This document shows positions 1-64,000 of a DNA stretch of 64,000 nucleotides, piece by piece. Positions within the stretch are counted from its first letter, which is position 1. Each line of letters opens with the position of its first letter. A program made the translations under genes and the position numbers. The DNA comes from an uncultured Ruminococcus sp. (GTDB lineage: Bacteria; Bacillota; Clostridia; Oscillospirales; Ruminococcaceae). The notes beneath the pieces are model-generated. The model made no database searches and was not told where the DNA came from. It was given only the letters and a program-made list of their open reading frames with translations. Location of the stretch: the NCBI GenBank assembly GCA_946413815.1, contig CAMKMD010000008.1, positions 1 through 64,000 of the forward strand, read 5' to 3'.

Positions 1-377
1 CAGTAACCTATGAAAACGGACAGATCTTTCAGCATTTCGGCAGAACAGAGCAGTTTAAGCTCTATGACGTTGCTGACGGCAAGATCATCAACGAGCAGGT
101 AGTCGGAACAATGGGCGCAGGGCATGGTGCGCTTGCGGGATTCCTGAAAAACGCTCAGGCTGACGTTCTTATCTGCGGAGGTATCGGCGGAGGAGCACAG
201 ATGGCTATGCAGGAGGCAGGCATCACACTTTACGGCGGAAATACGGGCAGTGCTGATGAAGCTGTAAAGGCTTTCCTTACACAGACACTTGTGCAGAATG
301 AGAACCCGACCTGCGATCATCATCATGAACACGGCGAAGGTCATTCCTGCGGCAGTTATAGCTGCGGTAAACACTGA
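1..377 (+). CDS. NifX/NifB-like dinitrogenase FeMo-cofactor family protein, 5' truncated
   Basis: The reading frame is open from the window edge (first full codon at base 3) and ends at TGA 375-377, so the start is missing. The visible 124 residues contain GTMGAGHGALAGFL, then ADVLICGGIGGGAQMAM and ITLYGGNTGSADEAV. These match the small NifX/NifB C-terminal-like (Nitro_FeMo-Co) fold, which binds iron-molybdenum cofactor or its precursors in diazotrophs. Stand-alone copies in clostridia have no settled role. The tail is His/Cys-rich (CDHHHEHGEGHSCGSYSCG), suggesting metal binding. The stop overlaps the start of the next gene by one base (TGATG), so the two are probably translationally coupled. 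Family call is good; function is open. Confidence 0.8.
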   Translation, partial: VTYENGQIFQHFGRTEQFKLYDVADGKIINEQVVGTMGAGHGALAGFLKNAQADVLICGGIGGGAQMAMQEAGITLYGGNTGSADEAVKAFLTQTLVQNENPTCDHHHEHGEGHSCGSYSCGKH

Positions 378-1186
378 TGAAGATAATAGCATTAGTTGAG
401 AACACCGTAGGAAACGAGAAATGCACCGCAGAGCACGGCCTTTCGCTCTATATTGAGACTGAAAAGCATAAACTCCTGCTCGACACGGGGCAGACGGATG
501 CAGTTGTAAAGAATGCGGAAGTGCTGAACATTGACCTGTCTGCTGTTGACACTGTAATCCTGAGTCATGGTCATTATGACCATTCGGGCGGTATTCTGCC
601 TTTTTCAGAGCTGAACCATACTGCAAAGATAATTATGCAAAAGAAAGCCGCAGAGCCGCATTATAACGGTGAACGCTACATCGGAATTGATACAGATATC
701 CTCAAACTGCCGGATGTTCAGCTTGTAGACGGCGATATGCGGCTTGATGATGAGCTGTTCCTGTTCAGCGGGGTGACTGGCAGAAGATGCTATCCGGCTG
801 GAAACAGAAAGCTGTCCTGCATAAAAAACGGAGAAAAGGTCTGCGATGATTTCTGCCATGAGCAGTGCCTTGTTATCACCCAGAATGGCAAACGCTGGCT
901 GCTGTCGGGCTGTGCTCATAACGGGATACTCAATATCCTTGACAGATACAAGGAATTGTTTGCAAGCTATCCCGACTTTGTTATTACGGGATTCCACATG
1001 ATGAAGCGTGAGGGCGAGCATACGGAAGAAGAGAAAGCAGTCATCATTCAGACGGCACAAGAGCTGTCACTGCTTGATACCGTGTTTTACAGTGGACATT
1101 GCACGGGCATTCCTGCATTTGAAATGATGAAACAGATCATGGGTGATAAACTCATTGCACTCCACAGCGGGAAAACTGTCATATAA
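377..1186 (+). CDS. MBL-fold metallo-hydrolase
   Basis: A 269-residue protein of the metallo-beta-lactamase fold. The metal-binding HxHxDH motif is plain in VILSHGHYDHSGG near residues 60-70. Later metal-ligand candidates lie in SGCAHNG and YSGHCTG. Length and motif spacing fit the clostridial MBL group annotated beside the archaeal dihydropterin/ribofuranosyl-aminobenzene phosphate synthase-like proteins; the substrate is unknown. It starts on the stop codon of the NifX-like gene, and such pairs often sit in clusters with Mrp/ParA-type Fe-S scaffold proteins, which suggests a metal or Fe-S related role (inference). A terminator hairpin follows at 1269-1300. Confidence 0.85.
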   Translation: MKIIALVENTVGNEKCTAEHGLSLYIETEKHKLLLDTGQTDAVVKNAEVLNIDLSAVDTVILSHGHYDHSGGILPFSELNHTAKIIMQKKAAEPHYNGERYIGIDTDILKLPDVQLVDGDMRLDDELFLFSGVTGRRCYPAGNRKLSCIKNGEKVCDDFCHEQCLVITQNGKRWLLSGCAHNGILNILDRYKELFASYPDFVITGFHMMKREGEHTEEEKAVIIQTAQELSLLDTVFYSGHCTGIPAFEMMKQIMGDKLIALHSGKTVI

Positions 1187-1268
1187 CAAAGATGCCTGAT
1201 ACTATGAAAGAGATATACTTCACCGAAGAATAACCAATTCAAAAACTGTGATAAAAACGTTATGATGT

Positions 1269-1300
1269 GAGCGGCTTGAAAAAAAGCCGCTCCGATTTTT
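1269..1300 (+). terminator. Rho-independent terminator after the MBL gene
   Basis: Perfect 9-bp inverted repeat GAGCGGCTT (1269-1277) and AAGCCGCTC (1284-1292) with a short A-rich loop, followed by CGATTTTTA. It ends the NifX-like/MBL transcript. Confidence 0.8.
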
Positions 1301-1339
1301 ACAGTATACAATGGATACTTTAATATGTCAAGGTTCTAT

Positions 1340-1392
1340 GGATATCAGCCTGCCGGAATGGAGCGCAGCGTAATGGAATCAGGCTGATATCC
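1340..1392. repeat. 13-bp perfect inverted repeat next to the transposase remnant
   Basis: GGATATCAGCCTG at 1340-1352 and its exact reverse complement at 1380-1392, 27 bases apart. There is no T-run on either side, so it is not a normal terminator. It lies just beyond the stop codon of the IS256-type transposase remnant, so it may be part of a former element end; that link is inference. Confidence 0.5.
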
Positions 1393-1398
1393 GGCGTC

Positions 1399-1515
1399 TC
1401 AGCCGATCCTGTCTGGATACATGATCTCGAGTTCACCCAGGACTATGCCCAGTTTCGCAGCGGCATAGTCCATTTCTTAGCTATTTCATACACTTTAGAT
1501 TTGATGTTGCTTCGC
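1399..1515 (-). pseudogene. C-terminal remnant of an IS256/mutator-type transposase
   Basis: On the minus strand one frame reads SNIKSKVYEIAKKWTMPLRNW and then stops; the frame one base off continues GIVLGELEIMYPDRIG and a stop. Joined, the two give the KKWT-x-NWG-x-L-E/QL-x-I-x-DRI ending typical of IS256-family (mutator) transposases. A single lost G in the GGG run near 1460 would explain the split. Upstream in this frame a stop follows immediately, so only about 38 codons of the tail survive. The protein is not functional. No intact element or full terminal repeats are visible. Confidence 0.6.
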
Positions 1516-1546
1516 TACGGCAATAGCAGACAGCAGCGAATAGGAC

Positions 1547-1584
1547 AAAAAGAAAAAGGCTGCGTAACTGCGATGTTACGCAAC
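1547..1584 (-). terminator. Rho-independent terminator of the BspA-like gene
   Basis: Read on the minus strand, GGTTGCGTAAC and GTTACGCAGCC form an 11-bp stem with one G-U pair around a short loop (1558-1584), followed by a pyrimidine run TTTTTCTTTTT (1547-1557). It lies 63 bases past the stop of the gene ending at 1647. Confidence 0.85.
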
Positions 1585-1646
1585 CTTATCCTCAAATCAC
1601 ATAAACTGCTTTATGTGCGCCGCACTTATGTGGCGCTTCTGTGTTA

Positions 1647-4490
1647 TCATGTGAAATGGTTCTTTGCAGATGTGTAGTATACCAGCATGGACTTGATTAT
1701 ATCCTTCAGATTTGCATTAGTGGAGGAATTTGCAAGCTTCTTGCTGGCGTAGGTGGGTATGCTGTAGATAAGCGTATCGCTGATATTCTTGCCGTTTTCC
1801 TGTATAACAGCCGTTACTGCCTGCATGGAATCCTTTGCTGCAAGGCCTGTGAAATCGCACCTGAGCTCGTTTGCGTAATCACCCTTTGTGAACTTGCTGT
1901 AAGGGATATCCACTGTCTTGCTTTCGCCAAGTACGTTCTTGTATGTGAGATGGAGCTTTACCTTGCTTGTTGCTACTCCGCTGTTGAAAGTCATGTAGTA
2001 TACAATAGCAGTGGTGCTTCCGAGATTCAGATTCTTTCCGGTGAATTTTGCCTTTGCGCCTGAGAGAGTCTGTATTTTTTCATGATTCGGTACAGAGATG
2101 CTGTCAAAGGGCGTTGCGAGCTTCTTTTGCTGTGCTGTAAGGCTCTTGTTTACAAGATCGCCGGTATTGTATTTGAAATACTGCTGTGCCTGTGCTCCGT
2201 AATTGAGCATATCAACAAGCAGAGTCTTCAGTGAATTGGGTGTACCGGTCTTGTTCAGCTTGTTCATGGCATACTGCTTTATGCTGTAGACATCCTCCTG
2301 GGAGGTGAAGGTCTTTCCATTCTTTTTAGCGGTTATTGTTGCTGTGACACTGCTGCCCATTTCCTTTGCGGCTATTCCCTTGAACCGGAATGTGTACTCA
2401 GGACCGTAGCCGCTGTCTGTGGGAGTGCCTGCCTTGATTGTGCTTGTCTTATAGGACTTTTTACCGTTTTCATCAAACACTTCTTTTTTGAGATTCAGCG
2501 AAATATCGGTGAAGCCTGTGAGCTTGTCTGCGGGTACATAGTAAACGATGCTCAGGTCGTTTTCCAGTGAGACATTGTGTGAGAATTTGATATCCAGAGG
2601 GCCTTCCAGTACTGGAGTTGTCCAGTAATCAATAAAGCTGCCATCTTCCTCATATACGACATCTGCTCCCGTATTCTCCACGCCGTTGACGATCAGCGAT
2701 CTGCCGTAGAAGGTATAGATATCTCCCGGTGAGACATATTCCGGCAGACTCATCTTTAAGCAGTATTCATATCTGCTGCCGGCCTTGAATACATCCGTGT
2801 CTTTCATTTCGTGATTGCCATTTACATTAAGCTCGTATATTCCGAACACTTCCTTATCCAGTATCAGTTCAGCCGGAACAATACTTTTAGAATCCGCTAT
2901 ATAGTGAGCGTATGTCTCGCCGACATTCGGCAGTCTGATGCTGACATTTCTGTCAACAGAACCCTTATACTTTTTCAGTATGAAATGGTTTGATTCTGCC
3001 TCTGCGCCCCATTTGTTATGTACCCTGACATACATTTCAGTGCCGTCATATCTGTCTGTCAGACCGTTGGGTCCTGCCGTGCCGTAAAAATCATAGCTTC
3101 CGGCCCATTCATCGGCTTCGAATTCCTCGTCAGGTAAGAATGATGTTCTGTCGGGAGTCTTGAAATACCATGAATATATCATTGCTCTGCCGACCGCCAT
3201 TGCCGAGACTCTTGCCGGGCTGCCTGTATCAAAATACACTACCTCAGGGGGCTGCTTGGTGATCCTGATAGAACCGTTATCCCTGAATCTCAGCGTTATA
3301 GTGTCGGAAGTCTTTGTAAAATAGGTCGATTCGACCACACAGCGTACCATTGTTCCGTCATCTTCACGCCCGAGACCGTATTTAAAATTCATATCGTACT
3401 GGCCGGTAGCTGTGTCATCTACTTCCATCCATTTTTTGGAATCCGGTAACCACTGATACCATATATACTTCAGTTTATCTCCGTCAGTGCTTTCTGCATC
3501 TACTCTTAGTCTGACAAATTCATCACCGGGAGTATAATATACCTCTTTGTCCTGATAGTTTATCTTGATCTCGCCGCAGCGTACATAGGTATTGGTACCG
3601 TTATTGGAGATCTCTGCATACTCGCCGTCACCGCTTACCCTGACAGTCGGATTGTTTGCGTTTGCCCAGCCTGGGTTAGGCAGATAATGAGCTGTTCCGA
3701 TATCTCCGAAATTCGCGCCGAGCACAAGCTTTTGCAGTTTATTAGTTCCTGCAAACATATCACTTGAATACGAAACATTCCTTGTGTTAAAACTGCTCAG
3801 ATCAAGCGTTTTCAGGGAGGAGCAGCCAGAGAACATATCCCTCATATTTGTAACGTTACTTGTGTTGAAGCTTTTCAAGTCAAGTGATAGCAGCGATGAA
3901 CATTTATAGAACATATAACTCATATCTGTAACGTTGCTTGTTTTAAAGGTGCTCAGATCAAGTGATGTCAGCGAGGAACAGCCGGAGAACATATATCTCA
4001 TATCTGTTACATAACTTGTGTTAAGATATCTCAGATCAAGTGTTGTCAGCGAGAAACAGGCGGAGAACATATACGACGTATCTGTATAATTACCTACGCT
4101 GAAATTGCTCAGCTTAAATGTTGTCAGCGAGGAACAGCCAATGCACATTCCGGTCATATCTTGTACGTCTACTAAATCGGCATTTGAAAGATCGATTGTT
4201 GTGCAGTTAGAATATGATCCGAACATATTGCTACAGTTCTGCGGCATGACTGTACCCTCTTGAGCAACGATTTTTTTTACATTCTCCTTATAGGCAAAGT
4301 CAGAGATTACAAATCTATTGACATTGCCCTTCAGTGTAAGCAGACCTGAACCATTATTGAAGACATAACAGTCCGCGGCCTCGGCAACAATGGCCGACTC
4401 CTCAGATAAGGGCGAATAGCAGGTCATCACCCCGCCGATCATGAACACTGACATTGCCGCTGCAAGTGCTCTCTTCAGAATACCATACAT
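1647..4490 (-). CDS. BspA-type leucine-rich surface protein with Ig-like middle and duplicated C-terminal module
   Basis: A 947-residue secreted protein. An N-terminal signal peptide has a hydrophobic core around residues 8-25. About seven 24-residue BspA/DUF285-type leucine-rich repeats follow (roughly residues 85-270; pattern YMFSGCSSLTSLDLSTFKTS, N-V-T-D-M). Residues about 310-560 hold two Ig-like stretches (IWYQW, SWYFK). The C-terminus has two related modules starting near residues 635 and 818, each with an xLSIVYY/AIVYYMTF strand and ending in LLVDMLNYG.AQ.YF or SMLVYYTSAKNHF. The same pair ends the three other BspA-like proteins here. BspA repeats in other bacteria serve adhesion; no sortase motif or dockerin is seen, so anchoring is unknown. 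Promoter at 4682-4710, terminator at 1547-1584. Confidence 0.85.
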   Translation of the reverse strand: MYGILKRALAAAMSVFMIGGVMTCYSPLSEESAIVAEAADCYVFNNGSGLLTLKGNVNRFVISDFAYKENVKKIVAQEGTVMPQNCSNMFGSYSNCTTIDLSNADLVDVQDMTGMCIGCSSLTTFKLSNFSVGNYTDTSYMFSACFSLTTLDLRYLNTSYVTDMRYMFSGCSSLTSLDLSTFKTSNVTDMSYMFYKCSSLLSLDLKSFNTSNVTNMRDMFSGCSSLKTLDLSSFNTRNVSYSSDMFAGTNKLQKLVLGANFGDIGTAHYLPNPGWANANNPTVRVSGDGEYAEISNNGTNTYVRCGEIKINYQDKEVYYTPGDEFVRLRVDAESTDGDKLKYIWYQWLPDSKKWMEVDDTATGQYDMNFKYGLGREDDGTMVRCVVESTYFTKTSDTITLRFRDNGSIRITKQPPEVVYFDTGSPARVSAMAVGRAMIYSWYFKTPDRTSFLPDEEFEADEWAGSYDFYGTAGPNGLTDRYDGTEMYVRVHNKWGAEAESNHFILKKYKGSVDRNVSIRLPNVGETYAHYIADSKSIVPAELILDKEVFGIYELNVNGNHEMKDTDVFKAGSRYEYCLKMSLPEYVSPGDIYTFYGRSLIVNGVENTGADVVYEEDGSFIDYWTTPVLEGPLDIKFSHNVSLENDLSIVYYVPADKLTGFTDISLNLKKEVFDENGKKSYKTSTIKAGTPTDSGYGPEYTFRFKGIAAKEMGSSVTATITAKKNGKTFTSQEDVYSIKQYAMNKLNKTGTPNSLKTLLVDMLNYGAQAQQYFKYNTGDLVNKSLTAQQKKLATPFDSISVPNHEKIQTLSGAKAKFTGKNLNLGSTTAIVYYMTFNSGVATSKVKLHLTYKNVLGESKTVDIPYSKFTKGDYANELRCDFTGLAAKDSMQAVTAVIQENGKNISDTLIYSIPTYASKKLANSSTNANLKDIIKSMLVYYTSAKNHFT

Positions 4491-4675
4491 AAAACCAACT
4501 CCTTAAAATAAAATAATTTTAAAAAGCACACCCGGCAGAGCGCGGCTGCCCCGCAGGATGCGCTGTTCTAACGTCTCTTTTTGCATAAAGGCGCAGTTAT
4601 CCCTTCCGCCTGATGATAGTGACCTGCCCGGAAATAGTGAAGCACCCATATTCACTCACCTCTATGCAAGATTGT
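4491..4675 (-). promoter_or_regulatory. Long foldable 5' leader of the BspA-like gene
   Basis: From the predicted start near 4675 to the ATG at 4490 the leader is about 185 nt. Read on the minus strand, TTGCATAGAGG near its 5' end can pair (one G-U) with CCTTTATGCAA some 75 nt later, enclosing AGTGAA/TTCACT and TTCCG/CGGAA stems. A G+C-rich hairpin (GGCAG/CTGCC) followed by CTTTTTAAAATT comes before the SD AAGGAG. The layout of closed multi-stem domain then hairpin plus U-run resembles a riboswitch-like attenuator, but I recognise no known class. Confidence 0.4.
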
Positions 4676-4681
4676 GGCTTT

Positions 4682-4710
4682 ATTGTAGCATATTTAACCG
4701 TGTTTGTCAA
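4682..4710 (-). promoter_or_regulatory. Sigma-A promoter of the BspA-like gene
   Basis: Minus strand TTGACA (4705-4710), 17-bp spacer, TACAAT (4682-4687). Near-consensus. Confidence 0.8.
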
Positions 4711-5008
4711 GATATGGCGGAGACGGAGCTATGATATACAGGACTGTATAACGGGTGTGAAGAAGCGGGATATGATACGCTTACTGAATTGAGCCTGCAA
4801 TTGCGGCACCTTCTGATTTATATATACTTCTGAGCAGGACGGTCCCTTTGTCTCATTTATGAGTGATTCACATAGCCTTAAGCAGAGAAAATACCGAAAT
4901 ATCGGCATTTCACTTTCCCGTATCCCGTATAAAGAGGTTTTGTCCTTTATTCTATACAAACAAGACATAGTACCTGCCGATAATGAAGCTGTAATACGCC
5001 GATATATC

Positions 5009-5037
5009 TTGACACATGACAGTATAAATGTTATAAT
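5009..5037 (+). promoter_or_regulatory. Consensus sigma-A promoter upstream of the kinase/regulator pair
   Basis: TTGACA (5009-5014), 17-bp spacer, TATAAT (5032-5037): a perfect match. Transcription would begin near 5044, about 240 nt before the kinase start. Confidence 0.85.
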
Positions 5038-5067
5038 TTGACTGCATATTAAACAGGTATGTATTAA

Positions 5068-5179
5068 CAGGGGCCTCAGAATGGCCGGGAACAACACGGA
5101 AAGAGCGTCAAAGACACAGGCAACCAGAACAGCCTGCTCAAACGTGTGAGGAGAATCGCATCGGCAGGCACGGCTCCTG
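5068..5179 (+). ncRNA. Candidate structured RNA in the kinase leader
   Basis: Starting about 24 nt after the predicted transcription start, CAGGGGCC (5068-5075) can pair with GGCTCCTG (5172-5179, one G-U). Inside it ACACG pairs with CGTGT and CAGGC with GCCTG as nested stems separated by A-rich joints. No convincing ORF covers the region. It may be a cis-regulatory leader element or a separate small RNA; I cannot assign it to a known class. No U-run terminator follows before the kinase. Confidence 0.4.
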
Positions 5180-5282
5180 CTTATTTCCTGTTTCTGTGAA
5201 ATAATATCTGTCAGTACATAAAGAATACACATCTTTTGTTTATAATGGTATCAGAAACTCAGATATGAAAGGGGGTATCCAA

Positions 5283-6944
5283 GTGAAAAAGCATTATAAC
5301 AGGTTAACAGCTATTATTACATCTCTATTTTTTCTGGCGTTCCTTCTTTTTGAGGGGCTGTATACATATGTGACGGCTACAAAGATTATGAACGAGAAAA
5401 TGGCAGCGGCTAAGAATCATACTCTGGCGGCATTCACGGCACAGAACCGTAAAGATACCGTTAATATAATCGGCGCGGCGTATTCCGACTTTGAGATACA
5501 GTCATGGTACAATGCTGATGATATCGGATTTTATGGGATGATAGAACTCGACGACGGCAGAATAGTTGAGTCCGGGGATTTTGTAGAGATACTCTCTGTA
5601 AACAAGGATACTCCGGAAAATCCCAATTCCAGATATTTCCCTGTAACCCCCGGGTTTAAGAGTGAAGGACGTATCATCACAGTTTTCAGTATTGACGCTA
5701 TGTGCGATAGTAATTTCATATTCGGCGGAAAGTTTACCTATGTTGATACGGATTACAATAATCCTGTAGAATATACCATAGGTGAAAACGAACTGGCATC
5801 TCCGGATGATGCTGTTCCCGTATCCGAATGGCAGGGAGACAAAAGCCTTCATGCCGAGTACTATACAATGGCAAAAAACAAGTACGAAGCCGGTCTTAAC
5901 GAACAGTCAAAGCAGCTGCTTGCAGATGTACGCAACAAGACAGACATGGGGTATGTGTTCAAGATATATCAGGATGACGGTACGTTCTATTATAAGACAG
6001 AATCAAGTGAAGCCGACTCAATGCAGAAGAAGATCGACAGCGGACAGGTTGTAAGCTTTGTTGAGAATAAGCTCACTACTTCCTACTATATCTCACATTC
6101 CTGTATAAATTCCGATACCGACAATGCGTTCCTGTGCTATTTGTTCCATCCTCTGGAGCTGACTTTCAGATATCATATCGTGCAGTATATTATGAGCCTT
6201 ATAGCCCTGATCATAGCCGAATCAGCTGTTGTTCTCATGATGAGAAAAATGTACGGCAACCGTATGAGCTACGAGCTTATGCGTCAGGACCTTACAAGAA
6301 GCATTGCTCACGACCTGAAGACACCTCTTGCCGTAGTAAAGGCTTATACAGAGAACTGGGAACACATAGACGAGGAGGACAGACCTGAGTACGCAGAAAA
6401 ACTGAATGCTGAAGTGGATGATATGGCGTCTGTTATCAATAATATGCTCAATATGTCAAAGCTTGATTCGACAAATGAGATCAAGCTGGAGGAAGTGGAT
6501 CTCTACACGATAACAGCTGAAATATACGAACATATAAAACCTGTCATCAGTGAGCGCGGACTTAACGTCAGGCTTATAACTGATGTGATCGGCGGAAAAT
6601 ATGCCGCATATGCCGATCCCAAGATGATAAGGATAGCTATCGGGAATTTTATTACAAATGCCGTAAAGTATGCTGACAGCAGGGTTGAGATAAAGCTTCT
6701 CAGCAACGAGAAAAACATAACTTTTATGGTGACAAATGACGGTCAGTGTATAAGTAAAAAGGACATAAAAAAGATATGGGAACCCTTCTATAAGGCAGAT
6801 AAGGCGAGAACTGACAGAATGGGGAGCAGCGGCATGGGACTTGCAATAAACAGAGGCATACTGAGGCTCCACAAGGCAAAATATAAGTGTGTAAGCAGCA
6901 ATAACGAGACATCGTTCTGGTTTGAATTGAAAAAGGTGAAATAA
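5283..6944 (+). CDS. Membrane sensor histidine kinase
   Basis: A 553-residue kinase. I choose the GTG at 5283 over the in-frame ATG at 5265 because the SD AAAGGGGG (5268-5275) lies between them, 7 bases before the GTG. TM1 is about residues 8-31, an extracellular sensor region about 32-297, and TM2 about 298-319. A HisKA domain carries the H-box SIAHDLKTPLAVVKAY (His343), followed by a HATPase with N-box IGNFITNAVKYA (about 455) and G-box GSSGMGLAINRG (about 515). The sensor region has no family I recognise. Its stop directly abuts the regulator start, so this is a classic two-component pair. Ligand unknown. Confidence 0.9.
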   Translation: MKKHYNRLTAIITSLFFLAFLLFEGLYTYVTATKIMNEKMAAAKNHTLAAFTAQNRKDTVNIIGAAYSDFEIQSWYNADDIGFYGMIELDDGRIVESGDFVEILSVNKDTPENPNSRYFPVTPGFKSEGRIITVFSIDAMCDSNFIFGGKFTYVDTDYNNPVEYTIGENELASPDDAVPVSEWQGDKSLHAEYYTMAKNKYEAGLNEQSKQLLADVRNKTDMGYVFKIYQDDGTFYYKTESSEADSMQKKIDSGQVVSFVENKLTTSYYISHSCINSDTDNAFLCYLFHPLELTFRYHIVQYIMSLIALIIAESAVVLMMRKMYGNRMSYELMRQDLTRSIAHDLKTPLAVVKAYTENWEHIDEEDRPEYAEKLNAEVDDMASVINNMLNMSKLDSTNEIKLEEVDLYTITAEIYEHIKPVISERGLNVRLITDVIGGKYAAYADPKMIRIAIGNFITNAVKYADSRVEIKLLSNEKNITFMVTNDGQCISKKDIKKIWEPFYKADKARTDRMGSSGMGLAINRGILRLHKAKYKCVSSNNETSFWFELKKVK

Positions 6945-7622
6945 ATGGCGGACAGATACAGGATACTTTTAGCCGAGGATGATAAGGCACTTCGGGATAT
7001 TACAGCGCTGTTTTTCCGCAAAAACGGCTTTGACGTTGACGAGGCGGACAATGGCGACGCTGCCTGCATGAAAGCGGCGGAAAACAGGTATGATATAATT
7101 ATTCTTGATATAATGATGCCCGGAAAGGATGGCAAAGAAGTCTGCAGATATATAAGAAATAAATATGATGTGCCTGTGATCTTTCTTACAGCCCTTGGTG
7201 AGGAAAACAGTATCGTTGACGGTTATGAGGCGGGGGCCGATGAATACGTGACAAAGCCTTTTTCCACCAAGGTCCTGCTTGTAAAGGTCAATGCCCTTAT
7301 AAACAGATATCATGGTCTTCTCGTCAAAAGCGGCAGGATAGTCATTGACGAACTGGAGATCGAGCCTGTAAGGCGGTATGTGACGGTAGGCGGCAGGGAA
7401 GTGGTCATGGCTCCTAAGGAGTATGATCTTCTTATGTATTTTATCGAAAACAAGAACATCGTACTTAGCAGAGACAGGATACTTGACGCAGTATGGGGCG
7501 TGGACTATGATGGTTACGACAGGGCGGTTGATACTCATGTAAAGAAGCTTCGTGCAGTTCTCGGAAGTGCGAGCCGGCATATAGAAACAGTTGTAAAGGC
7601 CGGATATATATGGAAGAGCTGA
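6945..7622 (+). CDS. OmpR/PhoB-type response regulator
   Basis: A 225-residue regulator: receiver domain (residues 5-118) with acidic pair EDD at 11-13, phospho-acceptor Asp55 in IIILDIMMPG, and conserved Lys104 in YVTKPFS. A winged-helix DNA-binding domain (about 130-224) follows, with EYDLLMYF and RAVDTHVKKLR motifs. ATG 6945 follows the kinase stop with no gap, so it is co-transcribed and is the kinase's natural partner. Targets are not visible. The 14-bp-stem terminator at 7737-7771 follows. Confidence 0.93.
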   Translation: MADRYRILLAEDDKALRDITALFFRKNGFDVDEADNGDAACMKAAENRYDIIILDIMMPGKDGKEVCRYIRNKYDVPVIFLTALGEENSIVDGYEAGADEYVTKPFSTKVLLVKVNALINRYHGLLVKSGRIVIDELEIEPVRRYVTVGGREVVMAPKEYDLLMYFIENKNIVLSRDRILDAVWGVDYDGYDRAVDTHVKKLRAVLGSASRHIETVVKAGYIWKS

Positions 7623-7736
7623 CAGAAGGGCCATGATATTACATGACAGAAAGTCCGGGACGGCAAATGAATATGAAGGATATGGTACAGACAGCGAAGA
7701 GGCAATGGTCGCCCGAGAAGCCTTAAAGATATAAAT

Positions 7737-7771
7737 AAAGGTGAATACTTCCGTATGAAGTATTCACCTTT
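7737..7771. terminator. Bidirectional terminator between regulator and esterase
   Basis: Perfect 14-bp stem AAAGGTGAATACTT (7737-7750) / AAGTATTCACCTTT (7758-7771) with a 7-nt loop. The T-rich flank TTTTCCTTTTAT on the plus side and A-rich flank on the other let it serve both converging transcripts. Confidence 0.9.
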
Positions 7772-7807
7772 TCCTTTTATTCAGGCTTTATTCAGGCTGC
7801 TGTGATA

Positions 7808-9430
7808 TCATGCCTTGAAAATATATTTTATAAAGTTATACATCAGCGGGATAACTGTACTGCTGTCATGGCCGCCGCCGGGTACGGAGAGATAGATGTT
7901 ATCTGTGCCGTGCTGCGTGAAGAGATCACTGTACTGCTTCGGGAAGTCGTTTACCATTCCGTCAGCGGTTCCGCCTGCGATAAGCAGCAGATAAGGGGAA
8001 TAGGGCGGATCTATGCGCATATCGTCCTTGCTCATAACGCCCGGATGATCCATGAACTGATCCTTTGTGGGGAATATTCCCGGAGCAGGAGCGCCTCCGC
8101 CAATATAACCTACCTTATCGCAGCACTTAATGCCGATATAGATGGATTCTCTTCCACCCATTGAGAAGCCTGCAACAGCGGTATTCTCACGTCCTGTCTT
8201 TACTGGGTAATGGGATTCGATATAGGGCATAAGGCTGTCCGGGAGATCCTCAACAAAGTTGTCGTAGCCCGGTACATCTGCCTGACCGTTGCCGGTCTGC
8301 TTGGGATGGTTCGGGTCGGTGTACTGGTCGGTAAAGACGATTATCATTGGTACCGCATCACCGCTCTTGATAAGATTCGTGGCTATCTCACGCACACCCA
8401 TTCCGTTCACCATTGCGTTCTCGTCACCGCCGTAGCCGTGGTTGACGTAGAATACAGGGTATTTTCCGTTCTCGTCATATCCGGGCGGGAGCCATACATT
8501 TGCGCCTTTATCATGGTTTGCCTTTTTGGAGAAGTAGGTAATATGCTCTATCCTGCCTTCGGGATTCTTCAGCACCTCAGAGGGTACGTCTGCCGTTATC
8601 TTGTCGCGGATGCTGTCCATATACCCTTCCGCACTTGCCGGAGGTTCCGTAGGCGGCTGCTCAATGACGACCTTCTCGAAATCCTGTCTCTGACCGAGGA
8701 CGAACTCACTTATCTGCACAAGATCGGCAACTGTCATCTCGCCGTCACCATTTACATCACCGGCTTTGAGAGCATTCCCGGTCAGACCGTCAATGGCGCC
8801 CCTTCTTGCAAGTACCACATCAAAGACGGTCACAGCCTCGTCAAAGTCGATATCACCGGGTATAACCTGCCGGGGACCTTCTATCTGTGTGCCGGACGGT
8901 GCGATGATGACTTCATCGATACTGAAATCTGTGGTGCCGGATTCCGTTTCCACGTAGAGGAGGTAGTCGGAGCCCTCAGGGAGAGTATAGGAGGGGTTTG
9001 CAAGCTGTATGTAGTCGCCGGAAGCTTCACCGTTTGCGATGTGTCCGTACCTGGTATCGCCGGAGGTGTCCTTGTACTGGAGGGAAAGCATCATATTTCC
9101 CATGCCGGAGACTGCTATACTGAAGCTGTATTCCTCACCTGACCTGAATACTGATGGATCGAGAGCCTTCTGTGCGCCGTGCCATGAACTTGTTCTGCCG
9201 GTAACTGCGAGTGCCCTGCTGCCTGTATAAGCTGCTGAGCCTGTTTTTACGGAAGCGCCGCCTCGGCCCTCCCAGTTATCAGTACCGCTTTCAAATGTAT
9301 CGTGGCAGTAGTAATCATCTGCGTATGAAAGAAGATCCGGAGCTGTGCCCGCGTGTAAAATGAAGGATGCAGAGAATGCGATCCCTCCTGCGATCATGCC
9401 TGTAAGCACGGATCTGAGTTTTCTGATCAT
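7808..9430 (-). CDS. Secreted dockerin-bearing carbohydrate esterase (CE1/esterase-D-like)
   Basis: A 540-residue secreted enzyme. Signal peptide about 1-37; a CBM-like beta-sandwich about 40-178 (HDTFESGTDNWEGRG start, WHGAQ; CBM4/9/22 style); type I dockerin about 191-247 (GDIDFDEAVTVFDVVLARR and GDVNGDGEMTVADLVQISE); a PT-rich linker; and an alpha/beta-hydrolase domain about 270-540. The catalytic Ser is Ser423 in GFSMGG, with Asp490 (GTADGMV) and His521 (GGGHDSS) likely completing the triad. Relatives remove acetyl or feruloyl groups from xylan; which one cannot be told here. The dockerin points to cellulosome assembly. Its first calcium loop is weaker than the second. Promoter at 9464-9492. 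Confidence 0.9.
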   Translation of the reverse strand: MIRKLRSVLTGMIAGGIAFSASFILHAGTAPDLLSYADDYYCHDTFESGTDNWEGRGGASVKTGSAAYTGSRALAVTGRTSSWHGAQKALDPSVFRSGEEYSFSIAVSGMGNMMLSLQYKDTSGDTRYGHIANGEASGDYIQLANPSYTLPEGSDYLLYVETESGTTDFSIDEVIIAPSGTQIEGPRQVIPGDIDFDEAVTVFDVVLARRGAIDGLTGNALKAGDVNGDGEMTVADLVQISEFVLGQRQDFEKVVIEQPPTEPPASAEGYMDSIRDKITADVPSEVLKNPEGRIEHITYFSKKANHDKGANVWLPPGYDENGKYPVFYVNHGYGGDENAMVNGMGVREIATNLIKSGDAVPMIIVFTDQYTDPNHPKQTGNGQADVPGYDNFVEDLPDSLMPYIESHYPVKTGRENTAVAGFSMGGRESIYIGIKCCDKVGYIGGGAPAPGIFPTKDQFMDHPGVMSKDDMRIDPPYSPYLLLIAGGTADGMVNDFPKQYSDLFTQHGTDNIYLSVPGGGHDSSTVIPLMYNFIKYIFKA

Positions 9431-9463
9431 GTATGATCCCTCCTTGTGTCATTATCTGTATAT

Positions 9464-9492
9464 ATTATAGAATACATTTTGCTTCCGGTAAA
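9464..9492 (-). promoter_or_regulatory. Promoter of the dockerin esterase
   Basis: Minus strand TTTACC (9487-9492), 17-bp spacer, TATAAT (9464-9469). A leader of about 30 nt carries the SD AAGGAGGG. Confidence 0.7.
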
Positions 9493-9881
9493 CCCACTAT
9501 TTTGAGATTTTGGTGGACTTTTCTTGGATTTTCACGATTTTTGTGTAGTTTTATTCTATATGAACGATGATATAAAGATAAAGGGCTCCCGGAAACCGAT
9601 CCGGGAACCCCTGCTGAATATTGCTTGATATCAAATTTTCTTTAACGGATAATAACGTACATAATATAGTTCCTACAACATCATCGACAACTGCGATGGC
9701 AAGCATCAATGATAGCCATAGTGCGGTTCTTTTGCAAGCATTCGCCATAATCAATATCATGTAAGTACCGGTTTTCTTTGAGCATTGTTCAGTTGCGCGG
9801 GAAAACCATAAAGAATATACCACAGTTCTGATGATTAATCAGGACCTGCGGGAGGTGCTGAGGTTACAGGAGGTGTGAAGC
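9493..9881. other. Intergenic stretch without a supported gene
   Basis: About 390 bases between the divergent esterase and sigma-factor promoters. The only clear structure is a minus-strand terminator-like hairpin at 9570-9610. An open frame at 9551-9823 (-) has no SD and runs through that hairpin, so I do not call it. The rest may be decayed sequence or an untranslated small RNA. Confidence 0.5.
9570..9610 (-). terminator. Terminator-like hairpin with no assigned gene
   Basis: On the minus strand GGGTTCCCGG (9601-9610) pairs with CCGGGAGCCC (9583-9592, one G-U), followed by TTTATCTTTATA. It would end a minus-strand transcript starting between about 9611 and 9880, but no gene is recognised there. 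Confidence 0.55.
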
Positions 9882-9910
9882 TTGATTTTTCCCTTATAAT
9901 ATGTTATACT
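9882..9910 (+). promoter_or_regulatory. Possible sigma-A promoter upstream of the ECF operon
   Basis: TTGATT (9882-9887), 17-bp spacer, TATACT (9905-9910). It could give basal expression of the sigma-factor operon, in addition to the ECF-type promoter nearer the gene. Confidence 0.5.
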
Positions 9911-10070
9911 GTAAACTATGTTTTGAGCCGCTCTGTGCGGCCAAACGCTTTTATGTGCTAAAGTCTATAACCGGATACCGGTCAGCCCGGCTGTCCGCAA
10001 AAGTTTTTTTGCCTCATAAACGCCTGTAAACAGGCAAATAGAAAAATCTGAAAATTTTTTTGAAATTTCT

Positions 10071-10098
10071 TGTAACGAATCCGTACTTCGTCCGTCTA
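10071..10098 (+). promoter_or_regulatory. ECF-type (SigW/SigM-like) autoregulatory promoter
   Basis: TGTAAC (10071-10076), 16-bp spacer, CGTCTA (10093-10098). It resembles the Bacillus ECF consensus TGAAAC-N16-CGTxTA, and sits 33 bases before an ECF sigma gene, as expected for self-activation. Autoregulation is inferred. Confidence 0.7.
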
Positions 10099-10130
10099 AC
10101 CAACAGAAGCCCGGAAAGGAGGTGTGATGA

Positions 10131-10625
10131 TTGGAAAAAAAGACCGCAGAAAAACTGTATGAAGCCTGTTACATGAAGGTGTATTCCTACGTGATGACTC
10201 TTGCTAAGGACAAGCACGCTGCCGAGGAGATAACTCAGGAGACATTTTTCAAAGCAATGACAACTCAGCAGACCTTCCGTGGCGAATCTGAGTGCTTCTC
10301 ATGGCTGTGCGCCATTGCAAAGAACGCCTTCATAGACCTGACGAGAAAACAGTCGAAGATAGAAGGGGAGCCTGACGAGAGCCTTGCCGATACCGGTACC
10401 AATATCGAGCAGAGCATAACCGACCAGGAGACCTCCTTCAGGATACATATGCTGCTTCACTCAATGGAGGAGCCGTACAGAGAGGTCTTTGAACTCAGAG
10501 TATTCGGGGAACTGTCATTCAGTCAGATAGGAGCTATCTTTCAGAAGACGGAATCCTGGGCGAGAGTTACCTATCACCGTGCCAGATTAAAGCTGAAGGA
10601 AAGGATGGATAAAAATGAAATATAA
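10131..10625 (+). CDS. ECF (sigma-70 family) RNA polymerase sigma factor
   Basis: A 164-residue ECF sigma factor with a TTG start at 10131, chosen because AGGAGGTG lies just upstream and no in-frame ATG is better placed. Region 2 (AEEITQETFFKAM, FSWLCAIAKNAFIDLTRK) spans about residues 10-75. Region 4 (EEPYREVFELRVFGELSFSQIGAIFQKTESWARVTYHRAR) spans about 110-160. It directs RNA polymerase to promoters like the one at 10071-10098. The 3' end overlaps the anti-sigma gene by 11 bases, so the pair is translationally coupled. Confidence 0.93.
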   Translation: MEKKTAEKLYEACYMKVYSYVMTLAKDKHAAEEITQETFFKAMTTQQTFRGESECFSWLCAIAKNAFIDLTRKQSKIEGEPDESLADTGTNIEQSITDQETSFRIHMLLHSMEEPYREVFELRVFGELSFSQIGAIFQKTESWARVTYHRARLKLKERMDKNEI

Positions 10626-11595
10626 CTGTGAAATGATACGTGATCTGCTTCCGCTGTACAAGGATCAGGCGTGCAGCAAAGCAAGCGCAGACATCGTGGA
10701 AGAGCATCTTACAGAATGTGCCGACTGCACAAAGCTGCTTGAAGACATGAGCAGCTTCAACATTGAGGACGCTATCGTAAAGGAGCGGAACGAGGTCATA
10801 GGAACGCAGGCAAAGTACTTCAAGCGCCGCAGTGCTCTTGTGGGAACCATAATAGGAGCGGTGCTTACGCTGCCAATACTGATATGCCTGATAGTAGACC
10901 TTGCTGCAGGTTCCGGACTGAGCTGGTTCTTTATAGTCCTGACAGCGATGTTCATACCCATATCACTGATAGTGGTACCGCTCATGGTGCCTGAGAACAA
11001 GCTGCTGTGGACAATAGCAAGCTTCACAGTGAGCCTTATGGCTCTGCTCGGAGTATGCTGCATACATTCCGGCGGCAGCTGGTTCCTGACAGCCGCACTT
11101 CCCACACTCTTCGGACTGTCCGTTGTGTTTACCCCCTTCGTGGTAAGGTCAAAGCCGGTCGCAAAGAAGCTGGGCAACAACAAGATGCTGACTGTCCTGG
11201 GAGTATACACACTGTCATACGCCATTATGATGATATGGCTTGGCATACAGAGCGAAGACAAAGCACAGTTCTTCCGTGTAACAGCAGCCACTTCAGTACC
11301 GGTGATCGCCTATATGTGGGGGATGTTCGCACTGATACGCCTGCCAAAGTGGAACGGCTGGTTCAAGGCTGCGGCCTGTGTGCTCTTCTCAGCAGTCTTC
11401 TACTTCTTCTCAGACGCCGTGGTAATGACTATACTTGGCATGAAGCCGGAGCTCCCGAAGTTAATGTTTGACTTCACAACAATGACAAATATCAATGCCA
11501 GCGTATGCTGGATAGTACTTATCGCCGGTGCTGCTATCGCAGCTGTACTGGCACTCATAGGAATGACAAGAAACAACAGGAGGAACGTAAAATGA
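10615..11595 (+). CDS. Zinc-finger anti-sigma factor, polytopic membrane protein
   Basis: A 326-residue protein. The N-terminal ~40 residues form a zf-HC2 anti-sigma domain (CEMIRDLLPLYKDQACS, then the HxxxCxxC motif in EHLTECADC). About six hydrophobic segments follow between residues 75 and 320 (GTIIGAVLTLPILICLIV, WIVLIAGAAIAAVLALIGM). Family members hold the partner ECF sigma at the membrane until a signal releases it. It overlaps the sigma gene upstream and overlaps the lipoprotein downstream by four bases (ATGA). The inducing signal is unknown; envelope stress is a fair guess. Confidence 0.88.
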   Translation: MKYNCEMIRDLLPLYKDQACSKASADIVEEHLTECADCTKLLEDMSSFNIEDAIVKERNEVIGTQAKYFKRRSALVGTIIGAVLTLPILICLIVDLAAGSGLSWFFIVLTAMFIPISLIVVPLMVPENKLLWTIASFTVSLMALLGVCCIHSGGSWFLTAALPTLFGLSVVFTPFVVRSKPVAKKLGNNKMLTVLGVYTLSYAIMMIWLGIQSEDKAQFFRVTAATSVPVIAYMWGMFALIRLPKWNGWFKAAACVLFSAVFYFFSDAVVMTILGMKPELPKLMFDFTTMTNINASVCWIVLIAGAAIAAVLALIGMTRNNRRNVK

Positions 11596-12530
11596 AAACA
11601 GTAAAGATGATAACAGCAGCAGTAACAGCTATGGTAATGCTCGGCAGCCTCGGAAGCTGCATGGCGATCAGCGTAGGAAACACCTATCCCAACGCAGACA
11701 AGTACACAGCAGGCGGCCGTGATTTCAGCGAAAAGGTAAGCAGCATCGAGATAGACTGGGCTTCCGGCAGCGTTGACGTTGAGTACCAGGATTCAGCAAA
11801 GGTAAGCGTAACGGAGACAAGCGACAAGGAACTCAAGGAATCACAGCAGGTACACACATGGCTTGATGGTGATACCCTCAGGATACAGTTCTGTGAGTCA
11901 GGTGCAGTGAACACCGGAGATTTCGGAGACAAGAAACTCTCCGTAAAGATACCCAAGGGCACTTCGCTTAACACTCTTGACCTGGACGGTTCATCCTGCG
12001 AGTACACCTTTGACGGTATCACTGCTGATATCATCGATGTTGATGTTTCCTCCGGCGATGGCCATGTCAAGGAGTGTACAGCAAAGAGCTTTGAGGCAGA
12101 TACATCATCCGGCGACCTCGAGATGTCTCTTAAGGGCAGCTGTGACAGCATCAGCACTGACTGCTCATCAGGCTGTGTAACGATCACAGCTGAGAATGCA
12201 GGAACTATCGATTGTGATTCCTCTTCCGGAAAGATAAATGTCACTGCATCTGAGGCAAAGAGCTTCAAGTCATCTACCTCAAGCGGCGCTGTAACAACAG
12301 TATGGGGAACAGTACCTGAGAGCATCAATATAGATACAGCTTCAGGCGATGTAAGCATCACCCTTCCCGAGAAGGCGGACTTCACAGCAGATATAGATAC
12401 TGCCAGCGGGGATCTTGATTCATCCATTGCTCTGAAAAAAGAGGGCGATAACTATATAAGCGGTTCCGGCAAGAACAAGATCGAAATAGACACCTCTTCG
12501 GGTGATATCACATTCAGAACTGCATCATAA
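11592..12530 (+). CDS. DUF4097-family beta-strand-repeat lipoprotein
   Basis: A 312-residue exported protein starting at ATG 11592, overlapping the anti-sigma stop and preceded by AGGAGG. The signal sequence ends in a lipobox-like LGSC (Cys about residue 20). The body is a parallel beta-solenoid-like DUF4097 domain with repeating short turns SSGDGHVKE, SSGDLEMSL, SSGCVTITA, SSGKINVTA, ASGDVSITL, SSGDITFRT. DUF4097 proteins often sit beside ECF or PspC-type envelope regulators, but no biochemical role is established. Here it is the third gene of a sigma/anti-sigma operon and may be a surface sensor or a protective effector (inference). A second DUF4097 lipoprotein lies in the riboflavin operon. 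Confidence 0.85.
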   Translation: MKTVKMITAAVTAMVMLGSLGSCMAISVGNTYPNADKYTAGGRDFSEKVSSIEIDWASGSVDVEYQDSAKVSVTETSDKELKESQQVHTWLDGDTLRIQFCESGAVNTGDFGDKKLSVKIPKGTSLNTLDLDGSSCEYTFDGITADIIDVDVSSGDGHVKECTAKSFEADTSSGDLEMSLKGSCDSISTDCSSGCVTITAENAGTIDCDSSSGKINVTASEAKSFKSSTSSGAVTTVWGTVPESINIDTASGDVSITLPEKADFTADIDTASGDLDSSIALKKEGDNYISGSGKNKIEIDTSSGDITFRTAS

Positions 12531-12536
12531 GAACAG

Positions 12537-12563
12537 AGCCCTCCGGTTTGCCGCCGGAGGGCT
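12537..12563 (+). terminator. Hairpin after the ECF operon
   Basis: Perfect 10-bp stem AGCCCTCCGG (12537-12546) / CCGGAGGGCT (12554-12563), 7-nt loop. The T-run after it is poor, so it is a weak terminator or mRNA 3' end. Confidence 0.6.
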
Positions 12564-12606
12564 GTCTGCATTCTATACTGTTTTATGATATACTACTCCG
12601 GGAAAC

Positions 12607-12635
12607 TTGACATTCTATAAATTATAATGTATAAT
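12607..12635 (+). promoter_or_regulatory. Consensus promoter of the DUF4178-DUF350-SpeE operon
   Basis: TTGACA (12607-12612), 17-bp spacer, TATAAT (12630-12635): a perfect match. The predicted start near 12642 helps choose the first gene's start codon at 12674. Confidence 0.85.
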
Positions 12636-12673
12636 ATATAACAATGATGTTTATCAAAGGGGGAGATATAAAA

Positions 12674-13747
12674 TTGAGGTTCAACATAGGCGATATTTTA
12701 AATGTTGACGGAGAAGAATATCATGTTATAGGCCGTATAACCTACAAGAACACAGAAGCCGGTATGCACTGGGATGAATACCGGCTGCGTCCCCTTGAGG
12801 GTTCTATTGAATCGTGGCTGAGCGTAGATGAGACATTTGATGAGTACTCTGTCAGCACAAAGGCTTCCATAGGTACATCTACAGCCGGATACCATCTGGT
12901 GGATCAGGGTACAGAGGTAGTTGTTTCCCGGGAAGGAAACGTGGACGTAGATCCCGGCGACAGGGCTCAGTTTTTTGAATACGAAGACTCTACGGAGGAA
13001 AAGACCATTTCCCGGGAGGTATGGGATGATGAGACCGAGGTCTCAACAGGCTATTACCTTGACAGGGATGAGTTCTTCTTTGTCCGTCATGACTCCGAAT
13101 TCAAAGAGTACGGTACTGGATGTTCATCGGGCTTCACGATAATTGTCTGCGCAATAATTGCTCTTATGATCATCTTGCCGGATATCGGAAATCTTATACA
13201 TTTCACGCCTTCCATGAGAAAAGTCATGGATAAAGATTCCAGATTCAGTTATGTGACATCCATTACGGGGCAGGACAGGCAGAAGGCGAGGGTCTACAGT
13301 GTAGGTTCGAATTATACGGCCGGCGATGCAGCCAGATGGATAATTGACGGTATTGAAGGCGATACTGAGGTAGTCCAGCAGGATGAAGAAGAGGAGAACG
13401 GCTCTATAGGAATCCTTACCAAGAAGGAATACTGTCTGGTATATACCGCCGAGGACGGACGGGTCCTTGCTCAGGTATCCTCACGTAAATATGCCTATAC
13501 CAATGATGATACTCCGTATCACAGCACGAGCCATGCACACCGTTACTACAGGCGATTCTATTACTCTGGCGGCTACAGCAGTGACAAAGGAAAATACAAA
13601 AGCTCATCATCACCCTACAGCTCGTATGACGGAGATACGATTTCGTTCTCTTCATCAGATACATACAGCAGCTATTCAAGCAGTGTAAGACAGACAAGCA
13701 TATATTCCAGAAGCTCTTCCGGCGGCGGACTGAGCGGCGGTAAATAA
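12674..13747 (+). CDS. DUF4178 domain membrane protein
   Basis: A 357-residue protein. I place the start at TTG 12674 because the SD AAAGGGGGA (12656-12664) lies after the in-frame ATG at 12644, which itself sits on the predicted transcription start. The N-terminal ~60 residues (FNIGDILNVDGEEYHVIG, WDEYRLRPL) fit DUF4178. A second beta-rich stretch follows, then one membrane helix about 152-174 (GFTIIVCAIIALMIILPDI), then a domain about 180-285 and a Ser/Tyr/Gly-rich tail ending GGGLSGG. DUF4178 genes recur with DUF350 and spermidine-synthase-like genes in many bacteria, as here. Function unknown. Confidence 0.8.
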   Translation: MRFNIGDILNVDGEEYHVIGRITYKNTEAGMHWDEYRLRPLEGSIESWLSVDETFDEYSVSTKASIGTSTAGYHLVDQGTEVVVSREGNVDVDPGDRAQFFEYEDSTEEKTISREVWDDETEVSTGYYLDRDEFFFVRHDSEFKEYGTGCSSGFTIIVCAIIALMIILPDIGNLIHFTPSMRKVMDKDSRFSYVTSITGQDRQKARVYSVGSNYTAGDAARWIIDGIEGDTEVVQQDEEEENGSIGILTKKEYCLVYTAEDGRVLAQVSSRKYAYTNDDTPYHSTSHAHRYYRRFYYSGGYSSDKGKYKSSSSPYSSYDGDTISFSSSDTYSSYSSSVRQTSIYSRSSSGGGLSGGK

Positions 13748-13759
13748 CAGGAGGTAATT

Positions 13760-14191
13760 ATGGATTTTTATAAGGATTTACTCGAAATAGCCATTTACTC
13801 CGGTATCGGAGTGATACTCATGATAGCAGCAAACTACTTTGTCGATCTCATCATTCCCTGCTCCTTCCCTGAAGAGATTAAGAAGGGCAACAATGCAGTG
13901 GGCTTCGTTTCTGCCGGAATAAATGTCGGCGTAGGAATTCTTCTCCGGGCTGCAATATATTCTCCGGCGCAGGTCGATAAGAACGAGACGCTGTTTACCG
14001 GTATCATAGGAAGCATCCTCTATTTCTGCGCAGGTATAGTGTTCTTCATCCTCGGCTATCTTGCGATAAAACTGATAAACCGCAGGTATGAGCTCAATAC
14101 AGAGATAGGCAAGGGCAATACCTCCGCAGGTATCATGGTAGCCGGTATATTCATCGGCATCGCTATCCTTATCAGCGGAGTGATAATGTAA
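13760..14191 (+). CDS. DUF350 (YjfL-like) membrane protein
   Basis: A 143-residue protein with four membrane helices in two similar halves: GVILMIAANYFVDLIIP plus AVGFVSAGINVGVGILLRAA, then ILYFCAGIVFFILGYLAI plus TSAGIMVAGIFIGIAILISG. This internal duplication, with GN.AVG/GNTSAG motifs in each half, is typical of DUF350. SD AGGAGG precedes the ATG by six bases. In E. coli the homologue yjfL lies in a cluster with PspA-like yjfJ. Here its partners are DUF4178 and a SpeE-like protein. Activity not known. Confidence 0.85.
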   Translation: MDFYKDLLEIAIYSGIGVILMIAANYFVDLIIPCSFPEEIKKGNNAVGFVSAGINVGVGILLRAAIYSPAQVDKNETLFTGIIGSILYFCAGIVFFILGYLAIKLINRRYELNTEIGKGNTSAGIMVAGIFIGIAILISGVIM

Positions 14192-14200
14192 GGGAAAAGG

Positions 14201-15703
14201 ATGAAGAATTATCGTATCCTTATGCTGACAACACTTATTATTTCGGGCTGTTCAATGGTCTATGAGCTGATAATAAGTGCTGTCAGTTCTTATCTTATGG
14301 GCGATTCCACATTGCAGTACTCGGTAACTATCGGACTGTATATGTTCGCGCTCGGCATCGGCTCCTTTCTTTCAAAGTTCGTGAAGAAGGATCTATTCAA
14401 CAGTTTTGCCATGGTGGAGATATGTATAGGAGTCATCGGCGGAACCAGCTCTCTGCTCCTCTTTCTTGCCAACCTGTATATCGAATCCTATGATGCCGTT
14501 ATGTACATTGAGATACTTCTCATCGGTACTCTTGCGGGTCTTGAGATACCGCTCCTTACACGTATTATAGAGGAGGACAGGCAGGAGCTGCGTCTGACGC
14601 TTTCCGCCATCTTCTCCTTTGATTATATCGGCGGACTGGTCGGTGCGATCGCATTTCCCATGCTGCTGCTGCCTCATCTCGGCTACTTTGCGACGGCTTT
14701 CCTTGCTGGTTCATTCAACCTTGTCTGTGCCGTTATAATAATCTTCAAATTCAGGGACAGGCTGAAAAAGAGCCTTGTATTCCGTACAGTATCGGTCGCG
14801 CTCCTTGTCCTTATGGCCGGAGGTATCGTATTCTCGGAGAACATAAGCCGGGTAATAGAAGGCGGCCTTTACCGCGACGATGTTATCCTCATAGAGCAGA
14901 CGCCCTACCAGAAGATAGTTGTTACAAAGCATAAGGATGATATGCGGCTTTATATAGACGGCAACTGTCAGTTCTCCACTGCGGACGAGTACCGCTATCA
15001 CGAGGGACTTGTACATATCCCCATGCTCTATGCTGAAAGCCATGAAAGGGTGCTGATACTCGGCGGCGGTGACGGACTTGCAGCGCGGGAGCTGCTGAAA
15101 TACCCCGACGTAAGGGAGATAACCCTTATAGATCTTGACAAGGGGATGACTGATCTCTGCAGCACTGACAGGCAGATAGCTGAGATAAACGGCGGCTCAC
15201 TGAGCAGCGATAAGCTGACCGTAAAGAATATGGATGCCTATGAGTACCTGAAGGAGAGCAGCGATCTCTATGATGTTATCATAGTTGACCTGCCCGATCC
15301 GAATAATGAAGCACTCAATAAGCTCTACAGCAACATTTTCTACCGGCTATGCAGTCAGCACCTGACTGACGAGGGGGTCATGAACGTACAGTCCACGAGC
15401 CCTTATTACGCTCCCAAGGCCTTCTGGTGTATCAGCAGGACGATAGAGAGCGAGGGTATGAACGTAAAGCCCTACCATTTACAGGTTCCCGCCTTCGGTG
15501 ACTGGGGCTTCAATATGGCAAGCCGCAGCGAGCTCACCGTTAAGCACGAACTGCTCTCAGATACCCGTTTTCTGAAAAGCGACAACGTGGAGTCCCTTTT
15601 CTCCTTCGGAAAGGACGAAACAGACGAGAATACGGATATCAACCAGCTGACAAAACCGGTGCTTATACAGTATTACAATGATGCTGTAAGAAACTGGGAA
15701 TAA
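14201..15703 (+). CDS. Membrane-fused spermidine synthase-like aminopropyltransferase
   Basis: A 500-residue protein: about six or seven membrane helices in the first ~215 residues (LMLTTLIISGCSMVYELII onwards), then a SpeE-type domain from about 230. The SAM-type binding loop is VLILGGGDGLAAREL (about 285-299); acidic ligands DLDKG and the active-site region IIVDLPDPN follow. Soluble relatives transfer an aminopropyl group from decarboxylated SAM to putrescine. The membrane-fused group goes with DUF350/DUF4178, and its true substrate is untested. No SAM decarboxylase gene is in this window. A bidirectional terminator follows. Confidence 0.85.
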   Translation: MKNYRILMLTTLIISGCSMVYELIISAVSSYLMGDSTLQYSVTIGLYMFALGIGSFLSKFVKKDLFNSFAMVEICIGVIGGTSSLLLFLANLYIESYDAVMYIEILLIGTLAGLEIPLLTRIIEEDRQELRLTLSAIFSFDYIGGLVGAIAFPMLLLPHLGYFATAFLAGSFNLVCAVIIIFKFRDRLKKSLVFRTVSVALLVLMAGGIVFSENISRVIEGGLYRDDVILIEQTPYQKIVVTKHKDDMRLYIDGNCQFSTADEYRYHEGLVHIPMLYAESHERVLILGGGDGLAARELLKYPDVREITLIDLDKGMTDLCSTDRQIAEINGGSLSSDKLTVKNMDAYEYLKESSDLYDVIIVDLPDPNNEALNKLYSNIFYRLCSQHLTDEGVMNVQSTSPYYAPKAFWCISRTIESEGMNVKPYHLQVPAFGDWGFNMASRSELTVKHELLSDTRFLKSDNVESLFSFGKDETDENTDINQLTKPVLIQYYNDAVRNWE

Positions 15704-15707
15704 AAAG

Positions 15708-15752
15708 AAAACCTCCTTTGAGATACCGGAAACGGATCCCGAAGGAGGTTTT
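15708..15752. terminator. Bidirectional terminator between SpeE-like gene and BspA operon
   Basis: Perfect 11-bp stem AAAACCTCCTT (15708-15718) / AAGGAGGTTTT (15742-15752), with T's on both outer flanks, between two converging genes. Confidence 0.85.
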
Positions 15753-15765
15753 GCTGTTTAAGGGT

Positions 15766-18501
15766 TTATGCGAGGTAGTTCTTTGCGGATGTATAATATA
15801 CCATCATTGCCTTTATTATCGATTTGAGACTATCTGATGTGGTGCTCTTGCCAAGCTTGTTCTTTGCATAGGTGGGTATGCTGTAGGTGATAGTGCTGCT
15901 TATTGCCTTGCCGTTCTCAAGTATAACCGCTTCAACGGGCTGCATGGAATCCTTGGCTGCAAGGCTTGTAAAATCATATCTCAGCTCGCCTGCATAGTCT
16001 CCATTCGTGAATTTGCTGTATGGTATTCTGAAAGTCTTATTATCACCGAGAACTGTAGTATATGTGAGCTTCAGTTCTACCTTCGATGTGTTTACCGGGC
16101 TGTCGAAGGTCATGAAGTATACTATCGCAACATTCGTTCCGAGGTTAAGAGTCTTTCCTGAGAACTTTGCCTTCGGGCTGCTGATCGTTGTCTCTTTTGC
16201 GTGACTTGTTATCATGCTGTTATTGAAAGCTGTGGCAAGGTTCTTCTGATCTGCTGAAAGCTCGTTGTTTGCGAGAGCCGATGTATTGTATCCGAAATAT
16301 CTCTGTGACTCTGCACCGTAGTTGAGCATATCAACAAGGAGGGTTTTCAGCTTCGCCGCTGTGCCGGATTTACTGAGCTTGTTCATTGCATAGTTCTTTA
16401 TGCTGTATACATCAGTATCTGAGGAATAGGTCTTGCCGTTCTTTGTTCCGGACAGTACAGCACTAACGCTGCTGCCTATTTCCTTTGCTGAGATAGCATT
16501 GTAGCGGAAGACGTATTCGGTGCCGTAGTTTGAATCTTCGATGGTGTAGTTGGTGAGAACGGTAGTGCTCACGCCCTTGACGCCGTTTTTGAAGGTGTCC
16601 TTTTTCAGAGTCAGCTTTATGTCACTTAAACCGTAAAGTGCGCTTTCAGGAATGTAGTAAACTATGCCCAGGCTGTTGCTGAGATTAACATTGTGGCTGA
16701 ATTTTACATTGATCAGCGGTCTGGATGTAAAGTAACCCGGAGCGCTCGGACCACAGTCGATACGAGCATAGTCCTTACCGGTTTTTTGGTATTCTGCAAC
16801 AGTAGATCCCATTTCGCCTGTCAGTTTATCACAGCCATAGAACATTTCTTCTGCCTCATCAGCTGCGACTTGTTCTATATTCCATTTATTGCTTGCATAG
16901 ATTATTTTAAGTGACTGACAGTTGAAGAACATATTCTTTGCTGACCTGACACTACTGGTATCAAAGCTTCTCAGATCAAGCACTTTAAGAAGAGTACAGT
17001 TTCCGAACATATATTCCATTCGGCGAACCTTACTGGTATCAAAGCTTGTCAGATCAGCATCTTCAAGCTCAGAACAGTCGAAGAACATTTTGGAAACGGC
17101 AGCAACATTTCTTGTATCGAAGCTGCTGAGATCGCATCTACGCAGCGAACGGCACCCTTCAAACATACTTGCCATATTCTCAACTTTGCTTGTATTCCAT
17201 CTGCTTGTATCGATCTCTGTGATACTTGCGCAGTTTGCGAACATACCGCCCATATTTGTAACATTGCTTGTGTCCCAGGTGCTTGTGTTGATCTCCTTAA
17301 GCTTAGTGCAGTTCCAGAACATATCGGACATATCTGTAACTCTGCTTGTATCGGCATTATGCAGATCAACTGACTCAAGGTTTTCCCATCTTTCATCGTG
17401 TGAGTATCTGTCAAACATTTTGCTGCAGTCTTCCGGAAGGACCGTGCCCGGTGCGGCTGCAACACTCTTGACATGATCATGCTCTCTGTATACAAATAAA
17501 TCGTCTTTTGTGAACTTGTCTCCGCTGAGTGTCAGCACGCCTGTATCCGGATTCAGAGTAACACCGCGCTGTGTGAAATAGCCGGGCTGATATGGAGCAT
17601 AGTCAGGAAAGGCTGCTTCTGAATTTGTATAGGCGTTGGAGTATTTTGTACCTGCGCCGCCGACAAGAGATGTACATCCGGCGAACATATTGGAGCCTTC
17701 TGCCAAAGAGGATTTGTTGAATTCATGGATCGTTATAGTTTTCAGAGCAGAGCAGCCGCCGAACATATTCTCCGCTTTGTAGACATTCTGCGTGCGGAAG
17801 GCAGTGAGATCAAGTGATTTAAGGCTCTGACACATTTCAAACATATGATCCATTCTCTCAACGTTTGAGGTATCAAAACCGCTGAGGTCAATATTTTCAA
17901 GAGAACGGCACTCCTGGAACATAAATTGCATATATCTTACATTTGAGGTATTGATGCCGCTTGCCTTAACTGTTTTCAGAGCATGGCAATGCATAAACAT
18001 ACCGCTCATATCTTCCATATTAGTCAGTTTAAATCCGCTTATATCGACCTGCTCAAGACAGCTACATTCTGAGAACATCATAGACATATTAGTAACATTA
18101 TATGTATTGAAGCTGCTGCCGAAGTTAACGTTCTCAAGGGCAGAGCAATTAGCAAACATATTATCCATTTTCGTGACATAACTTGCATTTGCTTCGCTGA
18201 GATCTATCGATCTGACATATGACATTCCCTGGAAGAGTATTCTGCAGTCATCAGGAAGCACGGCATTACTCCTGCATACGATTTTCTTGACCTTTGAATT
18301 GCTCTTGTACCTCTGAACATCATTGTTGGTGAAGTTGTTGGCGAGGTAAAGTGTGTCAACACCGTCAAATTCAGCATTGTCAAAGGCCTCTGCCGTAATG
18401 CCGGTGACGATGGCGGGTGAGAGATCCTGTGTCATGTAGCAGGCGCCTGCAAAAGAGAGGATCATTGCTGCAGCAGCAGCTGTTCGTAAAAGTTTTCTCA
18501 T
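15766..18501 (-). CDS. BspA-type leucine-rich surface protein, two LRR blocks
   Basis: A 911-residue secreted protein with a signal peptide (hydrophobic residues about 8-24, AAAAAMILSFAGACYM). Two LRR blocks of 24-residue BspA repeats (pattern NMFANCSALENVNFG, F-N-T-x-N-V-T-N-M) lie at about 70-300 and 340-585. Each block opens with a short beta header (DTGVLTLSGDKFTKDD near 310) and a VLPEDC motif, and ends with a G-G-x-GT-x-Y...PGYFT segment. Two related C-terminal modules begin near 600 and 782 (SLGIVYYIPESAL; TLNLGTNVAIVYFMTF). It is the last gene of the 24.9-15.8 kb operon, 31 bases after the previous one. Likely surface adhesion or polymer binding (inference). Confidence 0.85.
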   Translation of the reverse strand: MRKLLRTAAAAAMILSFAGACYMTQDLSPAIVTGITAEAFDNAEFDGVDTLYLANNFTNNDVQRYKSNSKVKKIVCRSNAVLPDDCRILFQGMSYVRSIDLSEANASYVTKMDNMFANCSALENVNFGSSFNTYNVTNMSMMFSECSCLEQVDISGFKLTNMEDMSGMFMHCHALKTVKASGINTSNVRYMQFMFQECRSLENIDLSGFDTSNVERMDHMFEMCQSLKSLDLTAFRTQNVYKAENMFGGCSALKTITIHEFNKSSLAEGSNMFAGCTSLVGGAGTKYSNAYTNSEAAFPDYAPYQPGYFTQRGVTLNPDTGVLTLSGDKFTKDDLFVYREHDHVKSVAAAPGTVLPEDCSKMFDRYSHDERWENLESVDLHNADTSRVTDMSDMFWNCTKLKEINTSTWDTSNVTNMGGMFANCASITEIDTSRWNTSKVENMASMFEGCRSLRRCDLSSFDTRNVAAVSKMFFDCSELEDADLTSFDTSKVRRMEYMFGNCTLLKVLDLRSFDTSSVRSAKNMFFNCQSLKIIYASNKWNIEQVAADEAEEMFYGCDKLTGEMGSTVAEYQKTGKDYARIDCGPSAPGYFTSRPLINVKFSHNVNLSNSLGIVYYIPESALYGLSDIKLTLKKDTFKNGVKGVSTTVLTNYTIEDSNYGTEYVFRYNAISAKEIGSSVSAVLSGTKNGKTYSSDTDVYSIKNYAMNKLSKSGTAAKLKTLLVDMLNYGAESQRYFGYNTSALANNELSADQKNLATAFNNSMITSHAKETTISSPKAKFSGKTLNLGTNVAIVYFMTFDSPVNTSKVELKLTYTTVLGDNKTFRIPYSKFTNGDYAGELRYDFTSLAAKDSMQPVEAVILENGKAISSTITYSIPTYAKNKLGKSTTSDSLKSIIKAMMVYYTSAKNYLA

Positions 18502-18532
18502 AATTGATACTCCTATCCATTAATTCTTTTGA

Positions 18533-20884
18533 TCAGCTGAAATAGTTTCTTGCGGATGTGTAATATACGATCAGAGCTTTGACGATAGTCTTCAGTTCTT
18601 CTGATGTATCGGTTTTGTTGAGCTTATTCCTTACGTATGTGGGGATGCTGTAGGTAAGGGTGTCGCTTATTGCCTTGCCGTTCTGCATTATTACGGCATT
18701 TACAGGCTGCAGGGAATCCTTTGCGGATATTGATTTAAGGTCGTATCTGTACTCTTCCGGGTTATCGCCCTTTGTGAAGCTGCTGAAAGGTACATTGACT
18801 ATGATCAGTTTGTTATTGATATCCGCGTAGGTGAGCCTCAGAGATACCTTGTTCCTGTCAACGGAGCTGTCGAAGGTCATGAAGTATACTATACTGATAT
18901 TGTTTCCGAGGCTGAGGTTCTTTCCGGAGAACTTAGCCTTTGCTCCGGTGAGTTTTTTCTCTGCAAAGGCGGATACTGCCATATCTTCGCTGAATTCTGT
19001 TGCAAGCCTCTTGTCGAAATATGAAAGATCCTTGTTTGCAAGGGATGATGTGTTGTAGCCGAAGTAGGTTTGAGCGGCTGCACCGTAGTTGAGCATATTC
19101 ACAAGGAGCCTTTTGAGCTTGCTGTTTGTTTTATCATCGGCAAGCTTATTCTGTGCATAGGTCTTTATGCTGTAAACGTCGGGCTTGGCTGTTATTGTCT
19201 TTCCGTTCTTCTTTGCGGTGATCACAGCAAGGATGTTGCTTCCCATCTCCTTGGCTGCGATACCGGTATAACGGAATTCATATTCAGGACCGTAGCCGGA
19301 ATCTACAGGACTGCCGGCATTCATAACTGTCTTCTTGCGGGATACTGTTCCGTCGGCGTTAAAGACTTCCTTGCTCAGGGTCAGCTTTATATCAGTGAAG
19401 CCTTCAAGTTCGGAGACGGGAATGTAGTAAACTATGCTGAAATCATTTTTGAGAGAAACGTTGTGACTCATATTGATATTGACTTTTGAGGTATCTGTAA
19501 GATATCCCGGCTGACCTTCCCTGTCGATGCGGGCGTAGTCGGCACCCGTATTTGTTTTGTCGTATACTGTTCCGAGGCCGCCTGAGAGCTTATTGCAGTC
19601 AGTGAACACATCCAATGCGTATGCGAAGAATGTTACGTTTGAAAGGTCCCATCCGCTGCCGGCATATATGGTTTTCAATTGGCTGCAGTACCTGAACATC
19701 TGGCGGACATCAGTAACACCGGAAGTGTTGAAGGAGGAGAGATCGAGTACCTTCAGGCTTTCGCAACGGTAGAACATGAAGCTGAGATCATTTGCGGAGG
19801 AGATATCAGCGCCCCTGAGATCAAGGGATTCAAGAGCAGAGCAGCCATAGAACATGGAATTGACCTTTGATGTATTCTTCGTGATGAAACCATCCCCGAG
19901 GGTCAGAGCTTTAAGTTCAGAGCAGTTACTGAACATATACGACATATCCTTAACCTCTGAGCTGTCTGCATTCTGCAGGTCGATTGATTCACAGGGGAAA
20001 TTCGCGAACAGACTGTCACAGTCAGCGGGAAGCACAGAGCCTCTGTCTGCCACGACATATTTTATGCCTGTGTTCTGGTGCTGATCGGATACCGCGGGGG
20101 CATAGATATATCCGCTCAGACGAAGCGTTGAAGTCTGCGGATCGAAGCTGCAGCAGGGCTTGTCTGTGAAATATCCCTTCCAGCCCTGGCGATCAACGAA
20201 GGTCCAGGAGCTGTCGGTAAAGTACTCACTATATGTTGTTCCGTTGCCTCCTTTGACAGAGGTGCAGTTCAGGAACATATCATCGTCTTTTTTTACCTGT
20301 TTTTTAAGCGCCCAGTCCTCAGATACATAGATGGTACTGAGCTTCCCGCAGTCCGCAAAGGCATAGCTGGTATCCTGAAGCGATGAGTGATCAAAGCCTG
20401 CAAGATCAACGGTGCTCAGGCGTGGGCATCCCTCGAAAATATGGCTTATATCAGTTACATTTCCGGCTCTGGCGCCTGTCAGATCAACATGGACGAGATT
20501 CGGGCAGCCCGCAAACATATAGCTTGCGTCGGTAACTTTGCTGAAATCTGCCTGTGAGAGATCGATGGTATCGACGTTAAGCCAGTACTTCGGCTTCCCG
20601 TTAAGTGTCTCGTTGCTGCTGAAAAGTTGTGAGCAGTCCGCCGGCATTACTGTTCCCTTGTCAGCTGTGAGATAAACTACGCCGGGATTGCTGGCAAGGC
20701 TTTCTATATCCTTGAATCCTTTAATAGTTCCTCTGAGGTGGTATACGCCGTCTTCAACGTAGTAAACTTCTGCAGCAGCTGCTGTGAACGAGAACGGTGA
20801 TGTTGCAGCAGCTGCGGGTAATACAGATGCCCCCGCTATGAGGACGGACATCAGGGATGCTGTGAGCTTTCCTGTTAGTTTCAT
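18533..20884 (-). CDS. BspA-type leucine-rich surface protein, two short LRR blocks
   Basis: A 783-residue secreted protein: signal peptide 1-26 (LMSVLIAGASVLPAAAA). Two shorter LRR blocks lie about 60-230 and 250-455 (SYMFAGCPNLVHVDLTG; FMFYRCESLKVLDLSSFNTS), each opened by a beta header (FDPQTSTLRLSGY near 243) and closed by the GG.GT.Y...GYFT/GYLT segment. Two C-terminal modules start near 471 and 653 (DFSIVYYIPVSELEG; NLSLGNNISIVYFMTF). The module endings LLVNMLNYGAAAQTYFGY and ALIVYYTSARNYF match the paralogues closely. Third gene of the operon, 36 bases after the small lipoprotein gene. No anchoring motif found. Confidence 0.85.
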   Translation of the reverse strand: MKLTGKLTASLMSVLIAGASVLPAAAATSPFSFTAAAAEVYYVEDGVYHLRGTIKGFKDIESLASNPGVVYLTADKGTVMPADCSQLFSSNETLNGKPKYWLNVDTIDLSQADFSKVTDASYMFAGCPNLVHVDLTGARAGNVTDISHIFEGCPRLSTVDLAGFDHSSLQDTSYAFADCGKLSTIYVSEDWALKKQVKKDDDMFLNCTSVKGGNGTTYSEYFTDSSWTFVDRQGWKGYFTDKPCCSFDPQTSTLRLSGYIYAPAVSDQHQNTGIKYVVADRGSVLPADCDSLFANFPCESIDLQNADSSEVKDMSYMFSNCSELKALTLGDGFITKNTSKVNSMFYGCSALESLDLRGADISSANDLSFMFYRCESLKVLDLSSFNTSGVTDVRQMFRYCSQLKTIYAGSGWDLSNVTFFAYALDVFTDCNKLSGGLGTVYDKTNTGADYARIDREGQPGYLTDTSKVNINMSHNVSLKNDFSIVYYIPVSELEGFTDIKLTLSKEVFNADGTVSRKKTVMNAGSPVDSGYGPEYEFRYTGIAAKEMGSNILAVITAKKNGKTITAKPDVYSIKTYAQNKLADDKTNSKLKRLLVNMLNYGAAAQTYFGYNTSSLANKDLSYFDKRLATEFSEDMAVSAFAEKKLTGAKAKFSGKNLSLGNNISIVYFMTFDSSVDRNKVSLRLTYADINNKLIIVNVPFSSFTKGDNPEEYRYDLKSISAKDSLQPVNAVIMQNGKAISDTLTYSIPTYVRNKLNKTDTSEELKTIVKALIVYYTSARNYFS

Positions 20885-20920
20885 ATTTATGGTTCTCCTT
20901 TGGTATCGTTATTTCATTCC

Positions 20921-21322
20921 TTAGTCAAAGTCTCTTTCGAGAAGGTTTTCTCCGTCTCCGATAATACCCTCCGCCTGTTCAAGTATCTCCTCAGGCAGCT
21001 CTTCGGGGCTCTCCACGGGCTCGTCATCTTCGATTATCTCACGGGTATCATCATCGCCTTCGTTGCTTTCCACTGTTTCCACGGCAGGTGTGGTTTCAGT
21101 ACTGATTGTGGTTCCTTCGGTATCAGTTTCCGTAACGGATGCGGTGCTTGTGACTGTGGTGGATGTTACTGTTGTTGCAGTCGTTGAAGTCTCAGAGGAA
21201 GCAGTTGTGGTCGTCTCTGCAGGAGTTTCCGATGATGCCGTGGGGAATGTGTCTGTACCGCTGCTGCAGGCAGCAAGAGAAAGTGCCAGGAGTGAAGCTG
21301 TAAAAAATATCCTTCTTTTCAT
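20921..21322 (-). CDS. Thr/Ser-rich small lipoprotein
   Basis: A 133-residue protein with a clear lipoprotein signal: MKRRIFFTASLLALSLAACS, lipobox LAAC with Cys19. Residues about 25-90 are almost all Thr, Ser, Val, Ala and Glu, a mucin-like low-complexity stalk that may be glycosylated. The C-terminal ~40 residues are strongly acidic (DDDTREIIEDDEPVESPEEL). There is no recognisable domain. It lies between the largest BspA gene and the 783-residue one in the same operon, so it may be a surface partner or spacer for them. Function unknown. Confidence 0.75.
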   Translation of the reverse strand: MKRRIFFTASLLALSLAACSSGTDTFPTASSETPAETTTTASSETSTTATTVTSTTVTSTASVTETDTEGTTISTETTPAVETVESNEGDDDTREIIEDDEPVESPEELPEEILEQAEGIIGDGENLLERDFD

Positions 21323-21346
21323 ATTGTACTATGTTCCTTTCAATGT

Positions 21347-21372
21347 GCGGCCGTCCGGTCAGGGACGGCCGC
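21347..21372. other. Stable GC-rich hairpin inside the BspA operon
   Basis: Perfect 10-bp stem GCGGCCGTCC (21347-21356) / GGACGGCCGC (21363-21372), 6-nt loop. In the operon's sense direction no U-run follows, so it is more likely an mRNA stabiliser or processing point between the first and second genes than a terminator. On the plus strand it is followed by TTTTAAAT. Confidence 0.6.
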
Positions 21373-21394
21373 TTTTAAATAGCTTTTCAGCATA

Positions 21395-24300
21395 TCATGT
21401 TAAGTAGTTCTTTGCTGAAGTGTAGTATACGATCATCTTTCTGATAACTTCCTTGAGGCTTGTGCTTGTGCTTGCGCTGCTCAGCTTCTTGGAGGCGTAA
21501 GAAGGTATACTGTAGGTAATGGTGTCGCTGACAGGCTTGTTGTTTTCCAGTATCACGGTTTCAACAGGCTGCATTGAGTCTTTGGCAGCAAGGGATGAGA
21601 AATCGTATCTGTACTCGCCCTCATAATCGCCCTTTGTGAACTTGCTGAATGGTATTGTCTCTGTCTTCTTTACTCCTGTAGCGGTAGTATAGCTGAGTTT
21701 CAGAGAGACATTGTTCTTGTTTACCGTATTGTTGAAAGTCATGAAGTAGACTATTGAGATATTGTTGCCGAGGTTGAGCGTCTTTCCGCTGAACTGGGCG
21801 GTCGCATTGCTGAGCTTCTTTGTGGCGGAGTGATTTGTTATCATGCTGTTGGAGAAAGCTGTTGCAAGTTTCTTCTGGTCGGCGGTCAGGGCGTTGTTGG
21901 CAAGGTCGCCTGTGTTATAGCCGAAATGCTGCTGTGCCTGTGCTCCGTAGTTGAGCATATCCACAAGGAGGGTCTTCAGACCGGCCTTTGTACTGCTCTT
22001 TCCCAGCTTGTTTGTGGCATACTGTTTAACGCTGTAAACATCGGGCAGTGTACGGTACTCGGTGCCGTTTTTTGTACCGGAGAGGATTGCATATACCTTG
22101 CTTCCCATCTCCTTGGCGGAAATGCCGTTATAGCGGAATACATACTCTGTTCCGTAGCTGGAGGTCTCAATGGCATAAGACCTGATAACGGTTGTTGAGA
22201 GCTTCATGGTGTTTCCGGAGAAGGTCTCCTTCTGTATTGTAAGCCTGATATCGCTCATACCTTCAAGGAGGTCGGCGGGGAAGTAGTAAACGATTCCGAT
22301 GCTGTTGCTGAGGTTCACGTTATGGCTGAAGCTCGCATCTGAAAGGGGATTGAGTGTAAGATAACCGGGCTGTCCGGGCTTGTCTGGTCTTGCGAATGTC
22401 TTGTCGAGATTATTCGCATCGAAAAAGGTGCCGTTTTCGCCTAGAATATTGTAGCAATTTGAGAACATAAAATCAGATTTATAAACCTTATCCATGTTCC
22501 ATTTATTGCTGACACATATCGTTTCAAGTGATCTACAATCATAGAACATACGCGTAGTCTGCAGAAAATTTTGTGTATCAAAGTTGCTGAGATCAAGTGA
22601 AGTAAGTAATTTGCATCCTGCAAACATATACGTTGCAGTTAATACATTGCTTGTATCAAAATTGCCAAGGTCAATTGATTCTAATGACTGACAGTCACGA
22701 AACATATCATCCATATATGTAACATTGCTTGTATCAAAGCTGCTGAGATCAAATGAAGTAATTGATTTGCATCCTCTAAACATAGATGCCATTGTTGTAG
22801 CATGGCTTGTATCAAAGTTGCTTAGATCGAGGTCTTCCAATAATTCACACTCTTGGAACATTTTCTCCATGTTTGTAACGTTGCTTGTGTTGAAACCATT
22901 GATAGAAAGTGATTCCAGTTTACGGCATTGAGCAAATATTTTAAACATATTGGTTGTTTTGCTCGTATCAGCTTTTGAGAGATCAATTGTTTTGAAATTT
23001 TTACTTTGGAATAGATTACTACAATCTTCAGGCAGAATTGTTCCTTCCATTGCAACTACATATTTAGCTGTAATACTTGGGTGCACAAGAGTGCTTTTAT
23101 CGATTTGACCTTCAAGGTACACAGTATCTGAATAAGAATCATAGGTAAAGCTTTTTCGTGTGAAATAACCCGGCTTAATTCCCGGATCATCAAAACGTGC
23201 ATATTCTCCGTCAATATGCTCATAATCCAATCTGGTTCCATTTCCTCCGATAAGCCATCTGCATCCCGTGAATAAATCAGTCGCATTAGCGGGAGCGATG
23301 AAGTTTTCTCCGGCAAATATATAAATCAGATCTGACGCGTTCTCGAAGAGGGCATCCATATCAGTAACATTACGGGTATCAAAGCCTGAAATGTCGATTA
23401 TCTGCAAGTTTTTAACGTTACTGAACATTCCGTACATCTGTTTCAGCTTAGGAGTCTCGAAGAAGGAAAGGTCTAAAAATTTTGACTTGAATTTGCATCC
23501 GGCGAACATATACGACATCTGGGTCACGTTACTTGTGTCGAAATTTGAGATAGAAACGTCAATGATACTCGGATTATAAGCAAACATACCGCCCATGGTT
23601 GTGGTCCTGCTTGTATCTGCTTCATGAAGATCGATGGTTCCTAAGTTTTTCCAGTATCCTGAGCCTGATGTATTGCCGAAGAGGTAGTCGCAGTCCTCAG
23701 GTAAGACGGTTCCCGTCTGCGCATAGACCTTCGTTACATATTCGTTCTCTCTGTATGCCCAGACATCTTCTTTAGTGAAATCTTTTCCGCCGATATAGAG
23801 AGTTCCGTAAGCTGCATCGAACATTACACCACGCTGTGTGAAGTAGCCGGGTCCATAAGGCAGGTAATCGATATGTGCTAATTGTGAGTCTACTTTGTTG
23901 CTGTCATATGTTGAACCGCAGCCACCTTGAATATTGTAACAATTCTCGAACATATAACCATCGTAGACAAGGCTGTCCTTGTTGAATTCATGGATGGTGA
24001 TGAATCTGAGTTTCTGGCAGTCCTTGAACATTTCTCTCATATCAGTGACCTTGCTCGTATCAAAGCTCGACAGGTCAAGTTCATAAAGCGACGCGCAGTT
24101 CAAGAACAAACGGTTCATATTCGTGACTGCTGGTGTCTTGAAGCCTGATAAGTAGAGATTAGTAAGCTTCGTGCAGTTTGTGAACATTTGGGTCATGTCT
24201 GTAAGCTTTGTGTTCTCAAAGCCTGATAGATCAAGGAGCCACAGTTCGACGCAATTCTGAACCATACCCTCAAGGGAGGTTACATTTGATGTGTCAAAGT

Positions 24301-24850
24301 TCTTCAGATCAAGCTCCTGAAGCGCACTGCAGGAGTAGAACATTCCTCTCATATCTGTAACATTCGCTGTGTTGAAGCACGAGAGATCGAGGGCCTCAAG
24401 ACTCTGGCATTTGTAGAACATGAAGCCCATATCAGTGACCTTGGAGGTGTTGAAAGTGCCGCCGAATGTGATCTTCCTCAGGGCGGCGGACTCTGAGAAC
24501 ATTGAATCCATATTCGTTACGTTGCTCCAGTTGCCCTTGGTGAGGTCTATCTCCCTGACAGATCTGAACTGCTGGAAGAGACCGCTGCAGTCAGCTGGGA
24601 ACACCGCATCATCGGCAACCTGGATCTTCGTGATAGCGGTATTGCTCCTCTGGGTCTGAACGGCTGTCTTTGAAACATTTCCCCCGACAGTAAGGATGCC
24701 TGTCTCTTCATCAAAGGATACGAGAGGAGAGGCGTAGGCTGTGAGAGAGGGGGCGCTGCTGCTCAGCACAGATACGGCCGGAGGGATGATGCCGATGCAG
24801 GCAAAAGCGAGCATGGCAGCAGCTGCTTTTCTGAACGGATGTTTTTTCAT
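21395..24850 (-). CDS. Giant BspA-type leucine-rich surface protein, three LRR blocks
   Basis: An 1151-residue secreted protein, first gene of the operon. Signal peptide about 1-40. Three LRR blocks: about 75-330, 380-565 and 610-830, each begun by a short beta header (FDEETGILTVGG; FDAAYGTLYIGG near 336; YDSYSDTVYLEGQ near 568), then V-P/L-P-E-D-C, then 24-residue BspA repeats (MFYKCQSLEALDLSCFNTA; MFRGCKSITSFDLSSFDTS). Two related C-terminal modules begin near 838 and 1021 (SIGIVYYFPADLLEG; TLNLGNNISIVYFMTF). Compared with its three paralogues it has the most blocks (three against one, two and two). SD AAGGAGTG precedes the ATG. Promoter and leader attenuator lie upstream. Confidence 0.85.
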   Translation of the reverse strand: MKKHPFRKAAAAMLAFACIGIIPPAVSVLSSSAPSLTAYASPLVSFDEETGILTVGGNVSKTAVQTQRSNTAITKIQVADDAVFPADCSGLFQQFRSVREIDLTKGNWSNVTNMDSMFSESAALRKITFGGTFNTSKVTDMGFMFYKCQSLEALDLSCFNTANVTDMRGMFYSCSALQELDLKNFDTSNVTSLEGMVQNCVELWLLDLSGFENTKLTDMTQMFTNCTKLTNLYLSGFKTPAVTNMNRLFLNCASLYELDLSSFDTSKVTDMREMFKDCQKLRFITIHEFNKDSLVYDGYMFENCYNIQGGCGSTYDSNKVDSQLAHIDYLPYGPGYFTQRGVMFDAAYGTLYIGGKDFTKEDVWAYRENEYVTKVYAQTGTVLPEDCDYLFGNTSGSGYWKNLGTIDLHEADTSRTTTMGGMFAYNPSIIDVSISNFDTSNVTQMSYMFAGCKFKSKFLDLSFFETPKLKQMYGMFSNVKNLQIIDISGFDTRNVTDMDALFENASDLIYIFAGENFIAPANATDLFTGCRWLIGGNGTRLDYEHIDGEYARFDDPGIKPGYFTRKSFTYDSYSDTVYLEGQIDKSTLVHPSITAKYVVAMEGTILPEDCSNLFQSKNFKTIDLSKADTSKTTNMFKIFAQCRKLESLSINGFNTSNVTNMEKMFQECELLEDLDLSNFDTSHATTMASMFRGCKSITSFDLSSFDTSNVTYMDDMFRDCQSLESIDLGNFDTSNVLTATYMFAGCKLLTSLDLSNFDTQNFLQTTRMFYDCRSLETICVSNKWNMDKVYKSDFMFSNCYNILGENGTFFDANNLDKTFARPDKPGQPGYLTLNPLSDASFSHNVNLSNSIGIVYYFPADLLEGMSDIRLTIQKETFSGNTMKLSTTVIRSYAIETSSYGTEYVFRYNGISAKEMGSKVYAILSGTKNGTEYRTLPDVYSVKQYATNKLGKSSTKAGLKTLLVDMLNYGAQAQQHFGYNTGDLANNALTADQKKLATAFSNSMITNHSATKKLSNATAQFSGKTLNLGNNISIVYFMTFNNTVNKNNVSLKLSYTTATGVKKTETIPFSKFTKGDYEGEYRYDFSSLAAKDSMQPVETVILENNKPVSDTITYSIPSYASKKLSSASTSTSLKEVIRKMIVYYTSAKNYLT

Positions 24851-25003
24851 ACATGATCACTCCTTAAATACGTTTTCGTTGTAGGCGTTATTTCCGGCGT
24901 TAATGGTATTCTTCTCATCTCCTTTGCTTATTTAGTCGATCATTTAACAGCCTGCGGGCTGTGGAAGTACGTAGAAAGAAAAAAGAGAGCAAATGAATTA
25001 ATC

Positions 25004-25039
25004 AAAAAGCGGACCATACTCCCTGAAGAGTGATCCGCT
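25004..25039 (-). terminator. Terminator-like hairpin in the BspA operon leader
   Basis: Minus strand AGCGGATCACT pairs with AGT.ATGGTCCGCT (one bulge and one G-U) and is followed by TTTTTGATT. It lies about 120-150 nt after the predicted transcription start (near 25156) and about 155 nt before the first gene, so it acts as an attenuator or ends a short separate RNA. Confidence 0.65.
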
Positions 25040-25156
25040 GCAGAATTAATTGATATAGTGTTTTATGAGATGCCCGTGTGTAAGAGGATTATCTGTCATA
25101 TAACTGCCCCTGCGAATGCACGATTGTAAATATTTGAAGATAAATTTACAAAATCT
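25040..25156 (-). promoter_or_regulatory. Leader RNA region before the attenuator of the BspA operon
   Basis: About 115 nt between predicted transcription start and attenuator. On the minus strand a hairpin TTGTAAA/TTTACAA opens it, followed by a G-rich stretch GCATTCGCAGGGGCAG and CACACGGGCATC. No SD-plus-ORF for a leader peptide is evident. It may be an unassigned riboswitch-like aptamer or a small RNA. Confidence 0.35.
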
Positions 25157-25162
25157 ACTTTT

Positions 25163-25191
25163 ATGATAGCATATTCTGTCACGATTGTCAA
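25163..25191 (-). promoter_or_regulatory. Promoter of the BspA operon
   Basis: Minus strand TTGACA (25186-25191), 17-bp spacer, TATCAT (25163-25168). Confidence 0.75.
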
Positions 25192-25257
25192 GGACGAAAT
25201 CAGTCTATCACTGTATTTCCGGCGTTTTTCACCGATTCCGTCCGAAAGGCAGCGCTC

Positions 25258-25286
25258 TTGCAAATCATCCGGAGATGTGGTATAAT
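25258..25286 (+). promoter_or_regulatory. Promoter of the GyrI-like gene
   Basis: TTGCAA (25258-25263), 17-bp spacer, TATAAT (25281-25286), 38 bases before the ATG. Confidence 0.7.
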
Positions 25287-25323
25287 GTAACTACAGATAT
25301 AATACTGCTCAGGAGGAGAAAAC

Positions 25324-25956
25324 ATGGCATTTGATTACAAAAAGGAATACAAGGATTACTACGCACCAAAGAACAAACCAAGCATCATAACTGTTCCGGT
25401 GATGAATTATATCGCTGTCCGCGGCAAGGGTGACCCGAATGCCGGGGAGGGCGAGTACAAGAAGGCAATAGAGCTGCTGTATGCCGTTGCCTATACTATT
25501 AAAATGAGCAAGAAGGGCTGCCGTCAGATCGAGGGGTATTTTGATTACGTCGTGCCGCCGCTGGAGGGCTTCTGGCAGCAGGAGGGCACAGAAGAGATGG
25601 ATTACTCACGCAAGCAGGATCTTGAATGGATATCTGTGATACGCCTTCCCGATTTCGTCACGGAGGAAGACTTCGCGTGGGCAGTTGCAGAGGCAGAGCG
25701 AAAAAAGAAGATCGATGCTTCAAAGGCGGAGTTTCTCCGCTGCGAGGAAGGGCTCTGCGTTCAGTGTATGCATATCGGCTCCTACGACGATGAGCCGGAG
25801 ACAGTCGCCCTCATGCATCAGTTCATGGAGAAGGAGGGCTATTCCCTCGATATAACAGACAAGCGCCTGCACCATGAGATCTATCTGAGCGACCCGAGGA
25901 AGACAGTCCCCGAGAAGCTGAAAACAGTTATAAGACATCCGATAAAAAAGGTGTAA
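25324..25956 (+). CDS. GyrI-like (SOUL/AraC-effector fold) small-molecule-binding protein
   Basis: A 210-residue cytosolic protein with no signal or membrane segment. Features such as ITVPVMNYIAVRGKGDPN near the N-terminus, EGFWQQEG, and a C-terminal LHHEIYLSDPRKTVPEKLKT fit the stand-alone GyrI-like domain family. Relatives share the ligand-binding fold of AraC/MerR-type multidrug regulators, and some hydrolyse or bind small toxins. No DNA-binding domain is present, so it is not a regulator in itself. SD AGGAGGAG, own promoter and own terminator: a single-gene unit. Ligand unknown. Confidence 0.85.
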   Translation: MAFDYKKEYKDYYAPKNKPSIITVPVMNYIAVRGKGDPNAGEGEYKKAIELLYAVAYTIKMSKKGCRQIEGYFDYVVPPLEGFWQQEGTEEMDYSRKQDLEWISVIRLPDFVTEEDFAWAVAEAERKKKIDASKAEFLRCEEGLCVQCMHIGSYDDEPETVALMHQFMEKEGYSLDITDKRLHHEIYLSDPRKTVPEKLKTVIRHPIKKV

Positions 25957-25974
25957 ACATATCATAACAGTAAT

Positions 25975-26006
25975 AAAGGCAGATATCTTCATGATATCTG
26001 CCTTTT
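25975..26006 (+). terminator. Rho-independent terminator after the GyrI-like gene
   Basis: Perfect 13-bp stem AAAGGCAGATATC (25975-25987) / GATATCTGCCTTT, 5-nt loop, ending in TTTTC. Confidence 0.9.
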
Positions 26007-26094
26007 CTGTTTATATATTTTCGTATTTATCCGGACTGTATTGCTCTGCGTTGTCAGATTGTTTAAAAAATATGTGAATAATCATCGAAAACTA

Positions 26095-26123
26095 TTGAAA
26101 CTCGCAATAATACATGGTATAAT
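26095..26123 (+). promoter_or_regulatory. Promoter of the GGDEF/hybrid-kinase operon
   Basis: TTGAAA (26095-26100), 17-bp spacer, TATAAT (26118-26123). Confidence 0.75.
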
Positions 26124-26235
26124 ATGTATATTGATTTATATTTCCGGCTGATGCTGCCGGATGATACGGAAATTCAGAGATATAACGGCAGCCGTGGTCA
26201 TAAGGATGCTGCCTGACGAAACGGAGGGACCGGAT

Positions 26236-27984
26236 ATGACGTTCCATATAATGATAGTTGACGACGACAGTACTAACCTTATGACTGCGGGACATATCCT
26301 CAGAAGGAACGATATGCGTGTGACGGCGCTGAGTTCCGGAAAGGAGCTGCTGGCAAGGATAAGGCAGCACGAGCTGCCGGACCTTATACTCCTTGATATC
26401 AAGATGCCGGAGATGGACGGCTTTGAGACCTTGAAACAGCTCCGCGCCATAGAGAAAGAGCATGGCACAGGGGAGATACCTGTGGTATTCCTCACAGCTG
26501 ACGAAACCGCCGACACAGAAAATCAGGGGCTTGCTGCGGGAGTTTCCGACTACATACGAAAGCCCTTCGACCCGAATATACTTCTGCGCCGTGTGCATAA
26601 CATCGTATCGAAGGAGAAGCGTCTGAACACCCTGCGTACAGAGGCCGATACAGATAAGCTGACGGGATTCCTCAACAAGGCTGCCTATGCGAGGGCAGCT
26701 TCGTCGCTCTGTTCCTCCGACCTCGGAGCGCTTCTCATGGTGGACCTTGACTCCTTCAAGCTGGTGAATGATCTCTACGGGCATAAGATGGGCGATAACG
26801 TGCTTATCTCCTTTGCAGAGATACTCCGTGAGAACGTTCCGGAGGGGAGCTGCATAGGGCGTCTCGGCGGTGATGAGTTCTCGGTATTCATCAGCGGTCT
26901 CGGGAATGCGGAGGCTGTATCCGTCCTTACTCGTACCCTCAACGATAAGCTGATTGCAAAGGCGAAGGAGCTCATGGGCGAGGATATGGGGATTCCCCTC
27001 GGAGTATCCGTGGGCGGAGTGTTCGTGCCGATGCACGGCGATGATTATGATGAGCTGCTCCGGCTTGCGGACAAGGCACTGTATATTGTCAAGAACAACG
27101 GAAAGCACAGCAGTTCCGTATATATGGCGGATGCCGACCCGGAGGAGGCTTTGCAGGCCTCGGTACATAATATAAGCCGACTCTCTGAGATACTGGGTGA
27201 GAGGTCAGTGCCTAATATGGCGCTGCAGCTTGACAAGGATTCATTTGCCTACGTTTACCGCTACATCATGCGCTATATCATGCGCAATCAGCGCAGTCTG
27301 TACAAGGTGCTCTTTACGCTTAAAGCAGAGGATGGTGTGGACGAGCTAAGCTACAAGGAGTACTGTGATATGTTCGGAAGTCATATCCGTGAGAACCTCA
27401 GAAAGACGGATATACTCATGCGCAACCGGTTCAATCAGTATTTTGTCATTCTTACGGATACACGTGAGAAGGATATAGACATAGTCACAGGCAACCTTAA
27501 AAAGAAATGGGAACTCAGCGGCGGTAAGGGGCTGGATATCACCTATGAGAAGGAGTTCGTCAGCATGGACGCTGCAAGCACTACTTCCGGCGGTGATATC
27601 AGGATAGCTCTTGCAGATGACGATGACGCGAACCTGCGCCTTACCGGAGGCATACTCAGCAAGGCGGGGTATCATGTATCTGCGGTGCGCTCCGGTCAGG
27701 GACTTTTGAAGTATCTCGGAGAGCACAGCCCCGACCTTATACTCCTTGATGTACAGATGCCGGAAATGGACGGTTTTGAAACGCTGAGAAGGATAAGGGA
27801 GATAAAGGGCGCGGAGGATATACCGGTGGTATTCCTTACCGCAGAAGAGGATGAAGAAACGGAGCGCAGGGGCATGGCTCTCGGTGCGGAGGATTTCATA
27901 AGGAAGCCCTTTGTTCCGGAACTCCTGATTAAAAGGGTGAAGCGCATAGCAGAGCTTCGCCGTTTCAGGAAGAATGCCCGCTGA
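26236..27984 (+). CDS. REC-GGDEF-(degenerate GGDEF-like)-REC diguanylate cyclase
   Basis: A 582-residue cytosolic signalling protein. I start at ATG 26236, with GGAGGG just upstream and the receiver beginning at once (MTFHIMIVDDD), rather than at the ATG at 26161, which would add an unrelated 25-residue lead. REC1 spans 1-120 with Asp54 in ILLDIKMPEMDGFE. A GGDEF domain about 130-300 carries an intact RLGGDEF signature (211-215), so diguanylate cyclase activity is likely. Residues about 325-445 look like a second, degenerate GGDEF-type domain (RKTDILMRNRFNQYFVIL). REC2 about 455-575 has Asp505 in ILLDVQMPEMDGFE. The two receivers presumably take phosphate from the hybrid kinases encoded next. 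Confidence 0.85.
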   Translation: MTFHIMIVDDDSTNLMTAGHILRRNDMRVTALSSGKELLARIRQHELPDLILLDIKMPEMDGFETLKQLRAIEKEHGTGEIPVVFLTADETADTENQGLAAGVSDYIRKPFDPNILLRRVHNIVSKEKRLNTLRTEADTDKLTGFLNKAAYARAASSLCSSDLGALLMVDLDSFKLVNDLYGHKMGDNVLISFAEILRENVPEGSCIGRLGGDEFSVFISGLGNAEAVSVLTRTLNDKLIAKAKELMGEDMGIPLGVSVGGVFVPMHGDDYDELLRLADKALYIVKNNGKHSSSVYMADADPEEALQASVHNISRLSEILGERSVPNMALQLDKDSFAYVYRYIMRYIMRNQRSLYKVLFTLKAEDGVDELSYKEYCDMFGSHIRENLRKTDILMRNRFNQYFVILTDTREKDIDIVTGNLKKKWELSGGKGLDITYEKEFVSMDAASTTSGGDIRIALADDDDANLRLTGGILSKAGYHVSAVRSGQGLLKYLGEHSPDLILLDVQMPEMDGFETLRRIREIKGAEDIPVVFLTAEEDEETERRGMALGAEDFIRKPFVPELLIKRVKRIAELRRFRKNAR

Positions 27985-28008
27985 GGTTTAATACAGAGGA
28001 GCGATACG

Positions 28009-30591
28009 ATGAAGCATATAGAAAAGAATGATCTTTTCCAGGCATCACAGCTGACAATACTGCTCAGCTATACCATATTCTCGGTGATACTCATCGGCGA
28101 ATCCTTCCTTATGGGATGGGAGCTGTGGCCGCTTGTACCCATATTCATAGGCATAGTGGTGTCCTGGATGCTGCATATCAGACAAAGCCTTTCCGAGAAG
28201 CACCGTATATGGGTCTATTCGGCATTCATATCTTTTACCTTCTTCTTCTACGGTGCCCACAGAACAAGTGTATTTGACACTGTAGCGGTCATGTCAGTAG
28301 TTCTGATACTGTATACCATGGCCTGCATCAAGCCGCTCATAACCTTCCTGCAGGTACTCTATTACATAACCCTCGGATACGGTATACTTATCATATGGCG
28401 TGAGGGGGAGAGTTTTGATGCACTGATGATCTCGCGCCTTGTCCTGCATTTTGCAGTCATAACTGCTGTAAGCATCATATCAAGGAAGACCATAGACAAA
28501 TGGCTGAGTGTACTTGACCATTCCCATGACGAGATAGACAAGCTGACTGATGCCACTGACAGACTCAACGACTTCCTTACCAATGTTTCTCATGAGACAC
28601 GTACTCCCATAAATGCGATAATAGGCCTTACAGGCATCTGTATAGACGAAGAGACGAATGAGGAAAGACGTGCGAATCTGGTATCAGTACGTGACGCAGG
28701 CAGGAGAGTGGCAGAGCAGATAAGCGATATCCTTGATTTCACGGAGATAGACAGAAAGAATCTGACCAATAACTATGAGGATTATATGCTCTCCTCAGTG
28801 CTCAATGACCTTGTGGAGGAGATACGCCCATACAAGCCCAAGGAGATAGAACTGGTCATAGATGTTGACCCGGCGATCCCGTCGGTAATGAATACGGATA
28901 TAGCAAAGCTGAGGAAGATACTCAGACACCTTATAATCAACGGTATCAAGTATACCCCTGAGGGAGGAGTCTATGTCAGGCTTTATACCATCAAGGAAGA
29001 ATACGGCGTAAACCTTCTGATAAGGGTTACTGATACCGGAATCGGTATGACAGAGGAGGAGCTGGATCGTGTCTTTGAGCGGTATTATCAGGCGGATTCC
29101 GGCAGAACAAGACACGGCAGCGGCCTCGGTCTCGGCATGACTATAGTATCCGGCTTTACGGCTTCACTCGGAGGATTCGTCACAGCCAAGAGCAAGCCGG
29201 GGGAGGGAACCACCATCAGCGTGAGTCTGCCGCAGAAGGTAGTGGAGGATTCAAGCTGTATGTCAGTATCAAGGCCGGACAAACTCTGTCTCGGAGCCTT
29301 CCTTCAGCTTGACAAGTATCAGGATCCTCATGTACGTGAGTACTACAACATGATGATACACAACATCGTGCGGGGCTTCGGTATACAGATGCACCGTGTT
29401 GAGAACGTGGCAAACCTGAGGAAGCTCATTGCCTCGGTCAGGCTCACCCATCTCTTTATCGCAGAGGAGGAATATATGAGTGCTCCGGACCTCATTGAAT
29501 CCCTTGCGTCGGAGATGATAACTGTAGTTGTGGCAAACGATGATTTCAGACTGCCGAAGGGTTCAAAGGCAAGGATAATGGTCAAGCCATTCTACTGCTT
29601 CCCGGTTGCGGCGGTACTAAATACCGATCCGGATTCAGAGGCGACGGACGAGAGTATAACCTTCCCGGGAGCTGAGGCTCTTGTTGTGGACGATGAACCT
29701 ATGAACCTCATTGTTGCACAGAATATCCTGAAACGCTACGGTATGCACGTAACGACTGCCGAATCCGGAAATGAGGCCGTTGAGCTTTGCAGGGCACGGA
29801 ATTTCGATATAGTATTCATGGACCATATGATGCCGGGAATGGACGGTATCGAGGCTATGAAGCTTATACGTGCAAACAGCAGGGACAAAAGGGAACTGCC
29901 CATCGTTGCCCTTACTGCGAACGCAGTAAGTACCGCACGCGAGACATTCCTTTCTGTAGGATTTGACGGCTTCGTAAGCAAGCCTGTCGAGCTTGTGGAG
30001 CTTGAACGTGTATTGCGCAGGGTAATGCCGAAATCCCTTATAGTCTCTGACTCAAGGTATGCTGAAGAGGAGCAGCATCAGATAACAGATGCTGCCGCAG
30101 AAGAGAACTTGCCGGAGAACAGCGGAGATATTCTCGGCCGTCTCAGTGAAGCCGGTCTTGATACCGCACAGGGGCTCAGATACTGCGGGGAAGAGGAGGA
30201 ATTCTACCTCTCTATGCTGACACAGTTTGCACAGGAGACGGAGAAGAAGCAGAAGTCCATGCAGGAGTTCTTTGAGAAAAAAGACCTGAAAAATTACGAG
30301 ATACTTGTCCACTCTCTGAAAAGCACTCTGAAAATGCTTGGCAGCGAGACCATGTCGGAGCGGGCAAAAGAACTTGAATTTGCGGCAAAGGACGGAAACT
30401 ACAGTCTTATAGCGGAGAAACACGAGGGGCTGATGAAGGACTGTCTCAGCCTGGCGAAGGCAGTGCTTGGTATCTGCGGCGGGCAGTCCGTAATGGATAA
30501 CACTGCGGAAGACGAGGTTATAGAGTTCGGGCCGGTAAGTTCGGACGAGGATGAAGTAATAGAATTTGAACCTGACAGAGAGGAGCGATGA
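28009..30591 (+). CDS. Hybrid sensor kinase with receiver and HPt domain
   Basis: An 860-residue membrane kinase. About six hydrophobic helices fill residues 15-165, with no large extracellular domain. HisKA has FLTNVSHETRTPINAIIGL (His195). HATPase about 290-410 has the G-box GSGLGLGMTIV. A receiver-like degenerate stretch lies about 420-540, then a true REC with Asp605 in IVFMDHMMPGMDGIE, and a C-terminal HPt domain with ILVHSLKSTLKMLGS (His768). The last 30 residues are acidic and repeat DEVIEF twice. The layout allows an internal His-Asp-His relay. It lies 24 bases after the GGDEF gene and its TGA nearly touches the next kinase, so it is one operon. Confidence 0.9.
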   Translation: MKHIEKNDLFQASQLTILLSYTIFSVILIGESFLMGWELWPLVPIFIGIVVSWMLHIRQSLSEKHRIWVYSAFISFTFFFYGAHRTSVFDTVAVMSVVLILYTMACIKPLITFLQVLYYITLGYGILIIWREGESFDALMISRLVLHFAVITAVSIISRKTIDKWLSVLDHSHDEIDKLTDATDRLNDFLTNVSHETRTPINAIIGLTGICIDEETNEERRANLVSVRDAGRRVAEQISDILDFTEIDRKNLTNNYEDYMLSSVLNDLVEEIRPYKPKEIELVIDVDPAIPSVMNTDIAKLRKILRHLIINGIKYTPEGGVYVRLYTIKEEYGVNLLIRVTDTGIGMTEEELDRVFERYYQADSGRTRHGSGLGLGMTIVSGFTASLGGFVTAKSKPGEGTTISVSLPQKVVEDSSCMSVSRPDKLCLGAFLQLDKYQDPHVREYYNMMIHNIVRGFGIQMHRVENVANLRKLIASVRLTHLFIAEEEYMSAPDLIESLASEMITVVVANDDFRLPKGSKARIMVKPFYCFPVAAVLNTDPDSEATDESITFPGAEALVVDDEPMNLIVAQNILKRYGMHVTTAESGNEAVELCRARNFDIVFMDHMMPGMDGIEAMKLIRANSRDKRELPIVALTANAVSTARETFLSVGFDGFVSKPVELVELERVLRRVMPKSLIVSDSRYAEEEQHQITDAAAEENLPENSGDILGRLSEAGLDTAQGLRYCGEEEEFYLSMLTQFAQETEKKQKSMQEFFEKKDLKNYEILVHSLKSTLKMLGSETMSERAKELEFAAKDGNYSLIAEKHEGLMKDCLSLAKAVLGICGGQSVMDNTAEDEVIEFGPVSSDEDEVIEFEPDREER

Positions 30592-30592
30592 T

Positions 30593-33286
30593 ATGAGTTC
30601 CGGAAAAATAAGGGATCTTTTATACAGCAATGAAAGAAATCTGCGTGAGCGGCTTTTTATGGTCATCACCTTTCTGACTGCTGCTGCATGGCTCGTTACT
30701 CTTGTCGGCAAGGTCATTGCAGGTGCGCCGACGGCCTGTATAATCGGCATAGCCGCTGCGACTGCCCTGATAATCGCTGTTATGGTGTATGCTGTGCGTT
30801 CGGATACAGTACAACGCTGGGCTGTCTTCGTGTCGGTCATAGTATCTCTTGCGTTCCCGCTTCACTCCTTCCTGAGGGGCGGCGGCACTCACGGTGATGC
30901 GCCCCTGTGGTTCCTGTTCGGCGTATTCTTCATAAACGTCTGCCTGATGGGAAAGAAAAGGGTATTCTTACTTGTTGTTGAATGTATGGAGGCTCTTTTT
31001 TGCTGGTACATCTCCTGGAAACTTCCCGGACTGGTGTATGATGACCCTGAGGCTTCGGAGCATTTCCTGTCCTTCATAGCACTGTTTCTTGCAAGCGCCG
31101 TTATATGCATCATGACAGAGGTCAGCAACAGATTCTATATCCATGAGGTCAAACTCTCTGTTGACCAGAAGAAGGAGATAGAGGCTCTTAACGAGGCGCA
31201 GAATCACTTTTTCTCGAGTATGAGCCACGAGATAAGGACGCCTATCAATACCATAATCGCCCTTAATGAGATGATACTCCGGGAGAACATCTCGGATGAG
31301 GTGGCGGAGGACGCTGTGAATATACAGTCCGCCAGCAATATGCTGCTTCATCTTATCAATGATATACTTGATATGTCGAAGTTCGCATCAGGACAGATGA
31401 AGCTTTCTCCCACAACCTATAATCCCGGGGATATGCTCTCGGAAATTGTCGGTATGCTCTGGATAAGGGCAAAGGAGAAAAACCTTGACTTTCAGGTCAA
31501 TGTATCGCCGGAGCTCCCTGCAGAGCTTTTGGGCGACGAGATAAGGATAAAGCAGATACTTATTAACGTGCTCAATAACGCTATCAAGTATACTCCCGAG
31601 GGCTCGGTGTCACTTTCCATACAGCCGGGCGAGGAAAGCAACGGAGTAATGAACGTTATCTATTCCGTAAGTGATACGGGCATAGGTATCAAGAAGGAGA
31701 ACATACCCTACCTCTTCACTGCCTTCCGGCGTGTGGACGAGGATAAGAACCGCCATATCGAGGGAACAGGCCTCGGCCTTTCAATTGTAAAGCAGTTCGT
31801 TGACCTTATGGGCGGAAGGATTACCGTAAACAGCATATATACCAAGGGCTCAACCTTTATCATCGAGATACCTCAGAAGGTTACCGGCAAGCAGAATATC
31901 GGCGAGATAAAGCTTGACAGTCTCTCAGGTCTCAGCAAGAGAAGAGAACATATCTCAGGCTTTGAAGCACCTGATGCAAGGATACTTGTAGTTGACGACA
32001 ATGCCTCAAATCTCCTTGTTGTTTCAAAGCTGCTGAGAGAAACGAAGGTACGGACTGATACAGTATCCAGCGGAGAGGAGGCACTGAAACGGACGCTCAG
32101 CACCCGCTATCATGTAATCTTCATGGATCATCTTATGCCAAATATGGACGGCATCGAGTGCCTGAAGGCCATACGCTCACAGATAGGCGGACTTTGCAGG
32201 GATTCAAAGATCGTTGCCCTGACGGCAAATGCCGGGGGCGACAGCAAGGCACTCTATGAAAAGGCGGGCTTTGACGGCTATCTTACCAAGCCTATAACCG
32301 GCGATATCCTGGAGAGAGAGCTCTACAGGCTGCTCCCGAGCGAGCTTACCTTCACCAGGGGGGATGCTGAGGATATACTTAAAGAGACGGTCTCATGGAT
32401 GAACAAGGGAGAGAGGAAGAAGACTGTCGTTATCACAACCGAGAGCGTTGCAGATCTTCCTCAGGAAATTACTGAGCGATATGGCGTTGCAGTCCTTCCG
32501 CATCTTGTACGTACAGCTGAGGGCAGTTTCCTTGACGGCGTGGAGATCGAGACAAAGGGAATGCTCGACTATATGCAGGATATATCCCGCAAGGTTGAGA
32601 CAAGGGCACCGGATGTGCAGACTGTTGAGTCGTTCTTTGCCAAGCAGCTCACTGCTGCGAATAATATCATCCACATATCAATATCGAGCAAGCTTGCCAA
32701 CAGCGGATGCCCTATCGCACAGGAGGCAGCAAAGGCTTTCAATAACGTAACTGTTATAGACTCCGGCCATCTTTCCAGCGGTCAGGGACTCATGGTCATA
32801 GAAGCCTGTCGGCTTGTGGAAGAGGGAAGGAGCCCTGAGGAGATAACAGAGCATCTTGAGAAACTCAAAAACAGGATACACTCAAGCTTCGTTGTTGACA
32901 GCCTTGACTTCCTTGCGAGAGCGGACCAGGTGTCAGAGGGCATGGCTGCTCTGACAAAGGCACTTATGGCAAGGCCTGTGCTTGTACTCAGACACGGACG
33001 CATAGGTGTCGGAAAAGTCTACTTTGGTGCGCGTGAGATGGTATGGAAGCGTTATATCAGGAGCGTACTGCGCAAGCCTGCATCTATTGACAACAGGGTG
33101 CTCTTTGTCACCTATGTGGGACTTTCCAAGCGTGACATGAAATGGATAAGGCAGCAGGTTGAGAAGTACGCTAAATTCGAAACCATCTACTTCCAGAAGG
33201 CATCGCCGGTAATAGCAATGAACTGCGGCCCCGGTACTTTCGGACTTCTTGTCAGGGAGGCGGATCCGCACACACTGGGAGAATAA
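30593..33286 (+). CDS. Hybrid histidine kinase fused to a DegV fatty-acid-binding domain
   Basis: An 897-residue protein; ATG 30593 follows GAGGAG and the previous stop. Domains in order: membrane helices about 20-180; HisKA with FFSSMSHEIRTPINTIIAL (His212); HATPase about 300-430 with GTGLGLSIVKQFV; REC about 460-580 with Asp512 in VIFMDHLMPNMDGIE; then from about 610 to 890 a complete DegV (EDD) domain, recognised by VVITTESVADLPQEI, PDVQTVESF, HISISSKLANS, VIDSGHLSSGQGLM and a final PVIAMNCGPGTFGLL. Stand-alone DegV/FakB proteins bind fatty acids, FakB presenting them to the kinase FakA. Fusion to a kinase suggests lipid-responsive signalling (inference). Downstream terminator at 33351-33389. 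Confidence 0.9.
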   Translation: MSSGKIRDLLYSNERNLRERLFMVITFLTAAAWLVTLVGKVIAGAPTACIIGIAAATALIIAVMVYAVRSDTVQRWAVFVSVIVSLAFPLHSFLRGGGTHGDAPLWFLFGVFFINVCLMGKKRVFLLVVECMEALFCWYISWKLPGLVYDDPEASEHFLSFIALFLASAVICIMTEVSNRFYIHEVKLSVDQKKEIEALNEAQNHFFSSMSHEIRTPINTIIALNEMILRENISDEVAEDAVNIQSASNMLLHLINDILDMSKFASGQMKLSPTTYNPGDMLSEIVGMLWIRAKEKNLDFQVNVSPELPAELLGDEIRIKQILINVLNNAIKYTPEGSVSLSIQPGEESNGVMNVIYSVSDTGIGIKKENIPYLFTAFRRVDEDKNRHIEGTGLGLSIVKQFVDLMGGRITVNSIYTKGSTFIIEIPQKVTGKQNIGEIKLDSLSGLSKRREHISGFEAPDARILVVDDNASNLLVVSKLLRETKVRTDTVSSGEEALKRTLSTRYHVIFMDHLMPNMDGIECLKAIRSQIGGLCRDSKIVALTANAGGDSKALYEKAGFDGYLTKPITGDILERELYRLLPSELTFTRGDAEDILKETVSWMNKGERKKTVVITTESVADLPQEITERYGVAVLPHLVRTAEGSFLDGVEIETKGMLDYMQDISRKVETRAPDVQTVESFFAKQLTAANNIIHISISSKLANSGCPIAQEAAKAFNNVTVIDSGHLSSGQGLMVIEACRLVEEGRSPEEITEHLEKLKNRIHSSFVVDSLDFLARADQVSEGMAALTKALMARPVLVLRHGRIGVGKVYFGAREMVWKRYIRSVLRKPASIDNRVLFVTYVGLSKRDMKWIRQQVEKYAKFETIYFQKASPVIAMNCGPGTFGLLVREADPHTLGE

Positions 33287-33350
33287 GAACTGGCACGATA
33301 CTGGCAACAACTGTGACCTTATAAATCGCTTGTATCTGTGATTAAACATC

Positions 33351-33389
33351 AAGGCCGGAGAACAGCAGGATGCTGATTTCCGGCCTTTT
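33351..33389 (+). terminator. Rho-independent terminator of the signalling operon
   Basis: AAGGCCGGA (33351-33359) pairs with TCCGGCCTT (33379-33387); an inner CAGCA/TGCTG stem supports it. Followed by TT then GTG. Confidence 0.8.
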
Positions 33390-33446
33390 GTGTTGCAAAT
33401 CGATATGGGTGTACGTGATAGAAGAATGAAAACGGTGGTTAAATTC

Positions 33447-33475
33447 TTGACAAACTTTCGTTAATGTGCTATAAT
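33447..33475 (+). promoter_or_regulatory. Consensus promoter of the ABC transporter gene
   Basis: TTGACA (33447-33452), 17-bp spacer, TATAAT (33470-33475). Confidence 0.85.
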
Positions 33476-33536
33476 CATGACGGACATAATTGTGCAGTTT
33501 CAATAGATGAATGTATTGTTATAAGGGGTGGAAACT

Positions 33537-36506
33537 ATGCTGCAATTAAAGGATATCATAAAGACGTACGGAAACGGGGATAACACTGTAAAGGCGCTTA
33601 ACGGAGTGAGCATAACCTTCCGGGAGAATGAGTTCGTTGCTATACTCGGTCATTCCGGCTGCGGAAAGACTACGCTGCTCAACATCATCGGCGGCCTTGA
33701 CCATTACACTTCCGGCGACCTGATAATCAACGGGGTATCAACAAAGAAGTACCGGGACCGTGACTGGGATGCCTACCGCAATCATTCCATAGGCTTCATT
33801 TTCCAGAGCTACAATCTTATACCGCATCAGACAGTGCTTTCAAATGTCGAGCTTGCTCTTACGATATCCGGTGTATCGAGATCGGAGCGCAGGAAACGTG
33901 CAAAGGAGGCTCTTGAAAAGGTGGGCCTCGGAGATCAGCTCCACAAGAAGCCAAATCAGATGTCCGGCGGACAGATGCAGCGTGTGGCTATCGCCCGTGC
34001 GCTGATAAACGATCCGGATATACTTCTTGCTGATGAGCCGACAGGTGCCCTTGACAGTGAGACCAGCATACAGGTAATGGAGCTGCTCAAGGAGATAGCT
34101 GCCGATAAGCTCGTTATCATGGTAACCCATAATCCGGAGCTTGCAGAACAGTATGCGACCCGTATCGTCCGTATCAAGGACGGACAGCTCACTGCGGACA
34201 GCGATCCCTATGAGCCTGAGAAGGAAGAGGAAACAAAGCAGGAGAAGAAAAAGAGAGTTTCCATGTCCTTCGGTACTGCTCTCTCCCTCTCCATGAACAA
34301 CCTTATGACCAAGAAGGGCAGGACGCTCCTGACAGCCTTTGCAGGATCCATAGGTATCATAGGCATAGCCCTGATACTTGCCCTTTCCACCGGTATCAAC
34401 GACTATATCGATCAGGTGCAGGAGGAGACGCTTTCTTCCTATCCGCTGCAGATCTACCGTGAGAATGCAGATACCTCCGGCATGATAGAGGCCCTGATGC
34501 AGAACCAGAAGGACTATGAGAACAAGGAATTCAGGGACGATACTGTATACGCCAATACAGCGGTATACGATATGTTCAACTCCTTCAATTCCGCCGCCAA
34601 GCAGATAAACAATATGAAGGACTTCAAGGAGTTCCTTGAAACTGACAGCGTTATCGCAGAAAAGGCAAGTGCCATATCCTACAACTACGACCTGAAGATG
34701 CCTATATTCACGAAGACTCCCTCCGGCGAGATAATCAAGGCGGACTTCATGGATATGTACAGCCGTGCTCTCGGCGTTAACGGTACAGATTACATGAACA
34801 TGGCCATGAACAGTCCTATGGCCGGAAGTCAGGAAATGACAGCATGGGGCCTGAGCGTATTCGAGCAGCTCCTGCCCGGTTCTGACGGCGACCCGGTGAA
34901 CGGACTTATCCGCGATCAGTATGAGGTCGTTGACGGCAGATGGCCTGAGGAATACGACGAGGCTGTTGTAGTCCTCACCAAGAACAACGAGATCCCTGAT
35001 ATAATTGTATACGCCATGGGACTCAAGGATACAGACGAGTTTTCCGAGAACCTGAAGGCCGCCATGAACGGCGATGTCATTGAGAGCTACGGTCAGGTGG
35101 AATGGAGCTTTGACGAGATAAAGGATAAGAAGCTGAGAATGATACTTCCCTGTGAGTACTATCAGAAGGTAGAATCAGGCGAGGGCTGCGTTGACCTGTC
35201 ATCCACGGAAACAGGACTTGATTATCTGTTCAGCTCTGATGATATAGGAACAGATATAAAGATAGTAGGCTTTATACGTCCCGGTGAGGATGTAAAGACT
35301 CCCATGATAAAGGGCTATATCGGCTATACCAACAAACTCACAGAGTACGTCATAGATACCACATCAGAAAGCGAGCTTGTAAAGAAGCAGATCGCAGATG
35401 AAGATACAGACGTGCTCACAGGCACGCGCTTCCTGACAGACGAGTATCAGGGACCCTCCGACAGTGAGAAAATAGATTCCGCAAAGAATTATATAAAGTC
35501 TGCCGATACCGAACAGCGTGCAGAGCTCTACCGCTTCATCGTATCACAGCCAGACCCGGAACAGCTCAGCCTGCAGCTTGAAGCAGCTATGGCGGATTTC
35601 GACCGTGATGCCTTTGTAAAGCAGGTGACCGAGAGCTATTCACAGGAGCTGGGCGTTGATCCCTCACAGGTGCTTTCATATATCGACCAGCTCAGTGATG
35701 AGGAGCTGACAGACTATGCACGTCAGGCGATAACCGAGCAGATAACACAGCAATACGCTCAGGCAGCTGCGGAACAGACAGCATCTGTGCCGAATGACAA
35801 GCTTTCAGAAATGCTCGATGCACTGCCGCTTACAGATGAGCTCTATATAGCAGTCTGCGAAGAGTTTACACCTCCTCAGGTCTCTGACTCTTCATACGAG
35901 GATAATCTGAAACTTCTGGGAGTTGCGGACGAGGACGATCCCTCGGGCATTAATCTCTATGCAAGTACATTTGAGGATAAGGATGATATCGCAGATGCGA
36001 TCACACGCTACAACGATTCTAAGGAAAAGGAAAGCGATGTCATCCACTACACCGACTACGTTGCTCTCCTCATGTCCTCAGTGACAGGCATCATCAGCGG
36101 TATCTCCTATCTGCTGATAGCCTTTGTAGGCATCTCCCTTGTGGTATCCTCCATAATGATAGGTATCATCACCTATATCTCCGTACTGGAGCGCACCCGC
36201 GAGATAGGAATACTCAGAGCCATTGGCGCCTCCAAGAAGAACGTATCAACGGTATTCAATGCTGAGACTCTTCTCGTCGGACTTGTTGCAGGACTTATCG
36301 GCATAGGTGTATCGCTGCTGCTGACCATACCGATAAACTACATCATCCACACTCTCACAAGCCTTGATACCCTTGAGGCGAGACTTCCTGTGGAGGGCGC
36401 AGTCATCCTCGTTGCCATAAGCATGATACTGACGCTTATCGCAGGACTTATCCCGTCAAGACTTGCAGCAAAGAAAGACCCTGTTGAAGCACTCAGGACT
36501 GAATAA
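33537..36506 (+). CDS. MacB/FtsX-type ABC transporter, ATPase fused to permease
   Basis: A 989-residue fusion; I use ATG 33537, eight bases after AAGGGG, rather than GTG 33528. The ATPase domain (1-225) has Walker A GHSGCGKTT (about 37-45), signature MSGGQMQRVAIARAL (142 on), and Walker B DILLADEPTGALD. A first membrane helix (about 262-285, GSIGIIGIALILALSTGI) is followed by a large extracellular region of roughly 550 residues and three C-terminal helices with the FtsX-type ERTREIGILRAIGAS loop. The family exports peptides or acts in mechanotransmission rather than import. No membrane-fusion partner or two-component genes adjoin it. Substrate unknown. Confidence 0.9.
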   Translation: MLQLKDIIKTYGNGDNTVKALNGVSITFRENEFVAILGHSGCGKTTLLNIIGGLDHYTSGDLIINGVSTKKYRDRDWDAYRNHSIGFIFQSYNLIPHQTVLSNVELALTISGVSRSERRKRAKEALEKVGLGDQLHKKPNQMSGGQMQRVAIARALINDPDILLADEPTGALDSETSIQVMELLKEIAADKLVIMVTHNPELAEQYATRIVRIKDGQLTADSDPYEPEKEEETKQEKKKRVSMSFGTALSLSMNNLMTKKGRTLLTAFAGSIGIIGIALILALSTGINDYIDQVQEETLSSYPLQIYRENADTSGMIEALMQNQKDYENKEFRDDTVYANTAVYDMFNSFNSAAKQINNMKDFKEFLETDSVIAEKASAISYNYDLKMPIFTKTPSGEIIKADFMDMYSRALGVNGTDYMNMAMNSPMAGSQEMTAWGLSVFEQLLPGSDGDPVNGLIRDQYEVVDGRWPEEYDEAVVVLTKNNEIPDIIVYAMGLKDTDEFSENLKAAMNGDVIESYGQVEWSFDEIKDKKLRMILPCEYYQKVESGEGCVDLSSTETGLDYLFSSDDIGTDIKIVGFIRPGEDVKTPMIKGYIGYTNKLTEYVIDTTSESELVKKQIADEDTDVLTGTRFLTDEYQGPSDSEKIDSAKNYIKSADTEQRAELYRFIVSQPDPEQLSLQLEAAMADFDRDAFVKQVTESYSQELGVDPSQVLSYIDQLSDEELTDYARQAITEQITQQYAQAAAEQTASVPNDKLSEMLDALPLTDELYIAVCEEFTPPQVSDSSYEDNLKLLGVADEDDPSGINLYASTFEDKDDIADAITRYNDSKEKESDVIHYTDYVALLMSSVTGIISGISYLLIAFVGISLVVSSIMIGIITYISVLERTREIGILRAIGASKKNVSTVFNAETLLVGLVAGLIGIGVSLLLTIPINYIIHTLTSLDTLEARLPVEGAVILVAISMILTLIAGLIPSRLAAKKDPVEALRTE

Positions 36507-36515
36507 GCATAAAAG

Positions 36516-36547
36516 AAGCCATAGCATCATAAAAGATGCTATGGCTT
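36516..36547. terminator. Bidirectional terminator between ABC gene and rib operon end
   Basis: Perfect 13-bp stem AAGCCATAGCATC (36516-36528) / GATGCTATGGCTT (36535-36547), 6-nt loop, T-rich on both outer sides, between converging transcripts. Confidence 0.9.
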
Positions 36548-36557
36548 TATTGTTATG

Positions 36558-38159
36558 TCAAAGGCTGTTCAGATAACGTCTGATATCATCGTACAGGCTG
36601 TTGATATATTCATCTGAGAATATGTCAGGGAATCCGTCCCCGGCGAGTGCCTCCCGCAGCCGGACGTTCTGATCATTGGCAGGTATCCTTGCCAGCTTTG
36701 AATACTTTTCAATCGCGGTCTGCGGATCGTTGAGTACGTCATCAAAGAGATCCAGGGCGGCAAGTGCAGAAACTCCGTAGCTGATGTAATATCCCGGGTA
36801 AACGAATATGTGGTCTATATAGTAGAAGGGGAAATCACGTGCATATCCGCCCATGATATCATTGTAGCAGCGTATTACGTCTTCCGGTGTGTAGGTATCT
36901 CTGTTTTTCAGCACAGTGTATTCAAACTCGCCTACAAGGAATCCTGATTCGATGGCAAAGAGCAGGTTTGAGAGCTGATCTAGACGCATGGCGTCTGCCT
37001 TTTTCCCGTAGATCTCATCATAGAACTGCATGAAGAGCAGCTCCATTCCCTGAGACTGTATTTCAGCGATATCGTTATTTGAAACTACGGAGTATATAGG
37101 CGTCTTGTCAAAGTGTCCTGCATGGTAGTGTCCGAATTCGTGTACAGCCGTTCTGAAATTGTCGTCATTGTCATCACAGTATATATATACTAGATAATCA
37201 TCGGACAGGGGAAGGGCGGCGGTATACGAACCGTCATAGCAGTCATCGCCCTTTGCAGTATAACAGTGTCCGGTCTCGATGATACGACTTGCTGATTCAG
37301 CGATCTCCGGAGACAGCCTTTCGGCGTACTCCTGAATGGTGCTGAAAAGCTTATCCGGTTTTATATCTGACCTGCGCAGGAATCCGTAGTCTGCTTTATC
37401 GAAGTATTTTCTGTTAACGTCATCAGAGATGAGAAGCAGGTTCCTGCGTACTGATCTTCCGACCTCGATTATCTCCTCGGGAGTATAGTCGCGGTAGTAT
37501 TCATCGTAGAAGGTATCGGCATCGTACTCTGAAAGGATGTCAAGGTATATCTCAGCACATTTCAGGTTTTTCTCACTGTCGGAGAGCTTGTCGTTATCCC
37601 GTATCTCGTAGTACTTATCGGAGCGCTCGTCGATAAGCTCATAATCGACTTTTGTATAGCCTTCAAGTCTTTTCAGACTGAGGGAAGGAGCATTGTAGTA
37701 ATCAAGAAAGTCTTCGTTGATATAGTCGGAGAAAAGATCAGAGTATTCCTCTGAAGCATAGCCGTGACTAAGCGCATAGGTGACAGCTTCGTACACGAGT
37801 GAATAGGTGAGGGCGCAGTCGTCATATTCCTGCTCTGCCTTTTCATTGTACCAGTCAAGGCAGTAGTTGAGATGGGACATAGTGTATGCCTCGTAGGCAA
37901 GTGCGACCGAATGAAAGAGGTTTTCCGTATCTTCCTTTATCATATCCTCGTTGTCGGGGATCCTGAGGTCATCAAGAAGCTTCTCCGCCTGGCTGTTTAC
38001 TTCATCCATGTCAGCCTTTTCATATCCCTTGTTCCGCTCTTCTTCGTCATCACGGGACTGCGACGGGAATAAAGGCTGTGAATGGTCACGGAAGGAGCAG
38101 GAGCCGGCTGAGATCAGCATCAGGGATGCTAATAAAGCTGTAAAGATACGTCTTTTCAT
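36558..38159 (-). CDS. Lipoprotein zinc metallopeptidase, M3/PepF-like
   Basis: A 533-residue exported protein. The lipobox-like ISAGSC places the lipid Cys near residue 21. A mostly helical, acidic body surrounds a zinc site HEFGHYHAGH (His340, His344) in TAVHEFGHYHAGHFDKTP, with a downstream glutamate in AEIQSQGMELLF (about 25 residues later), as in gluzincins of the oligoendopeptidase F/M3 group. Such enzymes usually cut short peptides, often in the cytosol; membrane anchoring outside is less usual. It lies two bases after the HAD gene at the end of the riboflavin operon, so it is probably a passenger there. Substrate unknown. Confidence 0.75.
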   Translation of the reverse strand: MKRRIFTALLASLMLISAGSCSFRDHSQPLFPSQSRDDEEERNKGYEKADMDEVNSQAEKLLDDLRIPDNEDMIKEDTENLFHSVALAYEAYTMSHLNYCLDWYNEKAEQEYDDCALTYSLVYEAVTYALSHGYASEEYSDLFSDYINEDFLDYYNAPSLSLKRLEGYTKVDYELIDERSDKYYEIRDNDKLSDSEKNLKCAEIYLDILSEYDADTFYDEYYRDYTPEEIIEVGRSVRRNLLLISDDVNRKYFDKADYGFLRRSDIKPDKLFSTIQEYAERLSPEIAESASRIIETGHCYTAKGDDCYDGSYTAALPLSDDYLVYIYCDDNDDNFRTAVHEFGHYHAGHFDKTPIYSVVSNNDIAEIQSQGMELLFMQFYDEIYGKKADAMRLDQLSNLLFAIESGFLVGEFEYTVLKNRDTYTPEDVIRCYNDIMGGYARDFPFYYIDHIFVYPGYYISYGVSALAALDLFDDVLNDPQTAIEKYSKLARIPANDQNVRLREALAGDGFPDIFSDEYINSLYDDIRRYLNSL

Positions 38160-38161
38160 AA

Positions 38162-38827
38162 TTATCCCTCCTTGCGGGAAAGAGAGGCGGCAGCTGTGGG
38201 TATCTGCCGGATATCGCTCACGATTATATCAGCCTTGCTGAGTTCCTCCTCCGTGCCGTAGCCGTAAGCACAGCCGATGGAGGGCAGGCCGTTCCTGACA
38301 GCCATTTCTATATCATGAAATCTGTCTCCGATGGCTATAAGATCTTTGCTGTGCATCGGAGCTATCTTTCGCAGTATCTCATATTTGGGGATGAATCCGA
38401 ATTCCTCGCAGCAGTAGAAGCTGTCGAAGAAGCGGCCGAGGCGGAATACACGTCTGTGGCGTTCGAGGTAATGGAAGCGGCAGTTGCTCAGGAATACAAG
38501 GCCGTAGCCTTCATCCCTGAGCTGATTGAGAATCTCCTCTGCGTGCGGATACAGTGCGCCCTCGCCCCCTTCCACACGCTCAGCCATGTTCTCACCGAGC
38601 ATGATACGCGCTTTTTCCCGTATCTCCGGGGCAAGGCCGGGCTGGAAATTGCTCCACATATCAGTTGAGTTGAAGCCGAGCCAGTAGCTTATCTCTGAGT
38701 CGGTATACTCCCTGTCCTCTATATACCCCTTGTCCGAGAGCCATTTCATGGTATCGCGGAAGGCGGGGGCGTAGGTCAGCATGGAGTTATGAAGAGTGCC
38801 GTCGTAGTCAAATATGAGTTCAGTCAT
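38162..38827 (-). CDS. HAD-superfamily phosphatase in the riboflavin operon
   Basis: A 221-residue HAD hydrolase. Motif I is [11 protein letters not shown] at the N-terminus; motif [10 protein letters not shown]; motif III lysine near [10 protein letters not shown]; and motif [18 protein letters not shown] 38827 overlaps the ribH stop, so translation is coupled; the in-frame TTG at 38830 is a less likely start. Phosphoglycolate-phosphatase-like by cap type. The riboflavin pathway needs a phosphatase for the 5-phosphate of the pyrimidine intermediate before lumazine synthase acts, and known ones are HAD enzymes (e.g. YcsE in Bacillus). Position next to ribH makes this a candidate, not a proof. 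Confidence 0.85.
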
Positions 38828-39287
38828 CAATAGCCTTTATGAGATTTATCATCTCTATAGCGCCCTCTGCACACTCGCTGCCCTTGTTTCCGGCCTTTGA
38901 GCCTGCTCTTTCGATTGCCTGCTCAATGTTCTCTGTAGTGATAACGCCGAACATGACAGGGATATCGCTCTGGAGAGATACCTGTGCGATGCCCTTTGCT
39001 GCTTCGTTGCAGACAAGGTCATAGTGTGAGGTGCTGCCCCTGATGATGGCTCCGAGGCAGATAACTGCGTCATACTTGCCGGACTTGGCCATTTTAGAAG
39101 CTATGAGCGGGATCTCAAAAGCACCCGGTACCCATGCAACGTCAATGGAGTCATCGGATATACCGTGTCTTATGAGTGTATCAACTGCTCCTCCGAGGAG
39201 CTTTGAGGTGATGAACTCGTTGAATCTGGCAACAACTATGCCTATCCTTACTTCGCTGGGTATGAGTTTTCCTTCGTATGTTTTCAT
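38820..39287 (-). CDS. ribH: 6,7-dimethyl-8-ribityllumazine synthase
   Basis: A 155-residue lumazine synthase, the usual length. It condenses 5-amino-6-ribitylaminouracil with 3,4-dihydroxy-2-butanone 4-phosphate. Recognisable motifs: [13 protein letters not shown] (substrate-binding Phe), [31 protein letters not shown], and [14 protein letters not shown] with the conserved Glu; the conserved His lies in STSHYD. SD GGAGAAA is upstream of the ATG. Penultimate biosynthetic step of riboflavin; forms large icosahedral or pentameric assemblies in known cases. Sixth of the genes after the FMN riboswitch that I place in one operon. Confidence 0.97.
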
Positions 39288-39325
39288 TTCTGATTTCTCC
39301 TTTATGGTTTATATTCGAGCGGACA

Positions 39326-39913
39326 TCAGCCGCTGTAAGGGCGGTGTATGTGAAATATCTCCTCAACAGCCTCAATGGAGCTGAGGTCGTTTCCGTGTAC
39401 CTGTATGCGTATCACCCAGGGCATGAAATCTATGACACGCATGAATTCATGGTAGCCGAAGCTGGGGCGGAAATAACGCATTACTGCGCCTATTGCAGCT
39501 CCGTGGGAGGATATGACGGCATCGTCTCCGGGATTCTCACGGATAACGTCATTGATTCCGGTTATCATCCTCTCCTGAGTTTCGGCAAGACTTTCTCCGC
39601 CGGAACGCTTGTAGCTGAAGTCGTTCCACTGATGCAGGTTGAATTCCTCAAATTCATCGTCTCCGTGACCGCCCTCGCGTTCACGGAAGATAGTGTCCGT
39701 GATTATGGGAAGTCTCGTTATGCGTGAGAGGGGAGTGACTGTCTCTACCGCACGGGTATAGGGGCTTGAGTAGATGGAGTCTATACGCTTTCCGGACAAG
39801 AACTCCGCAAGCGCCTCCGCATCCTCCCTGCCTGTCTGCGTCAGCCTTCTTTTGGGATTGACCGGTTCACTGAAATCAGGCTCGCAGTGTCTTACAAGAT
39901 ATATCGTAGTCAT
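39326..39913 (-). CDS. Histidine phosphatase (phosphoglycerate-mutase-like) family protein
   Basis: A 195-residue cytosolic enzyme of the histidine-phosphatase superfamily. The catalytic motif is YLVRHCEPD (His9, with RHC in place of the common RHG), with LTQTGREDAEALAEFL, SSPYTRAVETV, and the second catalytic His in VISSHGAAIGAVM. Relatives include alpha-ribazole phosphatase and broad phosphatases. Lying inside the rib operon, it could act on a flavin or sugar phosphate, but the sequence does not tell the substrate. Ten bases separate it from the upstream membrane-protein gene. Confidence 0.85.
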   Translation of the reverse strand: MTTIYLVRHCEPDFSEPVNPKRRLTQTGREDAEALAEFLSGKRIDSIYSSPYTRAVETVTPLSRITRLPIITDTIFREREGGHGDDEFEEFNLHQWNDFSYKRSGGESLAETQERMITGINDVIRENPGDDAVISSHGAAIGAVMRYFRPSFGYHEFMRVIDFMPWVIRIQVHGNDLSSIEAVEEIFHIHRPYSG

Positions 39914-39922
39914 GGAGCCTCC

Positions 39923-40438
39923 TTATGCGTGCGGCGTATAGGCGGACTTCAGTATGGCGTCAAGCTTATCAGTGTCGCCTGTGACGGTATATGAGCTCTT
40001 ATAATTAGTCTTCCTGTCAGTAATGATGAGCTTTTTCCCGTCAAGTTCGTACCAGCAGGTAGACGGAGCTATGGTCCTTCCGTTTGATACGATTATGCCG
40101 CTTTCGGTTATAACGCATTTCGGCTTCATGAGGAGAGTCGCTATCATGAGTACCAGGGTCAGTATCCATGCGGCTATAAAGATAAAGTATGCTGTATTGA
40201 AAAGTGTGGTATGGCTTTCCTTGTCCTTGAAGTAGTTAATGGTGGACGTGATGAAGTTTAGACCGCAGAAGACCATTGTCCATACGAGATAGGCCGGATT
40301 CTTCAGCTCTGCCGTCACGCCCTCCGGAAGTTCACGGAACTGTCTCCGCTTGACTGCTTCATAGATGCCGATGGCGATAACACCGGCCATCAGGGCGACA
40401 GCGACGATAAGGAAGATTATCTCAAGTATGTGACTCAT
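39923..40438 (-). CDS. Small membrane protein of unknown function in the rib operon
   Basis: A 171-residue protein I do not recognise. Three membrane helices are visible: about 5-28 ([19 protein letters not shown]), about 50-66 ([17 protein letters not shown]), and about 78-105 ([22 protein letters not shown]). The last ~65 residues are beta-rich ([30 protein letters not shown]), a pattern seen in PH-like domains of small membrane proteins. Its start overlaps the 3' end of ribBA by 17 bases, so it is translated with it. A riboflavin carrier is conceivable from context, but it does not resemble RibU. Confidence 0.65.
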
Positions 40439-41648
40439 TGTCTTCCTCCCCGTAGCTGAGGATATGTCCCATCTTTGCCGCCTTCGTCTTCAGATAGAAA
40501 AGGTCGTAGGCAGTGGCGTCCATCTGTATCGGCACTCTCTCGCTTATCTCAAGACCGAAGCCGCTCAGACCGTATACCTTGTCGGGATTGTTGGTGAGAA
40601 GTCTGAGTGTCCTGCATCCGAGGTCACGGAGTATCTGTGCGCCGATGTAGTATTCACGCATATCGCCGGGGAATCCGAGAGCAAGGTTCGCTTCAAGGGT
40701 ATCCATGCCCTGATCCTGCAATTCGTAGGCTCTCAGCTTGTTGATAAGGCCGATGCCTCGTCCCTCCTGACACATATACAGGAGCACGCCGCGGCCTTCC
40801 TTCTCGATCTGTGTCATGGCAGAGGCGAACTGCTGTCCGCAGTCGCATTTGAGGGAGCCGAAGGCATCTCCGGTAAGGCATTCCGAGTGTACACGGCAGA
40901 GGATATCCTTGCCGTCGCCGATATCACCCTTTACAAGTGCTACATGATGCTCGCCGTTGAGCCTGTTGACATAGCCGAGAGCACGGAAGTTGCCGTACTT
41001 TGTGGGCAGCTTTGTATCAGCCACCTTCTCGACCAGTACATCATGCACCTTGCGGTAGTCCTTGAGCGCCTGAATGGTTATGAACTTCATTCCCCATTCC
41101 TTTGCTTTCTCCTGCAGCTCTCCGGAGCGCATCATAGTGCCGTCATCCCGCATTATCTCGCAGCAGAGACCGCATTCCTCCAGCCCGGCAAGGCGGAGAA
41201 GATCCACGGTTGCTTCGGTATGGCCTTCACGCTCAAGTACGCCGTTCTTCCTTGCGGTGAGCGGAAACATATGTCCCGGCCTGCGGAAATCCTCAGGCTT
41301 TGAGGAGGGATCTGCGATCATGCGGGCGGTAAAGCCTCTCTCCTCGGCAGATATGCCGGTGGTAGTATCCACATGATCCACGGAGACCGTGAAAGCTGTT
41401 GAGTGGTTGTCGGTATTGTAGTCCACCATCTGAGGCAGGTGGAGCCTTTCACACATCCCGATGCTCATGGGCATACAGATAAGACCTCTGGCGTGAACGG
41501 CCATAAAGTTGACGTTTTCCGTCGTGGCGAACTGAGCGGCGCATATCATATCGCCCTCGTTTTCCCGGCCCTCGTTGTCGGTGACGAGGATGATCTCGCC
41601 GTTTCTCAGTGCTTCAAGAGCCTCGGATACAGTGTTGTATTCAAACAT
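40422..41648 (-). CDS. ribBA: Bifunctional DHBP synthase / GTP cyclohydrolase II
   Basis: A 408-residue fusion of two first-step enzymes of riboflavin synthesis. The N-terminal ~200 residues are 3,4-dihydroxy-2-butanone 4-phosphate synthase, with the metal and substrate loop [17 protein letters not shown] and [14 protein letters not shown]. The C-terminal ~200 residues are GTP cyclohydrolase II, with zinc ligands in [19 protein letters not shown] and the catalytic stretch [14 protein letters not shown]. Length and order match the usual bacterial RibBA. It lies between the DUF4097 lipoprotein gene and the small membrane-protein gene of the rib operon and is controlled by the FMN riboswitch. 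Confidence 0.97.
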
Positions 41649-41662
41649 TAATAAGCCTCCAG

Positions 41663-42550
41663 TTATTCATCACGGACAGACGGTTCTTTGATATCGATAT
41701 CGCCTGTGCCGGTGTTCATTATTATCCTGCATTTACCTTCGATGTCAAGCTCCATTTGATGGGATGTTACAGCTCCCTCAGAACTGGTAACGGTGTATTC
41801 ATGGCCGCCTGTGTCAAGAGATATGGAGCCCGCGCCTGTATCGATTTCTATGACAGTATCATCGTTGAGAGCGCCGGGGAGAGTCAGGTCTATATCTCCC
41901 ACTCCGGTGCTTATATCCAGCTCTGAACCCATATCGGGAGCGCCGGCAAGCTCAACGGTTATACTTCCTGCGCCGGTCTCTATCTCGGTAGCACCCGAGA
42001 GTACGGAACCTGTCACTGTTACGTCTCCGGCGCCTGTTTCAAGCTTTGCCTTGCCGCTGAACCGGCTTAGCTGTATATCACCGGCACCGTTCTCGATGTC
42101 ACAGATGCTTATCGCATCGGGTACCGATACTGAAGTGTCGGCAGCAACGGTAACAGTGTCCTTGTACTCGCTGTCCTTTATGAAGCGCCATACATCCTGT
42201 CCGTCTTTAAGGTGTGTACTCAGGGTAAGAACAAGGGAGGTGTCCTTCGTTTCGGTGAAGTAGTAAAGGCTCTCCGCGATTTTATCAGCACTCTCCTGTG
42301 TATCACCCTTTATACTGATAGTTGAGCCTGCGGATGCGGAGTGTGCGCCTCCTTCTACTGCGATGTTTCCCGCATCAGACCTGTAGACTAAGGTGTCTGC
42401 GCCCTGTGTACTGACAGAATCAAGGTGCGGGGAGGCAGTGGCTTCGTATTTCAGACCAATGTGAAAGTTGTTGTTGCCTGCATCAATACCGCCGCAGGAG
42501 CAGAGCAGCGCTGCTGCAGGCAGGCATGACAGAAGGTGTCTGTATTTCAT
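41663..42550 (-). CDS. DUF4097-family lipoprotein inside the rib operon
   Basis: A 295-residue exported protein. The signal sequence ends in ALLCSCGG, a lipobox-like LCSC with Cys near 18. From about residue 150 on it shows the regular DUF4097 pattern: [55 protein letters not shown] and [11 protein letters not shown], so short beta turns of a solenoid. No link to flavin chemistry is known for this family. It sits between ribE and ribBA with short gaps (10 and 14 bases), so the riboswitch should control it too. Similar in plan to the ECF-operon lipoprotein at 11.6 kb. Confidence 0.83.
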
Positions 42551-42560
42551 ATAGTTCTCC

Positions 42561-43208
42561 TTATATGAAGCCGTTCTTTGCCAGCATATCGAGGGATACT
42601 CCTCCGGAGTGCTCCTCCTCTGCCGGTTTCATCAGCTTCTCTACGTATTTTCCTATTATATCGTTTTCCAGGTTTACTGTGTCGCCTGTCTTCCTCTGTG
42701 AGAGAACGGTACAGGCTGCTGTGTGTGGGATGATCGATACGGAGAAGTCACTGTCAGTGACCTTTGCCACTGTCAGGCTGATGCCGTCGATGGCTATGGA
42801 GCCTTTCTCCACGATGTAGCGGAGTATGCTCTGAGGGGCTGATACCGTGTACCATACGGCAATGCCGTCATTCCTGATACCGGAAATGGTACCCGTGCCG
42901 TCGATATGGCCGGAGACAATGTGTCCGCCGAAGCGGCCGCCGGCAGCCATAGCCCTTTCAAGGTCAACAGGGCTTCCGCTCCTGAGACTTCCGAGTGAAG
43001 AACGGCTGAGAGTCTCGTTCATTACGTCTGCCTGGAACCAGTCACCGCCCATGGCAGTAACGGTCAGACATACACCGTTCACGGCTATGCTGTCTCCGAG
43101 CTTAGTGCCCTCGAGTACTTTTGCGGCTTTTATGCGGATATCTGAGTTCGTGCCGTTTCTTGTGACAGATATAACGCTGCCCACTTCTTCGATTATTCCT
43201 GTGAACAT
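42561..43208 (-). CDS. ribE: Riboflavin synthase, alpha subunit
   Basis: A 215-residue enzyme that dismutates two lumazines to riboflavin. The start ATG at 43208 gives the classic MFTGIIEEVGS N-terminus and has AAAGGAT upstream; the ATG at 43229 would add seven residues and overlap ribD. The two lumazine-binding repeats are visible: MFTGIIEE...GDSIAVNGVCLTV and GGHIVSGHIDGTG...GSIAIDGISLTV. Length is normal. Follows ribD directly. Annotators also call it ribC in some genomes. Confidence 0.96.
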   Translation of the reverse strand: MFTGIIEEVGSVISVTRNGTNSDIRIKAAKVLEGTKLGDSIAVNGVCLTVTAMGGDWFQADVMNETLSRSSLGSLRSGSPVDLERAMAAGGRFGGHIVSGHIDGTGTISGIRNDGIAVWYTVSAPQSILRYIVEKGSIAIDGISLTVAKVTDSDFSVSIIPHTAACTVLSQRKTGDTVNLENDIIGKYVEKLMKPAEEEHSGGVSLDMLAKNGFI

Positions 43209-43225
43209 TGCCTTATCCTTTCCTG

Positions 43226-44392
43226 TCATTTATTTACATATATTATTTTTCCGAACTGGTTGTACCTTTTGTACCTTACCCTGCCCTCTATGACGTAATC
43301 ATCGCCGACAGAGGATATCTTCGTATCGTAGAGCGTATAGGCATCATCGGGATGACGTATTCCAAGGCCGGAAACAGGTGTCTTTGCAGTCCGTCCGCCG
43401 AATATCTTCGGGGCGATATAGGCCTTTACCCTGTTTACACATCCGGCTTGGAACATACTGTATGTAAGCTCGCCGCCGCCCTCCAGAAGGACACTGTCTA
43501 TCTCCTTGTTTGCAAGGTAACGCAGAAGAAAACCTATGTTTACGCCGCGGCGTTCTGAATCGGAGTGTGTCGAAAAGATCTCGCATCCCATCTCCCTGAG
43601 CTTCCATCTCTTTTCCACCTGATCCCTGTCCTTCCTCTTGTTGTAGCTGGTCGTGGCTATGATAGTCGGGATATCCTTCGCAGTCTGTACGATCTTGCTG
43701 TCGAAGGGGATCATGAGATTGGAGTCGCATATCACTCTTACCGGATTCCTTCCGCCCTCGATGCGGCAGGTCAGCATGGGGTCGTCTGCGAGGACAGTGC
43801 CTATGCCGACCATTATCGCCGAGTGCTTCAGCCTTTCGTACTGCACATCGAGCCTTGCCTCCTCGCCGGTTATCCACTTGGATTCGCCGGTAAAGCAGGC
43901 GGTCTTGCCGTCAAGTGTCATGGCGTATTTGGCCGTAACAAAGGGCCACTTTTCAGTTATCCAGTAGAAAAAGATGTCGTTGATGCTGTCGCATTCCTCT
44001 CTGAGCACGCCTTCAACAACCTCGATGCCGTGTTCACGCAGTATCTTTATGCCCTTGCCTGCCACCAGTATGTTCGGATCACCGGAGCCTACGAATACAC
44101 GCTTTATGCCGTGTTCTATTATGGCATCCGTGCAGGGCGGCTGCTTGCCGTGATGACAGCAGGGCTCGAGTGTGACGTACATATCCGCCCCACGACAGTC
44201 GATGCCCCTTGCATCGCAGTCTGCAAAGGCGTTCCTTTCAGCGTGAAGATCGCCGTATTTCCTATGCCAGCCCCTTCCGATGATCTCACCGTCCTTTACT
44301 ATAACGGCACCAACCAGCGGATTCGGGTTCACGAAGCCAGTACCGCGCTTTGCGAGCTCGAGAGCCTCGGCCATATATCCTTCATGAGTCAT
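43226..44392 (-). CDS. ribD: Bifunctional pyrimidine deaminase / reductase
   Basis: A 388-residue enzyme for steps two and three of riboflavin synthesis. I start at ATG 44392 (MTHEGYMAEALELAKRG), which has AGGAGG eight or nine bases before it; a longer frame would run back into the riboswitch. The deaminase domain (1-145) has zinc ligands in HAERNAFADC and EPCCHHGKQPPC. The reductase domain (about 150-370) has KYAMTLDGKTA, GIGTVLADDPMLTCR and LLEGGGELTYS. First gene of the operon after the FMN riboswitch and its terminator. Confidence 0.96.
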   Translation of the reverse strand: MTHEGYMAEALELAKRGTGFVNPNPLVGAVIVKDGEIIGRGWHRKYGDLHAERNAFADCDARGIDCRGADMYVTLEPCCHHGKQPPCTDAIIEHGIKRVFVGSGDPNILVAGKGIKILREHGIEVVEGVLREECDSINDIFFYWITEKWPFVTAKYAMTLDGKTACFTGESKWITGEEARLDVQYERLKHSAIMVGIGTVLADDPMLTCRIEGGRNPVRVICDSNLMIPFDSKIVQTAKDIPTIIATTSYNKRKDRDQVEKRWKLREMGCEIFSTHSDSERRGVNIGFLLRYLANKEIDSVLLEGGGELTYSMFQAGCVNRVKAYIAPKIFGGRTAKTPVSGLGIRHPDDAYTLYDTKISSVGDDYVIEGRVRYKRYNQFGKIIYVNK

Positions 44393-44410
44393 AAAAAGCC
44401 TCCTGAAAAC

Positions 44411-44433
44411 AAAAAATCCCCGGAACTCCGGGG
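44411..44433 (-). terminator. Attenuator terminator of the FMN riboswitch
   Basis: Minus strand CCCCGGA (44427-44433) and TCCGGGG (44418-44424) form a tight hairpin, followed by ATTTTTTGTTTT. It lies between the riboswitch aptamer and ribD, so FMN binding would favour termination here. Confidence 0.9.
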
Positions 44434-44461
44434 CTTTGACAATAAGCGTATTTAACGCAGC

Positions 44462-44747
44462 ATCTTCTTTCATCCGGACTATACCGTCGGCTCCGGAATC
44501 GCACCGGATCAGCCGCTTTTGCGGCTCGCAGGCTATAGGCAACACCACACAAAGACCGACTTTGGCTATGTACCGTTTCTGCTTGCATATTTTCCGCCAT
44601 CCTGCACAGAAATCCCTTGACGGGCGTTAGCTCGCTGTCGGGCTTTCTGTACAATCTCGCGAAAAATCTGACTGCGCATCTCCGGTACATTCTTTGTGCG
44701 GTATTACCTTTACTGCCGGTCAGGAATCTCACCCTGCCCTCGAAGAT
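44462..44747 (-). promoter_or_regulatory. FMN riboswitch (RFN element) with an enlarged arm
   Basis: The minus strand has the whole RFN core: ATCTTCGAGGGCAGGGTGA at the 5' end, TTCCTGACCGGCAGT, then AGCCTGCGAGCCGC, GCTGATCCGGTGCGATTCCGG, AGCCGACGGTATAGTCCGGA and TGAAAGAAGAT at the 3' end, so the P1 stem closes. Typical FMN aptamers are about 120-140 nt; this is 286 nt because one arm is replaced by a long nested stem (ACCGCACAAAG with CTTTGTGTGGT, then ATGTACCG with CGGTACAT, then an inner CAGAAA/TTTCTG). It senses FMN and controls the operon from ribD onward. Confidence 0.95.
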
Positions 44748-44753
44748 GTTAAT

Positions 44754-44782
44754 ATTATAACACATTATGACCGCTGTGTCAA
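44754..44782 (-). promoter_or_regulatory. Consensus promoter of the riboflavin operon
   Basis: Minus strand TTGACA (44777-44782), 17-bp spacer, TATAAT (44754-44759): a perfect match ending seven bases before the riboswitch. Confidence 0.9.
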
Positions 44783-44854
44783 TAGGAACATTACCCGCGG
44801 GTAACATAAATATGCACGGAAATAACTGTTTATTGCTATCATACTGTCCGGCAC

Positions 44855-44883
44855 TTGCAATTTCGTTTGAAGTATAGTATAAT
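44855..44883 (+). promoter_or_regulatory. Promoter of the lon-engB-lysA group
   Basis: TTGCAA (44855-44860), 17-bp spacer, TATAAT (44878-44883). Confidence 0.75.
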
Positions 44884-44966
44884 ATATGTGACCGTAGGGA
44901 AAGGACGGTCGAGGGATTAAGAATGATTCGCATCATAAGCGCAAAAAACAGAAATGTGGTGAGTTA

Positions 44967-47357
44967 ATGGAACAGACAATAAAGAGCGACAAGAGTACAG
45001 ATAACGGCAATGTTCTCTATACCGTGGCAATGAGAGGCCTCGTTGCCTTCCCGAAGATGGTCATGCACTTTGACGTGGCAAGGGATAAGTCCGTTGCGGC
45101 GGTTGAAAGAGCACTGAAGGACGGAGGAAGAGTTTTCCTCGTTGCCCAGCACGAGGCATATGTGGACAACCCGAAGGCTACAGACCTTTACAAGACGGGC
45201 GTTATAGCCGAGATCAAGCAGGTGCTCAAGCTTCCGGACAATGTAATGAAGGTTCTCGTTGAGGGTCTCTACAAGGCAAATCTTGTACGCCTTATCGACG
45301 AGGGAGATGTGCTGAAGGCTGAAGTCAAGAGGACTCCGGCTTATTCAAGAGCAAAATATGACGAGGTAGAGGTGGAGGCACTCATGCGCTCCGTAAAGGA
45401 CGTATTCGAGCGCTATGCTTCTTTCTTCCCGAAGATGCCGAAGGAACTCCTCATATCGGTAATGACAGAGGAGGATCCCATAAAGCTCTTTGAGAACGTG
45501 ACCTTCAACTGTAACCTCAACTACCGTGACAAGCAGACACTGCTCGAGGAATCGAATATCACGAACAAGCTCTCCGTACTCTTTGCCTGCCTCACTTCCG
45601 AGGTGGAGATACTGGAGCTGGAGAACCTTATCAATGAGCAGACAAAGAACAGCATAGACAAGGGGCAGAAGGAGTACTACCTCCGCGAACAGCTCCGTGT
45701 TATACAGGAACAGCTCGGTGAGGATGACGCTGATGAGGTCTTCTCCTACATCAACGACATCATGGAGCTGAAGACAGACGACAAGAGCAAGGAAAAGCTC
45801 ATGAAGGAGGCTGACAAGCTCAGCAAGCTGCCGCCCTCTTCACAGGAGGCCTTTGTTATCAAAAACTACCTTGATACCGTCCTCGATCTGCCCTGGGGCA
45901 AGTACTCCAAGGCCAAGATGACCATGGAGAAGGCTGAAGCTGTCCTCGAGAAGGATCACTACGGCCTGAAGAAGGTAAAGGAGCGCATCCTTGAATTCCT
46001 TGCCGTTCATATGCTCAACCCTGAGATAAAGGGACAGATAATCTGTCTTGCAGGCCCTCCCGGTATCGGCAAGACCTCCATCGCCAAGTCCGTTGCAAGG
46101 GCTATGGGCAGGAAATATGCCCGTGTATCCCTCGGCGGCGTCCGTGATGAGGCAGATATCAGAGGTCACAGAAAGACCTACGTGGGCGCAATGCCCGGCC
46201 GTATCATTACAGCCCTTCAGCAGGCCGGTACAGCCAACCCGCTCATACTCTTCGATGAGATAGACAAGCTCTGCAACGATATCAAGGGCGATCCTTCGTC
46301 TGCAATGCTCGAAGTCCTCGACAGCGAGCAGAACAATGCCTTCAGGGATCATTTCATCGAGATACCCTTTGATCTCAGCAAGGCTGTATTCATTACCACA
46401 GCCAATGATGTATCTGCAATACCCGGACCACTGCTCGACCGTATGGAGCTTATCGAGCTCCCGAGCTACACTGCAGAGGAGAAGTTCCACATAGCGAAGG
46501 AGCATCTCGTTCCCAAGCAGCTCAAGGAGCACGGTCTCAGGGCTTCACAGCTGAAGATAGATGATCAGGCTATACGTGATATCATCCAGTTCTATACAAG
46601 AGAAGCCGGCGTGCGTACACTTGAAAGGTATATCGCTTCACTCTGCCGCAAGGCTGCAAGGAAGATAGCCTCCGGCGAGACTAAGAAGGTTGCCGTAAAG
46701 GCGTCAAACCTTGCTGATTTCCTCGGCGTCCGCAGATATATATCCGACCTGTTCTCCCGCAAGGATCAGGTGGGTGTGGTCAACGGTCTTGCATGGACAT
46801 CTGTAGGCGGTACTATCATGCCTCTCGAAGTTATTATCCTCAAAGGCACAGGAAAGATCGAGGTCACCGGTCTTCTTGGCGAGGTAATGAAGGAGAGCGC
46901 ACAGATCGCAGTGAGCTACGTAAGGAGCGTCGCCGACAAGTACGGCATCAACCCGGATTTCTACAAAGAGAATGATATACATATACACGCACCAGAGGGC
47001 GCAGTCCCGAAGGACGGCCCTTCTGCCGGCGTTACTATAGTTACAGCGCTTGTTTCTGCGCTTTCCGGACGCAAGGTGCGTTCCGACGTAGCTATGACCG
47101 GTGAGATAACCCTCCACGGAAATGTACTCCCCATAGGAGGCCTGCGTGAGAAATCCATGGCTGCATTCAAGGCAGAGATCCCGACTGTACTGATCCCCCG
47201 CGACAATGAGGCGGATCTTGAAGAGGTCGATGATGCAGTAAAGGCAGCCATCAGCTTCCGCTCCATGGAAACTCTCGATCAGGTGCTCGATATAGCGCTT
47301 GTCCCCGAGGAAAAGCCTGCACCGGTTAAGACCTCACGCAGAAGGAAAAAGTCATAA
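44967..47357 (+). CDS. lon: ATP-dependent protease La (Lon)
   Basis: A 796-residue Lon, the usual length. N-terminal substrate-binding domain about 15-215, AAA+ module with Walker A GPPGIGKTSIAKSVARAMG and Walker B LILFDEIDKL, and a C-terminal Ser-Lys protease with Ser686 in KDGPSAGVTIVTAL and Lys729 in GLREKSMAAFKAE. It degrades misfolded and regulatory proteins in the cytosol. The basic tail (KTSRRRKKS) is common. Divergent from the rib operon. It is followed 17 bases later by engB, an arrangement seen in many Firmicutes. Confidence 0.97.
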   Translation: MEQTIKSDKSTDNGNVLYTVAMRGLVAFPKMVMHFDVARDKSVAAVERALKDGGRVFLVAQHEAYVDNPKATDLYKTGVIAEIKQVLKLPDNVMKVLVEGLYKANLVRLIDEGDVLKAEVKRTPAYSRAKYDEVEVEALMRSVKDVFERYASFFPKMPKELLISVMTEEDPIKLFENVTFNCNLNYRDKQTLLEESNITNKLSVLFACLTSEVEILELENLINEQTKNSIDKGQKEYYLREQLRVIQEQLGEDDADEVFSYINDIMELKTDDKSKEKLMKEADKLSKLPPSSQEAFVIKNYLDTVLDLPWGKYSKAKMTMEKAEAVLEKDHYGLKKVKERILEFLAVHMLNPEIKGQIICLAGPPGIGKTSIAKSVARAMGRKYARVSLGGVRDEADIRGHRKTYVGAMPGRIITALQQAGTANPLILFDEIDKLCNDIKGDPSSAMLEVLDSEQNNAFRDHFIEIPFDLSKAVFITTANDVSAIPGPLLDRMELIELPSYTAEEKFHIAKEHLVPKQLKEHGLRASQLKIDDQAIRDIIQFYTREAGVRTLERYIASLCRKAARKIASGETKKVAVKASNLADFLGVRRYISDLFSRKDQVGVVNGLAWTSVGGTIMPLEVIILKGTGKIEVTGLLGEVMKESAQIAVSYVRSVADKYGINPDFYKENDIHIHAPEGAVPKDGPSAGVTIVTALVSALSGRKVRSDVAMTGEITLHGNVLPIGGLREKSMAAFKAEIPTVLIPRDNEADLEEVDDAVKAAISFRSMETLDQVLDIALVPEEKPAPVKTSRRRKKS

Positions 47358-47374
47358 ACGAAAGGAGCGGCGTG

Positions 47375-47986
47375 ATGAAGCTGAACTACAACAAGGCAGA
47401 GTATGCCGCATCGTACGGAAAATTCTCACAGCTCCCTCCGCCGGAGCTTGCGGAGCTCGCATTTGCCGGACACTCAAACGTCGGCAAATCCACGCTTATA
47501 AACAAGCTGTTCAACCGCAAGAATCTTGCAAGAGTGAGTTCTGTGCCGGGAAAGACAGCAACCATAAACTTTTACAGGCTCGATGATATATTCTTTGTCG
47601 ATCTTCCGGGCTACGGCTATGCGAAGGTCGCCAAATCCGAAAAGGAGCGCTGGTCCGGGCTCATCGAGGGCTATCTCGGAGCCGACAGGGACCTGAGACT
47701 GGTATTCATGCTTGTTGATATGCGTCATGCACCGACTAAGGACGATCTGCAGATGATAAGCTACCTTATCGATACTGAGACTCCTTTCGTACTTGTGCTC
47801 ACAAAAGCGGACAAGCTGAAGAAGACGGAAAGGGAGAAGCGCATGGAGGCTTTCAGAACGGAGATACCGTACTTTGACGATATGCACGTAGTGCCCTTTT
47901 CATCCCAGACTGCCGAGGGCGTTGAGGAGCTCCGGCAGATAATTGAGGAGATCACCGACGACAATGGCGTCGCCGATGACGAATGA
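47375..47986 (+). CDS. engB: Ribosome-assembly GTPase EngB/YsxC
   Basis: A 203-residue GTPase; ATG 47375 has AAAGGAG seven bases upstream, and the preceding GTG is less well placed. G motifs: GHSNVGKSTLI (G1), KTATINFY (G2 region), DLPGYGYAK (G3), TKADKLKK (G4) and VPFSSQT (G5 region). EngB/YihA-family proteins act in late assembly of the large ribosomal subunit and are usually essential. The tail is short and acidic. Next to lon, as is common in clostridia and bacilli. Confidence 0.96.
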   Translation: MKLNYNKAEYAASYGKFSQLPPPELAELAFAGHSNVGKSTLINKLFNRKNLARVSSVPGKTATINFYRLDDIFFVDLPGYGYAKVAKSEKERWSGLIEGYLGADRDLRLVFMLVDMRHAPTKDDLQMISYLIDTETPFVLVLTKADKLKKTEREKRMEAFRTEIPYFDDMHVVPFSSQTAEGVEELRQIIEEITDDNGVADDE

Positions 47987-48007
47987 TACATGAAAGGAAT
48001 GATGAGA

Positions 48008-49312
48008 ATGTCACAGTTTATTTCCGAGAATCTTGGCGTCAACGGCCAGGGACATCTCACCATAGGGGGCGCTGATACCGTTGCTCTTGCAAAGGAATAT
48101 GGCACACCTCTTTACGTAATGGACGAGCAGAAGATAAGGGACACACTCCGCCGCTTCCACGAGAGCCTTGACAGGTTCTATCACGGAAGGAGCCTTGTAT
48201 GCTATGCCAGCAAGGCCTTCTCCTGCAAGGAGATGTGCCGCATCGTGGCAAGCGAGGGTGACGGACTTGACGTTGTTTCTGCCGGAGAGCTCTATACCGC
48301 CATAAAGGCAGGCTTCCCCATGGAGAAGGTGGGCTATCACGGCAACAACAAGACCACTGAGGAGCTGCGTATGGCAGTTGAGAATGGGGTAGGACATATC
48401 GTAGTCGATAATCTTCCCGAGCTACGCAGACTTGAAGCCGTTGCGGAGGAGCTCGATGCTGTACCCGATATCATGCTCCGCATCAAACCCGGTATCGATG
48501 CACATACCCACCAGTTTATCATGACGGGACAGATAGACAGCAAGTTCGGCTTTGCCCTGGAGACAGGCGAGGCTTTTGAGGCGGTAAAGGAAGCCGTATC
48601 CTGCGGCCGTGTAAAGCTTTCGGGCATACACTGCCACATCGGTTCACAGATATTCGGCATAGAGCCCTTTGAGGCTGCTGCCGGAGTAATGCTCGATTTC
48701 GCAGCAAAGGTAAAGAAGGAGCTGGGCTATGAGATACCCGGTCTCAACCTGGGCGGCGGCTTCGGCATCAAGTATCTCAGCAGTGACGATCCCGAGCCCT
48801 TCGAGAACTATATCGAGCGTGTTGCAAAGGTAGTAAAGGCAAAGTGTGAAGAGCACGGCCTTGCAGAGCCCTTCATCTATATCGAGCCCGGAAGAGCGGT
48901 CGCTGCACCTGCAGGTCTTACTCTGTACACAGTCGGCGCACGCAAGGAGATCCCAGGTATCCGTACATACGTATCAGTAGACGGCGGTATGGGCGATAAC
49001 CCGAGATACATCCTCTATCAGTCTGAATACGAGGCCGTATCCGCTGAGAGACCGCTTGAAGAGCGTACCGAGAAGGTGACTATAGCCGGACGGTGCTGCG
49101 AGAGCGGTGACCTCATCGGTGAGAATATGCCCATCCAGCACGTAGATTCCGGTGATATCATAGCTGTTCTCGCTACCGGTGCTTATAACTACTCCATGTC
49201 ATCAAACTACAACAGAGTAGGCAAGCCCGCAGTTGTTTTCGTTAACAACGGCGAGTCACGCATTGCTGTCAGGAGAGAGACTCTTGACGATGTAATAAGA
49301 AATGATGTCTGA
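48008..49312 (+). CDS. lysA: Diaminopimelate decarboxylase
   Basis: A 434-residue PLP enzyme of the alanine-racemase fold that makes lysine from meso-diaminopimelate. The PLP lysine is in CYASKAFSCKEM. Other motifs: HCHIGSQI, LNLGGGFGIKY, EPGRAVAAPAG and CCESGDLIGE with the substrate-contacting Cys and Glu. Several in-frame ATGs lie close together (47990, 47999, 48002, 48008); AAAGGA at 47993-47998 best fits 48008. It ends the group with a terminator. No other lysine gene is nearby. Confidence 0.95.
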   Translation: MSQFISENLGVNGQGHLTIGGADTVALAKEYGTPLYVMDEQKIRDTLRRFHESLDRFYHGRSLVCYASKAFSCKEMCRIVASEGDGLDVVSAGELYTAIKAGFPMEKVGYHGNNKTTEELRMAVENGVGHIVVDNLPELRRLEAVAEELDAVPDIMLRIKPGIDAHTHQFIMTGQIDSKFGFALETGEAFEAVKEAVSCGRVKLSGIHCHIGSQIFGIEPFEAAAGVMLDFAAKVKKELGYEIPGLNLGGGFGIKYLSSDDPEPFENYIERVAKVVKAKCEEHGLAEPFIYIEPGRAVAAPAGLTLYTVGARKEIPGIRTYVSVDGGMGDNPRYILYQSEYEAVSAERPLEERTEKVTIAGRCCESGDLIGENMPIQHVDSGDIIAVLATGAYNYSMSSNYNRVGKPAVVFVNNGESRIAVRRETLDDVIRNDV

Positions 49313-49323
49313 TATATGACAAT

Positions 49324-49360
49324 AATATCCTTCCCGTTTGCCGGGGAGGATATTTTGTTT
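49324..49360 (+). terminator. Rho-independent terminator after lysA
   Basis: AATATCCTTCCCG (49324-49336) pairs with CGGGGAGGATATT (49342-49354, one G-U), then TTGTTTTA. Confidence 0.88.
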
Positions 49361-49403
49361 TATGCTCCTAACCGTTAAAGTATATTACATAAGTGTAAAC
49401 ACT

Positions 49404-49421
49404 TTGTTTAATTCTTGACAA
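49404..49421 (+). promoter_or_regulatory. Candidate Rex operator over the aconitase promoter
   Basis: TTGTTTAATTCTTGACAA matches 12 of 14 defined positions of the clostridial Rex box (TTGTTAANNNNTTAACAA). Its right half is also the -35 box, so part of the match is explained by that. A 14-bp palindrome AAGTGTAAACACTT (49391-49404) abuts it. rex is in the same operon. Confidence 0.4.
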
Positions 49422-49443
49422 ACAAGAAGTAATGTAGTACAAT
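49415..49443 (+). promoter_or_regulatory. Promoter of the acn-icd-rex operon
   Basis: TTGACA (49415-49420), 17-bp spacer, TACAAT (49438-49443). Confidence 0.85.
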
Positions 49444-49475
49444 AAAATATATATGTATTGAAAGGAATGATCTCA

Positions 49476-51413
49476 ATGGGTTTAACACTAACAGAAAAGA
49501 TCCTCAGAGCACATCTCGTTGACGGAGAATACGTAAAGGGACAGGAGATCGGTATCCGTATCGATCAGACTCTCACCCAGGACGCTACAGGTACAATGGC
49601 ATACCTCGAGTTCGAGGCTATCGGAGTTCCCCGTGTAAAGACAGAGCGCTCTGTTGCCTATATCGACCACAACACTCTCCAGAGCGGCTTTGAGAATGCT
49701 GACGACCACCGTTTCATCGGCAGCGTTGCAAAGAAGCACGGCATTTACTTCTCACGTCCCGGCAACGGTATCTGCCATCAGGTACACCTTGAGCGCTTCG
49801 GCGTTCCCGGAAAGACACTTATCGGCTCAGACAGCCATACTCCCACAGGCGGCGGAATCGGCATGATCGCTATCGGTGCCGGCGGACTTGACGTAGCTGT
49901 TGCCATGGGCGGCGGTGCATACTACATAACCTGCCCGAAGGTAGTAAAGGTAAACCTTACAGGAAAGCTCCGTCCCTGGGTAGCTGCAAAGGATGTAATC
50001 CTTGAGGTCCTCAGAAGAATGTCCGTTAAGGGCGGCGTAGGCAAGGTAATCGAGTACACCGGCGAGGGCGTAAAGACTCTGTCAGTACCCGAGAGAGCTA
50101 CTATCACCAACATGGGTGCAGAGCTCGGTGCCACAACTTCCATCTTCCCCTCAGATGAGATCACAAAGCAGTTCCTTAAGGCACAGTGCCGTGAGGAGGT
50201 ATGGACACCTCTCGCAGCTGACGAGGATGCAGTTTACGACGAGCAGCTGGATATCAACCTCAGTGAGCTCGTTCCGCTTGCTGCATGTCCGCATTCTCCC
50301 GACAACGTAAAGAGCGTTGAGGAGATCGGAAAGCTGAAGATCGATCAGGTATGTATCGGTTCATGTACTAACTCTTCTCTGCTCGATATGCTCAAGGTAG
50401 CACATATCCTCAAGGGCAAGACAGTAAACCCCGATGTTTCTCTTGCTATCGCACCCGGTTCCAAGCAGGTCCTGAATATGCTTGCTCAGAACGGCGCACT
50501 TTCAATACTCATCGATGCCGGCGCAAGAATACTCGAGAGTGCCTGCGGTCCCTGCATAGGTATGGGACAGTCTCCTAACTCCAAGGGTATCTCACTCCGT
50601 ACCTTCAACAGAAACTTTGAAGGCCGCTCCGGTACAAAGGACGGACAGATCTACCTGGTATCACCTGAGATGGCAGCAGTATCCGCTATAACAGGATATC
50701 TGACCGATCCCAGAGAGCTTGGCGATATGCCTGAGTTCAAGCTCCCCGAGGAGTTCACCATCAACGACAATATGATCGTTCCTCCCGCAGCTGAGGCAGA
50801 TATGGACAGTGTTGAGATCCTCCGCGGACCCAACATCAAGCCCTATCCCGAGACCTCACCTCTCCTTGAGACCATCGATGCACCTGTATCACTCAAGGTC
50901 GGCGATAATATCACAACTGACCACATCATGCCCGCAGGTGCAAAGATCCTGCCCCTGCGTTCAAATATCCCGAAGATCTCACAGCACTGCTTTGCTGTAT
51001 GCGATGAGTCCTTCCCCGAGAGAGCAAAGTCCCTCGGCAAGAGCATCATCGTCGGCGGTTCAAACTACGGCCAGGGCTCATCCCGTGAGCACGCTGCACT
51101 TGCACCCCTCTATCTCGGCGTAAAGGCAGTTCTCGTAAAGTCATTCGCACGTATTCACAGAGCAAACCTTATCAACGCAGGCATCCTGCCGCTCACATTC
51201 GTGAACGAAGCAGACTACGATGCTATCAGCCAGGGCGACGATCTCGTTCTTGCTGACGTAAGAAAGGCAGTCGAGGCAGGTAAGTCTCAGCTCACAGTCC
51301 TCAACAAGACTACAGGTAAGGAGATCCCTGTACTCTGTGAGCTTTCCGGCAGAACAAAGGATATCATGCTTGCCGGCGGACTTCTTGACTACACACGCGA
51401 GTCCATGAAGTAA
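49476..51413 (+). CDS. acn: Aconitate hydratase
   Basis: A 645-residue aconitase of the short, LeuC-like clostridial type. It interconverts citrate and isocitrate with a [4Fe-4S] cluster. Cluster cysteines are visible in CIGSCTNSSLLDML and ACGPCIGMGQ. HTPTGGGIGMIAIGAGGLD and the swivel-domain motif VGGSNYGQGSSREHAAL are also present. ATG 49476 is nine bases after AAAGGA; the upstream TTG is less likely. It heads an operon with NADP-isocitrate dehydrogenase and rex. No citrate synthase is in the window. Confidence 0.95.
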   Translation: MGLTLTEKILRAHLVDGEYVKGQEIGIRIDQTLTQDATGTMAYLEFEAIGVPRVKTERSVAYIDHNTLQSGFENADDHRFIGSVAKKHGIYFSRPGNGICHQVHLERFGVPGKTLIGSDSHTPTGGGIGMIAIGAGGLDVAVAMGGGAYYITCPKVVKVNLTGKLRPWVAAKDVILEVLRRMSVKGGVGKVIEYTGEGVKTLSVPERATITNMGAELGATTSIFPSDEITKQFLKAQCREEVWTPLAADEDAVYDEQLDINLSELVPLAACPHSPDNVKSVEEIGKLKIDQVCIGSCTNSSLLDMLKVAHILKGKTVNPDVSLAIAPGSKQVLNMLAQNGALSILIDAGARILESACGPCIGMGQSPNSKGISLRTFNRNFEGRSGTKDGQIYLVSPEMAAVSAITGYLTDPRELGDMPEFKLPEEFTINDNMIVPPAAEADMDSVEILRGPNIKPYPETSPLLETIDAPVSLKVGDNITTDHIMPAGAKILPLRSNIPKISQHCFAVCDESFPERAKSLGKSIIVGGSNYGQGSSREHAALAPLYLGVKAVLVKSFARIHRANLINAGILPLTFVNEADYDAISQGDDLVLADVRKAVEAGKSQLTVLNKTTGKEIPVLCELSGRTKDIMLAGGLLDYTRESMK

Positions 51414-52198
51414 TGGCTGTCTCAGCCGGCACATTGCCTGCAGCAGGTCAGGTGAACAAAGGCTTTCTCAGTGCCTCGGCGCTGAAGATCATAGCCATCA
51501 TCGCAATGACCATTGACCATCTGGGATGGATGTTCGTCCCGACTGAATCAAAGGCAGGCTGGATCATGCACTTTATCGGAAGGCTGACCTTTCCGCTGAT
51601 GTGCTACTTCATTACCGAAGGTTATCATCATACCCGCGATCTCAGGAAGTATTTCCTGAGACTTGCGGCCTTCGCACTGCTTTCCCATTTCCCCTTCGTC
51701 TGGTTTGAAAAGGCGGCATCCGGGGGAGGGGATATCGGCAAGACCAGCGTTATCGCTTCGCTGCTGATGTCGCTGACGGCGGTGCATATACTTAACCTGG
51801 AGCGTATCTCCGTTGCCCTGAAACTGCCGCTTCTTCTGCTGCTTTCAGCACTCGGGGAATACTGCGACTGGGGCACATCCTGTGTATATATGGCCATAGT
51901 CTTCGAACTCGCAAGAAAGAGCGGAAGAAAGTATCAGGCAGGGGCTTATTTCCTCGCAGCTGCATACTATCTGATACCCTTTGCGAGACAGCTTTTGCAG
52001 AATTATACCTATTACAGGTTTTACAGTTACAAGCTTGGAGTCTTTATTCCCGTCCTGCTGATACTGTGCTACAGCGGAAAGCTGGGCGGAAGCAGCAGTC
52101 CGGCTGTGAAGAAGGTGTCCAAGTACGCATTCTACATCTACTATCCGCTCCACCTGCTTATAATAACATGGTTCGGAGCGCATTACGGAGGACAGTGA
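51413..52198 (+). CDS. TraX-family membrane protein
   Basis: A 261-residue polytopic protein with about seven or eight membrane helices. The family hallmark is ALKIIAIIAMTIDHLGWMF near the N-terminus with the acidic-His pair, then FIGRLTFPLMCYFITEGYHHT. It fits the TraX group, which includes the F-pilin acetylase; chromosomal clostridial members are common and of unknown function. The ATG overlaps the aconitase stop by one base (TAATG), so it is coupled although unrelated in sense. Could be an acyl-transferase-type membrane enzyme (inference from the family). Confidence 0.85.
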   Translation: MAVSAGTLPAAGQVNKGFLSASALKIIAIIAMTIDHLGWMFVPTESKAGWIMHFIGRLTFPLMCYFITEGYHHTRDLRKYFLRLAAFALLSHFPFVWFEKAASGGGDIGKTSVIASLLMSLTAVHILNLERISVALKLPLLLLLSALGEYCDWGTSCVYMAIVFELARKSGRKYQAGAYFLAAAYYLIPFARQLLQNYTYYRFYSYKLGVFIPVLLILCYSGKLGGSSSPAVKKVSKYAFYIYYPLHLLIITWFGAHYGGQ

Positions 52199-52199
52199 T

Positions 52200-52400
52200 A
52201 TGAATCCAGAGTCGGCTGCCGGGATGATGAAGACACTCATCATGTTTGTTGCGGTAATGCTTGCACTGTGGCTTCTGAATATGGCGAAGCACTGTAAGGC
52301 AGGCTGGACCGGCAGGCAGAAGATCATGGATATAACGGGAGTGGTGCTTATTGCAGTGCTCCTGATACTGCTCATCATACCACTGCTTAAGATAATATGA
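52200..52400 (+). CDS. Short membrane protein, unknown
   Basis: A 66-residue protein that I do not recognise: two membrane helices (MMKTLIMFVAVMLALWLLNM and IMDITGVVLIAVLLILLII) with a basic loop KHCKAGWTGRQK between them. It begins one base after the TraX stop with GGAGGA upstream, and its stop overlaps the next start (ATGA), so real translation is likely. No function can be named. Confidence 0.6.
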   Translation: MNPESAAGMMKTLIMFVAVMLALWLLNMAKHCKAGWTGRQKIMDITGVVLIAVLLILLIIPLLKII

Positions 52401-52756
52401 GCAAGAAAAAGTATAAAGAGGAAGCTGAAATGATAGAAGCTTCACAGGTCTCACGTACAGGCTGGATATTCACTGTCCTGTTCATGATACCTCTCGAGCT
52501 TGCGGCAGCCGGTCTCTATATCAACGGATTCGGCGGTAAGAGTCTGGGTTTCAGGATGGGAATGCTCCTGCTTCTCTCAGGAGTCTGCACTGCGGCCTCT
52601 CTGCTTCTCGGAAAGGCTCTTTTCACCTTCCTGTACGGACGCATCTTTCAGCGTACAGAGAACCGCACGCGTTCACGGAAAATCGCCGCTGCTGCAGAGA
52701 CAGTGATACTTGCCGTGATGCTTATATTCATGCTGATACTCTACAAGCTGAACTGA
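52397..52756 (+). CDS. Membrane protein, unknown
   Basis: A 119-residue protein with three membrane helices: about 20-42 (WIFTVLFMIPLELAAAGLYI), 50-72 (LGFRMGMLLLLSGVCTAASL) and 95-115 (VILAVMLIFMLILY). The N-terminus is charged (MSKKKYKEEAEM). It overlaps the previous small gene by four bases. There is no family I recognise. With the TraX-like gene and its small neighbour it forms a membrane-protein insert between aconitase and isocitrate dehydrogenase. Confidence 0.65.
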   Translation: MSKKKYKEEAEMIEASQVSRTGWIFTVLFMIPLELAAAGLYINGFGGKSLGFRMGMLLLLSGVCTAASLLLGKALFTFLYGRIFQRTENRTRSRKIAAAAETVILAVMLIFMLILYKLN

Positions 52757-52798
52757 TTATATGAAGAGAAACACAGAAAGATACGGAGGTAATCACCA

Positions 52799-54010
52799 AT
52801 GGCAAAGATAATCATGAAGACCCCCCTCGTCGAGATGGACGGCGACGAGATGACAAGGATCCTCTGGCAGTGGATCAAGGAGACACTGCTCGAGCCCTAT
52901 GTTGAGCTCAATACTGAGTACTACGACCTCGGCCTCAAGCACCGCGAGGAGACAAAGGATCAGGTGACACTTGATTCCGCCGAGGCTACAAAGAAGTACG
53001 GCGTAGCTGTCAAGTGTGCGACCATCACACCTAACGCAGCAAGAATGCCCGAGTACAACCTCACACAGATGTGGAAGTCACCCAACGGCACTATCCGTGC
53101 AGCTCTTGACGGAACCGTATTCAGAACTCCCATCATCGTTAAGGGCATCGAGCCCTACATCCCCACATGGACAAAGCCCATCACTATTGCACGTCATGCT
53201 TACGGTGACGTATACAAGAACACAGAGATGCGCGTAGCTCAGGGCAGCAAGGCCGAGCTCGTTGTTACCGATAAGGACGGAAACGAGACAAGAGAGCTGA
53301 TCCACGATTTCACAAAGTGCGACGGTATTATCCAGGGCCTTCACAACCTTGATGATTCCATTGCAGGCTTTGCAAGAGCATGCCTTAACTATGGCCTTGA
53401 TCTGAAGCAGGATGTATGGTTCGCTTCAAAGGACACTATTTCCAAGAAGTATGATCACCGCTTCAAGGATATCTTCCAGGAGATCTATGATAACGAGTAC
53501 AAGGAGAAGTACGAAGCTGCCGGCATAGAGTATTTCTACACTCTCATCGACGATGCAGTTGCAAGAGTTATCCGTTCCAACGGCGGCTATATCTGGGCCT
53601 GCAAGAACTATGACGGCGATGTTATGTCCGATATGGTATCCACAGCTTACGGCAGCCTTGCAATGATGACCTCTGTTCTTGTATCACCCGATGGTATCTA
53701 CGAGTATGAGGCAGCACACGGAACAGTACAGCGTCACTACTACAAGTACCTCAAGGGTGAGGAGACCTCCACCAACTCCGTTGCTACAATCTTCGCATGG
53801 AGCGGCGCTCTCCGCAAGAGAGGTGAGCTTGACGGCACACCTGAGCTCTGCGAGTTTGCAGACAAGCTTGAGAAGGCTACTATCCAGACCATCGAGGAAG
53901 GTGTTATGACAGGCGACCTGTACATGATCTCCAAGCTCGAGAACAAGAAGAAGGTAGATTCAAAGACCTTCCTCGACGAGATCAGAGCAAGACTCGACAA
54001 ATTAATGTAA
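52799..54010 (+). CDS. icd: NADP-dependent isocitrate dehydrogenase
   Basis: A 403-residue enzyme of the homodimeric type shared with eukaryotic cytosolic forms. It oxidises isocitrate to 2-oxoglutarate and makes NADPH. Motifs: [18 protein letters not shown] at the N-terminus, [39 protein letters not shown], the metal aspartates in [16 protein letters not shown], and [10 protein letters not shown] for NADP. SD CGGAGGT lies before ATG 52799. With aconitase upstream it forms the oxidative route to glutamate precursors. Confidence 0.96.
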
Positions 54011-54043
54011 GGCGGTCCTTCCGCCGGGGAGAGGCATTTACCT

Positions 54044-54700
54044 ATGTCAAAAAACAGTATATCAAACTCAGTGATAAGGCGTCTTCCCAGATATCACCGT
54101 TTTCTCGGGGATCTTGAAGCCAACGGCTATGTGAGGATCTCCTCGAGGGAACTGGCTGAGAAGATGGGACTGACCGCTTCACAGATACGTCAGGACTTCA
54201 ACTGCTTCGGAGAATTCGGACAGCAGGGCTATGGCTACAATGTCAAGGAGCTTCGCGGAGAGATCGGAAAGATACTCGGACTCGATGTATCAACTCCGAT
54301 GATACTTCTCGGCGCAGGCAATCTCGGACGTGCCTTAGCCGCACACATCGATTTCCGCAACCGTGGTTTTGAGCTTATCGGTATATTCGATGCAAACCCT
54401 GCGGTAGTCGGAGACACTATAGGAGAGCTGTCTGTCAGATCTGTTGATGAGCTTGAAGCCTTCTGCACTCAGCACAGACCGGAAGCTGCTATACTCTGTA
54501 TCCCGAAGGGGGAGGCAGAGAAGGAGGCAGATCGTCTCATCAGCTACGGTGTCCGTGCATTCTGGAATTTTACACACTACGATCTTCGCATAAGTCACAA
54601 GGATGTAGCAGTCGAGAACGTGCATCTCGGTGACAGTCTTACCACGTTATCCTATGCCCTGTCCGGTATATCCGGAAAGGATAAAGAGGATAAGGAGTAA
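54044..54700 (+). CDS. rex: Redox-sensing repressor Rex
   Basis: A 218-residue Rex. The N-terminal winged helix (about 5-80; RLPRYHRFLGDL, SSRELAEKMGLTASQIRQDFNCFGEFG) is followed by a Rossmann domain with the NADH loop ILLGAGNLGRALA, FDANPAVVG, and ending WNFTHYDLRI. Rex leaves DNA when the NADH/NAD+ ratio is high and typically controls fermentation genes. It closes the acn-icd operon and precedes the fumarase/Hdr operon by about 540 bases; possible operators are noted at both promoters. Confidence 0.96.
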   Translation: MSKNSISNSVIRRLPRYHRFLGDLEANGYVRISSRELAEKMGLTASQIRQDFNCFGEFGQQGYGYNVKELRGEIGKILGLDVSTPMILLGAGNLGRALAAHIDFRNRGFELIGIFDANPAVVGDTIGELSVRSVDELEAFCTQHRPEAAILCIPKGEAEKEADRLISYGVRAFWNFTHYDLRISHKDVAVENVHLGDSLTTLSYALSGISGKDKEDKE

Positions 54701-55134
54701 CACAGGGGATTGATATCAGTGCCTGTGCAGAACGGCCATGCTGTACTGCACAGGTTCAATGTATTATAAAACTGTGAATTTTTTGTCAATCCATCACTAA
54801 CAATATATAGAATTCGGAATAGTCATATTCTGGATTTGAGCATTCATCAGCATCTTTCAGCGGATACTATCCATAATGCTGCGATCCTTACCATTAATTC
54901 TGCGCATTGATGATATGTACAATACTGACTGTATCATGCCGGATATGGTCAATTGTCACATTAATGCAAACCGTGTCAGGATATCATCAGCAAAACCGAC
55001 AGTATCGGGTGTAGATAATAACTTTTGATATAACTTATGATATGTTTGCAGACTTCCTGAGGAATGGGAATGTAGTCTGAAAACATTGTTAATAATATAT
55101 CAATTGCTGAATGCCCTTATTCTTAAACAGTATT
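54701..55134. other. Intergenic stretch before the fumarase operon
   Basis: AT-rich, with no supported gene. Near its start CCTGTGCAG and CTGCACAGG (about 54723-54757) form an inverted repeat without a T-run; it may end the rex transcript. Further on I see only a possible Rex box (55087-55104). Confidence 0.5.
55087..55104 (+). promoter_or_regulatory. Candidate Rex operator upstream of the fumarase/Hdr operon
   Basis: TTGTTAATAATATATCAA: full left half-site TTGTTAA, and right half ATATCAA with two mismatches to TTAACAA. It lies about 30 bases before the -35 box. Confidence 0.35.
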
Positions 55135-55162
55135 TGAAAACAGGCTCAGTTCCTGTTATAAT
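55135..55162 (+). promoter_or_regulatory. Promoter of the fumarase/Hdr/Flx operon
   Basis: TTGAAA (55135-55140), 16-bp spacer, TATAAT (55157-55162). Leader about 75 nt. Confidence 0.7.
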
Positions 55163-55243
55163 TATTGTGGATGCAGAGCGTCAGCTCTGTATATAAACGA
55201 CGAACAGCTGAGGAATCAGCATATTTTACCGGGAGTGAATAAT

Positions 55244-56620
55244 ATGGAATATCGTATCGAACATGATTCTATGGGCGAAGTCAGAGTGCCTGCCGATAAG
55301 TACTGGGCAGCACAGACCGAGAGAAGCCGTAACAATTTCCGCATCGGCAGCGGTATCGAGACCATGCCGAAGGAGATAATCAACGCCTTCGGTATCCTTA
55401 AAAGAGCAGCAGCTCTTGCAAATCACGATCTCAGACCTGAGAAGATGACCGACGAGAAGCTTGATGCAATCGTTGAAGCCTGCAGCGAGGTGGAGAGCCT
55501 TGAGCTTATCGATAACTTCCCGCTTGTTGTATGGCAGACCGGAAGCGGCACACAGTCGAATATGAATGCCAACGAGGTCATCGCCAACAGAGGAAACGAG
55601 ATCGCCGGAAAGAAGCTGCTCCACCCCAATGACGATATCAACATGAGCCAGTCCTCAAACGATACCTTCCCGACAGCAATGCACATCGCTGCTGTACTTT
55701 CCCTTGAGAACAAGGTGCTTCCCGCTATAGACGAGCTGGTGAAGACACTTCTGCGCCTTGAGGCAGAGAACGAAGGCATCGTAAAGAGCGGACGTACTCA
55801 TCTCCAGGATGCAACTCCCATAAAGTTTTCCCAGGAGATCAGCGGCTGGAGATCCTCCCTTGAAAAGGATAAGCGCATGATACAGCTTGCCTGCGATGAG
55901 CTGAAGGAACTGGCGCTGGGCGGTACAGCTGTAGGCACTGGCCTTAACGCTCCTGACGGCTTTGCAGAGAAGGCTGCTGCATACATCAGCCAGATCACCG
56001 GCATCGATTTCGTGACAGCTCCCAACAAGTTCCATTCACTCACATCAAAGGACGAGATAGTATTCGCTCACGGCGCCCTCAAAGGTCTTGCAGCTGATAT
56101 GATGAAGATAGCCAACGATGTAAGATGGCTGGCTTCCGGTCCGAGAGACGGCCTCGGCGAGATAACCATCCCTGAGAACGAGCCCGGTTCCTCCATCATG
56201 CCGGGTAAGGTAAACCCCACACAGTGCGAGCAGGTTACAATGGTAGCCGTACAGGTTATGGGCAACGATGTGGCAGTTGGTATGGCTGCTTCACAGGGCA
56301 ACTTCGAGCTTAATGTGTTCATGCCCGTATGCGCATATAACTTCCTCCAGTCTGCAAGACTCCTTGCTGAGTCTATCCTCTCCTTCAACTCCAACTGCGC
56401 AGTAGGCATCAAGGCAAACAAGGAAAAGATGCACCACAACCTCCATAACTCTCTTATGCTGGTCACAGCTCTAAATCCTTACATCGGCTACGAGAACGCT
56501 GCAAAGACCGCTAAGAAGGCATTCAAGGACAATATCTCCCTGAAGGAGGCCTGCGTGGAGCTTGGCTTCCTCACAGCTGAGAAGTTCGACGAGGTATTCC
56601 ACCCAGAGCAGATGGTCTGA
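55244..56620 (+). CDS. fumC: Class II fumarate hydratase
   Basis: A 458-residue fumarase of the Fe-independent class II type. It interconverts malate and fumarate. Motifs: GSGTQSNMNANEVIANR, HPNDDINMSQSSNDTFPTA, GRTHLQDATPI, GTAVGTGLNAP and the family signature GSSIMPGKVNPTQCEQ with the mobile-loop Ser. I choose ATG 55244 with GGGAG eight bases upstream; a GTG at 55235 is in frame. It is first in the operon, and hdrB starts 23 bases after its stop. This ties the redox genes downstream to fumarate metabolism. Confidence 0.96.
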   Translation: MEYRIEHDSMGEVRVPADKYWAAQTERSRNNFRIGSGIETMPKEIINAFGILKRAAALANHDLRPEKMTDEKLDAIVEACSEVESLELIDNFPLVVWQTGSGTQSNMNANEVIANRGNEIAGKKLLHPNDDINMSQSSNDTFPTAMHIAAVLSLENKVLPAIDELVKTLLRLEAENEGIVKSGRTHLQDATPIKFSQEISGWRSSLEKDKRMIQLACDELKELALGGTAVGTGLNAPDGFAEKAAAYISQITGIDFVTAPNKFHSLTSKDEIVFAHGALKGLAADMMKIANDVRWLASGPRDGLGEITIPENEPGSSIMPGKVNPTQCEQVTMVAVQVMGNDVAVGMAASQGNFELNVFMPVCAYNFLQSARLLAESILSFNSNCAVGIKANKEKMHHNLHNSLMLVTALNPYIGYENAAKTAKKAFKDNISLKEACVELGFLTAEKFDEVFHPEQMV

Positions 56621-56643
56621 TAAAACTGAAAGGAATCGTACAA

Positions 56644-57453
56644 ATGGAAAATAATGCGGTTTTCACATATTACCCCGGCTGTACGCTGAGGACGAAGGCT
56701 AAGGATCTCGATGCTTATGCAAGATCCTCTGCCGAAGCACTCGGCATCACACTGGTCGAGCCGGAGAACTGGCAGTGCTGCGGCGGTGCTTATACCACTG
56801 CGAAGGACGAGATCGCAACAAAGCTCTCAGCGGTCCGCACACTTATGGCTGCAAGAGACAGCGGTAGAGCACTTGTAACTGTCTGCTCCGCCTGTCATAA
56901 CGTAATAAAGCAGACTAACTATGATATTGCCCGTGACGAGGATATGGCACGCAAGGTGAACAGCTATATGCAGAACGAGACTCCCTATACAGGTGAGACT
57001 GCTGTATATCATTACCTTGAGCTTCTCCGTGACGTTATCGGCTTTGACAAGCTGAAGGCAGCCGTTGTTAATCCCCTCAAGGGAAAGAAGATAGCAGCAT
57101 ACTACGGCTGTCTCCTTCTTCGCCCCTCAAAGGCTCTTGCAATGGACGATCCCGAGAACCCTACAATCATGGAGGATTTCATCAGAGCCATCGGTGCCGA
57201 GCCTGTTATCTACGCACAGCGCAACGAGTGCTGCGGCGGTTATATAACTATGGAGGATAAGGCGCAGGCATCGAAGCGCAGCGCCTCCGTAATGGATTCG
57301 GCAAAGGATATGGGTGCTGATATGGTCATAACAGCCTGTCCGCTCTGCCTGTACAACCTGAAGAAGAATTCCGGTTCTGAGCTCCCGGTTTACTATTTCA
57401 CAGAGATCCTTGCAGAGGCTCTCGGACTGAAGAAGGAGGATACAGATGAGTGA
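56644..57453 (+). CDS. hdrB: Heterodisulfide reductase-type subunit B (CCG domain protein)
   Basis: A 269-residue protein with two complete CCG motifs: C in FTYYPGCTLRT, then CCGGAY (Cys45-46) and CSACHN; and CLLLRP, then CCGGY (Cys196-197) and CPLC. In methanogen HdrB these bind the unusual non-cubane [4Fe-4S] clusters that reduce the CoM-S-S-CoB disulfide. Clostridia lack those coenzymes, so the natural acceptor differs here. It has all cluster cysteines and so should be functional. First of the hdrBCA set, overlapping hdrC by eight bases. A direct role beside the fumarate reductase pair is my inference. Confidence 0.92.
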   Translation: MENNAVFTYYPGCTLRTKAKDLDAYARSSAEALGITLVEPENWQCCGGAYTTAKDEIATKLSAVRTLMAARDSGRALVTVCSACHNVIKQTNYDIARDEDMARKVNSYMQNETPYTGETAVYHYLELLRDVIGFDKLKAAVVNPLKGKKIAAYYGCLLLRPSKALAMDDPENPTIMEDFIRAIGAEPVIYAQRNECCGGYITMEDKAQASKRSASVMDSAKDMGADMVITACPLCLYNLKKNSGSELPVYYFTEILAEALGLKKEDTDE

Positions 57454-57829
57454 TAAGTTAAAGGAGCAGATACTCCGCTCCAGCGGCTCCAATGTACTTA
57501 AATGTATGCGCTGCGGCAAGTGCTCGGCTACCTGCCCCTCCTACGACGAGATGGAGTATCATCCTCACCAGTTTGTATACATGGTGGAAAAGGGCGATAT
57601 AGAGAAGCTTATGTCTTCTGATTCGCTTTATAAGTGCCTTACCTGCTTTGCCTGCGTGGACAGATGTCCGAGAGGCGTTGAGCCCGCAAAGGTAGTAGAG
57701 GCAGTTCGCCTTGCCGCAGTACGCAGGCAGGGCAATAACCACCTTGTGCCCACAGATATCCCCGGAATGCTCGATGATGATCTGCCGCAGCAGGCTATCG
57801 TCACAGCATTCAGAAAATACACGAAGTAA
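57446..57829 (+). CDS. hdrC: Heterodisulfide reductase-type subunit C (4Fe-4S)
   Basis: A 127-residue ferredoxin-type protein with two [4Fe-4S] motifs, CMRCGKCSATCP (about 20-31) and CLTCFACVDRCP (about 63-74). In HdrABC complexes it passes electrons between HdrA and HdrB. Length is shorter than many HdrC proteins but holds both motifs. It overlaps hdrB at the 5' end and precedes hdrA by 15 bases with GGAGGAG as SD. No membrane segment. Confidence 0.93.
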   Translation: MSDKLKEQILRSSGSNVLKCMRCGKCSATCPSYDEMEYHPHQFVYMVEKGDIEKLMSSDSLYKCLTCFACVDRCPRGVEPAKVVEAVRLAAVRRQGNNHLVPTDIPGMLDDDLPQQAIVTAFRKYTK

Positions 57830-57844
57830 GGAGGAGACTGAACT

Positions 57845-59836
57845 ATGCAGAGAATTGGAGTATTTGTCTGTCACTGCGGTACCAATATCGCCGCAACGGT
57901 AGACGTAAAGGCAGTTGCCGAAGCTCTCGGCCACGAGCCGGGCGTAGTCATCTCCCGGGAATACCAGTATATGTGTTCCGAGTCAGGACAGAACCTTGTA
58001 AAGGATGCGATCAGGGAGCATAACCTTACAGGTGTAGTTATCTGCTCCTGCTCACCGCGTATGCACGAGAACACATTCAGAAAGGCAGCAGCCGCTGCCG
58101 GTCTCAATCCTTACCTTGTGGAGATCGCCAACATCCGTGAGCAGTGCTCATGGATACACAAGGATATAGCCTCGGCTACAGAGAAGGCTGTCATCCTCGG
58201 TAAGGCAGCAGTAGCAAAGGTACATCTCAATGCACCTCTTATCGCAGGCGAGAGTCCGGTAGTCAAGAGAGCGCTTGTTATCGGCGGAGGTATCGCCGGC
58301 ATCCAGACCGCTCTTGATATCGCAGAGGCAGGCTTCGACGTTGATATCGTAGAAAAGCAGCCCACTATCGGCGGCAAGATGGCTCAGATAGACAAGACCT
58401 TCCCCACGCTTGACTGTGCCGCCTGTATCCTCACTCCTAAAATGGTTGAGGCCTCACAGAACGAGAAGATACATATCTACTCCTTCAGCGAGGTTACAGA
58501 CGTCAAGGGCTTTGTAGGAAACTTCACTGTTACCATAAAGCGCAAGGCTCGCTACGTTGATGAGACAAAGTGTACCGGCTGCGGACTCTGCACAGAGAAG
58601 TGCCCTATGAAGAAGGTACCCAACGAGTTCAATATGGGCCTTGACAACAGGACAGCTATTTACATCCCCTTTGCACAGGCAGTACCCAAGGTGGCAACTA
58701 TCGACCCCAACTACTGCATGATGATGAAGACGGGCAAGTGCGGTGTCTGCTCAAAGGTCTGCTCTGTAGGTGCTATCGACTACAAGCAGGAGGATAAGTT
58801 CATCGAGGAGAAATACGGTGCGATCGTAGTTGCCACCGGATTCAACCCAATAAATCTTGACAAGTACGACGAGTTCGCATACAACCAGTGTGCAGACGTT
58901 GTTACTTCTCTTGAACTGGAGAGACTGATGAATGCGGCCGGCCCCAACGGCGGTACGCTCCTCCGCCCCTCCGACAAGACTCATCCCCATACCATAGTAT
59001 TCGTGCAGTGCGTAGGCAGCCGCTGCGATGACGAGAAGGGCAAGCCCTACTGCTCGAAGATATGCTGTATGTATACTGCAAAGCACGCAATGCTCATACG
59101 TGAGAAATACCCCGATACCGAGGTATACGTATTCTATATAGATGTCCGTACTCCCGGCAAGAACTTCGACGAGTTCTACCGCCGTGCAGTTGAGCAGTAC
59201 AATGTTCACTACATCAAGGGCATGGTCGGCAAGGTTACACCTAAGTCCGACGGAAAGATAGACGTACAGGCATCAGACCTTATCGCAAACGAGCAGCTCC
59301 ATATCAATGCGGATATGGTAGTACTCGCAGCAGCCATTGAGCCTGACAAGACAGCACGTCCTCTTGCGACTATGCTCACCACACAGATGGACACAAATGA
59401 CTTCTTCACAGAGGCTCATCCGAAGCTCCGTCCCGTAGAGAGTGCAACAGCCGGTATCTTCCTCTCCGGTGCCTGCCAGGGTCCGAAGGATATCCCGGAG
59501 ACCGTAGCACAGGGAAGTGCCGCTGCCGCAAAGGCTATCGGACTTCTCTGCAAGAACAGTATCACCTGCAATCCCTGCGTGGCTCATTCCAACGAGCTTA
59601 TGTGCAACGGCTGCTCAGCCTGTGAGAAGGTATGCCCCTACGGCGCTATCACATATCAGGACAAGGAATTCAGGATGCCTGACAGGACTACAGCGATACG
59701 CCGTGTAGCAAGCGTCAATCCGGCAGTATGTCAGGGCTGCGGCGCTTGTACAGTTGCTTGTCCTTCGGGAGCAATGGATCTCAACGGCTTCTCTAACAGT
59801 CAGATAATGGCGGAGGTAGACGCAATATGCAAGTAA
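57845..59836 (+). CDS. hdrA: Heterodisulfide reductase-type subunit A, flavin iron-sulfur hub
   Basis: A 663-residue flavoprotein, the probable bifurcation site. FAD-binding loop RALVIGGGIAGIQTALDIAEA (about 143-162), HdrA-type LDCAACILTPKMVEA (about 192-206), then ferredoxin-like clusters CTGCGLCTEKCP and CGVCSKVCS in the middle and CNGCSACEKVCP and CQGCGACTVACP near the C-terminus. The N-terminal ~140 residues have the cysteine-rich HdrA insert (VCHCGTNIA, CSCSPRMHENTF). In known HdrABC-MvhAGD and FlxABCD-HdrABC complexes HdrA splits electron pairs between ferredoxin and a higher-potential acceptor. Overlaps flxD by ten bases. Confidence 0.94.
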   Translation: MQRIGVFVCHCGTNIAATVDVKAVAEALGHEPGVVISREYQYMCSESGQNLVKDAIREHNLTGVVICSCSPRMHENTFRKAAAAAGLNPYLVEIANIREQCSWIHKDIASATEKAVILGKAAVAKVHLNAPLIAGESPVVKRALVIGGGIAGIQTALDIAEAGFDVDIVEKQPTIGGKMAQIDKTFPTLDCAACILTPKMVEASQNEKIHIYSFSEVTDVKGFVGNFTVTIKRKARYVDETKCTGCGLCTEKCPMKKVPNEFNMGLDNRTAIYIPFAQAVPKVATIDPNYCMMMKTGKCGVCSKVCSVGAIDYKQEDKFIEEKYGAIVVATGFNPINLDKYDEFAYNQCADVVTSLELERLMNAAGPNGGTLLRPSDKTHPHTIVFVQCVGSRCDDEKGKPYCSKICCMYTAKHAMLIREKYPDTEVYVFYIDVRTPGKNFDEFYRRAVEQYNVHYIKGMVGKVTPKSDGKIDVQASDLIANEQLHINADMVVLAAAIEPDKTARPLATMLTTQMDTNDFFTEAHPKLRPVESATAGIFLSGACQGPKDIPETVAQGSAAAAKAIGLLCKNSITCNPCVAHSNELMCNGCSACEKVCPYGAITYQDKEFRMPDRTTAIRRVASVNPAVCQGCGACTVACPSGAMDLNGFSNSQIMAEVDAICK

Positions 59837-60273
59837 ATGAGAATACCAATTTTGAGCCTGTTATCGTTGCATTCTGCTGCAACTGGTGTTCATACGCCGG
59901 AGCTGATCTCTCAGGCACAAACAGACTCAACTATCCGACTAATGTCAAGATAATCAGAGTTCCCTGTTCATGCAGAGTGAACCCGATGTTCATACTCAGG
60001 GCATTCCAGAGAGGCGCTGACGGAGTTATCCTCTGCGGCTGCCACCCCGGAGACTGCCACTACACCTCAGGAAACTATTTCACACGCCGCAGGATAACCC
60101 TCCTGTACAGTATGCTTGATTTCCTCGGTATCGAGAGAGACAGAACAAGACTGGAATGGGTATCTGCTGCTGAGGGCGCAAAGTTTGCTGCTACAATGCA
60201 GGAATTCACCGATGCCGTAAGAAAGCTCGGCCCTAACCGGAGATTGGAGGATCTGAGATGCAGGAAGCAATGA
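59827..60273 (+). CDS. flxD: MvhD/FlxD-type [2Fe-2S] connector subunit
   Basis: A 148-residue protein of the MvhD family. Cluster cysteines lie in FCCNWCSYAGAD, VPCSCRVNP and CGCHPGDCHY, the usual pattern for the [2Fe-2S] electron entry subunit that docks on HdrA. In hydrogenase systems MvhD links the NiFe hydrogenase to HdrA; in Flx systems it links the NADH-oxidising subunits. No hydrogenase genes are in the operon, but Flx-like genes are, so the name flxD is preferred. Overlaps hdrA before and flxC after. Confidence 0.9.
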   Translation: MQVNENTNFEPVIVAFCCNWCSYAGADLSGTNRLNYPTNVKIIRVPCSCRVNPMFILRAFQRGADGVILCGCHPGDCHYTSGNYFTRRRITLLYSMLDFLGIERDRTRLEWVSAAEGAKFAATMQEFTDAVRKLGPNRRLEDLRCRKQ

Positions 60274-61238
60274 TAAATAAGGCAAAGCAGCTCCTGGCCG
60301 ATGGTACTGTCAACCGTGTCATGGGCTGGAAGAGGGGAGAGTTCGTGTACGACATCACTCCCGCTGTCTTTGAGACTGCTGAGGAGATCGATGCAGATTT
60401 CGTATGCGATGATTTCACCGCAGCCAACGTTTCAAAGTATCTTGTTAAAGAGAGCCGCAAGGAGGGAAAGATACTTGCCTTCCTGAAGCCCTGCGATACC
60501 TACAGCTTTAACCAGCTTGTCAAGGAGCACCGCATAGTCCGTGAAAACGTATACGTGGTAGGCATCCCCGGAGGCCCGAAGCTTGATGCAGAGAAGATAA
60601 AGGCAAAGGGTATAACCGGTATACTCTGCGTAAAGAACGAGAACGGCACACTTAAGATAGACACTCTCTACGGCGAGGAGACAATGCCTTACTACGAGGC
60701 CATCCTCGGCAAGTGTGAGACCTGCAAGAGCCGCAAGCACGTTGTATATGACGAGCTTATCGGCGAAGAGGGCGAGGTAATCACAGCAGAGGATTCCGGC
60801 CGCTTCGATATGGTAGAGAAGCTGGAGAACATGACTGCTCAGGAACGTTATGATTTCTGGAGGGAGCAGCTCTCCAAGTGTATCCGCTGCAACGCCTGCC
60901 GCAACGTATGTCCCGCCTGCACCTGTGAGAACTGCGTATTCGATAACCCGGCATCGGGCATATCCAACAAGGCAGCCGCAGACAGCTTCGAGGAGAATAT
61001 GTTCCACATCATCCGTGCCTTCCATGTTGCCGGACGCTGTACCGACTGTGGTGAGTGCTCAAGAGTATGTCCCCAGAACATACCGCTTCACCTCCTCAAC
61101 CGCAAGTTCATCAAGGACATCAACGCCTTCTACGGCGAGTATCAGGCAGGAGAGGACACCACATCAAGAGCTCCTCTCAACAACTATGACAAGGACGACT
61201 GCGAGCCTTCCATCGTACATGAAAGGGGTGTTGAGTGA
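60258..61238 (+). CDS. flxC: Iron-sulfur protein of the Flx module (FlxC-like)
   Basis: A 326-residue cytosolic protein. The N-terminal two thirds look like the beta-subunit-type domain of F420 hydrogenase/dehydrogenases (AFLKPCDTYSFNQLVKE, GIPGGPKLDAEKIKAKG), with CETCKSRKHVVYDELIGE in the middle. Two [4Fe-4S] motifs follow, CIRCNACRNVCP and CTDCGECSRVCP. In order and content it agrees with FlxC of the FlxABCD-HdrABC set described in Desulfovibrio; I assign the letter from gene order read backwards, so it is provisional. The Cys-rich CTCENC between motifs may hold another cluster. Confidence 0.75.
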   Translation: MQEAMINKAKQLLADGTVNRVMGWKRGEFVYDITPAVFETAEEIDADFVCDDFTAANVSKYLVKESRKEGKILAFLKPCDTYSFNQLVKEHRIVRENVYVVGIPGGPKLDAEKIKAKGITGILCVKNENGTLKIDTLYGEETMPYYEAILGKCETCKSRKHVVYDELIGEEGEVITAEDSGRFDMVEKLENMTAQERYDFWREQLSKCIRCNACRNVCPACTCENCVFDNPASGISNKAAADSFEENMFHIIRAFHVAGRCTDCGECSRVCPQNIPLHLLNRKFIKDINAFYGEYQAGEDTTSRAPLNNYDKDDCEPSIVHERGVE

Positions 61239-62257
61239 TGCTGAGAATACCCGTAGCAAAGTCAGATGAGCTGTTTGCAGCTATCGCTTCGCAGCAGACT
61301 CTCTACCTCCCCGCAGACCGTAAGGACGGCCAGGCAGAGTACAGAAAGTGGGAGGAGGGCGTGAAGCTCAGCAGCAGACTGAATACAGTCCGCTCCGCCA
61401 AGGACTTCTTCTTCCCTCAGACCGAGAACCTTGCCGAGTTCCGCATGGAGGGCAAGAAGATAGAGGTCATTGATATCCGGAAGGAATCAGAGGATTTCGT
61501 CATCTTCGGAGTAAGAGCCTGCGATGCACGCAGCTTTACGATCCTTGACAAGGTATACCTTGTTGATCCCGTTGATACCTTCTATCAGACACGCCGTGAG
61601 CACGGCACCGTAGTTACTATGGCCTGCACACGTCCTGCCGAGACCTGCTTCTGCCAGACCTTCGGCATCGATCCCACAGAGCCCGAGGGCGATGTATCAT
61701 GCTGGAGCGACGGAAGCTATTACTACTTCAGAGCAAATACCGACAAGGGACAGAAGTTCCTTGACTCCCTTTCCTCACTCCTCGAGGACGGCGATACAGC
61801 TGCTCTTGAAGAGACAAAGGCAAAGACAAAGGAGATACTTTCCAAGCTCCCGCTGGCTAAGGTATCAACAGAGAACTTCGGCGGCGACAAGCTGAACGAG
61901 TACTTCAGGTCCGAAAAGTGGGGAGAGCTCTCCGAGAGCTGCCTCGGCTGCGGAACCTGCACCTTTGTATGTCCCACCTGTCAGTGCTATGATATCAGGG
62001 ATTTTGACACAGGACACGGAATTCAGCGTTTCCGCTGCTGGGATTCCTGTATGTACTCAGACTTCACAAAGATGGCTCACGGAAACCCGAGACTTACACA
62101 GCTCGAGCGCTTCCGTCAGCGTTTCATGCACAAGCTTGTGTACTTCCCTGCAAACAACAACGGCGAGTTCGGCTGCGTAGGATGCGGAAGATGTCTTTCC
62201 AAGTGTCCTATATCCATGAACATCGTCAAGGTAATGAAGGCATTGGAGGAAAAGTGA
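61238..62257 (+). CDS. flxB: Iron-sulfur protein of the Flx module (FlxB-like, AsrA/HydB-type)
   Basis: A 339-residue protein that resembles anaerobic sulfite reductase subunit A and sulfhydrogenase beta subunits: FGVRACDARSFTILDKVYL (the Cys-Asp-x-Arg motif), ACTRPAETCFCQTFG, then [4Fe-4S] motifs CLGCGTCTFVCPTCQC and CVGCGRCLSKCP. These subunits pass electrons from the flavin/NAD(P)H subunit. ATG 61238 overlaps the flxC stop; GTG 61235 is also possible. The partner FAD/NAD subunit begins on its stop codon. Letter assigned by gene order. Confidence 0.8.
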   Translation: MLRIPVAKSDELFAAIASQQTLYLPADRKDGQAEYRKWEEGVKLSSRLNTVRSAKDFFFPQTENLAEFRMEGKKIEVIDIRKESEDFVIFGVRACDARSFTILDKVYLVDPVDTFYQTRREHGTVVTMACTRPAETCFCQTFGIDPTEPEGDVSCWSDGSYYYFRANTDKGQKFLDSLSSLLEDGDTAALEETKAKTKEILSKLPLAKVSTENFGGDKLNEYFRSEKWGELSESCLGCGTCTFVCPTCQCYDIRDFDTGHGIQRFRCWDSCMYSDFTKMAHGNPRLTQLERFRQRFMHKLVYFPANNNGEFGCVGCGRCLSKCPISMNIVKVMKALEEK

Positions 62258-63084
62258 TGAACAAGGATACATTGATCCCTTATATCGGCGTAGTTACTGA
62301 TATAAGGCAGGATACTCCCGATGTTAAGACCTTCAGGGTAGTATCACCGGAGGGCGGCAAGGTGTTCGAGCATATGCCCGGACAGTGTGCTATGCTTTCT
62401 ATACCGGGCGTTGGTGAGGGTATGTTCTCGATAACCTCCTCGCCCACGAACAAGGAATATATGGAGTTCTCCATCAAGAAATGCGGCTGCCTGACCACAT
62501 GGCTCCACGCCATGGATGTTGGCCAGCAGATAACCATAAGAGGACCTTACGGCAATCACTTCCCCGTAGAGACTGATCTCAAGGGCAAGGATCTGCTCTT
62601 CATCGCCGGCGGTATCGGTCTTGCACCTCTCCGCTCAGTTATCAACTATGTACGAGACAAGCGTGAGAACTACGGCGATATCCAGATAGTATACGGCTCC
62701 CGTTCCAAGGATGATCTTGTTGACTATCAGGAGATCATCGATGAATGGATGAAGGATGACGGTATACAGGTAAACCTCACCATAGACAACCCGCAGGAGG
62801 GCTGGGACGGTCATGTGGGCTTCGTACCGAACTACGTGAAGGAGCTCAATCCTTCACTCAGCAAGACCGTACTTATATGCGGCCCCCCGATCATGATAAA
62901 GTTCACCCTTGCAGGCCTCAAGGAGCTCGGCTTCACCGAGACACAGGTGTATACCACCATGGAGCTCCGCATGAAGTGTGCTGTCGGAAAATGCGGACGC
63001 TGCAACATCGGAAACAAGTATGTATGCAAGGACGGACCGGTATTCCGTTTCGACCAGCTGGGCGAGCTGCCTGATGAATACTAA
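62257..63084 (+). CDS. flxA: FAD/NAD(P)H-binding oxidoreductase subunit (FlxA-like)
   Basis: A 275-residue ferredoxin-reductase-type flavoprotein, starting at ATG 62257 on the flxB stop with GGAGGA upstream. The FAD-binding barrel has CAMLSIPGVGEGMFSITSSP with the R-x-S-like site changed; the NAD(P) lobe has IRGPYGNHFP, DLLFIAGGIGLAPLRS and VLICGPPIMIKFT; a C-terminal PyrK-type [2Fe-2S] site is in CAVGKCGRCNIGNKYVC. Relatives are PyrK, sulfhydrogenase gamma and AsrB. It would take electrons from NADH for the Hdr module. NADH versus NADPH preference cannot be told. Confidence 0.88.
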   Translation: MNKDTLIPYIGVVTDIRQDTPDVKTFRVVSPEGGKVFEHMPGQCAMLSIPGVGEGMFSITSSPTNKEYMEFSIKKCGCLTTWLHAMDVGQQITIRGPYGNHFPVETDLKGKDLLFIAGGIGLAPLRSVINYVRDKRENYGDIQIVYGSRSKDDLVDYQEIIDEWMKDDGIQVNLTIDNPQEGWDGHVGFVPNYVKELNPSLSKTVLICGPPIMIKFTLAGLKELGFTETQVYTTMELRMKCAVGKCGRCNIGNKYVCKDGPVFRFDQLGELPDEY

Positions 63085-63096
63085 GGAGGAGCTATC

Positions 63097-63780
63097 ATGG
63101 AAAAGATGTTAAACGTTTACCTGTTCGGCAAGAAGTATGAAGTGCCGGCAGGACTGACTATAATGACTGCTATGGAGTACGCAGGCTATGAACTCGTTAG
63201 AGGCTGCGGATGCCGCAACGGCTTCTGCGGTGCCTGTGCTACTATCTACAGGATCAAGGGACAGGTAGAGCTCCACGGATGTCTTGCCTGTCAGACAGAG
63301 ATCGAAGAGGGTATGTACGTTGCTACGCTTCCTTTCTTCCCGCTTGAGAAGAGGGTATACAATATCGAGGAGATAAAGCCGGATCAGCAGATCATGATGC
63401 AGCTCTATCCCGAGATATACAGCTGTATCGGCTGCAACGCCTGTACAAAGGCCTGCACTCAGGAGCTGAACGTTATGCAGTACATCGCCTACGCTCAGAG
63501 AGGCGAGTATGAGAAGTGCGCCGAGGAGAGCTTTGACTGCGTAATGTGCGGAGTATGTTCATCACGCTGCCCCGCAGGCATCTCACATCCTCAGGTAGCA
63601 ATGCTCGCACGCCGTCTCAACGGTAAGTACATCGCACCCGAGTGCGGACATCTTGCTGACAGGGTCAACGAGATCAACGAGGGCATCTATGACGACAAGA
63701 TGGCTGAGCTTATCGGCAAGTCCATCGACAACGTACAGGAGCTCAAGGATATGTACAACAACCGCGAGATCGAGAAGTAA
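63097..63780 (+). CDS. Fumarate reductase/succinate dehydrogenase-like iron-sulfur subunit
   Basis: A 227-residue protein. The N-terminal ~90 residues form a plant-type [2Fe-2S] ferredoxin fold (GCGCRNGFCGACATI, then CLACQTEI). The C-terminal part has two 4Fe-type motifs, CIGCNACTKACTQ and CVMCGVCSSRCP. This plan matches SdhB/FrdB, and the N-terminal part of methanogen thiol:fumarate reductase TfrB, but lacks TfrB's CCG domain, which here is supplied by hdrB. There are no membrane helices. It lies 12 bases after flxA and just before the flavoprotein subunit, with SD AAGGAGGAG. Confidence 0.85.
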   Translation: MEKMLNVYLFGKKYEVPAGLTIMTAMEYAGYELVRGCGCRNGFCGACATIYRIKGQVELHGCLACQTEIEEGMYVATLPFFPLEKRVYNIEEIKPDQQIMMQLYPEIYSCIGCNACTKACTQELNVMQYIAYAQRGEYEKCAEESFDCVMCGVCSSRCPAGISHPQVAMLARRLNGKYIAPECGHLADRVNEINEGIYDDKMAELIGKSIDNVQELKDMYNNREIEK

Positions 63781-63794
63781 GGAGGGGAGAGACT

Positions 63795-64000
63795 ATGTAC
63801 AAGATAGACAGATTCAATGAGCTGGCAAAGAAGGTCGCTGCCAAGAGAGCCGAGAACGCTGCTCTTGAGCCCAGAAGAATGACAGCCGAAGAGAAGGACG
63901 CTCTCCTTGCAGAGTTCCACCCCGACTATAAGCAGGGCGAGTTCACCGTCCTCACAGCCGGCCCCAACAAGGGGGAGAAGGTGCCTACACAGCTGGCTGA
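63795..64000 (+). CDS. FAD-binding fumarate reductase/succinate dehydrogenase-like flavoprotein, 3' truncated
   Basis: ATG 63795 follows GGAGGGGAG and is open to the window edge, so only the first 68 residues are seen. The N-terminal lead with MTAEEKDALLAEFHPDY and GPNKGEKVPTQLA resembles, as I remember it, the start of clostridial FAD-binding fumarate reductase/succinate dehydrogenase flavoproteins, in which the FAD Rossmann motif comes a few dozen residues later. That motif and the catalytic residues are beyond the window, so the call rests on this lead and on the FrdB-like neighbour. Substrate assignment is therefore inference. Confidence 0.7.
   Translation, partial: MYKIDRFNELAKKVAAKRAENAALEPRRMTAEEKDALLAEFHPDYKQGEFTVLTAGPNKGEKVPTQLA

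Follow-up and report, generated by a model that had tools for sequence, protein, structure and literature searches.

Desulfovibrio vulgaris has an FlxABCD-HdrABC system, and the gene cluster of an uncultured Ruminococcus sp. that we describe here encodes the same seven kinds of subunit; in the Ruminococcus cluster, however, a fumarate-forming gene takes the lead and a linked FrdBA pair is the probable end of the high-potential branch. The methanogen HdrABC complexes (5odc, 8rvu, 7bkb) likewise contain an HdrA, an HdrB and an MvhD-like connector that are homologous to the Ruminococcus ones, whereas the donor module in Ruminococcus is Flx and the acceptor is probably fumarate, via FrdBA. A likeness of another kind exists to the thiol:fumarate reductase TfrAB of methanogens, as TfrA is the best model for FrdA and the TfrB model is matched piecewise by FrdB, HdrC and HdrB, but the Ruminococcus parts are separate subunits and HdrA and Flx have been added to them. 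The 8-methylmenaquinol:fumarate reductase SdhABE has an HdrB-like subunit (SdhE) next to a fumarate reductase pair, but the Ruminococcus HdrB stays far under the SdhE cut-off of 500 bits and nothing points to a link to a membrane or to quinones.

A 'succinate operon' of Pseudoclostridium thermosuccinogenes was described in 2020, with ferredoxin-coupled fumarate reduction proposed for it (PMC7282089), and a 2019 preprint cited there (10.20944/preprints201912.0288) appears to describe the same kind of operon and the same proposal. According to the published description, that operon also holds a fumarate hydratase, Flx-Hdr, a fumarate reductase and what may be a succinate transporter, but in a different organism; its expression is reported to have risen about 4-fold when CO2 was limiting, an increase that did not reach significance for every subunit (PMC7282089). 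The idea is thus not new and the Ruminococcus cluster is a further case of an already proposed kind of system; what we add, relative to PMC7282089, is a wider distribution, alternative leading genes, a Rex site and modular partners. The first-pass annotation of this DNA had known of no characterised example, and in the literature that we searched we too found no biochemical test of an FlxABCD-HdrABC-FrdAB cluster.

The window, i.e. the whole stretch of 64,000 nucleotides that was analysed, is the beginning of a contig (C8) of 87,926 bases, and beyond the window end the cluster is completed. Fumarase, HdrABC, FlxABCD and FrdAB are contiguous on one strand (+, as are all features below), in the order fumC-hdrB-hdrC-hdrA-flxD-flxC-flxB-flxA-frdB-frdA and with short gaps or overlaps; by open reading frames and coordinates nine genes lie wholly within the window and the tenth begins there, just as first annotated. 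The leading gene, fumC (55244..56620; the listed frame begins at a GTG at 55235, upstream of the assigned start), encodes a class II fumarase (TIGR00979 701.4 bits, cut-off 664.75; Lyase_1 and FumaraseC_C domains). It is followed by hdrB (56644..57453; PF02754, two CCG domains with ten cluster cysteines, related to solved HdrB chains), hdrC (57446..57829; two [4Fe-4S] clusters, Fer4_8, TIGR03290 69 bits at a cut-off of 160) and hdrA (57845..59836), and then by flxD, an mvhD-like connector (59827..60273; PF02662 183.7 bits), and a flxC-like gene for an Fe-S protein (60258..61238), assigned by its 4Fe-4S dicluster domain and conserved position. The flxB-like gene (61235..62257) encodes an Fe-S protein of the sulfhydrogenase beta or AsrA type (NF040829 171 bits, cut-off 690; 9nez_B E 2.1e-42), and flxA (62257..63084; the listed frame starts earlier, at 62182) an FAD/NAD(P)H module with a [2Fe-2S] cluster (NAD_binding_1, FAD_binding_6 and DHODB_Fe-S_bind; 9nez_C E 5.1e-56). 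The cluster ends with frdB (63097..63780) and frdA, of which 63795..64000 lies in the window and the whole gene, encoding 534 amino acids, at C8:63795-65399 (L003:9796-11400); directly after it, at C8:65494-66711, stands a gene for a transporter of the AspT/YidE family. An Rfam scan of the window gave no match at gathering score.

In the case of the flavoprotein FrdA (FAD_binding_2 239 bits), the best NCBIfam model is TfrA at 338.9 bits, far from the cut-off of 718, and a fused TfrB with a CCG domain is absent from the cluster; the N-terminus carries about 90 extra residues and the match to the Sdh/Frd/Tfr models ends before their C-terminal part. That the protein reduces fumarate had been proposed when just the start of its gene was in view, and the gene completed past 64 kb agrees with the proposal: alignment to 3p4p places H319, E336, R339, R360, H432 and R466 at the six fumarate-site residues, which we take to be H232, E245, R248, R287, H355 and R390 in E. 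coli FrdA, and all six are present in 76/76 FrdA sequences, the window's included (59 of 60 distant loci, L219 having been dropped, plus 17). The histidine for covalent FAD, a feature of membrane-linked Frd/Sdh flavoproteins, is absent, the same 76 sequences all having an asparagine (N128) at that position, as expected for the soluble, non-covalent type. An assignment as L-aspartate oxidase (NadB) was rejected, as the Glu at what we assume to be its diagnostic site, E121, is missing (H in 72, F in 3 and K in 1 of 76); a separate protein of the same genome, on contig C69, has NadB as its best model (451.7 bits, cut-off 472). Another FAD_binding_2 protein, of 554 amino acids on contig C15, reached no NCBIfam cut-off, and with vinyl phenol reductase as its best model, at 159 of 600 bits, a role in fumarate reduction is not evident for it.

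The product of frdB, first read as a fumarate-reductase-like Fe-S subunit, is not of the classical SdhB/FrdB type: TIGR00384 (the dhsB family) scores 28.6 bits, its cut-off being 88. Instead, a [2Fe-2S] domain (Fer2_4) is joined to a domain with two [4Fe-4S] clusters (Fer4_7) that corresponds to the dicluster of RnfC (9eri_C), and its twelve cluster cysteines are kept in 73/73 sequences (57 of 60 distant loci plus 16). A membrane cytochrome b subunit next to the flavoprotein had been named as what would speak against the proposal, and we found none: a search with the one family PF01127, for Sdh-type cytochrome b, has 0 matches in this 95.6% complete genome, and no anchor gene lies between or beside the cluster genes, so that a classical membrane-linked Frd was rejected.

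Conservation of the neighbourhood in relatives, namely the best 80 of at least 560 confirmed loci, rules out a chance adjacency. Among those with room for the gene in question, HdrB, HdrC and HdrA are each present in 62/62, FlxD in 70/70, FlxC in 71/71, FlxB in 75/75, FlxA in 77/77, FrdB in 78/78, FumC in 58/59 and the transporter in 48/62. The linkage whose recurrence had been put forward as a check does recur: gene order is conserved within Ruminococcus, in further Clostridia and in a strain of the Fusobacteriota, Ilyobacter polytropus, in which aspartase, another fumarate-forming enzyme, replaces fumarase. Across 391 Clostridia genomes, HdrA and FrdA occur together in 53, HdrA only in 4 (three matches at 43-47% identity, one genome 62% complete), FrdA only in 1 (75% complete) and neither in 333 (Fisher p 1.5e-59, not corrected for kinship and with neighbours checked in part of the genomes). 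Neighbours were viewed in 22 of the 53 other class-level FrdA genomes (20 plus G413 and G112) and at all 39 places in the 38 genomes of the phylum-level set; both searches scored at most 3 candidates per genome, and the 80 close-relative loci partly overlap their genomes, so the sets are not independent. The lead position itself varies: fumC was not found in 13/20 class-level loci with a full Hdr-Flx-FrdBA set, and among the 8 of these 13 in which the upstream gene was examined, four (L246, L247, L260 and L261) carry a gene of the lactate/malate dehydrogenase family whose product has Arg at the specificity site and is probably a malate dehydrogenase. The other four upstream genes show no fumarate link: one encodes a BNR-repeat protein, one a response regulator, and the remaining two matched no family at the limit applied.

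This distribution supports well, on genomic grounds, that FrdAB, HdrABC and FlxABCD work jointly on fumarate, and we judge it more probable than not that the cluster encodes a soluble NADH:fumarate/ferredoxin oxidoreductase, FlxABCD-HdrABC-FrdAB. A hydride from NADH would enter at FlxA, and FlxB/C and FlxD would relay electrons to the HdrA FAD, where they would be split, one branch running over the HdrA clusters to ferredoxin and the other over HdrC, HdrB and the FrdB clusters to the FAD of FrdA and so to fumarate; what we infer here is the complex itself, the electron path with its direction and its bifurcation, the use of ferredoxin as the second acceptor and that of NADH, not NADPH, as the donor. 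The adjacent fumarase would supply the fumarate, succinate may leave via the AspT/YidE-type transporter, and reduced ferredoxin could be used by Rnf or a hydrogenase, which the RnfC, RnfD and [FeFe] group A6 hydrogenase encoded in the genome suggest. A point against this reading is that a genome search for PEP carboxykinase of the ATP type gave no match. A direct path from HdrB to FrdB is hinted at by the NCBIfam TfrB model (488 positions), which has weak matches to FrdB at 19-92 (36.5 bits), HdrC at 131-220 (30.3) and HdrB at 263-487 (44.0), all far under the cut-off of 385 and with FlxC also matching the HdrC part; the three tile the model, so one natural protein holds the same modules. The FrdBA family moreover stands beside HdrB/HdrC in at least four arrangements.

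NADH as donor is suggested by the FAD/NAD-binding domains of FlxA together with the control region, in which rex (54044..54700; equivalog NF003990 280.9 bits, cut-off 233), for the NADH/NAD+-sensing repressor, and a putative Rex operator precede the cluster. Of the 63 relatives with room, 22 have a Rex gene (identity at least 70%) on the same strand within 1 kb upstream of fumC; of the other 41, seven have only a 30-32% match elsewhere and 34 have none. The putative operator TTGTTAATAATATATCAA (55086..55103) agrees in 12/14 positions (2 mismatches) with TTGTTAANNNNTTAACAA, which we take to be the consensus. Taken alone the signal in the window is weak, since its 4 Rex-like sites (1.95 expected) were reached in 12/100 shuffles. 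Over 70 upstream regions (the window and 69 of 96 loci, 24 lacking a close fumC match and 3 having too short an upstream part), 13 score at least 12, a number reached in 3/200 permuted palindromes (mean 0.62), which is a strict control because permuted half-sites can fall near the true one; 11 of these 13 follow the form TTGTTAANNNTATATCAA, in which the centre varies. Between operator and fumC lies a sigma-70-like promoter, TTGAAA-17-TATAAT (55134..55162; 11/12 matches, TG before the second hexamer), which ranks first among the 15 in L003:600-13400 (mean of shuffles 11.5).

An unlikely alternative is that FlxABCD and HdrABC are a mere wire from NADH to FrdAB, without bifurcation and without reduction of ferredoxin. 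In its favour, and against the main reading, the FrdBA family can do without Hdr, as 19/60 loci show no Hdr gene nearby (4 of the 19 with less than 3.3 kb upstream); such loci occur in 18 genomes, and in the 17 of them that were searched HdrA is absent from 4 and encoded elsewhere in 13. Another partner also exists: on a Pseudoroseomonas plasmid a 45% FrdA adjoins a NuoF-like gene. Against the wire stands HdrA itself, which is full length, scores 698 bits to the methanogen HdrA (5odc_A) and has K413 aligned with K409 of the 5odc chain, presumably the number of its flavin-site lysine. Its best NCBIfam model, HdrA2, gives 797.5 bits at a cut-off of 1100, the final part of that model being the separate flxD here (FlxD matches positions 640-774). 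According to the literature, a lysine binds the FAD at the HdrA flavin site, which is here the candidate site of bifurcation. A wire would moreover waste the drop from NADH to fumarate, about -68 kJ/mol as calculated from redox potentials, with ferredoxin reduction costing +19 to +35.

Quite unlikely, in our estimate, is that HdrABC-FlxABCD reduces an unknown disulfide with NADH while FrdAB is just co-transcribed and reduces fumarate separately or at the expense of thiols. HdrB would allow a disulfide acceptor, as it keeps the ten cysteines of the disulfide-reducing site, in two complete CCG sets, in 40/40 sequences (the window and the 39 distant loci whose match was usable, at 70 bits or more; its top model is SdhE at 143.4 bits, its own HdrB model giving 141.8), and Desulfovibrio Flx-Hdr is known without FrdAB; but FrdB itself lacks a CCG domain with which thiols could be oxidised, HdrA and FrdA are nearly always together in the Clostridia genomes, and the cluster is led by a gene for fumarase or aspartase or, at four loci, probably by one for malate dehydrogenase. 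The reverse direction, in which electron confurcation drives succinate oxidation, is highly improbable: the family is reversible in principle and at locus L209 a 2-oxoacid:ferredoxin oxidoreductase gene adjoins FrdBA (a 471-residue frame there is an FlxC-type Fe-S protein whose called start lies upstream, within the FlxD frame), but the Ruminococcus neighbours are a fumarase and a permease of the AspT type, a family that includes succinate exporters, and P. thermosuccinogenes, with this kind of operon, produces succinate by the account in PMC7282089.

Returning to the bifurcating oxidoreductase, we place it in a wider frame that we hold tentatively, at slightly less than an even chance: FrdBA may be the soluble core of a plug-in fumarate reductase family, with HdrC-HdrB as a frequent socket and an exchangeable donor, i.e. 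Flx with NADH and bifurcation in gut Clostridia and Ilyobacter, a doubled HdrA-like flavoprotein in another lineage of the same phylum, where FlxA and FlxB are lacking, or the NuoF-like protein in Pseudoroseomonas, and the Flx-type member would be a Rex-controlled, energy-conserving and membrane-free succinate route in ruminococci and their kin. The wide and clean linkage, together with cultured carriers (Ruminococcus flavefaciens FD-1, I. polytropus and P. thermosuccinogenes), makes the proposal directly testable. If it is true, fumarate would be one more high-potential acceptor in flavin-based electron bifurcation, and gut Clostridia would conserve energy in succinate formation without quinones or a membrane reductase, which would bear on the balance of succinate and H2 in the rumen.

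The ten genes fumC, hdrB, hdrC, hdrA, flxD, flxC, flxB, flxA, frdB and frdA lie in this order on a single strand from position 55244, neighbouring genes either overlapping or being separated by no more than 23 bases. Contig C8 measures 87,926 bases, of which the window is the initial 64,000, and reading it further showed that frdA, seen by the first-pass annotation to begin at the window end, is whole and straddles that end (C8:63795-65399). The next gene, starting 94 bases after frdA, encodes a permease of 405 residues (PF06826, AspT/YidE). The interval separating the two genes contains a hairpin that lacks a T run on the coding strand, and the permease gene may be co-transcribed with the cluster. 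Among the matches listed, the named relatives nearest to the window's genome are Ruminococcus, including R. flavefaciens.

FumC scores over the cut-off of the class II fumarase model, both CCG sets of HdrB are complete, and HdrA matches the methanogen HdrA of 5odc with 698 bits, its Lys413 aligning with chain residue Lys409, the presumed FAD-holding lysine. PMC6405883 describes the proposed bifurcating FAD of HdrA as held by a lysine. By its sequence FlxD is an MvhD-like connector, and FlxB and FlxA match the beta and gamma chains of sulfhydrogenase, respectively. FrdB combines a [2Fe-2S] domain with an RnfC-type domain carrying two [4Fe-4S] clusters, while FrdA has a FAD_binding_2 domain and, as top NCBIfam model, archaeal TfrA, with a score under the cut-off. 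The proposal of a cytoplasmic electron-bifurcating fumarate reductase had come with a call to check the fumarate-site residues: aligned with E. coli FrdA (3p4p), all six are kept in 76 of 76 FrdA sequences, including the window's, and the covalent-flavin His position is Asn in all 76. The same genome (G000) also encodes, at C15:56221-57672 (L036), a 554-residue FAD_binding_2 protein with a distant likeness to vinyl phenol reductase and flavocytochrome c.

Linkage of the genes is conserved across genomes. Within the window's family, FrdA is present at 70% identity or more in 18 of 148 genomes (in one as two fragments), and 82 further genomes hold some FrdA match, mostly at about 36% identity or less (NadB-like or other flavoproteins). 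HdrA occurs in 15 of the 148, all among those 18; in the three genomes with FrdA only, the FrdA contig stops within the cluster. Across 391 Clostridia genomes, 53 have both HdrA and FrdA, 4 HdrA alone, 1 FrdA alone and 333 neither. The hdrABC-flxABCD-frdAB adjacency, whose conservation in related genomes had been named as a check of the proposal, is found in R. flavefaciens FD-1 (the whole cluster plus the transporter), in the best 80 of at least 560 named loci, where Hdr, Flx and FrdB genes are always present if the contig has room, and on plasmid pILYOP01 of Ilyobacter polytropus. The latter cluster (43-67% identity to the window's) has an aspartate ammonia-lyase gene in fumC's place, followed by HdrBCA-FlxDCBA-FrdBA in unchanged order; this leading gene scores 681.5 bits with the aspartate ammonia-lyase subfamily model (cut-off 510) and 647.7 with the aspA equivalog model, slightly below its cut-off of 681.2. 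A record titled uncultured Treponema sp. (L128) holds the entire fumC-Hdr-Flx-FrdBA cluster, with FrdA at 80% identity, reflecting either gene transfer or a mis-binned contig.

The leading gene varies. Among close named relatives with room (from the best 80 of at least 560), fumC comes first in 58 of 59; among 20 class-level loci it does so in 7 and was not found in the other 13. The gene upstream of hdrB, looked at in 8 of these 13, belongs in four cases to the lactate/malate dehydrogenase family. Of the remaining four, one codes for a response regulator, another for a BNR-repeat protein, and two had no family match at the limit used. NCBIfam assigns the four dehydrogenases, over cut-off, to L-lactate dehydrogenase; their specificity loop (RKPGQ[TS]R or RKAGQSR) contains Arg, and since lactate dehydrogenase has Gln at that site they are probably malate dehydrogenases. 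Since fumarase, aspartase and the probable malate dehydrogenases each belong to the route leading to fumarate, this compound is the likely substrate of the cluster, though some copies lack such a neighbour.

A rex gene (54044-54700) lies directly upstream of the cluster, itself preceded by a gene for NADP-dependent isocitrate dehydrogenase (52799-54010), and a putative Rex-like operator (55086-55103) lies ahead of a strong promoter match. Taken in the window only, this operator is weak by chance statistics; it reappears, with varying centre, in Ruminococcus relatives, scoring at least 11/14 in 21 of 70 upstream regions (equalled by 6 of 200 permuted palindromes) and at least 12/14 in 13 of 70 (equalled by 3 of 200). 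The rex gene and the operator are each conserved in some of the Ruminococcus relatives.

The FrdBA pair was surveyed in 60 distant loci, with about 1 to 3.8 kb fetched downstream. HdrABC-FlxABCD-FrdBA is present in 21, Hdr genes plus FlxD ahead of FrdBA in 11 (two cut by the contig), FrdBA-HdrBCA in 5 and HdrCB-FrdBA in 4, and in 19 a Hdr gene was not found near FrdBA (L207, L211, L228 and L239 have less than 3.3 kb upstream). In a quickly built FrdA tree of 76 sequences (SH-aLRT support only), 37 of 38 HdrABC-FlxABCD-FrdBA rows fall on one side together with 4 Hdr-less rows, L233 standing separate among others, and the HdrCBA+FlxD (10 rows) and FrdBA-HdrBCA (5 rows) groups each form one side of a branch. 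HdrA was searched in 24 chosen genomes: all 7 with Hdr adjoining FrdBA gave a match, and of the 17 searched (out of 18) with a Hdr-less FrdBA locus, 13 carry HdrA elsewhere and in 4 it was not found.

Of the 11 loci with Hdr genes and FlxD ahead of FrdBA, the two whose middle was looked into, L209 and L217, have a large flavoprotein there. The one in L209 (6984-10262) is 1092 residues long, comprises two HdrA-like flavoprotein modules and is flanked by HdrA and a FlxD-like gene; FlxA and FlxB matches are absent from the cluster. Other neighbours beside or near FrdBA, at one locus each, are class I fumarase, aspartase, malic enzyme and pyruvate carboxylase. A NuoF-like gene adjoins FrdBA on a Pseudoroseomonas plasmid (L272:3911-7514; L271:4001-6237; FrdA 45% identical), possibly a direct NADH-linked form, and a cytochrome b561-type protein with a 4Fe-4S domain directly after the pair (L240:2027-3013) may mark a membrane-linked variant. 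Near another pair, an FMN-binding 4Fe-4S protein is encoded (L219:5858-6790), a Hdr gene not being found nearby. Further FrdBA relatives occur in Cupriavidus and other Burkholderiales records (FrdA 47-49%).

This kind of cluster has already been proposed, as the 'succinate operon' of P. thermosuccinogenes in PMC7282089, and the window's cluster is a further member; relative to that paper, our analysis adds the exchange of leading genes, the putative Rex site and the survey of partner genes. A biochemical test of such a cluster was not found among the open-access PMC papers searched. Against the proposed function, PMC8092306 reports that in sheep the two ruminococci did not show high transcription of fumarate reductase.

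As for the proposed bifurcating fumarate reductase itself, the model of TfrB (from the methanogen thiol:fumarate reductase) is weakly matched piecewise by FrdB, HdrC and HdrB, its middle part also by FlxC. Such a natural protein uniting modules that are separate here, and likewise the fumarate reductases of the SdhE type, offer precedents for electron passage between HdrB-like and FrdB-like parts. We therefore assign FrdBA to the high-potential branch of HdrABC, where it would accept electrons entering as NADH at FlxA. From standard potentials in general use, NADH to fumarate would yield about -68 kJ/mol, and ferredoxin reduction would cost 19 to 35. The genome also has Rnf genes and an [FeFe] hydrogenase of group A6, both of which could use the ferredoxin so reduced.
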